Assembly: GCA_030840295.1 (NCBI GenBank)
Contig: JAVEET010000159.1
Location: 1-39,969, forward strand
Direction of reading: 5' to 3'
From: Pseudonocardiales bacterium
GTDB taxonomy: Bacteria; Actinomycetota; Actinomycetes; Mycobacteriales; Jatrophihabitantaceae
DNA: 39,969 nt
The notes under the pieces are model-generated. The model saw only the letters and a program-made list of their open reading frames with translations, searched no databases and was not told the DNA's origin. Both the position numbers and the translations under genes were made by a program. Positions 1-39,969 of the stretch are shown here, piece by piece. The first letter of the stretch is position 1; every line of letters starts with the position of its first letter.

Positions 1-2161
1 GCTCGTCCACCGGATAGTCCCAGGTCAGATCGAGGATCGGGCGGTCGCGCTCATCGGACGAGGAGGCGAGCCGCTCGCGGATCTTGCGACCGAGGTGGAA
101 GAAGAAGTGCAGGTCACTGCGGCAGTCTCCCGGCGGCTCGATCGCCTTCCGGTGCCATTGCAGCATGCGCTGAGTCTGGGTGAAGGTGCCGCCCTTCTCG
201 ACGTGGGAGGCGGCCGGGAAGAAGAACACCTCGGTCGCGATGTCCTCGGTTCTCAGCTCACCGGTCTCGATCTCCGGGCTGTCCTTCCAGAAGGTGGCCG
301 AGTCGATCATGTTCAGGTCGCGTACCACCAGCCATTTCAGGTGGGCCATCCCCAGACGCTGCATCTTGCCGTGCGCGGACCCGACGGCCGGATTCTGGCC
401 CAACAGGAAGTAACCGTCGACCTCGTCGGCAAGCATGTTCATCACAGACTGATAGGTGCCGTGGTCACCGGTGAGTTTAGGCAGGTAATTAAAGGCGAAA
501 TCATTCTCCGGGGTAGCCGCGTCGCCCCAGTACGCCTTGAGCAGGCTGACCGTGTAGTCGCGGGCGTTCGCCCAGAAGCCCTTCTGATCCGGGCTGCAGA
601 TCGTGTCGACATAGGAGTCGAGATCATCATGGGCGCCCACCTTCGGCATCGGCAAGTAGCCGGGAAGCAGGTTGAACAGCGTCGGGATGTCGGTCGAACC
701 CTGGATGCTGGCATGCCCGCGCAGGGCCATGATGCCGCCGCCTGGCCGCCCCATATTGCCCAGCAGCAATTGGATGATCGCCGAGCCGCGGATGTACTGC
801 ACGCCCACCGTATGATGGGTCCAGCCCACCGAGTAGACCCAAGCAGTCGTCCGCTCCCGCCCGCTGTTGGCCGTGACCGCCTCGCAGACCTCGAGGAGAT
901 CCTCCGGCGCGACGCCACACACCTCCTGGACCTTCTCCGGGGTGTAGCGAGCGTAGTGCCGCTTCAGGACCTGGAAGACAGTGCGCGGATTCTGCAGCGT
1001 GGTATCCGTCTGCACCTCACCGTGCGCGAGGGCGGCGCCATGACCGCCCAGTTCATGGCCGGCTCCCCGTGCGGCCTGCGATTCCTCGCTCTCGCCGCCG
1101 GCGTGGGCCGGCGGATTCCTGCTACCCGCCGCAGCCATCCCCTCGACCCCGGCATAACCCCAGGACTCGGTGTCATACGTTGCCGTTTCCGGGTCGTAGC
1201 CGGAGAACACCCCGTCCAGATCGTCGACATCGACGAAGTCGTCCCGCAGGATCGTCGAGGCGTTCGTATACGCCAACACGTACTCCGGGAAGTACTTGTC
1301 GTTGGTCAGGATGTAGTTGATGATCCCGCCGAGGAAGGCGATGTCACTGCCGGCCCGCAGCGGCACGTGCTTGTCGGCCACGGCGGAGGTACGGGTGAAC
1401 CGCGGATCGACGTGAATGACCTTCGCCCCCCGGGCCTTGGCTTCCATGACCCATTGGAAGCCGACCGGATGGCATTCGGCCATGTTGGAGCCCTGGATGA
1501 CGATGCAGTCCGAGTACTGCAGGTCCTGCAGGAAGTTGGTGGCGCCGCCGCGGCCGAATGAGGCCCCCAAACTGGGGACAGTGGCGCTGTGTCAAATACG
1601 GGCCTGGTTCTCGATCTGGATGGCACCCAGAGCGGTGAAGAGCTTCTTGATCAGGTAGTTCTCTTCGTTGTCCAGGGTCGCCCCGCCCAGCGATGCGATG
1701 CCCATCGTGCGGCGCAACGGGCGACCGTGTTCGTCGGTGTCCTGCCAGTGCCGTCGGCGCGCCTCGATGACCCGGTCGGCGATCATGTCGGTTGCCGTCT
1801 CCAGGTCCAGCGGCTCCCAGTTCGAGCTGTGCGGTGCGCGGTACAGCATCGCGGTCTGGCGGCCCGGTGAGTTCACCAGCTGTTCGCTGGCCGAGCCCTT
1901 GGGACACAACCGGCCGCGGCTTACGGGCGAATCCGGGTCGCCTTCGATCTGGATGACCTTCTCGTTCTTGACATAGACCCGCTGACCGCAACCGACCGCG
2001 CAGTACGGGCAGATGCTCTGGACGACACGATCGGCCGTCTGGGTCCGCGCAGTCCAGTTGGCGGTGCGTTCTGACTGGGCGGCAGTGCCACGGCCGAGGG
2101 GATCACTTCCGGTGACCTGGCGAACCACCGGCCATGACAGGAGTGTCTTGCGCAGATCCAC
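1..2161 (-). CDS. fdh: Formate dehydrogenase, selenocysteine-containing catalytic subunit (3' end outside window)
   Basis: Molybdopterin enzyme that oxidises formate to CO2. A GTG start at 2161 opens a 189-codon stretch with a [4Fe-4S] motif, C-P-Y-C-A-V-G-C followed by R-L-C-P-K-G, and ends at an in-frame TGA (1594-1592). The same frame continues through the TGA to position 1 with typical family sequence: N-Q-A-R-I, the TGA, H-S-A-T-V, then S-F-G-R-G-G-A-T-N and later H-V-D-P-R-F-T-R. In FdnG/FdhF enzymes this exact place holds the catalytic selenocysteine, so I read the TGA as Sec, not as a stop. No Tat signal is visible, so the enzyme is probably cytoplasmic. A Gly/Ala/His-rich segment (about 1010-1165) interrupts conserved sequence and looks like a linker insertion. 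The C-terminus runs off the left edge. A cysteine-free pseudogene is the alternative, but frame and motifs are intact. Confidence 0.9.
1563..1594 (-). promoter_or_regulatory. Sec TGA codon and SECIS-like hairpin
   Basis: The TGA occupies 1594-1592. Just downstream in the mRNA, positions 1579-1563 can form a 6-bp stem (GUCCCC with GGGGGC, one U-G pair) closed by the loop AGUUU. The loop GU falls at nucleotides 23-24 counted from the U of UGA. From memory, the E. coli fdhF SECIS has its loop GU at the same distance. Folding was done by eye only. Confidence 0.65.
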
Positions 2162-2261
2162 GAAGGTGCCCTTTCCTCGATACCGGCCACCCTACGCGGC
2201 GGTCGTTGATCATCGAAAGGGCGGACGATCGATCCACCGCGGCGCCCGGCACACTGGAGAC

Positions 2262-2711
2262 ATGACCGATCTAGCAACGAACGAGCTGGGTACGAGCGAG
2301 CTGCTTACCGGCGTCGATGCAGAGCTCGAGCGGTGCCGCATGGGCGTGCGCAGATTGCACCCGGCCGAGGCCTGGCACGCCGCCCAACAGGGTGCGCTGC
2401 TGATCGATACCCGCACCGAGACCCAGCGGGTCGAGCAGGGGGAGCTGCCCGGGTCGATCGTCATCGATCGCACGATCCTGGAGTGGCGTCTGGATCCGAG
2501 CTCGGAGTGGCGGATCCCCGAGGCCGTCGATGCCGGCGTCCTGGCCATCGTGGTCTGCCGGCAGGGCTACAGCTCCAGCCTGGCCGCCGCCAGCCTGCGG
2601 CGCATCGGGCTGCGCCGGGCGACCGATGTGGTCGGCGGGTTCGAGGCCTGGTGCGAGGCGGGGTTACCGCTGGCCGATCCGGCCGTGAACCCGCCGGATA
2701 TCCGTCGCTGA
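2262..2711 (+). CDS. Rhodanese-like domain protein
   Basis: A 149-residue single-domain rhodanese, divergent from the formate dehydrogenase with about 100 bp between them. The active-site loop reads C-R-Q-G-Y-S-S-S with the catalytic cysteine in place. An upstream L-I-D-T-R-T motif and the later V-V-G-G-F-E-A-W are typical of the family. I start it at ATG 2262, where the protein begins M-T-D-L and GGAG lies just upstream; the open frame extends further 5' without family sequence. Rhodaneses carry persulfide sulfur. Its place beside a molybdenum enzyme could hint at sulfur delivery to the cofactor, as FdhD does, but that is inference from position only. Confidence 0.85.
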   Translation: MTDLATNELGTSELLTGVDAELERCRMGVRRLHPAEAWHAAQQGALLIDTRTETQRVEQGELPGSIVIDRTILEWRLDPSSEWRIPEAVDAGVLAIVVCRQGYSSSLAAASLRRIGLRRATDVVGGFEAWCEAGLPLADPAVNPPDIRR

Positions 2712-2717
2712 GCCCGT

Positions 2718-4187
2718 TCAGCTCTCCCGCACGACCTCGTCCGGGGACTTGTCCGTCCGAAGTCCACGCCAGGACGGATGCCGCAACCGGCCGTCGCCGG
2801 TCCACTCGGTGAAACTGACCTCGCCGACCAGCTTCGGCGTGACCCAACGGGCGTCTCGGCTATCGGCCCGCGAAAGCTCGTCCGCGAACGGCGAGCTCGT
2901 GCGCGACAGCGGCATGAGCTTGGCCAGCAGCGTGTCCAGCATCGCATCGGTGAACCCGGTTCCGACGCTACCGACATAGACCAAGCCGCGGTCCTCCGGA
3001 ATGCCCAACAACAATGAGCCGATGGTGCCGGACCGGCGTCCCTTGCCCGGCTTCCAGCCGGCCACGATCACCTCTTGCGCCCGCACGTTCTTGATCTTGC
3101 GCCAGTCCGGTGATCGTCGTCCCGGCTGGTACCGGCTCGCCCGGCGCTTGGCCACGATTCCTTCGAGACCGTTCTCTTGGCTAGCGCGCAGCACGTCCGC
3201 CCCTCGCCCGCTGAAGTATGGCGGGGTCTGCCAGGAGAGCCCGGACAGCTCGAGGCCCTCCAGCAGGGCTCGGCGATCGGTATAGCTGAGATCGAGTGTG
3301 GGGCGGCCATCGAGGTGCAGCAGATCGAAGATCAGGTACACGACCGGATCGGAGGCCGACAGCCTTCTGACATCGGCAGCCTTGGTGACGTGCATCCGGC
3401 GCTGCAAGCGTCCGAAGCTCGGACGGCCGTTTGCACCGAAGGCCACGATCTCACCGTCCAGCACCACCTGCGTCGTACCCAGCGCCTCCCCCAGTAACCT
3501 CAATTCGGGGTAGCTGGCCGAGACGTCCAGGTCGTTGCGGGACAGGATCCGGATTCGGCCGCCGTCGACGAACACCACCGCCCGGGCGCCGTCCCACTTG
3601 GTCTCATAGGCCCACTCAGCATCCTGCTCGGCCGCCGGCAGTTCGCCCGCCACGGCCAGCATCGGGCGGATGATCTCCGGCGGAGCCTGCCAATCCTTGA
3701 CCGTTGGCGGGTCCATCCGGTGCATGATCCAGTTCTTGCCATTGGTCCTGATCAGCACGTAACGGCCTTGTATCCGCTCCCCGGTCAGTACGACCTTGAC
3801 CTCGCGATCGGTCCACTTCTCGCTCTGGTAGTGGCCTCGGTCCCAGATTTTGACCTGGCCGCCGCCGTACTCGCCGGCCGGGATACCGCCTTCGAAGGTG
3901 GCGTAATCGAGCGGGTGGTCCTCGGTCTGGACCGCGAGATGGTTGGCCTTGGGGTCCATTGGCAAACCCTTCGGAACCGCCCAGGAGACCAGGACTCCGT
4001 TACGCTCCAGCCGAAAATCCCAGTGCAACGCCCGGGCGTGGTGTTCTTGCACGACGAAGGTGTCGTCGTTGCCGGTGGGCAATGGCCCCTGCTCGGGAAC
4101 CGGCTCCCGGGTCCTGGTCGCGTGCCGTTTTCGGCGATACTCCTCGAGGGGGTCCGCCCCTCGAGCCCCCGGCGCATGCTCAGCCAT
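2718..4187 (-). CDS. ATP-dependent DNA ligase with N-terminal 3'-phosphoesterase domain (LigD-like, no polymerase domain)
   Basis: 489 residues. Residues about 40-160 form the LigD phosphoesterase domain (E-H-H-A-R-A-L-H-W-D-F-R-L-E, then P-A-G-E-Y-G-G-G). The ligase adenylation domain follows, with nucleophile Lys197 in E-T-K-W-D-G-A-R, motif L-D-G-E-I-V, E-G-I-V-A-K-R, and a C-terminal OB domain (V-G-S-V-G-T-G-F). The primase/polymerase module of full-length LigD is missing. Such split LigD proteins take part with Ku in bacterial end joining or repair; no ku gene is visible here. The start overlaps the end of the DUF72 gene by 8 bp, so the two are probably co-transcribed. Confidence 0.92.
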   Translation of the reverse strand: MAEHAPGARGADPLEEYRRKRHATRTREPVPEQGPLPTGNDDTFVVQEHHARALHWDFRLERNGVLVSWAVPKGLPMDPKANHLAVQTEDHPLDYATFEGGIPAGEYGGGQVKIWDRGHYQSEKWTDREVKVVLTGERIQGRYVLIRTNGKNWIMHRMDPPTVKDWQAPPEIIRPMLAVAGELPAAEQDAEWAYETKWDGARAVVFVDGGRIRILSRNDLDVSASYPELRLLGEALGTTQVVLDGEIVAFGANGRPSFGRLQRRMHVTKAADVRRLSASDPVVYLIFDLLHLDGRPTLDLSYTDRRALLEGLELSGLSWQTPPYFSGRGADVLRASQENGLEGIVAKRRASRYQPGRRSPDWRKIKNVRAQEVIVAGWKPGKGRRSGTIGSLLLGIPEDRGLVYVGSVGTGFTDAMLDTLLAKLMPLSRTSSPFADELSRADSRDARWVTPKLVGEVSFTEWTGDGRLRHPSWRGLRTDKSPDEVVRES

Positions 4188-5022
4188 GTCGCTCGGCCGC
4201 GATGCTCGGCTCGCCCTTCAGCATCCGTTCCAAAGCCATGGCGTCATAGGGAGCTCGAACCTTCACATCGTTGTCGAAGTACACGTACACGTCCATGCCC
4301 CGATCAGCCCACGGCCGAATGCGGTTGGCCCACAGCTCGAGGCCGGCCTGGTCGTACCCGCTGGTGTACAGCTCATCGGCCCCATGCAGGCGGAGGTAGG
4401 CGAAATCAGCCGTGGTCTCGAGGAACTGTGGCCACTTTCCAGCGGTGTCCGCGACGACGACCGCCACCGATTCCTCACGCAGCAGCGTCAAAAACTCCTC
4501 GGTCTTGAAGCTGTCATGGCGGACCTCGAGCGCGTGTCGAAGTGGGCGATCCGACAGCGCGCCCTTCCAGGCACCGTGCTTGAGCCGATCGTCGTGGCGA
4601 CGGGCCAGGTAAGCAGCCTCTCCGGTGGACCGCGGAAGGTGGCCGATGAAGCTGCGCAGCAGCTGCGGATCGAACTTCAGGGTGGGCGGCAGTTGCCACA
4701 GGATCGGGCCGAGCTTTTCACCCAAGGCGAGCACGCCGGAGGCCAGGAAGTTCGGCAGCACCACCCCGACGTCGCGCAGTCGTTTCATGTGGGTGATGAA
4801 ACGCCCACCCTTGACCGAGAACTGGAAGTCGGCCGGGGTCTCGTGCGCCCAGTGCCAGTAACTGGTCGGCCGTTGCAGTGAATAGAACGATCCATTGATC
4901 TCGATGGAGCTGAGGCGTTCGGCGGCGTAGCGCAGTTCGTCGCGATGGGGCAGGCCAGCCGGATAGAAATCCCCGCGCCACGGCGGGTAGGTCCAGCCCG
5001 AGATACCGACACGCACGCTCAT
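4180..5022 (-). CDS. DUF72 family protein
   Basis: 280 residues, beginning M-S-V-R-V-G-I-S-G-W-T-Y-P-P-W and continuing with F-Y-P, S-I-E-I-N-G-S-F-Y, F-S-V-K-G and I-L-W-Q-L-P-P. This is the TIM-barrel-like DUF72 (YecE) signature. The biochemical role of the family is not established. In actinobacteria, DUF72 genes often lie near LigD or repair genes, and here the 8-bp overlap with the downstream PE-ligase supports a shared transcript. The C-terminal part (residues 220-260) keeps the conserved Y-V-Y-F-D-N-D segment. The call rests on the N-terminal motif block, which is distinctive. Confidence 0.9.
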   Translation of the reverse strand: MSVRVGISGWTYPPWRGDFYPAGLPHRDELRYAAERLSSIEINGSFYSLQRPTSYWHWAHETPADFQFSVKGGRFITHMKRLRDVGVVLPNFLASGVLALGEKLGPILWQLPPTLKFDPQLLRSFIGHLPRSTGEAAYLARRHDDRLKHGAWKGALSDRPLRHALEVRHDSFKTEEFLTLLREESVAVVVADTAGKWPQFLETTADFAYLRLHGADELYTSGYDQAGLELWANRIRPWADRGMDVYVYFDNDVKVRAPYDAMALERMLKGEPSIAAERHG

Positions 5023-5042
5023 CCGAGCATCGTACGAGCTAC

Positions 5043-5996
5043 TCAGCCTCGGGCCGCAGCAACGTCGTCGCGGGCTTCGTCCAACGCCGCCCGGGACCGT
5101 TGTTCCAGCTGTCCCGCCTCAGCTCGGCCGCGTCTGGCCGTCCTCAATCCGCTCTTCGCCGACGTGGCTTCTTCCTTCGCCCTCGCCAAGGCCTCCGTCA
5201 GCTCGCTCAGCCGCGACTCGGCCTCGGAGGCCCGCTGCTCGGCTTCAGTGACAGCCTCCTCGGCCTTGCGGACTTCCACCGTGGCCCGCAGCAGTGCCTG
5301 CTCGGCTTCGACGGCGATGGTTTCCAGCTCCGCCCGCCGCTTGCTCTGCGCGGCGTCGGAGGTCCCAAGGGCATCCGAGCTCTTGGGGGCGCGGGCTCGG
5401 GAACGCGGGGCAGCCACCGCGGCCGAGGCATCCACCGCACCGAAGCCGGTGTATTCCAGTGCATCGGTCAACCAGCCCGATCGCACGGCACTCTCGGCAC
5501 CCTCGTCGGCTATCGCGGCCTCGAACGTCGCGCGGGTCTGCCTCAACATCGCGTCATTCGCCGTTTTACCGGCGCCGGTCGCTATTGCCGAGGCCAGATC
5601 CTCCAGTCCCCGTAACTGTTTCTGCCTGGCCTCGGACAGGGCTCGAAGCTCCTTGCCCTTGAGTGACCGGTGTGCGTCGCGGAGCTTGGTGGCCAGCTCG
5701 GACAGCCGATCGATATCGGCCGGGTGAGTTCGGACGATGGCGTTGACGACCCATGCGGCGATCACCGGCTTTTTGAGCTTGGCGATCTGCTTAGCCAACT
5801 CACGATCACCGTGTTGACGAGCCTGAGCAGACAACTCCGAGCGACGCGCCAGGAACTCATCGAGATGCACGGCGTAGAGATCGTCGGCCGCGGCATCGAG
5901 ATCCAGGTCGGCAAGATCCCCGCTATCGAGATCCCCGTTATCGAGATCCCCGCTATCGAGATCCCCGCTATCGAGATCCCCGTTGTGGAGATCCAT
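5043..5996 (-). CDS. Coiled-coil protein of unknown function with repetitive acidic N-terminus
   Basis: 317 residues. The first about 30 are a degenerate five-residue repeat (G-D-L-D-S / G-D-L-D-N) encoded by 15-bp tandem DNA repeats. A conserved-looking segment follows (D-L-Y-A-V-H-L-D-E-F-L-A-R-R, then L-K-K-P-V-I-A-A-W-V-V-N), then Ala/Glu/Arg-rich sequence with heptad character from about 215 to the end, a likely long coiled coil. No catalytic motif is recognisable. Actinobacterial proteins with this K-K-P-x-x-x-A-W-x-x-N segment exist as uncharacterised families. The start ATG shares one base with the ROK stop codon (TGATG), so translation is coupled. A downstream start after the repeats is possible, but none has an obvious ribosome site. 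Confidence 0.75.
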   Translation of the reverse strand: MDLHNGDLDSGDLDSGDLDNGDLDSGDLADLDLDAAADDLYAVHLDEFLARRSELSAQARQHGDRELAKQIAKLKKPVIAAWVVNAIVRTHPADIDRLSELATKLRDAHRSLKGKELRALSEARQKQLRGLEDLASAIATGAGKTANDAMLRQTRATFEAAIADEGAESAVRSGWLTDALEYTGFGAVDASAAVAAPRSRARAPKSSDALGTSDAAQSKRRAELETIAVEAEQALLRATVEVRKAEEAVTEAEQRASEAESRLSELTEALARAKEEATSAKSGLRTARRGRAEAGQLEQRSRAALDEARDDVAAARG

Positions 5997-5999
5997 CAG
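5910..5999 (-). repeat. 15-bp tandem repeat, about six units
   Basis: Plus-strand units ATCGAGATCCCCGTT/GCT are exact or one base different at 5925-5939, 5940-5954, 5955-5969 and 5970-5984. Degenerate units flank them at 5910-5924 and 5985-5999. The period is a multiple of three, so copy-number change would keep the frame. The array encodes the N-terminal repeat of the coiled-coil protein and reaches the ROK stop codon. Confidence 0.95.
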
Positions 6000-7171
6000 G
6001 AACTGCTGTCAGGGGAAAGGACCAAGGCACCTGCGCCGATCAGCTGGGCGTTCTCGGCGAGCGTCCCGATTCGCACGGCCAGGTCTCGGACCATATCCGG
6101 CTGGGCGAAGCGGTCAAGTGAATCCCGGACTCCGACCAGAAGCGGTTCACCGGCCAACGCCAACTCACCACCGAGCACCACCACACCCGGATTGAGATTG
6201 TTGACCATGTCGGCGAGCACCCGGCCGATCAACCGCCCCGCGTCGCCGAGCACCCGGTTGGCCCCGGCGTCCTCGAGCCGAACCAGTTCGGCCAGCCGGG
6301 TCATGGTCAAAGTCTCCTCGTGCGCCGGCTGCAACATCGCCAGCACCTGGGTCACCGAGGCTACGGATTCCAGACAACCCCGGTTGCCGCAGCGGCAGAC
6401 GGCCCCGGCGGGATCGATCGGTACATGCCCGATCTCCCCGGCCCGGCCGGTGGATCCGCGATAGAGCCGGCCGCCCAGCACCAGGCCGGCGCCGATGCCG
6501 GTCGAGGCCTTCACGTAGATGACATCGGTAAAGCTGCGTGCCGCGCCGAATGCCATCTCCCCCAATGCCCCGAGGTTGGCGTCGTTCTCGACCTGCACCG
6601 GTAGCTCCAGGGCGGCCTGGAGTTCGTCGGCCGGATGGCGATCGACCCATTGCGGTAACACGTTTCCTGGTCCGACAGTGCCCCGGACCGTGTTCACCGG
6701 CGCCGGCAGGCCGATGGCAGCCCCGACCACCCGGTGGCGATCCGTGCCTAGCCCGGACAGGAGTTCGGCCACCATCGCACGAGCCCGCTCGAGCGCGCCG
6801 ACCGGCGAGGAGTCGACGTCAAGAATGGCCGAGCGAACGGCGAGGACACGTCCGAGGGCGTCGATCACGCCGGTCCGACAGTGACTGTGCCCGAAGTCGA
6901 TTCCGATGGACAGGTCGCTGGTAGGTGCCAGCACCAGGCGCCGGGACGGGCGACCAGCCCGTCGTTCGGTCAGTTGATCGCCGGCGATATCGAGCAACCG
7001 CTGTTCGGCGAGCAGTTCTCCGACGAGATCAGTGACGGTGCTGCGGGCCAGGCCAGTCGTCGCACCTATCTGTGCCCTCGTCGCGGAACCGGTGCGGCTC
7101 AGCGCATCCAGAATCCGGCCTCGGTTGAACTCCCGCAGGGCATCGGTCGAGCGCTGATTCGGATCTGCCAC
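5996..7171 (-). CDS. ROK family transcriptional regulator
   Basis: About 391 residues from GTG 7171. An N-terminal winged helix-turn-helix (R-A-Q-I-G-A-T-T-G-L-A-R-S-T-V-T-D-L-V) is followed by the ROK sugar-kinase-like fold: D-F-G-H-S-H, the E-N-D-A-N motif, G-T/S-G-I-G-A-G-L-V, and the zinc motif C-R-C-G-N-R-G-C-L-E. The open frame extends to 7219, but those residues do not fit the family, so I prefer the GTG giving M-A-D-P-N-Q. It is divergent from a secreted GH3 glucosidase, which fits a sugar-responsive repressor of glycan use, probably acting in the 7172-7355 interval. The kinase-type phosphate-binding site appears partly degenerate, as usual for regulators of this family. Confidence 0.9.
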   Translation of the reverse strand: MADPNQRSTDALREFNRGRILDALSRTGSATRAQIGATTGLARSTVTDLVGELLAEQRLLDIAGDQLTERRAGRPSRRLVLAPTSDLSIGIDFGHSHCRTGVIDALGRVLAVRSAILDVDSSPVGALERARAMVAELLSGLGTDRHRVVGAAIGLPAPVNTVRGTVGPGNVLPQWVDRHPADELQAALELPVQVENDANLGALGEMAFGAARSFTDVIYVKASTGIGAGLVLGGRLYRGSTGRAGEIGHVPIDPAGAVCRCGNRGCLESVASVTQVLAMLQPAHEETLTMTRLAELVRLEDAGANRVLGDAGRLIGRVLADMVNNLNPGVVVLGGELALAGEPLLVGVRDSLDRFAQPDMVRDLAVRIGTLAENAQLIGAGALVLSPDSSS

Positions 7172-7244
7172 CGGCCGAGCATAGAAGCATGAGGGGCGAT
7201 TCGGGATCGCGGCGGGCAATTATGCCTGACCCGCGGCTCAATAT

Positions 7245-7296
7245 CCGGACAAATTCGGCGTGAAGCGGCCTGTTACGCCTATTGACCGGATAAATT
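7245..7296. promoter_or_regulatory. Candidate operator: two direct repeats between ROK and GH3 genes
   Basis: CCGGACAAATT at 7245-7255 and CCGGATAAATT at 7286-7296 differ at one base. Their starts are 41 bp apart, about four helical turns. They lie in the divergent intergenic region upstream of both the ROK and glucosidase genes, where an operator is expected. No binding data; assignment to ROK is inference. Confidence 0.35.
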
Positions 7297-7355
7297 AGAT
7301 CCCGCTACTCTGCGCACATCTTACCTACCCTGAGTAATCGAGAGGTGCCTCGACG

Positions 7356-10300
7356 ATGCGCAGAACACGGACCACATCTCGGCCGTCCAGCTCCGGACGC
7401 AGCCGCTCGGCCCGCGCCGGCGCGGTCGCGGCCATCGGTTGTGCCGCCCTGGTCACCGGGCTCTTCACGGTGTTCACCGGCGCTACCGCATCGGCAGTCG
7501 CCGGTCCGCTACCGGTCGTCGAGGACTTCGAAGGCAACGTGCCCATCACCACCAGCTCGCCGGGTATCTTCCCCTTCGGCGGGGATGGCCCGAGCACGCC
7601 GGTGCTCACGGTTCAGGCGGCCGCCGACCGCCCCGGGGCGCCCGCCGGAAACCATGCACTCGACGTCCCCTACAGCGTCACCAGTTACGGCGGTTTCAGC
7701 AACAACCTCGCGGCACCGGAGAACTGGTCCGGATACGCGGGTTTCAGCTTCTGGGTCAAGGGAAACGGCTCCGGACAGCGGGTCGAATACGAGATCAAGG
7801 ACGGTGGCAGCGACGGCGAGCACTCCGAGTTGTGGCAGGGTTTCTTCACCGACTCCACCGCCGGCTGGCAACACGTGCAAACCCCGTTCGCCAACCTGGT
7901 CAAGCGCGGCGATTACCAGCCACCGGGCGCCCCGACGGACGGCGTCCTGAACCTGACCGCGATGTGGGGCCTGGCCGTCAACCTGCCGGCGGCCAGTGGC
8001 CACCTGGTGTTCGATGACTTCGCTGTGTACGGAAACGCCACCCCCAGCGTGACGGCGGTGCCAAGCACATACCTGGTCGACGCCGGTAAGACGGCGTCGG
8101 TCGGGGTCAGCGTGAACACGCCCGACGGTAAGCCGACCGCGGCGCCAGTGACCGTCACGTACACGCTCGGTGGCGGAACCGCCGTCCCCGGCACCGATTT
8201 CACCGCCGCGACCGGCACGCTGAACTTCCCGGCCGGAACGGCATCGGCCACCGCACAACACATTCCGGTGACTGTCACCGGGGGTACGCCGGCCTCGGTG
8301 GCCAAGACGATTCCCGTCACGCTGAGCGCGGACGGCGCAACCCTGCGCGGTTCCTCCCCCACTGTGGTCATCAACGCCCATGGCCTGCCCTACCTAAACA
8401 AATCACTGCCGACCGCCACCCGGGTCGCTGACCTGATGTCGCGAATGTCTGCGGCGGACAAGATCGGTCAGATGACCCAGGCCGAACGGGCTGCAGTGGG
8501 CAACGGCAGCGATATCACCAAGTACAAGTTGGGTTCGCTGTTGTCCGGTGGCGGTTCGGTGCCCGCCTCGAACACCGCGAGTGGATGGGCGGACATGGTC
8601 GACGGCTACCAGACTCAGTCGCTGAGCACGCCGCTGCAGATTCCAATGATCTACGGCATCGACTCGGTCCACGGCGACAACAACCTTGCCGGAGCCACGA
8701 TCTTTCCGCACAACATCGGCATCGGTGCCTCACGCGACCCGGCGCTGGCGGCCGCGGAAGGAGCGGTGACCGCGACCGAGACCCGGGCCACCGGTATTCC
8801 CTGGGCCTTTGCGCCGTGCGTCTGCGTGACCCGCGATCCCCGCTGGGGACGCAGTTATGAGTCCTTCGGTGAGGATCCGGCGCTGGTCAGCCAGCTCGAG
8901 ACGATCATCGACGGCCTGCAGGGCAACGGCAACCTGGCCAAGAACACCGCCGTGCTGGCTACCGCCAAGCACTTCCTCGGTGATGGTGGTACGAAGTACG
9001 GCTCCTCGACCACCGGCAACTACAAGATCGACCAGGGCGTTACCTACGTGACGCAGGCCCAGCTCGATGCGCTCTACGTGGCGCCCTTCAAAACCGCGGT
9101 CGACAAGGGCGTCGGCTCGGTCATGCCGTCGTACTCGTCGCTGCAGATCCTCGGCCAGGACGCGGCCCCGATCAAGATGCACGCTCGGGGCGACCAGATC
9201 ACGGGCGTACTGAAGAACCAGCTGGGCTTCAAGGGCTTCGTGATCAGTGACTACGCCGCTATCGATCAGATCAGCCCGGATTACCAGAACGACGTCAAGA
9301 TCGGCATCAATGCCGGCCTGGACATGATCATGGTGCCGAACAACTACCAGAGGTTCATCACCGACCTGACGGCGCTGAACACCAGCGGTGACGTCAGCAC
9401 CGCACGCATCGATGATGCGGTGTCCCGGATCCTCGGTCAGAAATTCGCGCTCGGACTGTTCGAGCACCCGTTCGCGGACCGGACGAACGCCGACACCATC
9501 GGATCGGCGTCGCACCGCGCGGTTGCCCGGACCGCAGCGGCCGAATCCCAGGTGCTGCTCAAGAACGACCAGAACGTACTGCCGGTGAAGAAGACCGCCA
9601 AGATGTACGTGGCCGGCTCAGTGGCCGACAACGTGGGCAACCAGAGCGGTGGCTGGACGCTGAGTTGGCAGGGTCAGTCCGGCAACATCCCGGGAGGCAC
9701 GTCGATCCTCACGGGTATCAAGCAGGTCGCGCCGCAGGCGACGGTGACCTATTCCGGTGACGCCAGCGCGCCGACAGCCGGCTACGACGTCGGCATCGTG
9801 GCCGTCGGCGACACCCCGTATGCCGAAGGCATGGGCGACGTCGGCGTCAACGGTCACACCCTGCAGTTGAGCGTGAGCGATCGCGACGCGGTGGACAAGG
9901 TGTGCGCCGCCATGAAGTGCATCGTGCTGGATGTGTCCGGGCGTCCGTTGGACCTCACCGGCATCGTGCCCGAGGCCAACGCGATCGTCGCGTCCTGGTT
10001 ACCCGGTTCCGAAGGGGCCGGCGTCGCCGACGTGCTGTTCGGCAACAAGGCGTTCACCGGCCGGCTCCCGGTCACGTGGGTCAAGGCGGAGAGCCAGTTG
10101 CCGCTCAATGTGGGCGACAAGAACTACGACCCGCTGTATCCGTATGGCTGGGGTCTGCGCACGGATTCGGCCCGGGACCGATTGCAGAAGGTTCGGGATC
10201 AGCTCCAGGTGCAGCCCGGGACCTCGCCGGCGGTCAAGGCCTTGAACTCGGTGCTGACCGCGAAGTATTGGAACTCTGACGGTTCGGCGCGCAAGGCCGA

Positions 10301-10613
10301 TGAGGTCTTGGCCCTGCTGAAGAAGGTTGGCGCTGCCATGGCCGATACCGCCAAGTACAGCTTCACCCAGCAGGATCTGGTCGTGTCGGTTGCTCGGGAT
10401 CTGGCGCAGGCCGCCATCGTGGCACGCGGGGCGTCCGCGATGACCGCCACGGCGACGCTGACTTCCGGCGCGGAACACAGCATCGTCAGCGGCCAACCGG
10501 CTGAGGCAATCACCGCGCTGATCAAGGCACGGTCCGCTGCCCTGCAGATTCCGTCAGCCGGATCGGGGCGGCCGGGCGGATCGGGGCGGGCCGCCGCAAC
10601 GCCGCGGCGATAG
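7356..10613 (+). CDS. Secreted glycoside hydrolase family 3 beta-glucosidase with N-terminal accessory domains
   Basis: 1085 residues. An Arg/Ser-rich N-terminus and hydrophobic segment (about 22-46, ending A-T-A-S-A) form a signal peptide. A beta-sandwich like CBM11/CIA30 carbohydrate-binding domains follows (about 50-225: V-E-D-F-E-G ... F-S-F-W-V-K-G-N-G-S-G ... F-D-D-F), then a Calx-beta-like domain (about 230-340). The GH3 N-domain begins near 345 (D-K-I-G-Q-M-T-Q), with I-D-S-V-H-G, D-P-R-W-G-R and A-K-H-F; the predicted nucleophile is Asp632 in F-V-I-S-D-Y. The GH3 C-domain covers about 710-925. An about 150-residue tail of unknown role follows. It probably cleaves terminal beta-linked glucose outside the cell. 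A GAGAGG site precedes the ATG. The divergent ROK gene is the likely regulator. Confidence 0.92.
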   Translation: MRRTRTTSRPSSSGRSRSARAGAVAAIGCAALVTGLFTVFTGATASAVAGPLPVVEDFEGNVPITTSSPGIFPFGGDGPSTPVLTVQAAADRPGAPAGNHALDVPYSVTSYGGFSNNLAAPENWSGYAGFSFWVKGNGSGQRVEYEIKDGGSDGEHSELWQGFFTDSTAGWQHVQTPFANLVKRGDYQPPGAPTDGVLNLTAMWGLAVNLPAASGHLVFDDFAVYGNATPSVTAVPSTYLVDAGKTASVGVSVNTPDGKPTAAPVTVTYTLGGGTAVPGTDFTAATGTLNFPAGTASATAQHIPVTVTGGTPASVAKTIPVTLSADGATLRGSSPTVVINAHGLPYLNKSLPTATRVADLMSRMSAADKIGQMTQAERAAVGNGSDITKYKLGSLLSGGGSVPASNTASGWADMVDGYQTQSLSTPLQIPMIYGIDSVHGDNNLAGATIFPHNIGIGASRDPALAAAEGAVTATETRATGIPWAFAPCVCVTRDPRWGRSYESFGEDPALVSQLETIIDGLQGNGNLAKNTAVLATAKHFLGDGGTKYGSSTTGNYKIDQGVTYVTQAQLDALYVAPFKTAVDKGVGSVMPSYSSLQILGQDAAPIKMHARGDQITGVLKNQLGFKGFVISDYAAIDQISPDYQNDVKIGINAGLDMIMVPNNYQRFITDLTALNTSGDVSTARIDDAVSRILGQKFALGLFEHPFADRTNADTIGSASHRAVARTAAAESQVLLKNDQNVLPVKKTAKMYVAGSVADNVGNQSGGWTLSWQGQSGNIPGGTSILTGIKQVAPQATVTYSGDASAPTAGYDVGIVAVGDTPYAEGMGDVGVNGHTLQLSVSDRDAVDKVCAAMKCIVLDVSGRPLDLTGIVPEANAIVASWLPGSEGAGVADVLFGNKAFTGRLPVTWVKAESQLPLNVGDKNYDPLYPYGWGLRTDSARDRLQKVRDQLQVQPGTSPAVKALNSVLTAKYWNSDGSARKADEVLALLKKVGAAMADTAKYSFTQQDLVVSVARDLAQAAIVARGASAMTATATLTSGAEHSIVSGQPAEAITALIKARSAALQIPSAGSGRPGGSGRAAATPRR

Positions 10614-10689
10614 GGATTCCGCTGGTGATCAACTCGCCCTTTTGGGGCCCTTACAACACCGGTTTTCGCGAGTTGATCACCAGCAATCC
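10614..10689. repeat. 17-bp perfect inverted repeat with 30-nt spacer
   Basis: GCTGGTGATCAACTCGC at 10621-10637 is matched by its exact reverse complement at 10668-10684. GGATT at 10614-10618 and AATCC at 10685-10689 extend the stem across a two-base bulge. It starts right after the GH3 stop codon and no T-run follows. It may act as a terminator for the glucosidase, or it may be one copy of a dispersed palindromic element. Confidence 0.85.
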
Positions 10690-10756
10690 TGGTAATTTTT
10701 CGGATGTCGTCGGCGTGGCGAATTCGACGCACGCGGTCGGCTGAGAGGGTCCGGAC

Positions 10757-11452
10757 ATGGCCAACGCTCCGGGCAGCCCACAGCACCCCTCGAACCGACC
10801 CCGTTCGCTCCACGCGGTGGCGACCGGCCTCCGGCTTAGTTGCTCAGTGCTGGTCGGCGCCGTAGCCGCCGTGATCACGGTGCTGGCAGGCGCGCCGACG
10901 TACGCTCCGGCGATCGGATGGGACGCCCTGGCGATCACCCTGCTGACCTGGACCTGGCTCAAGATCTGGCCGATGGGAGCCGAGGCGACCACAACTCACG
11001 CCACCCGGGAGGATCCGACCAGGCCCGTCAGCGATGTGATCGTGCTCAGCGCGGCTGTGGCCAGCCTGGCCGCCGTCGGTTTCTTCCTGCTCCAGGCCAG
11101 TTCGGCCAAGGGCTCCAGTCAGGACGTGCTGGCCGCCACCGGGGTCGCGACCGTCGCCCTGTCCTGGTTCGTCGTGCACACCGTGTTCGTGCTTCGGTAT
11201 GCACTCCTCTACTACACCGGCCACGACGGCGGCGTGGACTTCAACCAACCGACGCCACCCCGGTACAGCGACTTCGCCTACTTGGCCTTCACGCTCGGCA
11301 TGACGTTCCAGGTATCGGACACCGATCTTCAGACGCCGGCCATCCGAGCCACCGCGCTACGGCACGCACTGCTGTCCTACCTGTTCGGAGCGGTCATCCT
11401 CGCCACCACCATCAACCTGGTGGCTGGGTTGGGCACCAGCAGCGGCGGTTAG
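10757..11452 (+). CDS. DUF1345 family membrane protein
   Basis: 231 residues with about four to five hydrophobic segments (near 28-47, 51-72, 90-112, 122-145 and 205-227). The conserved DUF1345 pattern is visible: W-D-x-x-A near residue 55, F-V-V-H-T-x-x-x-L-R-Y-A-x-x-Y-Y, F-x-x-P-x-x-P-x-Y-S-D-F-x-Y-L-A-F-T-L-G-M-T-F-Q-V-S-D-T. The family's function is unknown. It stands alone: a palindrome separates it from the GH3 gene and 94 bp separate it from hypA. It could be co-transcribed with the hydrogenase genes, but nothing in the sequence requires that. Confidence 0.9.
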   Translation: MANAPGSPQHPSNRPRSLHAVATGLRLSCSVLVGAVAAVITVLAGAPTYAPAIGWDALAITLLTWTWLKIWPMGAEATTTHATREDPTRPVSDVIVLSAAVASLAAVGFFLLQASSAKGSSQDVLAATGVATVALSWFVVHTVFVLRYALLYYTGHDGGVDFNQPTPPRYSDFAYLAFTLGMTFQVSDTDLQTPAIRATALRHALLSYLFGAVILATTINLVAGLGTSSGG

Positions 11453-11546
11453 CGCCGGTGGGTGCTTTCCCGGCCGATGCGGCGTAGCTTCCACCTGGGT
11501 AGTAGCGCCAAGCCCTGGTTCGGTCGCCGACGAAATGATCATGCCC

Positions 11547-11876
11547 ATGCACGAACTCGCCATTGCTCAGAGCGTGGTCGATGCTGTGCTCGACCGGTTG
11601 CCGGAGAACCGGGTGACGCGGGTCGTCCTGCAGGTGGGAAAGCTGTCAGGTGTCGAGCCTGACGCGTTGCGGTTCTGCTTCGACCTGGCCGTCGCCGACA
11701 CGGCGTTGGACGGTGCCGAACTGGAGATCGTCGAGCCGGCCGGCCTGGCCTGGTGCGAGACCTGCCGGACGGAGTTCGGGCTGAGCCGTCCGATACTGCT
11801 TTGTGCCTGCGGTAGCGCGGATGTCCGCGTCATCAGTGGCGACCAGTTGCTGATCAGCTCGGTAAAGGTGGCCTGA
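11547..11876 (+). CDS. hypA: Hydrogenase nickel-insertion protein HypA
   Basis: 109 residues. HypA works with HypB to insert nickel into the hydrogenase large subunit. Two upstream in-frame ATGs exist (11535, 11541), but I choose 11547 because it gives M-H-E-L: the N-terminal Met-His-Glu binds nickel in this family, and an extension would spoil it. The zinc domain reads C-E-T-C ... L-C-A-C-G-S, so the second pair is C-x-C where E. coli HypA has C-x2-C. It is the first gene of the hydrogenase locus, with hypB starting two bases after its stop codon. No strong ribosome site is visible for any of the three ATGs. Confidence 0.93.
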   Translation: MHELAIAQSVVDAVLDRLPENRVTRVVLQVGKLSGVEPDALRFCFDLAVADTALDGAELEIVEPAGLAWCETCRTEFGLSRPILLCACGSADVRVISGDQLLISSVKVA

Positions 11877-11878
11877 TC

Positions 11879-12766
11879 ATGTGCGCTACGTGTGGCTGCG
11901 GCCACGAGGAGCAGATCCGATTCACCACGGTCGGCGCGCCGGAGCCTGGCCAATACCGCCAACCTGAGCACCTCGAGGACCACCCGCACCCGCACTCGCA
12001 CGAACACGGACACGGACATCACGGGGAACCTGCTCGCGAACATGAACACCCACACCCACACCCACACCCGAACGGATCCGTTCATTCGCAACCGTCCGGC
12101 CGCACGGTGCCGCTGGCGCAGCGCATCCTGGCCAAGAACGATCAGCAGGCCGACCGCAATCGGGCCTGGCTCGCCGAGCGGCAGGTCGCGGTCGTCAATC
12201 TCATGAGCGCCCCCGGATCGGGAAAGACCACGCTCCTGGAGCGCACCATCGCCGAGGTCGGCCCTCGCTTCGGATTGTCGGTCATCGAGGGCGATCAGGA
12301 AACACTGCTCGACGGTGAACGCATCCGGGCAACCGGGTGCCGGGTCGTGCAGATCAACACCGGCGCCGGCTGCCATCTCGACGCCGACATGATGGCCCGA
12401 GGCTTGGCCGAACTCGCACCGTCGCCCGGCTCGCTGGTGGTCGTGGAAAACGTCGGCAACCTGGTCTGTCCGGCGCTCTTCGATCTGGGCGAGACCTACC
12501 GGGTTGTGGTCACGTCGGTGACCGAGGGAGCCGACAAGCCACTGAAGTATCCCCAGATGTTCGCCGTCGCGGACCTTGTCCTGATCAACAAGTCCGATCT
12601 GCTTCCGTACCTCGATGTCGAAGTCTCCGAGTTCGAGAAGAACGTCCGACAGGTGAATCCGGCCGCGCAGCTGCTTACTCTGTCGGCTACCCACGGTGAC
12701 GGAATGATCGCCTGGTATGGCCGGCTCGAACTGCTTGTAACCAGGTTGACAGCTGCCCCGCCTTGA
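11879..12766 (+). CDS. hypB: Hydrogenase nickel-insertion GTPase HypB
   Basis: 295 residues. It opens M-C-A-T-C-G-C-G-H, matching the C-x2-C-G-C high-affinity metal motif. A His-rich region (about 34-70), many His-Pro and His-Glu pairs, follows and is probably a nickel store. The GTPase domain has a P-loop near 111-117 (A-P-G-S-G-K-T), E-G-D-Q-E-T, the metal-site T-G-A-G-C-H-L-D-A, E-N-V-G-N-L-V-C-P and N-K-S-D. It uses GTP hydrolysis to drive nickel delivery with HypA, encoded immediately upstream. The stretch coding for the His region is locally repetitive (CACCCA units near 12045-12066). Confidence 0.96.
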   Translation: MCATCGCGHEEQIRFTTVGAPEPGQYRQPEHLEDHPHPHSHEHGHGHHGEPAREHEHPHPHPHPNGSVHSQPSGRTVPLAQRILAKNDQQADRNRAWLAERQVAVVNLMSAPGSGKTTLLERTIAEVGPRFGLSVIEGDQETLLDGERIRATGCRVVQINTGAGCHLDADMMARGLAELAPSPGSLVVVENVGNLVCPALFDLGETYRVVVTSVTEGADKPLKYPQMFAVADLVLINKSDLLPYLDVEVSEFEKNVRQVNPAAQLLTLSATHGDGMIAWYGRLELLVTRLTAAPP

Positions 12767-12872
12767 CAGGCCGCGGAGAGCGGCGTAGCAAGATCAATGC
12801 GTCGTGTACGCCGCAAACCACTGGCTCCGACGACGTGATAGGGCCTCCAATCGCAGGTCCTTTTCGTTGGGG

Positions 12873-13937
12873 ATGGCGCCGATGCCGACAGCCGAAGCGA
12901 TCAAGGCCGAAGACACCCTCATCCACGTCCTGTGGATAAATGCCGGGCTCAGTTGTGATGGCGACTCGGTAGCCCTCACCGCGGCGACCCAACCCAGTAT
13001 CGAGGAGATCGCGCTCGGCGCCTTGCCCGGCCTACCCAAGATCGCCGTCCACTGGCCGCTCATCGACTTCGAGTGCGGGCCCAACGGGGGCGCGGACGAC
13101 TTCCTGGAATGGTTCTTCAAGGCCGACCGGGGCGAACTCGACCCCTTCGTGCTCGTCGTCGAGGGATCGATCCCCAACGAATCACTGAAGGACGAGGGTT
13201 ACTGGTGCGGGTTCGGCAATGACCCAGCCACCGGTCAACCGGTCACGACCAGCGAGTGGCTGGACCGGCTGGCGCCCAAGGCCCTCGCCATCGTCGCAGC
13301 CGGAACCTGTGCCACGTACGGGGGAATCCACGCGATGGCAGGAAACCCAACGGGGGCGATGGGGGTGCCCGACTACCTTGGCTGGGACTGGAAGTCCAAG
13401 GCCGGCCTACCGATCGTCTGTGTGCCCGGCTGCCCGATCCAACCGGACAACCTGTCGGAGACGCTGACCTACCTGTTGTACCAAGCCACCGGTCAGGCAC
13501 CGATGATTCCGCTGGATGAAGCCCTTCGGCCCACCTGGCTGTTCGGCAAGACGGTGCACGAAGGTTGCGATCGTGCCGGGTACTACGAGCAGGGCGATTT
13601 CGCGACCGAGTACGGCTCACCGAAGTGCATCGTCAAGCTCGGCTGCTGGGGTCCGGTTGTCAAGTGCAACGTCCCCAAACGAGGCTGGATGAACGGAATG
13701 GGCGGCTGCCCCAATGTCGGCGGCATCTGCATCGGCTGCACGATGCCGGGCTTCCCGGACAAGTTCATGCCGTTCATGGACGAGCCGCCGGGTGGCAAGA
13801 TCTCGACCACGGCGGTCGGTGCCTACGGGACGGCCATCCGCAAACTGCGCAGCGTGACTACCAGAACGGTCGACAAAGAGCCCAAGTGGCGGCATCGCGG
13901 CGACACGCTTACCACCGGTGCCCGACGTACCTGGTAG
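12873..13937 (+). CDS. hhyS: [NiFe]-hydrogenase small subunit, group 1h (actinobacterial high-affinity type)
   Basis: About 354 residues from ATG 12873 (12882 is an alternative; a GTG at 12804 opens the frame but adds non-conserved residues). It carries the Fe-S clusters that take electrons from the active site. At the proximal cluster the sequence reads C28-D-G-D31 where most small subunits have C-x-G-C. The crystal structure of the Ralstonia actinobacterial-type enzyme showed one Asp and three Cys there, so this marks group 1h. Further cluster cysteines lie in G-T-C-A-T-Y-G-G, C-V-P-G-C-P, P-K-C-I-V-K-L-G-C-W-G-P and G-G-C-P-N-V-G-G-I-C-I-G-C. No Tat signal is present, so it is exposed to the cytoplasm. 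hhyL follows after 107 bp. Annotation pipelines sometimes mislabel such proteins HypE. Confidence 0.95.
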   Translation: MAPMPTAEAIKAEDTLIHVLWINAGLSCDGDSVALTAATQPSIEEIALGALPGLPKIAVHWPLIDFECGPNGGADDFLEWFFKADRGELDPFVLVVEGSIPNESLKDEGYWCGFGNDPATGQPVTTSEWLDRLAPKALAIVAAGTCATYGGIHAMAGNPTGAMGVPDYLGWDWKSKAGLPIVCVPGCPIQPDNLSETLTYLLYQATGQAPMIPLDEALRPTWLFGKTVHEGCDRAGYYEQGDFATEYGSPKCIVKLGCWGPVVKCNVPKRGWMNGMGGCPNVGGICIGCTMPGFPDKFMPFMDEPPGGKISTTAVGAYGTAIRKLRSVTTRTVDKEPKWRHRGDTLTTGARRTW

Positions 13938-14044
13938 TCCTCCGCTCATGCCCCCTCACGTGTCGCATAAGACCGTTGCCCGTGTCAGCCGGCGCGGACT
14001 TTCAGCAGGATCTACATGATCTATCAGTGCGAGAGGACCCGGGC

Positions 14045-15844
14045 ATGACCTCAACGAAGGCGTCGCCACAGCACAGCGGGAGCGCGGGCAACGGTAGCGA
14101 TCTTGTCGAGATGTCGTGGGATCCGATCACTCGCATCGTCGGGAGCCTGGGCATCTACACCAAGATCGACTTCAAGCAACGAGTGGTGGCCGAGTGCCAC
14201 AGCACCTCGTCGATCTTCCGCGGCTACTCCATTTTCATGAAGGGCAAGGACCCTCGCGACGCGCACTTCATCACCAGTCGAATCTGCGGGATCTGCGGGG
14301 ACAACCACGCGACCTGCTCCTGTTACGCCCAGAACATGGCCTACGGGGTAAAGCCACCGCACCTCGGCGAATGGATCGTCAACCTGGGCGAAGCCGCCGA
14401 GTACATGTTCGACCACAACATCTTCCAGGAGAACCTGGTCGGCGTGGACTACTGCGAGCGGATGGTCTCCGAGACCAACCCCGGCGTGCTGGAACAGGCC
14501 AACCATGCCGAGGCGCCGCACGCCGGGGATCACGGGTACAAGACCATCGGCGACATCATGCGATCGCTCAACCCGTTCACGGGCGAGTTCTACCGAGAGG
14601 CGCTGCAGGTCAGCCGCTCGACGCGGGAAATGTTCTGCCTGATGGAAGGACGCCATGTCCACCCATCCACCCTCTATCCGGGCGGGGTCGGCACCGTCGC
14701 GACCATTCAGTTGATGACCGACTACATAACCCGGCTGATGCGCTACGTCGAGTTCATGAAGAAAGTCGTCCCGATGCACGACGACCTCTTCGACTTCTTC
14801 TACCAGGCTCTTCCCGGTTATGAGCAGGTCGGACTGCGCCGGACCCTGTTGGGGTGCTGGGGCTCGTTCCAGGACCCTGAGTACTGCAACTTCGACTACA
14901 AGGACATGACGCAGTGGGGCCGGAAGATGTTCGTCACGCCAGGCGTGGTGGTGGACGGCAAGCTGGTCACCACGAACCTGGTGGATATCAATCTGGGCAT
15001 CCGCATCCTGCTCGGCAGTTCCTACTACGAGGACTGGGAAGGCCAGGAGATGTTCGTCAAAAACGATCCCCTCGGCAATCCGGTCGACCGTAGGCACCCG
15101 TGGAATCAACACACGAACCCGCGCCCCCGGAAGCGGGACCTCGATGACAAGTACAGCTGGGTAATGTCGCCGCGGTGGTATGACGGCAAGGACTACCTCG
15201 CACTGGACACCGGCGGTGGCCCCCTCGCCCGGTTGTGGTCGACGGCTCTTGCCGGTCTCGTCGACATCGGCTACGTCAAGTCGACGGGTTCGAGCGTCCA
15301 GATCAACCTGCCGAAGACGATCCTCAAGCCCCCGGTCACGTTCGAGTGGAAGATCCCGCAGTGGAGCAACACCATCGAGCGCAACCGTGCGCGCACTTAT
15401 TTCCAGGCCTATGCCGCAGCCTGTGCCCTCCATTTTGCCGAGAAGGCGCTGGTTGAGATCAGGGCCGGGCACACCAAGACGTGGGAGTCGTTCGAGGTGC
15501 CGGACGAGGGAATCGGCTGCGGCTTCACCGAGGCCGTGCGAGGTGTCCTGTCGCACCACATGGTGATCCGCGACGGGAAGATCGCCAACTACCACCCCTA
15601 TCCACCGACGCCGTGGAACGCCAGCCCCCGCGACAGCTATGGGACACCGGGCCCCTACGAGGACGCCGTGCAGGGCCAGCCCATCTTCGAGGAGAACGAT
15701 CGGGAGCACTTCAAGGGAATCGACATCATGCGCACCGTCCGCAGCTTTGATCCGTGCCTGCCCTGCGGCGTGCACATGTACCTCGGCGAGGGCAAGACCC
15801 TCGAGAGGGTGCATACCCCGACCGGCGCGGTGGGAGCCGATTAG
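14045..15844 (+). CDS. hhyL: [NiFe]-hydrogenase large subunit, group 1h
   Basis: 599 residues; binds the NiFe(CN)2CO centre that splits H2. The L1 motif is R-I-C81-G-I-C84-G-D-N-H and the L2 motif D-P-C571-L-P-C574-G-V-H577, supplying the four nickel-binding cysteines. Residues 578-599 form a 22-residue C-terminal extension, expected to be removed after His577 by the protease encoded at 20477 once nickel is in place. The overall sequence closely resembles Streptomyces and mycobacterial HhyL, which oxidise H2 at atmospheric concentration in air. I start it at ATG 14045 with GAGAGGA upstream; the open frame extends to 13565, but that part only reads through hhyS in another frame. Confidence 0.97.
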   Translation: MTSTKASPQHSGSAGNGSDLVEMSWDPITRIVGSLGIYTKIDFKQRVVAECHSTSSIFRGYSIFMKGKDPRDAHFITSRICGICGDNHATCSCYAQNMAYGVKPPHLGEWIVNLGEAAEYMFDHNIFQENLVGVDYCERMVSETNPGVLEQANHAEAPHAGDHGYKTIGDIMRSLNPFTGEFYREALQVSRSTREMFCLMEGRHVHPSTLYPGGVGTVATIQLMTDYITRLMRYVEFMKKVVPMHDDLFDFFYQALPGYEQVGLRRTLLGCWGSFQDPEYCNFDYKDMTQWGRKMFVTPGVVVDGKLVTTNLVDINLGIRILLGSSYYEDWEGQEMFVKNDPLGNPVDRRHPWNQHTNPRPRKRDLDDKYSWVMSPRWYDGKDYLALDTGGGPLARLWSTALAGLVDIGYVKSTGSSVQINLPKTILKPPVTFEWKIPQWSNTIERNRARTYFQAYAAACALHFAEKALVEIRAGHTKTWESFEVPDEGIGCGFTEAVRGVLSHHMVIRDGKIANYHPYPPTPWNASPRDSYGTPGPYEDAVQGQPIFEENDREHFKGIDIMRTVRSFDPCLPCGVHMYLGEGKTLERVHTPTGAVGAD

Positions 15845-15888
15845 CGCGTCGTTATCCGGACCACCGTCGTCGCGAAGAAGGAAAGCGG

Positions 15889-16854
15889 ATGAGCCAACCC
15901 GAACGACCTGGTCCCGAAGTCAGCGCCGCCACGCAATTGCAGGTCAGTAGCGACCGCATCGAGGCCTTGCTCACGGCCAGTGAAGCCGCCGGACCGCTGG
16001 CTGCCGAGCGGGCCGAGGAACTCGTCCGTGTGGTGGTGGATCTCTACGGCGCGGGCCTGGAACGGCTGCTGGACGTGCTGCACGAAGCGGGTCGGCTGGA
16101 TGACGTAGCGGTCGGAGCGCTGGCTGACGATCCGCTCGTCTCCGGCCTCTTACTCGTGCATGGCCTGCATCCCCGCGATCTCTCGACGCGGGTGGCGCGT
16201 GCGCTGGATTCGGTGCGGCCCTACCTCGGATCACACGGTGGTGATGTCGAACTCGTCGGCATCACCGAGAGTGGGGTGGTCCGGCTCCGCCTGACCGGAA
16301 GCTGTGACGGCTGTTCGTCGTCCGCGGCAACTCTGGAACTGGCAGTTGAAGGCGCGGTGCGCGACGCGGCGCCTGAGGTCACCGATATCGAAGTGCTCGC
16401 CAGCGCTTCGGCCTCGGCGAGCGGCGTCATCCCGATCGCGAGCCTGCGGGTGCGAACATCCGCGGAGCCCGCGACACCGAGCGCGACCTGGCAAATCCTT
16501 GATCGCGCGGACGAACTGATGGAGGGTCGGGCCGAAGGACGCGACGTCGTGGGCGTGGCCGTCGCGGTTTGCCGTATCGGATCTGATCTCTTCGCGTTCC
16601 GCGACCGCTGTCCGTCGTGCGCGGCAGGATTGGCCGGCGCCGCCCTGCACCGGCTCGCCGGTGGCCCGATCGGTGCCGCGGTGCTCAAATGTCCGGGATG
16701 CGGACTGCATTTCGATGTGCGGCGGGGCGGTGTCGGGCTAGATGGTTCGGACGGGACGGATAGCTCCAAGCCGCCTCAGATGCTGGAGCCGTTGCCCTTG
16801 TTGATCCGGGACGGCGCGGTGCAGGTTGCGACGCCCGCGGCTGTAGGGGCGTGA
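15889..16854 (+). CDS. hhyE: NifU-domain and Rieske-like fusion protein, probable hydrogenase electron-transfer partner
   Basis: 321 residues. A helical N-terminus (1-100) precedes a NifU C-terminal domain (about 105-175) with C139-D-G-C142-S-S-S. A Rieske-like domain (about 205-295) follows, with C241-P-S-C244 and C268-P-G-C271-G-L-H274-F-D-V-R. A classical Rieske site is C-x-H plus C-x2-H; here the histidine positions hold Ser/Cys, so the site offers four cysteines. In mycobacteria a predicted Fe-S protein next to Hhy (HhyE) is needed for H2 oxidation coupled to respiration, and this gene holds the same position; the symbol is transferred on that basis only. The start ATG 15889 has AAGGAAAG upstream. 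The next gene overlaps it by four bases. Confidence 0.8.
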   Translation: MSQPERPGPEVSAATQLQVSSDRIEALLTASEAAGPLAAERAEELVRVVVDLYGAGLERLLDVLHEAGRLDDVAVGALADDPLVSGLLLVHGLHPRDLSTRVARALDSVRPYLGSHGGDVELVGITESGVVRLRLTGSCDGCSSSAATLELAVEGAVRDAAPEVTDIEVLASASASASGVIPIASLRVRTSAEPATPSATWQILDRADELMEGRAEGRDVVGVAVAVCRIGSDLFAFRDRCPSCAAGLAGAALHRLAGGPIGAAVLKCPGCGLHFDVRRGGVGLDGSDGTDSSKPPQMLEPLPLLIRDGAVQVATPAAVGA

Positions 16855-17543
16855 ACGCAGCGATGAGTCAGGACAGCGCGGCGCTGTCGGTCTTGCGGCG
16901 GATCAGAGCGAGCAAGCGGCAATCCGTCGAGGGCGAACGCTGTGAGATGTGTGCTGCCTCGATTGGCGAAACTCATTCGCATGTGGTCAATCTCGCCAGT
17001 CGTAGCCTGCTGTGCACCTGCAGGCCGTGCGCCCTGTTGTTCGCCTACGATTCTGCCGACCTCAGGTACCGCGCGGTGCCGGACCGATATCTGAGCTTCC
17101 CCTCGCTCCGGCTGTCACCGGCAGTGTGGGACGAGCTTCAGATACCGGTCGGCTTGGCCTTCTTCTTCCGCAACTCCGCCTTGGGTCGGATGGTCGCGTT
17201 CTATCCCGGTCCGGCCGGCGCGACCGAGTCCGAGCTGCCGCTGGGCGCTTGGGACACGGTGGTGGCGGCCCATCCAGACCTCGCCAGCGTGGTCTCTGAC
17301 GTGGAGGCGATCCTCCTGCGCGCACCGGATCACCGCCGCGCCGGCGTCGAATGCTACTTGGTGCCCATCGACAGCTGCTACGAACTGGTCGGGCGGCTGC
17401 GCAAGGTGTGGCGGGGGTTCGACGGTGGGCAGCAGGCCCGCGCCCAGTTGGAGGGGTACTTCCAGCTGCTCGCCACCCGCAGTAGGCCCGCCCGGGGCTC
17501 AGGCCCGGCTGCCGAAGACGAAACCGCTCCGGTGCCGTCATGA
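16851..17543 (+). CDS. DUF5947 family protein of the hydrogenase locus
   Basis: 230 residues, beginning at GTG 16851 in a GTGA overlap with the upstream stop (ATG 16863 is possible). The N-terminus has C31-E-M-C34 and then C55-T-C57-R-P-C60, a cysteine set that could hold zinc or a cluster. The rest (R-Y-L-S-F-P, L-A-F-F-F-R-N-S, Y-P-G-P-A-G-A-T-E-S-E-L) matches what I recall of DUF5947, found beside actinobacterial hydrogenase genes; no search was run. Function unknown. Tight coupling to hhyE and to the next gene argues for a role in assembling or anchoring the enzyme. Confidence 0.8.
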   Translation: MNAAMSQDSAALSVLRRIRASKRQSVEGERCEMCAASIGETHSHVVNLASRSLLCTCRPCALLFAYDSADLRYRAVPDRYLSFPSLRLSPAVWDELQIPVGLAFFFRNSALGRMVAFYPGPAGATESELPLGAWDTVVAAHPDLASVVSDVEAILLRAPDHRRAGVECYLVPIDSCYELVGRLRKVWRGFDGGQQARAQLEGYFQLLATRSRPARGSGPAAEDETAPVPS

Positions 17544-18184
17544 CGGACCTGCAGTTCACCGTGCTCGACCTGCAACCCGAACCGTTCGCTGCTGCGCCGC
17601 TGCTGACGGCGCGGCTGCGGGTTGACGAAGGCACCGGTGCTGTCGTGCATGCGCTGGCCTTGCGGGTTCAAGTCCGCATCGAGCCGCAACGCCGCGCCTA
17701 CAGCGACGACGAGGCGGACGTTCTGCTCGACCTGTTCGGCGGTCGCGCGCGATGGTCGGAGACGGTACGTCCCTTCCTGTGGACGCATTGTGTGACGCTG
17801 GTGCAAGGCTTCACCGGTAGTACCGAGGTCGATGTGCCGCTGCCGTGCACCTATGACTTCGAGGTTTCGGCAAGCAAGTACCTGCACGCATTACAGGATG
17901 GCGAGGTGCCCCTGGTGCTGCTGTTCAGCGGTACGGTCTTCACACGTGGCGAGACCGGATTCGCCGTCCAGCAGGTCCCCTGGGACAGCGAGGCAGGCTA
18001 CCGGATGCCGGTCGCGGTGTGGCGTCGGACGATGGACGATCACTTCCCCAACAGCGCCTGGATTCGGCTGGGGCGCGACCAGTTTGATGCTCTACACCGG
18101 TTCCGAACGAACCACGCGATGATCGGTTGGGACGACACGGTCGAGCTGCTGCTCGATCGCGCGGCAGCGGAGATCCTCCCGTGA
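17540..18184 (+). CDS. DUF6084 family protein of the hydrogenase locus
   Basis: 214 residues, overlapping the previous stop by four bases (ATGA). I recognise no catalytic motif. Conserved-looking stretches are I-E-P-Q-R-R-x-Y, L-x-D-L-F-G, R-W-x-x-T-x-R-x-F-L-W-T-H and V-P-L-P-C-T-Y-D-F-E-V, matching my recollection of DUF6084, which accompanies Hhy hydrogenases in actinobacteria. The sequence reads as beta-rich without signal peptide or membrane segment, hence probably cytoplasmic. Function unknown; context suggests an accessory role for the hydrogenase. Confidence 0.78.
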   Translation: MTDLQFTVLDLQPEPFAAAPLLTARLRVDEGTGAVVHALALRVQVRIEPQRRAYSDDEADVLLDLFGGRARWSETVRPFLWTHCVTLVQGFTGSTEVDVPLPCTYDFEVSASKYLHALQDGEVPLVLLFSGTVFTRGETGFAVQQVPWDSEAGYRMPVAVWRRTMDDHFPNSAWIRLGRDQFDALHRFRTNHAMIGWDDTVELLLDRAAAEILP

Positions 18185-19707
18185 CCGCCTCCCGAAATCA
18201 GAGGCCGGCGCCGGAGGAGGCCTTGGAGCAGTCCCTGGAAGCAGCCCGACTCGTGGCAGACGCCGTGTTGTACGAGGGTTACCTGCTGTACCCGTACCGC
18301 GCGAGCGCTGAGAAGAATCAGCTTCGTTGGCAGTTCGGCATCCTGGGGCCGCCGGGGGCGGCGCGAAACACAGGCGAACCGGCGGAGATGAGCGCGCAAT
18401 GCCTGCTGATCGCCCCGCTGGATGGACGATTGTCCGTCCGCCTGAGGTTCCTGCAGTTGCAGAGCCGCAATGTCGAGGCCCGGCGCAACGGCACGTCGGG
18501 CGGCGCTGAACCAGCGTGCTTCGAGCAGGTGTCCCAGTTGGAGGTGGGCGCCCAGCGGTGGATGAGCTGGGATGAAGCCGTGCCTCACGAACTGGTGCTG
18601 GGGCCATTCGGGGTGGGCGAGTTCGAGCGACCGGTGGTGGAGGCGGTAAGTGTCTGCGAGGGCACCGATATCGAGAGCTTGCACGACCTGGCCGGTGCCG
18701 AGGTGGGACGCGTCGTTCGACGCCGCCAGCCGCTGCGGGCCTCGGTGTCTCTCAGCCTCGCCGAGCTCCCATCGGCCACGCTGCCGGACGCCGGCATGCA
18801 ACCGCTCTACCGACTCCACCTGGCGGTGACCAATACGCTTGAAGGGCCGATAGCCGGACGGGCCGAGGCATTGGCCGGCTCGTTCCTCGGTGCGCACCTG
18901 CTGCTGTCCACCGACGCCGGCCGCTTCGTGTCGCTGCTCGACCCACCCGATCAGGTAGCTGCCGAGGCCAGGTCCTGCGAGCACAACCGATGCTGGCCGG
19001 TACTCGCCTCGGATCGGGACGATGTGCTGTTGGTGTCGCCGATCATCTTGTACGACCACCCTGCGGTGGCGGCGGAGAGCGCCGGCGCCCTGTTCGACTC
19101 GACCGAGATCGACGAGATCCTGACCTTGCGGATCATGACGATGACCGAAGCCGAGAAGGCCGAGGCGCGGGCGACGGATCCGCACGCCGCATCGATCATC
19201 GACCGTTGCGAGTCGATGTCACCGGATGCGATGCAATGCCTGCACGGCGTGCTACGCAATCCCCATCTGGACCGGCCGACGGCATCCCGGGGCGGCTCGG
19301 ACCCCGGTCAGACCGACCCCTTCGAGGTCCCGACGTGGGCAGACACCGACGGAGCGCCGTGGTGGGACCCGGCTGTCGATGCGAGCGTTTCGCCTGAAAC
19401 CGACAGGGTGTTCGTGTCCGGTGTGGCACTGTCCAGAGGGAGCCGAGTACGACTGCAGCCGAACCGGCGGGCCGACGCACAAGACCTCTTCTTCGCGGGG
19501 CAGGACGCCACGGTCGCCGCAGTCTACGCCGACGTCGATGGCAACGATCACGTCGCCGTCGTCCTGACCGACGACCCGGCGGCGGATTTGCACGAATGGT
19601 ACGGACGCTACCTGTACTTCGCTCCGGACGAACTCGAGCCGCTAGCCGCGGCGTCATCACAGCCAACACAGCCGCAACCACACGAGCACGAATCACAGAA
19701 GGGTTAG
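18181..19707 (+). CDS. Conserved 508-residue hypothetical protein of the hydrogenase locus
   Basis: Starts at GTG 18181 in a GTGA overlap with the upstream gene, so three genes in a row are translationally coupled. 508 residues, no signal peptide or membrane segment, rich in Asp/Glu. The N-terminal segment reads L-Y-E-G-Y-L-L-Y-P-Y-R-A-S-A-x-K-N, followed by a mixed domain of unknown fold (to about 340) and a Ser/Asp-rich linker. The C-terminal about 80 residues (V-R-L-x-P ... D-L-F-F-A-G-Q-D-A-T-V ... V-A-V-V-L-T-D-D-P-A-A-D-L ... Y-F-A-P-D-E-L-E-P-L) form a small domain that I recall from other proteins of actinobacterial hydrogenase loci. No known function; a scaffold or maturation role is inference from position. 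Confidence 0.8.
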   Translation: MTASRNQRPAPEEALEQSLEAARLVADAVLYEGYLLYPYRASAEKNQLRWQFGILGPPGAARNTGEPAEMSAQCLLIAPLDGRLSVRLRFLQLQSRNVEARRNGTSGGAEPACFEQVSQLEVGAQRWMSWDEAVPHELVLGPFGVGEFERPVVEAVSVCEGTDIESLHDLAGAEVGRVVRRRQPLRASVSLSLAELPSATLPDAGMQPLYRLHLAVTNTLEGPIAGRAEALAGSFLGAHLLLSTDAGRFVSLLDPPDQVAAEARSCEHNRCWPVLASDRDDVLLVSPIILYDHPAVAAESAGALFDSTEIDEILTLRIMTMTEAEKAEARATDPHAASIIDRCESMSPDAMQCLHGVLRNPHLDRPTASRGGSDPGQTDPFEVPTWADTDGAPWWDPAVDASVSPETDRVFVSGVALSRGSRVRLQPNRRADAQDLFFAGQDATVAAVYADVDGNDHVAVVLTDDPAADLHEWYGRYLYFAPDELEPLAAASSQPTQPQPHEHESQKG

Positions 19708-19709
19708 CC

Positions 19710-19829
19710 ATGCGAACTATCGGCAGGATCACGACCTTGGGAATGTCGGCCCTGGTGGTCGGCGCGCTGGTCATGGGCTTGCGTTCATTGCCCGACGTGA
19801 AGCGATATCTGCGGATGCGGGAGATGTGA
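19710..19829 (+). CDS. 39-residue single-span membrane peptide (DUF6893-like)
   Basis: Begins at ATG 19710, two bases after the stop of the 508-residue gene, with AGAAGGG upstream. The peptide has a short basic head (M-R-T-I-G-R), one hydrophobic helix (residues about 8-25: T-L-G-M-S-A-L-V-V-G-A-L-V-M-G-L) and a charged tail (D-V-K-R-Y-L-R-M-R-E-M). It matches my memory of DUF6893 small proteins next to hydrogenase genes. A one-helix peptide could anchor the otherwise soluble enzyme to the membrane near the quinone pool; that is inference. Confidence 0.75.
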   Translation: MRTIGRITTLGMSALVVGALVMGLRSLPDVKRYLRMREM

Positions 19830-19880
19830 CGCCGACGCCTCATCAGGTCGGCGTGCCGAAGAATGCCCAGAGGAGGGGCC

Positions 19881-20093
19881 ATGGAGCAGGAACCAGGTAA
19901 GCAACTCAGCGAGGAGCCGCAGAGCGAGCGTGGCGCGCCGGGCTCACGGGACACCGGATCCGACGAACCAGCCGGCGGCCCGGTCGATCGATCGGTAGGA
20001 AAGTCCGGCGCCAGCGAGTCCACCACGGTCGACCCGCAAGAACCGATCGACGACGACTCCCCCGCGATGCCGTCCGGCGATCAGGGTGGCTGA
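19881..20093 (+). CDS. Small acidic disordered protein (70 residues)
   Basis: The ATG at 19881 is preceded by a very strong ribosome site (GAGGAGGGG, 19870-19878). The protein is rich in Glu, Asp, Gly, Ser and Pro, has no hydrophobic core and no cysteine, and is probably intrinsically disordered. I know no family for it. It lies between the membrane peptide and a second disordered protein, in the same direction as the whole operon. The strong ribosome site argues that it is translated. Function unknown. Confidence 0.65.
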   Translation: MEQEPGKQLSEEPQSERGAPGSRDTGSDEPAGGPVDRSVGKSGASESTTVDPQEPIDDDSPAMPSGDQGG

Positions 20094-20141
20094 TGCGGCG
20101 CAAGGCAACAATGCGACAGGACAACCAGGTAGGAGAACGCG

Positions 20142-20480
20142 ATGAGCGACATGGAGCCCGCGAGAACCCATGACGGACCGCCCGACGACACACCGGGCGG
20201 AAACCCTGCCGTGCCGCCGTACGAAGGCCGCAAGGAATCGGCCGACGTCGCGCCGGCCGATCAGGGGGAGAAGGACGGGGTAGGTGTCGGAGGGGCCAGC
20301 CGTCCGACCGAGGCCAAGCCTGGCCTGCGGCAGCCCGATCCTGACCAGTCCCCACGTGGTGCTGTGGCGTCACCGGCGGACGAGCAACCCGCCGCGGAGC
20401 AGCAGGAAGCGAAGCCGGACGAAGGCAGCACCGGTCCAGCCCATCAAGCCGGCGTTCCGCGTGCCGAAGGTTTTCAGTGA
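20142..20480 (+). CDS. Small disordered Pro/Ala/Glu-rich protein (112 residues)
   Basis: Starts at ATG 20142 with AGGAGAA upstream. Composition is dominated by Pro, Ala, Glu, Asp, Gly and Gln, including a P-A-A-E-Q-Q-E-A-K-P stretch; no secondary structure or domain is evident. The stop TGA (20478-20480) lies inside a 12-bp tandem repeat and overlaps the GTG start proposed for the protease. Like the preceding 70-residue protein it seems disordered, and the two may be diverged copies of one type of protein. Function unknown; position suggests the hydrogenase. Confidence 0.65.
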   Translation: MSDMEPARTHDGPPDDTPGGNPAVPPYEGRKESADVAPADQGEKDGVGVGGASRPTEAKPGLRQPDPDQSPRGAVASPADEQPAAEQQEAKPDEGSTGPAHQAGVPRAEGFQ

Positions 20481-20518
20481 CATTTTCAGTGACATTTTCA
20501 GCGACATTTTCAGCGACA
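20471..20518 (+). repeat. 12-bp tandem repeat, four units, across a gene junction
   Basis: TTTTCAGTGACA occurs at 20471-20482 and 20483-20494, then TTTTCAGCGACA at 20495-20506 and 20507-20518. The array contains the stop of the 112-residue protein and the presumed start of the protease, whose first residues become a (T/A)-F-S-(V/A) repeat. AT-rich units stand out against the GC-rich surroundings. Confidence 0.95.
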
Positions 20519-21157
20519 GCGGTGCCCAGCGCCGCTGATTCGGCTGGTGCCCGGCCTCGGGTGCTGGTGGCGGGGATCGGAAACATCTTCTTCGGAGACG
20601 ATGGGTTCGGTCCAGAGGTGGTGCGGCAATTTGCCGCGGACCCGGGCCGGCCCGACATCGTTCGCGCCGTCGACTACGGCATCCGGGGTATGCACCTGGC
20701 CTTCGACCTGCTCGACGGGTGGGACGCGCTGGTGCTGGTCGACGCGATCCCGTCTCGCGGTGCGCCGGGCACCCTGCACCTTATCGAGATACCAGCCTCC
20801 GGCCCCAAGCTCGATGGCGCCGGGTTCGACGCACATGGCATGGACCCGGCCGCCATGCTCGCCGGCGTGCAAGCTCTCGGCGGGACGCTGCCGCCGGCCG
20901 TTCTCATCGGGTGCGAGGCTGCCGACGTCGGCGAAAGTATCGGGCTCACGCCCGCCGTGGCTGGAGCCATCGGCGAGTCGTGCCGGGCCATCGTCGAATG
21001 TGTGGCGCGTTTGACTGGTCACACCGAGCCCGGTCACATCGAGTCTCGTCAGACCGAGTCTCGTCAGACCGAGTCTGGTCACACCGAGCCCGGTCAGATC
21101 GAGTCTCGTCACACCGAGTCTGGCGAGTTCCGGACCGCTCCGTCGGCGGTGACCTGA
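20477..21157 (+). CDS. Hydrogenase maturation endopeptidase (HyaD/HupD family)
   Basis: Cuts the C-terminal extension from the large subunit after nickel insertion. The family core starts near residue 28: V-L-V-A-G-I-G-N-I-F-F-G-D-D-G-F-G-P-E-V. The nickel-sensing residues are in place: Glu of G-P-E-V, Asp of V-L-V-D-A-I-P and His of D-A-H-G-M-D-P. The start is uncertain: GTG 20477 overlaps the upstream stop (GTGA) but adds a repeat-encoded leader. GTG 20522, or the GTG at the start of the core, would give a normal N-terminus. The last about 40 residues are an unusual Thr/Glu/Ser/His repeat from seven 15-bp DNA units, which normal HupD proteins lack. Confidence 0.92.
   Translation: MTFSVTFSATFSATAVPSAADSAGARPRVLVAGIGNIFFGDDGFGPEVVRQFAADPGRPDIVRAVDYGIRGMHLAFDLLDGWDALVLVDAIPSRGAPGTLHLIEIPASGPKLDGAGFDAHGMDPAAMLAGVQALGGTLPPAVLIGCEAADVGESIGLTPAVAGAIGESCRAIVECVARLTGHTEPGHIESRQTESRQTESGHTEPGQIESRHTESGEFRTAPSAVT
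21017..21121 (+). repeat. 15-bp tandem repeat, seven units, in the protease C-terminus
   Basis: Consecutive 15-mers at 21017, 21032, 21047, 21062, 21077, 21092 and 21107 vary around SGTCASAYCGAGYCY. They encode G-H-T-E-P, G-H-I-E-S, R-Q-T-E-S (twice), G-H-T-E-P, G-Q-I-E-S and R-H-T-E-S. Units 3 and 4 are identical, and units 1 and 5 are identical, which points to recent expansion. Confidence 0.95.
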
Positions 21158-21158
21158 C

Positions 21159-21410
21159 ATGTGCCTCGGCATTCCCGGCCGCGTAGTTGAACTCGTCGAA
21201 GGGTACGAGGGTCAGCTGGTACTGGTGGATGTGCAGGGCGCGGTGCGCAAGGTGAACGCGGGCATGCTCGAGGAGCCCCTGCTCGCCGGAGACTGGGTGT
21301 TGCTCCATCTCGGCTTCGCGGTGTCGATCATCGACGAGGCTGAGGCCCAACGGGCGATGTCCGGCCTGGAGCTGATGGGACGGCCGATCGAGGTCCCGGA
21401 GGCGCCATGA
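21159..21410 (+). CDS. hypC: Hydrogenase assembly chaperone HypC (first copy)
   Basis: 83 residues beginning M-C-L-G-I-P-G-R-V, the HypC/HybG/HupF signature with the essential Cys2. HypC forms a complex with HypD to build Fe(CN)2CO and passes it to the large-subunit precursor. The later V-D-V-Q-G-A-V-R-K-V-N and G-D-W-V-L-L-H-L-G-F-A are conserved. The ATG at 21159 comes one base after the protease stop. The stop overlaps the HypF start by four bases (ATGA). Confidence 0.95.
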   Translation: MCLGIPGRVVELVEGYEGQLVLVDVQGAVRKVNAGMLEEPLLAGDWVLLHLGFAVSIIDEAEAQRAMSGLELMGRPIEVPEAP

Positions 21411-23746
21411 CCGCGACCGTGTCACGCCTGTCCGCCGCGCGGGTTCGGCGGCGATTCCTGGTGCGTGGCGTAGTGCAGGGTGTGGGCTTCCGGCCCTTCG
21501 TATATGCCCGTGCGGTCGAACTGAGCCTGAGCGGATCGGTGCACAACGACAGCGCGGGGGTCGTCATCGAGGTCGAGGGTGCCGGCACCGACATTGAGCA
21601 GTTCGCGCGCCGGCTCAGCGGCAACCCTCCCCCGCTGGCGATCATCGACCGGATCGAGACCGAGGAGCTGGCTCCGCGAGGCGGTAGTGACTTCGTCATC
21701 GGTGATTCCGAGCTCCTGCACTCGGGTCGTACGCTCACCCCGCCGGACATTGCCACCTGCGAGGACTGCCTTCGGGAGCTGAGCGATCCGTCGGATCGTC
21801 GTTATCGGCACCCGTTCATAACCTGCACGAACTGTGGACCGCGGTTCACCATCATCACCGGCTTACCTTACGACCGCCCTGCCACGACCATGGCGTGCTT
21901 TGCCATGTGCGCCGCCTGCACGGCGGAGTACCGCGACCCTGCCGACCGCAGGTTCCACGCACAGCCGATCGCCTGCCCGGACTGCGGCCCGGGGCTGGAG
22001 CTGGTAGTGGCCGGGCGATCCAGCGCGGTGGGCGAGGTCGCACTGGGCCTGGCCCGTCGTGGGCTGGCAGCTGGATTGATCCTTGCCGTGAAGGGAATCG
22101 GCGGCTACCACCTGGCCTGCGATGCCGGCAACGAGCGAGCAGTGTCTACCCTCCGCGAGCGAAAGGCCCGGGGCGACAAGCCATTCGCCGTCATGGCGCG
22201 TGATGTCGAGACCGTGCGTGCACTGACCCGGGCCGATGAGGCGGAGATCGCGCTCATCGCCAGCACCCGCCGTCCGATCGTGCTGGTGCGCCGCGGCGAG
22301 CAGGACGCGGTGGCGGCCTCGGTCGCGCCCGGAAACCCGGACCTCGGAATGATGTTGCCCTACACCCCACTGCACACGCTGCTTTTCGGCCTGGGTGATG
22401 ACGAGACGGGCCCACGTGCGTTGGTGATGACCTCGGGCAACGTCTCCGGCGAGCCGATCGTCTTCGAAGACGACGACGCCCTCGTCAGGTTGGCCCCGCT
22501 GGCCGACGGATTCCTGCGACACGATCGGGCGATCCACGTCCCGGTGGACGACTCGGTGAGCCGCATCGTCGACGGTGCCGAATTGCCGATCAGGCGCTCG
22601 CGCGGCTACGCCCCGCTGCCGGTCGCACTGCCGTTCGAGTCCGCTGCCATCCTGGCGGTGGGGGCGGACCTCAAAAACGCCTGCTGCGTCGGCAAAGACC
22701 GCTACGCATGGCTGTCCCAACACATCGGCGATATGGACGACCTCCGCACCCTGGAGGCATTCAGCCGCACTGTGCCACGTCTGCAGGAATTGGCCGGCGT
22801 CCAGCCGACCGAGCTTGCCGCCGATGCCCATCCGGCTTACCACTCGTCCCGGTACGCCCAGGAGATCCGTGGCGAGCGTCGCCTAGAGACGGTTCAGCAC
22901 CACCATGCTCACATCGCGTCGGTGATGGCCGAAAACGGCTGGGACGGCCGCACGCCGGTCATCGGTTTCGCCTTCGACGGAACCGGGTACGGCACCGACG
23001 GCGCGATCTGGGGTGGCGAGTTGCTGATCGCCGACTACGCCCGCTTCGATCGCTTTGCTCACCTCGGCTATGTGCCGCTGGCCGGTGGCGACGCAGCGGT
23101 ACGCCGTCCCTACCGGATGGCGCTGGCCCATCTGCACGCTGCGGGTGTGCCGTGGTCCACCGCGCTGCCCTGTGTCCTCGCCTGCCCCGAGGAGGAACGG
23201 CTCGTCCTGGCGCAGCAACTGAGCACCGGCTTCGGATGCGTCCCGACTTCCAGCATGGGCCGTTTGTTCGATGCCGTCAGTTCGTTGGCCGGCATCCGGC
23301 AGGTGGCCGACTACGAGGCGCAGGCAGCCATCGAGCTGGAAGGCCGCAGTCGCTACGGCACGAACCACGGGACCTACCGGTACCCCGTCGACGGCAACGG
23401 GGTCATCGACAGCGGCGCGGTCATCCGGGCCGCCGCCGACGATGTGCTGGCCGGGGTGCCCGCCGAGACCGTCGCCGGGCGATTCCACGCCGCGACGATC
23501 TCCCTCATCGTCGAACTGGCCGTGCGGGCCCGGGAGGAACTGAGCCTGCACACCGTGGCAATGAGCGGCGGCGTCTTCCAGAACGCAACATTGCTCGTCG
23601 GGGCCTGCACCGCCTTGCGCCAAGCGGGCTTCAGCGTGCTCAGGCACCGGATAGTTCCACCCAACGACGGCGGGATCGCACTCGGCCAACTCGCCGTCGC
23701 CGCGGCCCGATCATCAGAAACCAGAGGAGGCACGCCATGTGTCTAG
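21407..23746 (+). CDS. hypF: Carbamoyltransferase HypF
   Basis: 779 residues, full family length. It turns carbamoyl phosphate into the carbamoyl group that HypE dehydrates to cyanide. Domains in order: acylphosphatase-like (about 10-100; V-R-G-V-V-Q-G-V-G-F-R-P-F-V), two zinc fingers starting at C118-E-D-C121 and continuing with C-T-N-C-G-P-R-F, M-C-A-A-C and C-P-D-C-G-P, a YrdC-like domain (about 210-400; K-G-I-G-G-Y-H-L-A-C-D, R-K-A-R-G-D-K-P-F), then the Kae1-like transferase domain with H-H-H-A-H near 498-502, F-D-G-T-G-Y-G and the late S-G-G-V-F-Q-N. No key residue appears lost. It overlaps hypC upstream by four bases and the second hypC by ten. Confidence 0.97.
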   Translation: MTATVSRLSAARVRRRFLVRGVVQGVGFRPFVYARAVELSLSGSVHNDSAGVVIEVEGAGTDIEQFARRLSGNPPPLAIIDRIETEELAPRGGSDFVIGDSELLHSGRTLTPPDIATCEDCLRELSDPSDRRYRHPFITCTNCGPRFTIITGLPYDRPATTMACFAMCAACTAEYRDPADRRFHAQPIACPDCGPGLELVVAGRSSAVGEVALGLARRGLAAGLILAVKGIGGYHLACDAGNERAVSTLRERKARGDKPFAVMARDVETVRALTRADEAEIALIASTRRPIVLVRRGEQDAVAASVAPGNPDLGMMLPYTPLHTLLFGLGDDETGPRALVMTSGNVSGEPIVFEDDDALVRLAPLADGFLRHDRAIHVPVDDSVSRIVDGAELPIRRSRGYAPLPVALPFESAAILAVGADLKNACCVGKDRYAWLSQHIGDMDDLRTLEAFSRTVPRLQELAGVQPTELAADAHPAYHSSRYAQEIRGERRLETVQHHHAHIASVMAENGWDGRTPVIGFAFDGTGYGTDGAIWGGELLIADYARFDRFAHLGYVPLAGGDAAVRRPYRMALAHLHAAGVPWSTALPCVLACPEEERLVLAQQLSTGFGCVPTSSMGRLFDAVSSLAGIRQVADYEAQAAIELEGRSRYGTNHGTYRYPVDGNGVIDSGAVIRAAADDVLAGVPAETVAGRFHAATISLIVELAVRAREELSLHTVAMSGGVFQNATLLVGACTALRQAGFSVLRHRIVPPNDGGIALGQLAVAAARSSETRGGTPCV

Positions 23747-24033
23747 CTGTGCCCGGAAGGATCCTGCGGCGATATGAGAAAGACCTGGCGCTGATGGCCG
23801 AGGTCGATTTCGGCGGCGTACTGAAGGAAGTGTGCCTGCAATACATACCCGACGCGGCATTGGGTGACTACGTCATCGTGCACGTCGGCTTCGCCATACA
23901 GCGGCTGGACGAGGCATCAGCGCTCGAGACGCTGGCCAATTTCGCCAACCTCGGAATCCTCGAGGAGGAGTTCGGTGACGGGTTCACCCGGGCCGCGAAA
24001 CAAGCAGGCGCCGTCGAAGGAGTAATGCGATGA
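23737..24033 (+). CDS. hypC: Hydrogenase assembly chaperone HypC (second copy)
   Basis: 98 residues, M-C-L-A-V-P-G-R-I, with Cys2 present. It differs clearly from the first copy in the middle and has a longer C-terminal helix ending in G-V-M-R. The ATG at 23737 has AGAGGAGG upstream and overlaps the end of hypF by ten bases; its stop overlaps hypD by four. Being fused to hypD translation, it may be the partner of HypD, while the first copy may serve the large subunit. That division of labour is inference. Confidence 0.94.
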
Positions 24034-25139
24034 AATACTTGGACGAATTCAGCAACCCGGAGCTGGCCAAGCGGCTGCTGGACAGCATTCATGAGATCGC
24101 CACTCGTCGCTGGGCGATCATGGAGGTCTGCGGGGGGCAGACCCACACCATCATCCGGCACGGCATCGATCAACTGCTGCCCGACGAGGTGGAGATGATC
24201 CACGGGCCGGGGTGCCCGGTATGCGTTACGCCCCTGGAAATAATCGACAAGGCGTTGGCGATCGCCGCCATGCCCGGAGTGATCTTCTGCTCCTTCGGCG
24301 ACATGCTCCGGGTGCCTGGCAGCAGTCAGGATCTCTTCAGGATCAAGAGCGCCGGCGGCGACGTGCGCGTCGTCTACTCTCCGCTCGACGCGCTCACGCT
24401 GGCCCGGGAGAACCCCGACAAACAAGTGGTGTTCTTCGGCATCGGGTTCGAGACGACCGCGCCGGCCAACGCCATGACCGTGTATCAGGCCAAGCGGCTC
24501 GGCATCGGGAACTTCTCGCTGCTGGTGTCGCACGTGCTGGTCCCACCGGCGATCGCAGCGATCATGGAGTCTCCGGAGTGCCGCGTTCAGGGGTTCCTCG
24601 CCGCCGGACACGTGTGCAGCGTGATGGGAACCGCCGAGTACCCGATGCTGGCTGAGAAGTATCGGGTACCCATCGTGGTGACCGGCTTCGAGCCACTGGA
24701 CATCCTGGCCGGGATACGCCGGACCGTGATGCAACTCGAAGCCGGCAGCCATGTGGTCGAAAACGCTTATCCGCGGGCGGTTACCGACCAGGGCAACGAG
24801 CCGGCGCGAGCCATGCTGCGCGATGTGTTCGAGGTGACCGACCGGACCTGGCGGGGCATCGGCATGATCCCGCGGAGCGGGTGGCGGCTGTCGGAGGCCT
24901 ACCGCGACTTCGACGCCGAGGCCCGGTTCAACGTAGCAGGTATGCACACCGATGAATCCTCGCTGTGCCGCTCGGGCGAGGTACTGCAGGGCTTGATCAA
25001 GCCACACGAATGCGCAGCCTTCGGCAAGGAATGCACGCCCCGCAATCCACTCGGTGCGACGATGGTGTCCTCCGAAGGCGCGTGCGCGGCGTATTACCTC
25101 TACCGGCGCCTGGAACTGACCGCGGTCAGTCATGTCTGA
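24030..25139 (+). CDS. hypD: Fe-CN-CO assembly scaffold HypD
   Basis: 369 residues. HypD carries a [4Fe-4S] cluster and, with HypC, holds the iron while CN and CO are attached. Visible motifs: C34-G-G-Q-T-H, G-P-G-C62-P-V-C65-V-T-P, G-F-E-T-T-A-P, and the C-terminal cluster cysteines in [10 protein letters not shown] ... [12 protein letters not shown][18 protein letters not shown]. Length and motifs match the family throughout. It starts inside the end of the second hypC (ATGA overlap), and hypE starts inside its last codons. Confidence 0.97.
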
Positions 25140-26211
25140 GACCGACCTGGAATCAGCCACCAGCATCGACATGAGCACCTGGACCTGTCCGGTGCCGCTG
25201 CGGGATTCCCCGACGATCGTGATGGGTCATGGCGGCGGCGGGGCAATGTCAGGCGAGCTCATCGAGCACCTGTTCCTGCCCGGATTCGGACCGGCGGCTC
25301 GTGCCGAGATGGGTGATTCGGCGGTGCTCGCGCGGCCGGGCGGGCGGCTGGCCTTCTCGACGGATTCCTTCGTCGTGCGGCCGCTGTTCTTCCCCGGGGG
25401 ATCCATCGGTGACCTGGCTGTCAACGGGACCGTCAATGACCTGGCCATGTCGGGTGCCCGGCCGTTGTACCTGTCTACCTCGTTCATCCTCGAGGAGGGC
25501 ACCCCGCTCGCCGACATCGGACGAATCGCCCAAGCCATGGGGGTGGCCGCAACCGCAGCGGGGGTACAACTCGTCACCGGAGACACCAAGGTCGTCGATG
25601 CCGGCCATGGCGACGGTGTCTACGTCAACACCGCGGGTATCGGCGTACTCGACGACGGCGTGGACATCAGGCCCGCGCGGGCGGCGGTCGGCGATGTCGT
25701 CATTGTCAGCGGGGCAATCGGCGTGCACGGCGTGGCGATCATGAGTTGCCGGGAGGGCTTGCAGTTCGGTACCACGATCGCCAGCGATTGTGCCGCCCTC
25801 AACGGCCTGGTTGCGGACATGATTGCCACCGGCGCGGATATCCACGTGCTTCGCGACCCGACCCGCGGTGGGGTGGCCGCCTCGTTGAACGAGATAGCGC
25901 GGATCGCCGGGGTAGGTGTCAGCCTCGTCGAGCGCGATCTGCCGATCCCGGAGGCCGTGGCCAATGCCTGCAGCCTGCTCGGCCTCGACCCGTTGTACGT
26001 GGCCAACGAGGGAAAGCTGATTGCCATCGTCCCGGCTCAAGACAGCGAACGGCTGCTGGCCGCCATGCAGAATTCCGAACTGGGCAAGGAGGCTGCGATC
26101 ATCGGCCGCTGCGTGGCCGAGCACCCGCGCATGGTGGTCGCCAGGACCGGGCTCGGGGGAAACCGGGTGGTCGACCTGCCGATCGGTGAGCAGTTGCCGA
26201 GAATCTGCTGA
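25132..26211 (+). CDS. hypE: Hydrogenase maturation protein HypE
   Basis: 359 residues, ending P-R-I-C. The C-terminal cysteine accepts the carbamoyl group from HypF and is dehydrated with ATP to a thiocyanate. The N-terminal H-G-G-G-G-A-M-S, the A-F-S-T-D-S-F-V-V motif, the [13 protein letters not shown] segment, T-G-D-T-K-V-V and the D-P-T-R-G-G-V-A glycine loop are typical of the PurM-like ATPase fold. The first about 25 residues precede the conserved start and could be shortened by a later start. It overlaps hypD by eight bases. The following gene shares one base with its stop codon (TGATG). Confidence 0.97.
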
Positions 26212-27014
26212 TGCCGATGACGCAAACCTCGCAATCGACTCGGCCTGGTGAGGTGCTGTTTGCGCGCTACGCCTATCCCCCGAACGAACTGGGCTATTGC
26301 GGTCCGGATGACTCAGCCGGCCTGCTCGACGTCGCGGCGCAACTTCGATCTCCGTCGAAGGAGGACTTCCGCTCGCGCGCGCGAGCCTTCGACGGCGCGT
26401 GGGTGTATCTGGAATTGATCGCCGCGCATGCCGGTATCGAGGACCCGCTGGATCCCCGCGTGGTAGAGGCCTACTGGATCGGCAATTCCCTGCTCGACGA
26501 GGTGGATCCGGTGAGCTTCGCGGCAACAGCCAGAACCCGCTTCGCCGGCGAGGCTGGTGCGCACTGGGCCGCCCTGACGTCGTCGGGATCGCCGGCGAGC
26601 ACGCCACATCACGGGTTCCAGGTCTTCACCGTGTACCCCTGGGTGCTGCTGCTGGGTCGGGGCGACACACCGCTGATGGTGCTGGACCGGTGCCGCATCC
26701 GCTGGGCCCAAGTGGCTGCCGTCCACGGCGATCGCCTCGAGGTGATGTGTGCCCCGCTCAGCTGGGACGGACATCAGCTGGGTTGGGGCCCCGATCACCA
26801 GGAAACCGTCCGGTGGGCGTTGGACGGACGGTCGCCGCTTGCTCGCCCCGATATCGGGGACTGGATATCGCTGCACTGGGACTGGGCCTGCGACCGTCTG
26901 GCGCCGGCCCAGCTGGACGAGTTACGTTCCCGGACGCAGGACCAACTCGTCATCACCAACCGGGCCCTTGACCGACAGGGCCATTGTGATGGCGGTGCCG
27001 TGGGATCACACTGA
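26211..27014 (+). CDS. Hydrogenase-locus protein of unknown function (DUF6390-like)
   Basis: 267 residues; the start overlaps the hypE stop by one base. It opens with a conserved-looking F-A-R-Y-A-Y-P-P-N-E-L-G-Y-C-G-P-D. Other marked stretches are W-V-Y-L-E-L-I-A, V-V-E-A-Y-W-I-G-N-S-L-L, H-H-G-F-Q-V-F-T-V-Y-P-W and L-H-W-D-W-A-C-D-R-L. This matches my recollection of DUF6390, reported beside NiFe-hydrogenase genes. It has no signal peptide or membrane segment and only two obvious cysteines (C-G-P; W-A-C-D). No reaction can be assigned. Translation coupled to hypE suggests a late maturation or quality-control task, but this is inference. Confidence 0.8.
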   Translation: MPMTQTSQSTRPGEVLFARYAYPPNELGYCGPDDSAGLLDVAAQLRSPSKEDFRSRARAFDGAWVYLELIAAHAGIEDPLDPRVVEAYWIGNSLLDEVDPVSFAATARTRFAGEAGAHWAALTSSGSPASTPHHGFQVFTVYPWVLLLGRGDTPLMVLDRCRIRWAQVAAVHGDRLEVMCAPLSWDGHQLGWGPDHQETVRWALDGRSPLARPDIGDWISLHWDWACDRLAPAQLDELRSRTQDQLVITNRALDRQGHCDGGAVGSH

Positions 27015-27050
27015 GCGGCATCAACAGGGTGCCGCCGATGAAGGGAGGCC

Positions 27051-27356
27051 ATGATGGCTGTGCTGCTCACCCAGGATTTGCCCGTGGGACGAGAAGACGT
27101 CGAGGCGGTGAGCGCTGAGATGGGGGCCAAGGAGAACCCACCGGATGGATTGATCCTGCACACCTTCACCGTGACCAGTGAGGGCGTGCACGTAGTGGAT
27201 GTTTGGGAAAGCACCGCGCATTACGACAGGTTCCGGGACGACCGCCTGATGCCGGCCATGGGCAAGGTCATGGCAGAGCGAGGAATCAGCATGGACGGAC
27301 CGCCACCGACCCCGGAGTTCAGCGAGGCCTTCGACCTGATCACAGTGCGCCGGTAA
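27051..27356 (+). CDS. Small ABM-like alpha/beta-barrel protein
   Basis: About 100 residues (two adjacent ATGs at 27051 and 27054; GGGAGG upstream). The pattern L-L-T-Q-D-L-P-V-x-x-E-D-V, P-P-D-G-L-I-L-H-T, V-V-D-V-W-E-S-x-x-x-Y-D-R-F-R-D-D-R-L-M-P-A resembles small actinobacterial dimeric alpha+beta barrel proteins related to antibiotic biosynthesis monooxygenases. Function unknown. It is the last plus-strand gene of the hydrogenase run, and its ribosome site is strong. It may belong to the operon or only follow it. Confidence 0.8.
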   Translation: MMAVLLTQDLPVGREDVEAVSAEMGAKENPPDGLILHTFTVTSEGVHVVDVWESTAHYDRFRDDRLMPAMGKVMAERGISMDGPPPTPEFSEAFDLITVRR

Positions 27357-27370
27357 CCGTCTGCGACGGT
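27356..27370. terminator. Short hairpin between convergent genes
   Basis: ACCGTC at 27356-27361 pairs with GACGGT at 27365-27370 around a three-base loop, at the very end of the hydrogenase run and 24 bp before the stop of the convergent beta-propeller gene. No T-run follows, so its activity as a terminator is uncertain. Confidence 0.35.
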
Positions 27371-27393
27371 GGTGGCACCTGTCGTTGTGGGAG

Positions 27394-29493
27394 CTAGTCG
27401 AACGGGATCCAAGCCTGGCGGGACAGCGTCGCAGGGTCACTGACCTGAACACCGCTTCCTGAGACGGTCCATAGCGTTGCGTTGACGATCAGGCTGCGCT
27501 GGATACCCAGCCCATCGTCGATCGAGTGTGCCGCGAGTGGGTTGGCCAGCAACCCGACAGTGTTGAGCTTCGTGCCGGACACTTTTAGCACCAGCACCTT
27601 GCCGGATTGACCCGGTCGCCACGACTGGACCGGGGTGACTATCAGCCCGGTGGGTGGCCAGTAGAGGAAGGCATGCGGATCAAGACTCGGCCCGCCGGGG
27701 GCGTCCGAACGAACCACCTGGGCGGTCCGCAGCGGCTGCGCCGGCTTGCTCACATCGAACAGTGACACCTGTAAGCCGGACACCCTTCCGGTTTTCGACG
27801 CTTGTTGGCCGATCCCGATCAGGCGACCGCTGCCGGCGTCGTGCAAGTAGTCCGAGTAGCCGGTCAGCTGCAAGGTGCCGACCAACATCGGAGCCGCCGG
27901 GTCGTGCAGATCGACCACATACAGCGGATCGGTCCGCCGGAACGTGACTACGTAGGCCACCGGTCCGATGAAGCGCACCGCATAGATCTGCTCGTCCTTA
28001 CCGAGGCCGCCGACCCGCCCGGTGACCTTGAGCGTGTTCGCATCGAGGATGTACAGGCTGCTGGACTGGGTCGCCGAGCCGCCGGCACCCGCCGTCGTGG
28101 CAATCCGCAGCGACCCGGCGTAGTCCGACAACGAGTACCGGCTCAGCAGCCGGCCGGGGATTCCGCCGGAGCCGAGATAGGTAGGCTGCCCTGATCCGGT
28201 GATATCGAAGCGGTGGATCTCGGTCTGCTGGGCCTTCGCCGCGGTAGCACAACACCAGTTCGGATTGCTGGCGATGTACAGGCTCGTGCTGGTCGCATAG
28301 ACGGTGTCGCCGTCGGCAGCGACGCTCACCGGTTTGGGGCTCACACCGAGGTGGTTGAGATCCAGCGTGTAGATCGTCAACATCGATGCAGCCGTGTACG
28401 CCGCCGGATGGCTGACCTGATCGCACGGCACCGTGTAGTCCGTCGTGTTCTGGCCGCTGGTGATCGAATACTGCGGCAACCAGGCCGACAGCGGCGCCTG
28501 CCGGATGACAGCTTGATTGGCCGCCGAGCGCGTGGCATTGCTTCCGGCGCCCAGCGGCAAGTTGATGCTCGGTGCGCTGCTCATCACCAGCCGAACCGTC
28601 GAACCGATCAGCCGGGCGTCCAAGTAGGACCCGGCTGCCCGGAGCGACCCCGTGATCTTCGGCCCGCCGGCAAGATCCAGGAACAGGTAGGTCGACCGTG
28701 GGCCCGAGGCCGCAGCCGGTCCGTTCGAGAAAGACCCGTAGTTGTAACCGTTGTTGCTACCACCAAGGGTCACCAGCGCATGGTCGCCGCCGACGAGCAG
28801 CTGCGCGTTCTGCCATCCCTGGTACATCGTGAGATCGAGTGAACCGGTGATCGCCCGACTAGCGGTGTCGACCATTCGGAGCACGCCGTCGGTGATCGTG
28901 ATCAGCCGGCCACCATCGGTCTTGACGAGGTCGGGTTCGTCGACCCCGGACTCCTGAACGTTGGTCGTCGATGTGTCGCCAGCAGCAGCACTGGTGGCGG
29001 CAGGCCCGGCACTGAGCTGCTGCCTACCAGCTAGGGGGGCTATACCGAATCTGATGTCTGTCCGCTTATCTGGCCACCACCCGTACGACCCGACGCTCGC
29101 GGCCGCGTGGGTACGCAATCCCGCTAGCACATCCGCACACGAGGAATAGTTACTCAGCAACAGCGCGGCCGGCCGGATCGCGGGAAGGTGCGGAGTTTCC
29201 GTGATTCCGCCGTGCGGTGGGGTAGCCGTGCCACCACTAGATATCAACGCCGCAATGGTGACGGCACACGCCAACCCACTGGCCGCCAGCCATACCCGCG
29301 GTTTGCGTACGACTCGTCCTCGGACCCAGCCAGGGGCGGCAGACCTGCGTTGTTCCTTCGCGGTGCTCGCTGGGCCGATCCTCCGGTGCACCGCGGCGAG
29401 CTGCTCGGCGGCCGCGGGCGTGGCAATCCAATCCTCGTCCGAAGCCGTGCTCGGCCGCACTGAGCGCAACCAACGGCTCATGTTCTCAACCAC
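27394..29493 (-). CDS. Membrane-anchored beta-propeller protein, possible anti-sigma partner of the upstream ECF factor
   Basis: About 699 residues. I start it at GTG 29493, because GGAGG sits six bases upstream; an ATG at 29481 is too far from it. A cytosolic N-terminal stretch of about 70 residues is followed by one membrane helix (V-W-L-A-A-S-G-L-A-C-A-V-T-I-A-A-L-I), then a Pro/Thr-rich linker and a large extracellular beta-propeller of the PF09826 kind (T-T-N-V-Q-E-S-G-V-D-E-P-D-L-V-K-T-D-G-G). The gene overlaps the ECF sigma gene by eight bases. A cytosolic piece, one span and an outside sensor downstream of an ECF gene is the layout of membrane anti-sigma factors. The short cytosolic part lacks a recognisable zinc anti-sigma motif. 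Confidence 0.85.
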   Translation of the reverse strand: MVENMSRWLRSVRPSTASDEDWIATPAAAEQLAAVHRRIGPASTAKEQRRSAAPGWVRGRVVRKPRVWLAASGLACAVTIAALISSGGTATPPHGGITETPHLPAIRPAALLLSNYSSCADVLAGLRTHAAASVGSYGWWPDKRTDIRFGIAPLAGRQQLSAGPAATSAAAGDTSTTNVQESGVDEPDLVKTDGGRLITITDGVLRMVDTASRAITGSLDLTMYQGWQNAQLLVGGDHALVTLGGSNNGYNYGSFSNGPAAASGPRSTYLFLDLAGGPKITGSLRAAGSYLDARLIGSTVRLVMSSAPSINLPLGAGSNATRSAANQAVIRQAPLSAWLPQYSITSGQNTTDYTVPCDQVSHPAAYTAASMLTIYTLDLNHLGVSPKPVSVAADGDTVYATSTSLYIASNPNWCCATAAKAQQTEIHRFDITGSGQPTYLGSGGIPGRLLSRYSLSDYAGSLRIATTAGAGGSATQSSSLYILDANTLKVTGRVGGLGKDEQIYAVRFIGPVAYVVTFRRTDPLYVVDLHDPAAPMLVGTLQLTGYSDYLHDAGSGRLIGIGQQASKTGRVSGLQVSLFDVSKPAQPLRTAQVVRSDAPGGPSLDPHAFLYWPPTGLIVTPVQSWRPGQSGKVLVLKVSGTKLNTVGLLANPLAAHSIDDGLGIQRSLIVNATLWTVSGSGVQVSDPATLSRQAWIPFD

Positions 29494-30079
29494 GTAGTGC
29501 CTCCGCGAATTGTCCGGCCGGCGTCGCGCCGCGGTAACCGGCCGCCTCGAGGGCATCCGCCAGTCGCTTGCGAGCCCGATGCAGCCGGACCCCGTACGCC
29601 GATGCGGTGCAGCCGAGCGCCTCCGCGGCCTGCATCGGCGTCAGGTCGTACCAGCCGGTGAGCGTGAGCACCTCACGGTCAGCCGCCGGCAGCGTTGCCA
29701 ACGTCTGGGCGAAGGCCTGCTTGAGCTCGTAGGCGTCGGGGTCGGACTCCTCACCTACATCGTCCATCAGGCGCGCGATGAGTTGATCGTGACGGCGGAA
29801 GCCGCGCAGGCGGTTGGCCAGCAGCCTACGGGCGGTACCGAAGAGCCACCCGAGCGGTGGATCGGGCACCTGATCTGCTTTGCCGAATGCCGTCACGAAA
29901 ACCTCCTGAAGCACGTCCTGTGCTGTCTGCGGATCGGTTCGGTGGAGCAGGTAGGCGAGAACGCGAGCGGCGTAGGCGCGGAACCACTCATCGATCACCG
30001 CGCGACGCTCGGCGTCGTCCACCCGTTTCCCCTCGCCATTGATCTCGCCATCGATCTCGCCATTGATGCGAACCGTCAT
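29486..30079 (-). CDS. ECF-type RNA polymerase sigma factor
   Basis: 197 residues. Sigma region 2 (A-Q-D-V-L-Q-E-V-F-V-T-A-F, then W-L-F-G-T-A-R-R-L-L-A-N) and region 4 with its helix-turn-helix (L-P-A-A-D-R-E-V-L-T-L-T-G-W-Y-D-L-T-P-M-Q-A-A-E-A-L-G-C-T-A-S-A, then V-R-L-H-R-A-R-K-R-L) are present; regions 1 and 3 are absent, as in ECF factors. The N-terminus starts with a repeat (N-G-E-I / D-G-E-I) from 12-bp DNA units; a start after it is possible. The overlap with the membrane protein gene downstream suggests a sigma/anti-sigma pair. Confidence 0.93.
   Translation of the reverse strand: MTVRINGEIDGEINGEGKRVDDAERRAVIDEWFRAYAARVLAYLLHRTDPQTAQDVLQEVFVTAFGKADQVPDPPLGWLFGTARRLLANRLRGFRRHDQLIARLMDDVGEESDPDAYELKQAFAQTLATLPAADREVLTLTGWYDLTPMQAAEALGCTASAYGVRLHRARKRLADALEAAGYRGATPAGQFAEALRG
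30032..30067 (-). repeat. 12-bp tandem repeat, three units, at the sigma factor N-terminus
   Basis: CTCGCCATTGAT at 30032-30043, CTCGCCATCGAT at 30044-30055 and CTCGCCATTGAT at 30056-30067 on the plus strand. It encodes N-G-E-I / D-G-E-I steps close to the start codon. Confidence 0.9.
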
Positions 30080-30131
30080 CAGGTAGGTGTCCGGATGTGG
30101 CTGTAGAAATTACAGGTGCTCGGCGCGGACT

Positions 30132-31637
30132 TCAGCGAACGGGGCGCCTGCCTGACGGATCCATCGGCTCGTCGGCCAGCAGCGGGAGGCGCACCTCGAC
30201 CTGGGCGCCACCCGCGGGACCGTTCGTAGCCGTGACTCTGCCGCCATGAGCGTGCACCAGAGTCTCGACGATGGCCAGACCCAGCCCGCTGCCGGCCGCG
30301 GCCGCCGACCGGCTGCGGCCCTGATCGGCGCGGGCAAAGCGATCGAAGACGTGCGGCAGGAACTCGGGGGGAAACCCAGGTCCGGTATCGACGATGCGCA
30401 CCACCAGCTCGGTTTGGCCAGCGCCCGATGCGGGTTTCGACGTTTCGAGCGCGGCATACAGGGTGATGGCCCCGCCGGCGGGCGTGTGACGCAGCGAGTT
30501 GGCCAATAGGTTGTCTACGATCCGGCGGAGTGCGACTGGGTCCAGCTCGGCAATCAGCGTCGGCGGCCGCTCGGTGTGCACCGTGACCCCCTTCGTGCCG
30601 GCGCGATCGCGGTAGGCACGGGTCACATCATCGAGAAGCTCGCTGACATCGGTGAGCTGATGGCGCACGATCGGGTGGCCGCCATCAGCCTGAGCCAGCA
30701 GCAAGAGGTCTTCGGCCAGCGTGGCGAGTCGGGTGACCTCGATGCGGGCGTGGGAAATGGAGTCCACCAGGTCCGCGCGGGTGCGGGTGGGGCGTACCGC
30801 GGTTTCGAGTTCGGTTTGCAGTACGGCGAGTGGGGTGCGCAGTTCGTGTCCGGCATCGGCGATGAGGCTGCGCTGACGGTCCAGGGAACTGTGCAGCCGG
30901 TCGAGCAGGGCATTGAAGGTACGGGCCAGGTGGTTGAGGCTGTCCCGGGTCGCGGGCTCGGTGATCCGTCCAGCCACGTCGTGCTCGCCGAGGTTCTGGG
31001 CGTCGGCGCTCATCCGGTCGACCGGTTTCAGGGCGGCGCCGGACAGCAGCCAGGCGCCGACCCCGACGAGAGCGAGCAGGATCGGTACCGAGATGTACAG
31101 GGCGTGTCGGACTTGGGCGCCGGCCTCGTCGGCCGCGCCCAGACTTTCCCCTGCGACGACCAGCCAGGTGCCCTCGCTACGCCGAACCGGTTGGACGAGG
31201 ATCCGGAACGATTCACCGCCGTAACGCGCGGTACGGATCGTGACCACCGACGGCGGCGTGCGGGTTTGGTCGGCGGTCAGCGGGGAGGCGGGGAGGCCGG
31301 CCGGTTGCGCGTCGATCAGGCGCGCACCGGGAGCGTAAACCGCGGTGAACGCCTGCACGTCGGTAGCAGTGTGTCCTGCAACGCCGATCACCGGAGGCGG
31401 GTCCACCTGCTCGATGTTTCCCGACGCCACGTCGCCGGCCAATGCGGTGGCCCGGCTCTGCAGCGTGGCGTCGACGTTGGCCCGCAGGCCGCGGCTGAGT
31501 GTGAGCGTAAACAGCGCCACGCCGGCCACCGCCAGGATCACAGCAGCGAGCAGGTAGGTGGCCACCAGCCGGCCCCGTACCCCGCGCAACCACCCGAGGA
31601 CCGGGGGCACGCCGCGGGACCCGCGCCGCATCCTCAC
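30132..31637 (-). CDS. Two-component sensor histidine kinase
   Basis: 501 residues from GTG 31637 (GTGA overlap with the regulator; ATG 31631 possible). It has a membrane helix at about 24-48, an extracytoplasmic region to about 178, a second helix at about 180-200, a HAMP linker, the phosphorylated His264 in D-A-G-H-E-L-R-T-P-L-A, the N-box D-N-L-L-A-N-S-L-R-H-T, G1 D-T-G-P-G-F and G2 G-S-G-L-G-L-A-I-V. It phosphorylates the response regulator encoded just upstream. The signal cannot be read from the sequence. Confidence 0.95.
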   Translation of the reverse strand: MRMRRGSRGVPPVLGWLRGVRGRLVATYLLAAVILAVAGVALFTLTLSRGLRANVDATLQSRATALAGDVASGNIEQVDPPPVIGVAGHTATDVQAFTAVYAPGARLIDAQPAGLPASPLTADQTRTPPSVVTIRTARYGGESFRILVQPVRRSEGTWLVVAGESLGAADEAGAQVRHALYISVPILLALVGVGAWLLSGAALKPVDRMSADAQNLGEHDVAGRITEPATRDSLNHLARTFNALLDRLHSSLDRQRSLIADAGHELRTPLAVLQTELETAVRPTRTRADLVDSISHARIEVTRLATLAEDLLLLAQADGGHPIVRHQLTDVSELLDDVTRAYRDRAGTKGVTVHTERPPTLIAELDPVALRRIVDNLLANSLRHTPAGGAITLYAALETSKPASGAGQTELVVRIVDTGPGFPPEFLPHVFDRFARADQGRSRSAAAAGSGLGLAIVETLVHAHGGRVTATNGPAGGAQVEVRLPLLADEPMDPSGRRPVR

Positions 31638-32329
31638 CCGGCGCCCGCCGGGTTCTCATCCGCGTCCCGTAGCCGGTAGCCCGCGCCGCGGACGGTCTGG
31701 ACATCGTCGCGGCCAAAAGGCTTGTCCAGCTTGCGCCGCAGTGAGCCGATGTACTGATCGACGACATTGCTGGTCGGGTCGTAGGCGAAATCCCACACAT
31801 GCTCGAGAATGTGCGTGCGGGACAGCACGTCGCCGCGGTGGCGCATCAACAGTTCCAACAGCGCGAACTCTTTCGCAGTCAGCTCGATCCGTTGCCCCGC
31901 GCGCGTGACGCGCCGTGACGCCGGGTCCAGCACCAAGTCACCGGCCTGCAGCATCGCCGGGCGTTCACCCGCACCACGACGGACCAGGGCGCGGATCCGG
32001 GCGCTCAGTTCGCCGAAGTTGAACGGCTTGGCCAGATAGTCATCCGCACCAGCGTCCAAGCCCTCGATGCGCGCTTCGAATCCGGTGCGTGCGGTCAGCA
32101 TCAGCACCGGCGCCCAACGATTACCAGCGCGCCATTGCCGTACGACGTCGAAGCCGTCCATCCCCGGTAGCATCCCGTCGAGCACCACGGCGTCGTAGTC
32201 GTTCTCCTGCCCAAGCCACAGCGCTTCGGCGCCGTCGCCGGCCACGTCGACGGCGTAACCGTCCTCCTCCAGCGCGCGTTTGAGGAGCACCACCATCCGC
32301 TCGTCGTCCTCCACCACCAGTAGCCGCAC
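31634..32329 (-). CDS. OmpR/PhoB-type response regulator
   Basis: 231 residues. Receiver domain with the acidic pocket E-D-D (7-9), phospho-acceptor Asp51 in V-V-L-D-G-M-L-P-G-M-D-G-F and Lys in Y-L-A-K-P-F. A winged-helix DNA-binding domain follows (E-L-T-A-K-E-F-A-L-L-E-L-L-M-R-H, then V-D-Q-Y-I-G-S-L-R-R-K-L and V-R-G-A-G-Y-R-L). It is the first gene of the regulator-kinase pair and overlaps the kinase start by four bases. The promoter probably lies in 32330-32476. Target genes are unknown; the neighbouring secreted protein at 32573 is one candidate. Confidence 0.96.
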   Translation of the reverse strand: MRLLVVEDDERMVVLLKRALEEDGYAVDVAGDGAEALWLGQENDYDAVVLDGMLPGMDGFDVVRQWRAGNRWAPVLMLTARTGFEARIEGLDAGADDYLAKPFNFGELSARIRALVRRGAGERPAMLQAGDLVLDPASRRVTRAGQRIELTAKEFALLELLMRHRGDVLSRTHILEHVWDFAYDPTSNVVDQYIGSLRRKLDKPFGRDDVQTVRGAGYRLRDADENPAGAG

Positions 32330-32476
32330 GTGTCATCCTCCCGCTCCATCTTCCCGCTGTCGGCGGATCTGCTGCTGCCATGCTCGTCCGGCCAGGTGTA
32401 GCAGACGTGTCCGCGGCGGGTCATTGCCCGGCCTCGCCGGGCCAGCGATGTCAGCTGCGCCCTAGCGGACGTCGGA

Positions 32477-32520
32477 AACCCCGAGCAGTAACTGCGCCTG
32501 TGCGCAGCCTGCTCGGGGTT
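32477..32520. terminator. Strong hairpin terminator
   Basis: AACCCCGAGCAG at 32477-32488 pairs exactly with CTGCTCGGGGTT at 32509-32520. Inside it, CTGCGC at 32492-32497 pairs with GCGCAG at 32502-32507 around a CTGT loop. It lies 53 bp beyond the stop of the minus-strand gene at 32573 and before the response-regulator gene, so it most likely ends the former transcript. Confidence 0.8.
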
Positions 32521-32572
32521 CTATGGGTTACCGAGACCTGCCTGGGGAGCAGCCCCGACCCGCCCGGTGTTG

Positions 32573-33007
32573 TTATCCAGCGGTGTCCGTGCCGCCGGTG
32601 TCCGCGCCGCCCGTGTCAGGCCCGGTCTGGTCACCGGACTGGACGGTGTCGGTGTCCGCAGCGCCCGGCTTGTCGGCGGTATCGCCGGCGGTCGGCTTGT
32701 CCACGGTCGTGTCCGCGGTATCACCGGCTGTCAACTTGTCAACGGCCGTGGTGGCGATGACGCCGGCCGCCGGCTTGCCAACGGTCGTGTCGGGACCGGT
32801 CTGATCGCCCGACTGGACGCTGTCCGTATCGGGAGCGCTGGTCGACTCCTGTGACTGAGTCGTTGACGGCGCCGCTGGAGACGACGGTGTCGCGGCGTAG
32901 GCGGCGCCTGTGCCGATCAGCGCGGCCGCGGTGGCGGCGGTGCCGGCAAGCAGCACCTTCTGAACGGTGCCCAGGCCGTTGAGGCGCTGGGCGAGTTTGA
33001 CTGGCAT
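32573..33007 (-). CDS. Small secreted Thr/Asp-rich protein
   Basis: 144 residues from ATG 33007, which has an ideal ribosome site (AAAGGAG, eight bases upstream). A signal peptide is clear: basic start M-P-V-K-L-A-Q-R-L, hydrophobic core K-V-L-L-A-G-T-A-A-T-A-A-A-L-I-G, cleavage near A-Y-A. The mature part is low-complexity, rich in Thr, Asp, Ala and Gly, with two copies of V-Q-S-G-D-Q-T-G-P-D-T and a repeated A-G-D-T-A-D, and no cysteine. It is probably disordered and either exported or wall-associated. Oddly, the reading frame is open far upstream into the flippase-like gene without a stop. Function unknown. Confidence 0.75.
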   Translation of the reverse strand: MPVKLAQRLNGLGTVQKVLLAGTAATAAALIGTGAAYAATPSSPAAPSTTQSQESTSAPDTDSVQSGDQTGPDTTVGKPAAGVIATTAVDKLTAGDTADTTVDKPTAGDTADKPGAADTDTVQSGDQTGPDTGGADTGGTDTAG

Positions 33008-34108
33008 TGCACGTGCTCCTTTGCAGAGGTTGGGCCACGGCTTGTCCGCTGCCCTAGGTCCACTTTGCGTGCCCGGGCCTATAGGGAGCATGTCGCCGGT
33101 CTGAACTTGCCGGCGCAGTGCACCCCGCCCGCACAGCCACACCAGAGCCCCGGCGCCGATCACGCTGGGCAGCCAGAACGACGCGAGCCGGAAGATCAAC
33201 ACTGCCCCCAGCGCGGACCCTGCTGGGGCTCCCACTGTGACCAGGCCGGCGCTCAACGCCAATTCAGCGGGCCCCACTCCACCAGGCACCGGCGCGGCAT
33301 TGGCGAGCGCCATGCCGGCGAGGTAGACGAGCATCGCTGATGCCACGCTCAGCCCTAGTCCGACTGCGTGTGCAGCGCCCCAAAACGCGAGCACTCGGGC
33401 GGTCACCGCCACCGAGGATGCGGCCAGGATCCGCAGAATGGTCCAGCGGTCGCGAGCCAGCCGGTGCACGTGCCCGACCAGCACGCGCAGTTGCATGGCC
33501 AGCATGCGGACGGTGCTCGCAAGGCGCCTCGGGACCCAGCGCGGCCAGCCCCTCCGAAGCAGCCACGCAGCCGCCAGCAGAGCTACCCCGGTCATCGCGA
33601 GCAGCATTGCCACCGATCCAGGTGCCGCCACCGTGCCTGGGTGCGGTGTCGTGAGTGCCGCGATTGTGATCCCGAGGGCTTGGGTGACAGCACCAATCGT
33701 CCCGATGACGGTGACCGCGGCAACGGCCCGCGCCACCGGCAGCCCGGCACAGGTCAGGACTCGGACCCGCAGCAGCGTCCCGCCGACACTGCCCGGCCCG
33801 AACCGGTTACAGAAGGCTCCGGCAACCTCGACCAGTCCGGCGCGGACCGAGCTGATCGCCCCGCCAGACGCCGCAGCGAGGCCGGTTCCGGTGGCGAAAA
33901 AGCTCACCAACACCGCGCTGACGACCAGGAACGCCCATGGCCTCGATGCGTGGGTCACCGCCTGCAGCGCCAGCATCAGCGTTGCCTTGCCGCGCACGGC
34001 CAAGACGACAACCACCGGCAACGCCACTGCCCCGGTGGCCATGCCGAGCAGTCGCCGCACCCGGGGACGGCCGAACCTGCTTGAGCCGGTGGAGGCGAGC
34101 GTGATCAC
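32573..34108 (-). CDS. Flippase-like integral membrane protein (UPF0104/LPG synthase TM type), frame continuous with the secreted protein
   Basis: The N-terminal about 330 residues hold seven to eight hydrophobic helices, with the P-V-P-G-G-V-G-P-A-E motif and F-R-L-A-S-F-W-L-P typical of the lysylphosphatidylglycerol synthase membrane domain family (PF03706); members move lipids or glycolipids. The domain ends near L-V-W-L-C-G-R-G-A-L-R-R. A hydrophilic tail of about 30 residues then leads without any stop into the small secreted protein. Either the product is a true fusion, or the stop codon was lost and the internal ATG 33007 makes the second protein. The start is uncertain: GTG 34108 is chosen because ATG 34219 would overlap the divergent LLM gene and lacks a ribosome site; ATG 34042 is another option. 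Confidence 0.7.
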   Translation of the reverse strand: MITLASTGSSRFGRPRVRRLLGMATGAVALPVVVVLAVRGKATLMLALQAVTHASRPWAFLVVSAVLVSFFATGTGLAAASGGAISSVRAGLVEVAGAFCNRFGPGSVGGTLLRVRVLTCAGLPVARAVAAVTVIGTIGAVTQALGITIAALTTPHPGTVAAPGSVAMLLAMTGVALLAAAWLLRRGWPRWVPRRLASTVRMLAMQLRVLVGHVHRLARDRWTILRILAASSVAVTARVLAFWGAAHAVGLGLSVASAMLVYLAGMALANAAPVPGGVGPAELALSAGLVTVGAPAGSALGAVLIFRLASFWLPSVIGAGALVWLCGRGALRRQVQTGDMLPIGPGTQSGPRAADKPWPNLCKGARAMPVKLAQRLNGLGTVQKVLLAGTAATAAALIGTGAAYAATPSSPAAPSTTQSQESTSAPDTDSVQSGDQTGPDTTVGKPAAGVIATTAVDKLTAGDTADTTVDKPTAGDTADKPGAADTDTVQSGDQTGPDTGGADTGGTDTAG

Positions 34109-34217
34109 CCTTGCGATTCTGATCTCGCCCAGTTGAAGATTTGATGTATGCCCGGGAATGCGGCGGGGGTCGACGACGTCGTAGCTGAATAGGACGTTGT
34201 CGATGAGAGGACAAATC

Positions 34218-35054
34218 ATGCGGCCGAGTGTGGGCAGGATCGGGATCTGGGCACATTCTTCGAATCTGAGCCCCGACCTGGCGCGCGCGGTCGAGTCGAT
34301 GGGTTACGGCGCGATCTGGATCGGCGGCTCCCCCGCTGGAGACCTACGCATCGTCGACGACCTGCTGGCAGCCACCGACACCCTGGTGGTCGCCACCGGC
34401 ATCGTCAACATCTGGACCGCCGACGCCACCACGGTCGCGACATCTCACCATCGCATCACCGCGGCCTTCCCGGGCCGCTTCCTGCTCGGCGTCGGGGTCG
34501 GCCATCCGGAGGCGGTCGGCGACTACCAGCATCCGTACCGCAGCCTCGTGCAGTACCTCGACGTGCTCGACGACGAGGGCGTCCCGCAGGACGAACGCGC
34601 GCTTGCCGCGCTCGGTCCGAAGGTGCTGACCCTCTCCCGGGAGCGCAGCGCGGGCGCGCATCCGTACCTGACCACGCCTGAGCACACTCGCCAGGCACGC
34701 GCCACGCTAGGTGAGAACGCCCTGCTCGCGCCCGAGCAGAAGGTTGTGATCGAGACCGACCCTCAGAAAGGGAGAGACCTCGGCAGACGGGTTGTCGCCA
34801 AGCCGTACCTGGAACTGACCAATTACGTGGCCAACCTGCGCCGTCTCGGCTGGAGCGATGACGACTTTGCCGAGGGGGGCAGCGATGCGCTCATCGACGC
34901 CCTGGTCGGGCACGGCGACGCGCCGACTGCCGCCGCGCGCGTGCAGCAACACCTGGACGCCGGTGCCGACCACGTCGCCATCCAGCTCGTCACCGCCAAG
35001 GGCACGGACCCGGTCGATGGCTACCGCCGATTGGCGAAAGCACTCCTCGACTGA
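34218..35054 (+). CDS. LLM-class (F420-dependent type) oxidoreductase
   Basis: 278 residues from ATG 34218, with AGAGGA six bases upstream. The TIM-barrel start reads V-G-R-I-G-I-W, then G-Y-G-A-I-W-I-G-G-S-P, V-A-T-G-I-V-N-I-W and R-F-L-L-G-V-G-V-G-H-P. This is the luciferase-like monooxygenase family common in actinobacteria; many members use coenzyme F420, a few FMN. Substrate unknown. The C-terminal G-A-D-H-V-A-I-Q-L is typical of the TIGR03620-like branch. It is divergent from the flippase-like gene. Confidence 0.9.
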   Translation: MRPSVGRIGIWAHSSNLSPDLARAVESMGYGAIWIGGSPAGDLRIVDDLLAATDTLVVATGIVNIWTADATTVATSHHRITAAFPGRFLLGVGVGHPEAVGDYQHPYRSLVQYLDVLDDEGVPQDERALAALGPKVLTLSRERSAGAHPYLTTPEHTRQARATLGENALLAPEQKVVIETDPQKGRDLGRRVVAKPYLELTNYVANLRRLGWSDDDFAEGGSDALIDALVGHGDAPTAAARVQQHLDAGADHVAIQLVTAKGTDPVDGYRRLAKALLD

Positions 35055-35103
35055 CTCGCACACAGGCAGGACGAAGGCGTGACGAAGCCGCCCCCAAGGC
35101 TCG

Positions 35104-35571
35104 TTACAGCGCGAGTGGTCCAAAGGCGTTGATTTCGAGCATGAAGACGTCCGGCGGGCTCGTCTGGCTGCATCCGACGAAGCTGGCCTTCACCGTGTAG
35201 CTGCCGTGACCGTGCGCCCCCTTGTACGCGCCTGTTCCGCCGGTGACCTTGTAGGTGCCCGTCTCGGTGAAGGTCCCGTAGCAGGTGACCTTGTCGAATG
35301 CATTCTTGCTGTGCCCGGCCTTGTGCAGGATGTTCAGCGTGCCCTTAGGAAACACGAACTTGTCTTTGGTGTTGGAGATCTGCACGTCGGTGCCACGGGC
35401 GTGCACCGGCCCGGTCGCGATCAGGGTAGAAGTTGCATTCTGGGCGGTAGACGTCTGAAGCGCCACGAAGTGCTCATTTCGACTTCCGGTGTCCGCTGCC
35501 GAGGATGCGGCGAGGCCAAGCATGCCGACCGCTACGGCTCCGATCACAGCGATGGAGCGTCTGATGTTCAT
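35104..35571 (-). CDS. Secreted hypothetical protein, possible allene-oxide-cyclase-like barrel
   Basis: 155 residues from ATG 35571, with GGAGG five to nine bases upstream. Signal peptide: M-N-I-R-R-S, then I-A-V-I-G-A-V-A-V-G-M-L-G-L-A-A, cleavage near S-S-A-A-D. The mature part is beta-rich, with F-V-F-P-K-G-T-L-N-I-L-H and G-T-Y-K-V-T-G-G-T-G-A-Y-K-G-A-H-G-H-G. Similar G-T-G-x-Y-x-G-x-x-G-x-G stretches occur in dirigent and allene-oxide-cyclase barrels. It has two cysteines (C-Y-G; G-C-S), possibly a disulfide. Function unknown. It converges on the LLM gene. Confidence 0.75.
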   Translation of the reverse strand: MNIRRSIAVIGAVAVGMLGLAASSAADTGSRNEHFVALQTSTAQNATSTLIATGPVHARGTDVQISNTKDKFVFPKGTLNILHKAGHSKNAFDKVTCYGTFTETGTYKVTGGTGAYKGAHGHGSYTVKASFVGCSQTSPPDVFMLEINAFGPLAL

Positions 35572-35785
35572 CGGTACCTCCAACTCCGCACGCCGTCGTC
35601 CGATGGCGACGCGACGGCACGCATCATGCTCCGCTTGCAGGACTGCGTCAATATCCGTTTCCCCTTTTGTTTCAAGTTAAATCCCTCTATAGAAGCGCGC
35701 AACGATACGTCACGGGCGACGGCGGCGTGGCCGCCGGGCCAACCGACGAATTGCCGGCTCGTCATCGACCCGGAAGGATGAGCCG

Positions 35786-36646
35786 ATGGTCGCGTTCCGA
35801 TGGCGAATGCTCGGACTGTTCGTCGTCGCCGCCAGCGCCGGCTGTACCCAAGCTCCCGCTCCTGACGGAGCCGCGTTGTCCACCCCGACGCCGGCTCGCG
35901 CCTCCTCCAGCGCAAGCACCACGGCCAGCGCAAGCACCACCCCCAGCAGGTCCGCCCCGCCCAGCAGCGCCAGTGCGACGCCGGCACGCCCGGCTGCGTC
36001 GCGCAGCGCGCCGAGCGGTGCCCCGCGGATTCCCCCGATCTCGGCCGAGGCGCGCGCGGCCGGCCTGCTCGACATCCGCGCGGTTGTCCCAGATGCGATC
36101 GTCGATCTGCGCTACGCCACCACCGACAACTTCGTTGGCGTGCGCCTGTACCCGGCCGACGCCCGGTGCCTGGTGCACCAATCGATGGCGGCGGGTCTCA
36201 CCGCTGCCGCGGATCGGCTCAGACGCGCCGGCTACCTGCTGGTCTTCTGGGATTGCTATCGGCCCCACGCGGTCCAGGTCCACATGTTCCAGGTCGTCCC
36301 GGACCCCAACTGGGTCGCCCGGCCCGGACCGTTGGCCACCAGCCACGAAGCCGCGCGCTCGGTCGACGTCACCCTTGCCCACGCGGCGACCGGGCCGGGA
36401 TGTCCAACCGCCCAACGCGTCCAACGCCACTGCCTGCTGGATATGGGCACCGGCTTCGACGATTTTTCTGCCCGCGCACACGCCTTCGCCACCTACGGGG
36501 TCAGCCCGCAGGCACAATCGAACCGATCCCGGCTTCGCACAGCGATGAGTTCCGGGGGTATCACCGTCTATGAGGGTGAGTGGTGGCACTTCGACGGGCC
36601 GGGCGCGGAGGTCGGACGCCCACACCTCGACGCGCCGCTCAGCTGA
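35786..36646 (+). CDS. D-alanyl-D-alanine dipeptidase (VanX-like, peptidase M15D), secreted or lipoprotein
   Basis: 286 residues. An N-terminal hydrophobic segment ends at Cys20 (A-S-A-G-C), a weak lipobox. A Ser/Thr/Ala/Pro linker (about 25-80) precedes the catalytic domain, which starts D-I-R-A-V-V-P-D-A-I-V-D-L-R-Y-A-T. Zinc ligands expected from VanX are visible: His187 and Asp194 in T-S-H-E-A-A-R-S-V-D, and His268 with catalytic Glu265 in E-W-W-H-F-D; the Y-R-P motif is at 158-160. VanX cleaves D-Ala-D-Ala. VanX of vancomycin resistance is cytoplasmic, so an exported form more likely serves wall-peptide recycling. No vanH/vanA genes are nearby. Confidence 0.9.
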   Translation: MVAFRWRMLGLFVVAASAGCTQAPAPDGAALSTPTPARASSSASTTASASTTPSRSAPPSSASATPARPAASRSAPSGAPRIPPISAEARAAGLLDIRAVVPDAIVDLRYATTDNFVGVRLYPADARCLVHQSMAAGLTAAADRLRRAGYLLVFWDCYRPHAVQVHMFQVVPDPNWVARPGPLATSHEAARSVDVTLAHAATGPGCPTAQRVQRHCLLDMGTGFDDFSARAHAFATYGVSPQAQSNRSRLRTAMSSGGITVYEGEWWHFDGPGAEVGRPHLDAPLS

Positions 36647-36721
36647 TGGCCGCGCGTCTCCTGCCAGCTCCCGCCCGCGAGGTAGGAACCTCCGCGGTAC
36701 GTTACCTCGGTGTATTCCACC

Positions 36722-37168
36722 ATGGTTTCCCGTCATGTGAATGCGTCGCGTTCGAGTGTCTACCGGGTACTCCTCGACCCGGACGCGATCGCGAAATGGC
36801 GCGTACCGAACGGCATGAGCAGCCGCGTGCATGAGTTCGACGCCCGCGAAGGTGGCCGCTTTCGAATCTCGCTCAGCTACGACGCGCCGGGCAGAGCCGG
36901 CAAGTCGGCACCGCGTACCGACACCTACCACGGGCATTTCGTGAAGCTCGTCCCGGACGAGCAGGTGGTCGAAGCAATCGAGTTCGAGACTGCAGATGCC
37001 GCGCTTCGCGGGACCATGACGATGACGACCACCCTTAGCGACGTAGCAGCCGGCACGGACGTCGTCGTCGTGCACGAAGGGATTCCCGACGGCGTGCCTG
37101 CCGCTGACAATGAGATGGGCACCCTGATGGCCCTGGCAAATCTGGCAGTCCTCGTCGAGTCGGTCTGA
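36722..37168 (+). CDS. SRPBCC / AHSA1-type ligand-binding protein
   Basis: About 148 residues from ATG 36722 (GTG 36710 is possible). The START-like pattern is clear: V-Y-R-V-L-L-D-P-D-A-I-A-K-W-R-V-P, F-D-A-R-E-G-G-R-F-R-I-S-L-S-Y, H-G-H-F-V-K-L-V-P-D-E-Q-V-V-E-A-I-E-F. The C-terminal helix is present but shortened (N-E-M-G-T-L-M-A-L-A-N-L-A-V-L-V). Members bind hydrophobic ligands; no specific ligand can be named. It follows the VanX gene by about 75 bp and may be independent. Confidence 0.9.
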   Translation: MVSRHVNASRSSVYRVLLDPDAIAKWRVPNGMSSRVHEFDAREGGRFRISLSYDAPGRAGKSAPRTDTYHGHFVKLVPDEQVVEAIEFETADAALRGTMTMTTTLSDVAAGTDVVVVHEGIPDGVPAADNEMGTLMALANLAVLVESV

Positions 37169-37322
37169 CAGACCAGTGTGCGTGATGGCGTCCGTGCCTG
37201 AGTTGGCTCAGGGTGGAGCCGCCAGGTCGCCGGACGAGTGCCCGCAGGGTGTTCACGTGCCGATAGCCGACCGCTGCGACGAGGCCTAGCGTCAGGGGCA
37301 ACGACAACGAAAGGACCTGGAC

Positions 37323-37619
37323 ATGAGTATTGACCGAGGACTGCTGGCGCTCCTGGAAGCCAAGCCGGGCAAGGGTGACCAGCTCGCCGATTTCCTCAGG
37401 CAGGGCCGGGAGTTGGCCGTAGCCGAAACCGGAACGGTGACGTGGTACGCCTTCAGGCTCAGCGAGACGACCTATGGCATCTTCGACACCTTCGAAGGCG
37501 AGGACAGCCGCCAGGCGCATTTGAACGGGCAGATCCCCGCAGCTCTCGGCACCGTCGCTCCGGACCTGCTGGCCAGCGACCCGGATATCCGCCCGACCGA
37601 CATCATCGCGGTGAAATAG
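37323..37619 (+). CDS. Antibiotic biosynthesis monooxygenase (ABM) domain protein
   Basis: 98 residues; GAAAGGAC precedes the ATG. The pattern L-L-A-L-L-E-A-K-P-G-K-G-D-Q-L-A-D-F-L, T-V-T-W-Y-A-F-R, Y-G-I-F-D-T-F matches small ABM quinol-monooxygenase-like proteins, which act as dimers of a ferredoxin-like fold. Substrate unknown. A separate gene at 27051 has a similar fold, but the two sequences are only distantly alike. Confidence 0.88.
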   Translation: MSIDRGLLALLEAKPGKGDQLADFLRQGRELAVAETGTVTWYAFRLSETTYGIFDTFEGEDSRQAHLNGQIPAALGTVAPDLLASDPDIRPTDIIAVK

Positions 37620-37662
37620 CTGCTGCTCGGGTTACTGTCCTGGGCGGCGAACCTGACACTAC

Positions 37663-37712
37663 GTTAAGTAACACCCTGATTACGGTGTGTAATCTAACAA
37701 GTTATTAACACC
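37663..37712. promoter_or_regulatory. AT-rich cluster of three related 12-15-bp arms
   Basis: GTTAAGTAACACC (37663-37675), GGTGTGTAATCTAAC (37684-37698, inverted) and GTTATTAACACC (37701-37712) share GTTA...ACACC. They form an AT-rich island in the gap between the convergent ABM and SDR genes. It could be a repressor operator or a terminator; no assignment is secure. Confidence 0.3.
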
Positions 37713-37805
37713 TTGTGCGTAAGCCTGTGCACGGCGGTCTCTGGTCTCCAATGCGTTGCCAGCCACCAGATGCCAGCCAGCTGCAAATGTGCGGGTATCT
37801 GGGGC

Positions 37806-38567
37806 TCAGCGGGGCGCCATCCGAATCGCGCCGTCCAACCGGATCGTCTCGCCGTTGAGCATCGGGTTGGCGATGATGTGTGCCACCAACATTGCGTACT
37901 CCTCGGGCTTGCCCAGCCGGTTCGGGTGCGGTACGGACGCACCGAGGGAGGCGATGGCCTCAGCGGGCAGCGAGTTGAGCAGCGGTGTCATGAACAAGCC
38001 GGGGGCGATGGTGTTGACCCGAATTCGGTGCTGGGCAAGTTCGCGGGCGATCGGCAGGGTCATGCCGACGATGCCTGCCTTGGATGCGGAGTAGCCCGCC
38101 TGCCCGATCTGGCCGTCATAGGCCGCGACGGAGGCTGTGTTGATGATGACGCCACGTTCCTCGGCATCGTTCGCCTGCCGCACCATCCTGGCCGCAGCCA
38201 GCCGCAGCACGTTGAAGGTGCCGATAAGGTTGACCTGCACGATCTTGCTGAACGCGGACAGCGGCTGCGCGCCGTCGCGGCCGACCACCCGCTGCGGTGG
38301 CCCGATACCGGCGCAGTTGACGACCACGGCCAGCTCGCCGAGAGCGATCGCGGCTTCGACCGCTGCGGCCACCGCGTCCTCATCGGTAACGTCGGCCGGG
38401 ACGAACACGACCTTGCCGTTGAACTCATCGGCCACCGTTTTTCCCTGCGAGGACGGCAGATCCACCACCACGACATTGGCTCCGAGCTCGACCAGCTGAT
38501 GGACGGTAGCGAGCCCGAGACCAGAGGCGCCCCCGGTGACCAGCGCCGCTTTTCCAGCGACCTCCAT
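37806..38567 (-). CDS. SDR-family dehydrogenase, 3-hydroxyacyl-CoA dehydrogenase-like
   Basis: 253 residues. ATG 38567 is chosen, with GGAGGG six bases upstream; the open frame runs on into the thiolase end. NAD-binding T-G-G-A-S-G-L-G-L-A, D-x-x-S near residue 37, N-C-A-G-I-G, and catalytic Y-S-A-S-K are all present. The sequence is of the HSD17B10 type (type-2 3-hydroxyacyl-CoA dehydrogenase), which oxidises 3-hydroxyacyl-CoA with NAD. The thiolase gene lies 13 bp upstream in the same direction, so the two would carry out the last two steps of a beta-oxidation cycle. Confidence 0.92.
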   Translation of the reverse strand: MEVAGKAALVTGGASGLGLATVHQLVELGANVVVVDLPSSQGKTVADEFNGKVVFVPADVTDEDAVAAAVEAAIALGELAVVVNCAGIGPPQRVVGRDGAQPLSAFSKIVQVNLIGTFNVLRLAAARMVRQANDAEERGVIINTASVAAYDGQIGQAGYSASKAGIVGMTLPIARELAQHRIRVNTIAPGLFMTPLLNSLPAEAIASLGASVPHPNRLGKPEEYAMLVAHIIANPMLNGETIRLDGAIRMAPR

Positions 38568-38580
38568 GAACAACCCTCCG

Positions 38581-39771
38581 CTACAGAACTTCGATGATGG
38601 TGGCGTTGGCCATGCCGCCGCCTTCGCACATGGTCTGCAGGCCATACCGGCCGCCGCTGGCTTCGAGGTAGTTGAGCATGGTTGCCAACAGCCTGGTTCC
38701 GGAGCCGCCGAGTGGATGACCGAGCGCGATCGCCCCGCCCCGAGGGTTGAGCCTTTCCGGGTCGGCGTTGAACTCTCGCGACCAGGCCAGCGGCACCGGG
38801 GCGAACGCTTCGTTGACTTCGTAGGCGTCCAGATCCGACAGCGACAACCCTGAGCGGAGCAACACCTTGTGAGTCGCGGGGATGACTCCGGTCAGCATGA
38901 ACAGCGGGTCGCTGCCGGCGACTGCGAAGGACTGGAACCGGGCGCGTGGCTTCAGTCCGAGCTGGGCCGCCTTGTCCGCGCTCATGATCAGCGCAGCCGA
39001 GGCACCATCAGTCAGCGGCGAGGAGTTGCCGGGCGTGATCGACCAACTGATCTCAGGAAATCGCTCGGCTATTGCAGCATCGGTGAAGGACGGACTGAGA
39101 TCAGCCAGGCCCTCGGCGGTGGTCGTCGCCCGGACCGTCTGGTCCAGAATGTGCTGGCTGATCGTGCCGTCCTCAGCGGTCACGTCGATGGGAATGATCT
39201 CGTTGTTGAAGGCCCCGGCGGCCGCCGCCGCGGCGGCGCGCTGGTGGGACTGCGCGGCAAAGGCGTCCAGCTCAGCGCGGCTGAACTTGTATTGCGCGGT
39301 GATGAGCTCAGCCGACACGCCCTGGTTCACCAGGCCGAGGGGGTAGCGCTCGGTCAGAGGCGCGGTGGGCTGACCACCCTGGCCGTGCAGGGTCATCGGC
39401 ACCCGGCTCATGCTCTCGACCCCGCACGCAATCGCGATGTCGTAGGCGCCGGACATCACGCCCTGAGCGGCGAAATGCGCCGCTTGTTGCGAAGACCCGC
39501 ACTGCCGGTCGATGGACGTGGCGGGCACCGACTCCGGAAGCCCGGCCGTCAGGGTCGCGGTTCGGGCGATGTTCTGCGCCTGGTCGCCGGTCTGGCCGAC
39601 ACACCCGGCGATGACGTCGTCGATCGAGGCCGGGTCGAGGCCGGTCCGCGCAACCAAGGCGCGGATCGTCTCGGCGAGCAGGACCGCCGGGTGTACGCCG
39701 GACAGCGCGCCACCCGGCTTCCCGCGGCCGGAGGCAGTCCGGACGATGTCGACAATGACGGCGTCTGTCAT
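38581..39771 (-). CDS. Acetyl-CoA C-acyltransferase (thiolase)
   Basis: 396 residues from ATG 39771, with GGAAGGGA upstream; the open frame reaches 39822 without family sequence. The nucleophile is Cys91 in D-R-Q-C-G-S-S-Q-Q. The family's second half has N-E-A-F-A, G-G-A-I-A-L-G-H-P-L-G-G-S-G (catalytic His) and C-E-G-G-G-M-A-N-A (second Cys). It cleaves 3-ketoacyl-CoA to acetyl-CoA and a shortened acyl-CoA. It forms a probable two-gene operon with the SDR dehydrogenase. Substrate could be fatty acid, branched-chain or sterol side chain. Confidence 0.94.
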   Translation of the reverse strand: MTDAVIVDIVRTASGRGKPGGALSGVHPAVLLAETIRALVARTGLDPASIDDVIAGCVGQTGDQAQNIARTATLTAGLPESVPATSIDRQCGSSQQAAHFAAQGVMSGAYDIAIACGVESMSRVPMTLHGQGGQPTAPLTERYPLGLVNQGVSAELITAQYKFSRAELDAFAAQSHQRAAAAAAAGAFNNEIIPIDVTAEDGTISQHILDQTVRATTTAEGLADLSPSFTDAAIAERFPEISWSITPGNSSPLTDGASAALIMSADKAAQLGLKPRARFQSFAVAGSDPLFMLTGVIPATHKVLLRSGLSLSDLDAYEVNEAFAPVPLAWSREFNADPERLNPRGGAIALGHPLGGSGTRLLATMLNYLEASGGRYGLQTMCEGGGMANATIIEVL

Positions 39772-39861
39772 GGCAGTCCCTTCCAGTGGTCTAGGTTCCA
39801 AACTTACTTCGCGTTCGTTCAAGGTGCCGGACGAACGGTCGACGCCGGTGGTAGTTGGGTG

Positions 39862-39969
39862 CTACCCGACAGAAGCTGCTCTGCTGTCTCGTCGCAGGGG
39901 ATGATCTTCGGGGATTTCAACGAGAACGATGGGCGTTCCCTCCGGGTCGCTTATCCACATCTCCACCAG
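39862..39969 (-). CDS. VOC/glyoxalase-family protein, C-terminal end only
   Basis: Only the last 35 codons are in the window, ending at TAG 39864-39862. They read M-W-I-S-D-P-E-G-T-P-I-V-L-V-E-I-P, then H-P-L-R-R-D, which is the closing strand and tail of vicinal-oxygen-chelate (glyoxalase/bleomycin resistance) proteins. The metal-binding Glu of that fold is probably the one in V-L-V-E. The start lies beyond the right edge. It points the same way as the thiolase gene. Confidence 0.7.
   Translation of the reverse strand: MVEMWISDPEGTPIVLVEIPEDHPLRRDSRAASVG

Follow-up and report, generated by a model that had tools for sequence, protein, structure and literature searches.

A very probable selenocysteine formate dehydrogenase gene beside selD, selC and the start of selA in a Pseudonocardiales draft genome, with a possible codon constraint just 5' of its UGA

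Close precedents for a selenocysteine (Sec) formate dehydrogenase (FDH) of the kind described here are already published for Streptomyces and Actinomycetospora. In Actinomycetospora chiangmaiensis DSM 45062, FDH1 has, as here, a Sec-containing membrane-bound alpha subunit (1078 aa) together with a beta and a gamma subunit. In that study SelA and SelB are encoded in the same cluster, formate removal was selenium-dependent, with an almost negligible build-up of formate in the presence of selenite, and the FDH1 subunits, SelA, SelB and SelD were all among the low-abundance proteins detected in the proteome (PMC7176365). The study lists a permease in the cluster and gives SelD without a cluster label, whereas here selD and selC lie between the fdh genes and selA (PMC7176365). 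The FDH-O locus of Streptomyces incarnatus NRRL8089, likened by description only, has the same arrangement, and no difference in kind was found (PMC4498112). A comparative survey lists cases in which the Sec trait passed from one actinobacterium to another, among them one with Nakamurella multipartita as donor and an Arthrobacter as recipient (PMC5029168); an earlier survey counts Actinobacteria among three phyla rich in selenoprotein families, largely by way of Symbiobacterium (PMC1794560).

The gene order found here is also that of the plasmid pYA7-1a of Arthrobacter sp. YA7-1 (NZ_CP110115), which carries fdh, the 4Fe-4S subunit gene, nrfD, a convergent selD, tRNA-Sec, selA and selB. Unlike our locus, that cassette is plasmid-borne, the plasmid being typed as conjugative, and a Tn3-family transposase gene adjoins selB. 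The cassette spans positions 4537-14410 of this record (L298).

FdnG, FdoG and FdhF of Escherichia coli share with the present enzyme an active-site Sec that is followed by His, as seen in the one E. coli copy compared (L290); that copy has GTC before the TGA, where the present gene has ATT. In the SECIS element of E. coli fdhF the loop GU stands at nucleotides 23-24, as it does here. SelB brings Sec-tRNA to a UGA that has such a hairpin downstream, and the active-site Sec of FDH ligands molybdenum or tungsten. The E. coli enzyme has a twin-arginine signal; by eye, no RR motif was seen in the first 25 residues of the present fdhA product. The three-subunit feature of FDH-N-type enzymes is present, with genes for a 4Fe-4S beta subunit and a membrane subunit adjoining fdhA; the membrane subunit is NrfD-type and not cytochrome-b-type as in E. 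coli FdnI. We filed fdhA with the actinobacterial family rather than with FDH-N itself.

The window, i.e., the whole stretch of 39,969 nucleotides analysed, is one contig (C122) of a draft genome of 4.65 Mb in 375 contigs. The features discussed below, in the window and in a second contig (C70), are as follows.

Window 2161-1, minus strand: fdhA, formate dehydrogenase alpha subunit, residues 1-720 (profile NF041513 and two domains)
Window 1597-1595, minus strand: Ile codon ATT, codon 189, directly 5' of the Sec codon (ATC avoided family-wide)
Window 1594-1592, minus strand: in-frame TGA, codon 190, very probably read as Sec (frame and homologue comparison)
Window 1579-1563, minus strand: SECIS apical hairpin, stem 1579-1574/1568-1563, loop 1573-1569 (AGUUU), GU at 1572-1571
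Window 2262-2711, plus strand: rhodanese-domain gene (PF00581), divergent from fdhA
C70 3379-4293, strand opposite to the fdh genes: selD (SelD, 398 bits)
C70 4397-4488: selC, tRNA-Sec with UCA anticodon (78 bits)

Codons of fdhA are numbered from the GTG at 2161, upstream of which the frame stays open for only about 10 codons more. The gene is truncated by the contig edge, and the window holds its 5' two thirds. With the TGA written as U, this part translates into 720 residues, which belong to an FDH alpha subunit and include Molybdop_Fe4S4 and Molybdopterin domains. The actinobacterial profile NF041513 (formate_DH_Act) matched residues 6-719 at model positions 2-709 of 1067 with 1315 bits, to be read against a cut-off of 1400 that applies to the whole protein, not to a part cut by the contig end. 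A reading made from the letters of this stretch, the sequence-only reading, had taken the TGA for a Sec codon in an intact frame, and we found the frame open in both directions around 1594-1592, with N-Q-A-R-I before the codon and H-S-A-T-V after it, as claimed. Its expectation that automatic callers would split such a gene in two fared poorly: the homologue in pYA7-1a is annotated as a single CDS of 3333 bp running across the TGA.

The first 127 bases of the window coincide exactly with the start of C70, on the opposite strand. There fdhA carries on for 431 codons, the first 42 of them in common with the window, followed by the genes of the 4Fe-4S beta subunit (Fer4_11 domain) and of the NrfD-type membrane subunit (NrfD domain). 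Across the join of the two contigs the order is therefore fdhA-fdhB-nrfD, the convergent selD, selC and the start of selA. The selA gene is split over two contig ends, its remainder opening contig C278 together with selB. The N-terminal part of SelA scored 145 bits and the C-terminal part 326 bits, the latter above the cut-off, as was SelB with 282 bits. From the gene order in relatives, a join of C70 to C278, and hence an unbroken selA-selB here, is likely. The prediction that the genome should carry selA, selB, selC and selD thus held in profile searches of the contigs, with selA in two pieces.

We compared the Sec site in 118 distinct homologous copies (127 readable ones with identical stretches merged), drawn from the best 80 of 131 places (79 loci) and from the genomes searched. 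The codon was TGA in 111, TAG in three, TGC in three and TGT in one, so that UGA, UAG or a Cys codon all occur at the same FDH site. The closest relative among the matches listed (L096) was 97% identical. For the order, 61 genomes were sampled, our own included; the site had TGA in 32 and TAG in three. Sec use had been called sparse in actinobacteria, a view that sits poorly with a Sec codon at this one site in 35 of the 61 genomes and with selA above the cut-off in 40 of the 61. Sec FDHs are common across the order.

Among the near-complete genomes (completeness of 90% or more, contamination of 5% or less; 45 genomes, counted by hand), selA was above the cut-off in 29/29 with the Sec codon compared to 2/16 without it (Fisher p 7e-10), and tRNA-Sec showed the same split, 29/29 and 2/16. 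The genome searches for selB and selD cover our own genome only. In two near-complete genomes (G013 and G029) the enzyme has TGC at the site and no selA was found. G031 and G051 have selA and tRNA-Sec with no Sec codon found in this enzyme, and in G027 (86% complete) the enzyme has a Cys form while both are kept; in these three genomes Sec presumably serves another protein or proteins. Four incomplete TGA genomes, 63-82% complete, had gaps in the machinery found: neither selA nor tRNA-Sec was detected in G020 (79% complete), the search for selA was negative in G023 (76% complete), and that for tRNA-Sec was negative in G005 and G035. A genome of the same genus as ours (G007, 85% complete) has a Cys form of the enzyme (L135), 63-64% identical, and no selA was found in it; either Sec was replaced or lost within the genus, or there is an assembly gap.

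The three TAG genomes (G059, G038 and G050; L115, L118 and L119, also L202-L204) belong to one family. They carry a tRNA-Sec (RF01852 match) with a CTA anticodon, labelled tRNA-Pyl by ARAGORN. UAG-coded Sec was reportedly described by Mukai et al. in 2016 in Geodermatophilus and Blastococcus.

The hairpin had been proposed as a six-bp stem with the loop AGUUU, its GU at nucleotides 23-24, and we recovered the same structure: counting U of the UGA as 1, nucleotides 16-21 pair with 27-32 through five G-C pairs and one U-G pair, and the loop occupies nucleotides 22-26 with GU at 23-24. Folded alone, a 24-nt piece formed 7 pairs at -10.9 kcal/mol, A22-U26 being paired too. In a 52-nt context the single-sequence fold was ordinary (z -0.19) and a larger fold was preferred, in which the apical stem-loop was retained. 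Since the folding energy alone proves nothing, the case for the hairpin rests on comparison.

Five of the pairs (16-32, 18-30, 19-29, 20-28 and 21-27) are formed in all 114 Sec copies. Pairs 16-32, 19-29 and 20-28 are invariant and give no evidence either way. Pair 18-30, which links two synonymous third positions, occurs as T-A in 69 copies, C-G in 35, T-G in 7 and G-T in 3, and pair 21-27 as C-G in 108 and T-A in 6; the best of 1000 shuffles, which take no account of kinship among the copies, reached 97/114 and 111/114, respectively. Pair 17-31 is formed in 102/114 copies, no better than in shuffles because position 17 is invariant. The loop GU at 23-24 is present in 114/114 Sec copies and in 0/4 Cys copies (L135, L199, L200 and L201). 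In the printed sequences of each of the latter, inspected by eye, at least two stem pairs are broken, with pairs 18-30 and 19-29 each broken in three of the four. The hairpin also holds four of the five most constrained codons among 650 scored: codon 197, in the loop (AGT or GGT), shows the strongest synonymous bias, and codons 195, 199 and 196 rank third to fifth.

Given these comparisons, it is almost certain that fdhA encodes a selenoprotein, with UGA 190 decoded by tRNA-Sec(UCA), SelB and the hairpin, and with SelA and SelD making the Sec-tRNA. The claim of Sec decoding was strengthened from three sides: by the sel genes in the genome, by selD, selC and the start of selA beside the gene, and by a hairpin that covaries in the Sec copies and breaks in the Cys copies. 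The two other accounts of the TGA that we weighed have little room left. That the TGA is a sequencing artefact, or a true stop in a broken, decayed gene, might be entertained for a fragmented draft of 375 contigs. Against this, the TGA recurs in the 97%-identical genome as well as in 111 of the 118 distinct copies and co-occurs with selA, the genome-search matches with a stop at the site have no other internal stop, and synonymous positions of the hairpin covary; a sequencing error, which the sequence-only reading had named as a refuter, is therefore most unlikely, and we consider error or decay extremely improbable. That UGA is read otherwise, with a suppressor tRNA inserting Trp or Cys or through plain readthrough, is very improbable as well. 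Nothing positive spoke for it in an analysis that, of UGA-reading tRNAs, covered tRNA-Sec, while a tRNA-Sec (UCA) and SelB are present, the TAG at the site goes with a CTA anticodon on tRNA-Sec, and the near-complete genomes that have the enzyme and lack selA have TGC. A code with UGA as a sense codon was rejected on the conservation and the sel genes.

In Sec decoding as we picture it, SelB would bind the hairpin, which begins 12 nucleotides past the UGA, with GU exposed in the loop, and would deliver tRNA-Sec(UCA) to UGA 190; SelA and SelD would produce the Sec-tRNA. The Sec incorporated at codon 190 would take the place of the Cys of related enzymes and serve as a ligand to the metal. The beta (4Fe-4S) and NrfD-type subunits would hand electrons on to the membrane. 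We infer that the enzyme works in the direction of formate oxidation and that the organism oxidises formate, with electrons going to the membrane. The locus adds a further selenoprotein gene, and most of the genes needed for its decoding are visible in one block.

The linkage is widespread among relatives. Of the 87 homologous loci examined, 66 had at least 7.5 kb downstream of fdhA; fdhB and nrfD followed on the same strand in 66/66, and selD was present in 57, selA in 46 and selB in 44. Sec FDH genes frequently travel in compact cassettes, in one case on a plasmid that is typed as conjugative. The plasmid cassette is an expansion of the genetic code that could be transferred in one piece.

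The one codon among the top five that lies outside the hairpin is codon 189, the Ile codon directly 5' of the Sec codon (position -1), which ranks second of 650 in synonymous bias. In the 114 Sec copies (loci L022-L138) it is ATT in 82, ATA in 30, ATC in one and GTC in one, the GTC copy being from the proteobacterium Roseicella. ATT or ATA therefore accounts for 112 of the 113 copies with Ile at -1. Conversely, the other Ile codons of the same genes, 3323 in number, are ATC in 3031 cases (91%), ATT in 241 and ATA in 51. Binomial p values for such counts take related sequences to be independent and are not to be accepted at face value. A tree from which codons 185-205 had been left out implies 20 or more changes at codon 189; nearly all the changes are between ATT and ATA, because ATC and GTC occur once each. 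The link between codons -2 and -1 is weak (CGT-ATT 62, CGC-ATA 23; sign-test median p 0.02, range 0.004-0.29).

A second set consisted of 63 Sec FDH genes from the same phylum, matched by TIGR01591. The aligned set had 71 loci (L139 and L214-L283; 63 with TGA and 8 with Cys) and is a part of the TIGR01591 matches: 30 stored ones, 40 chosen for one TGA in the row, and L139, the other TGA rows being left out. Where Leu stands at -1 the codon is TTG in 18, TTA in 12 and CTT in 2, so that CTG or CTC occurs in 0/32 compared to 19.9 expected from the same genes. Thr is encoded by ACC in 12 and ACT in 8 (ACG 0 compared to 8.0 expected), Ala by GCC in 6 and GCT in 2 (GCG 0 compared to 3.6 expected) and Val by GTT in 3. 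We also took fourteen plasmid records; two of these have Cys (L284 and L289), and another two, L286 and L291, showed no site readable with the search pattern and were left out. Two more actinobacterial plasmid copies have ATT (L296) and ATA (L297) at -1, and a Sec copy from Thermomicrobium (L287) has ATA. The rule fails in Pseudomonadota, since GTC stands at -1 in 8/8 proteobacterial Sec FDH copies that could be read (L098, L285, L288, L290, L292, L293, L294 and L295).

Predicted folds of 57 copies gave a UGA accessibility of 0.56 with ATC at -1 compared to 0.78-0.82 otherwise; accessibility was higher with ATT than with ATC in 50 of the 57 copies and lower in one. Changes at the control codon 183 produced a smaller shift, 0.075, in 42 copies. 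On the other hand, ATC raised the predicted probability of the apical stem (0.66 compared to 0.53-0.56). For Leu, TTA and TTG gave a predicted apical stem of 0.70-0.71 compared to 0.52-0.60 for CTT, CTG and CTC; the predicted UGA accessibility was improved by TTA only. ACG and GCG, never seen at -1, had predicted folds that were no worse. According to these models, RNA folding may account for the -1 codon bias in part only.

The preference for ATT and ATA before the Sec codon suggests a recoding signal that extends 5' of the UGA in actinobacterial Sec FDHs. That the synonymous choice at -1 belongs to this signal, being selected about as strongly as the SECIS loop and setting the balance between Sec insertion and termination, we put at about even chances. 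The wobble pair in the P site could mediate the effect; alternatively, the codon could keep the UGA unpaired. Several points speak for a bias produced by descent, or by any factor other than selection linked to Sec decoding: the 114 copies are related, the proteobacterial copies read all have GTC, ACC and GCC are commonest in two other FDH groups and neither is a rare codon, and some synonymous bias occurs beyond the signal, e.g., at codons 92, 320 and 682. We nevertheless think such an origin rather unlikely, as 18 other conserved Ile sites have ATC in 71-98% of copies, the codon has changed repeatedly on the tree, and TTA, TTG or CTT fills all 32 Leu cases in the second set. Among the matches listed in a literature search (titles and abstract openings, few subscription journals covered), none seemed to be an earlier report of a -1 codon bias. 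Experimental confirmation of the constraint would widen the bacterial SECIS rule in the upstream direction, with benefits for gene finding and for engineered Sec insertion in high-GC hosts; it is this synonymous constraint that merits following up.

Some further observations concern the window and the genome. The rhodanese-domain gene was dropped as a candidate member of the system: of 82 loci, just 3 have such a gene within 1.5 kb upstream of fdhA, and two of these 3 (L096 and L133) are one contig; plasmid homologues of the gene were uninformative. A Rfam search of window positions 1-12000 gave nothing at the gathering score. Elsewhere in the genome, contig C265 of our own assembly (G000) holds a second formate dehydrogenase-like gene (L139), which matches TIGR01591 below the cut-off and has Cys (TGC) at the Sec site. 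Finally, we noticed by eye a short tandem repeat around ATCGAGATCCCCG at window positions 5900-6000, near the start-codon end of the minus-strand ORF 5043-5996.
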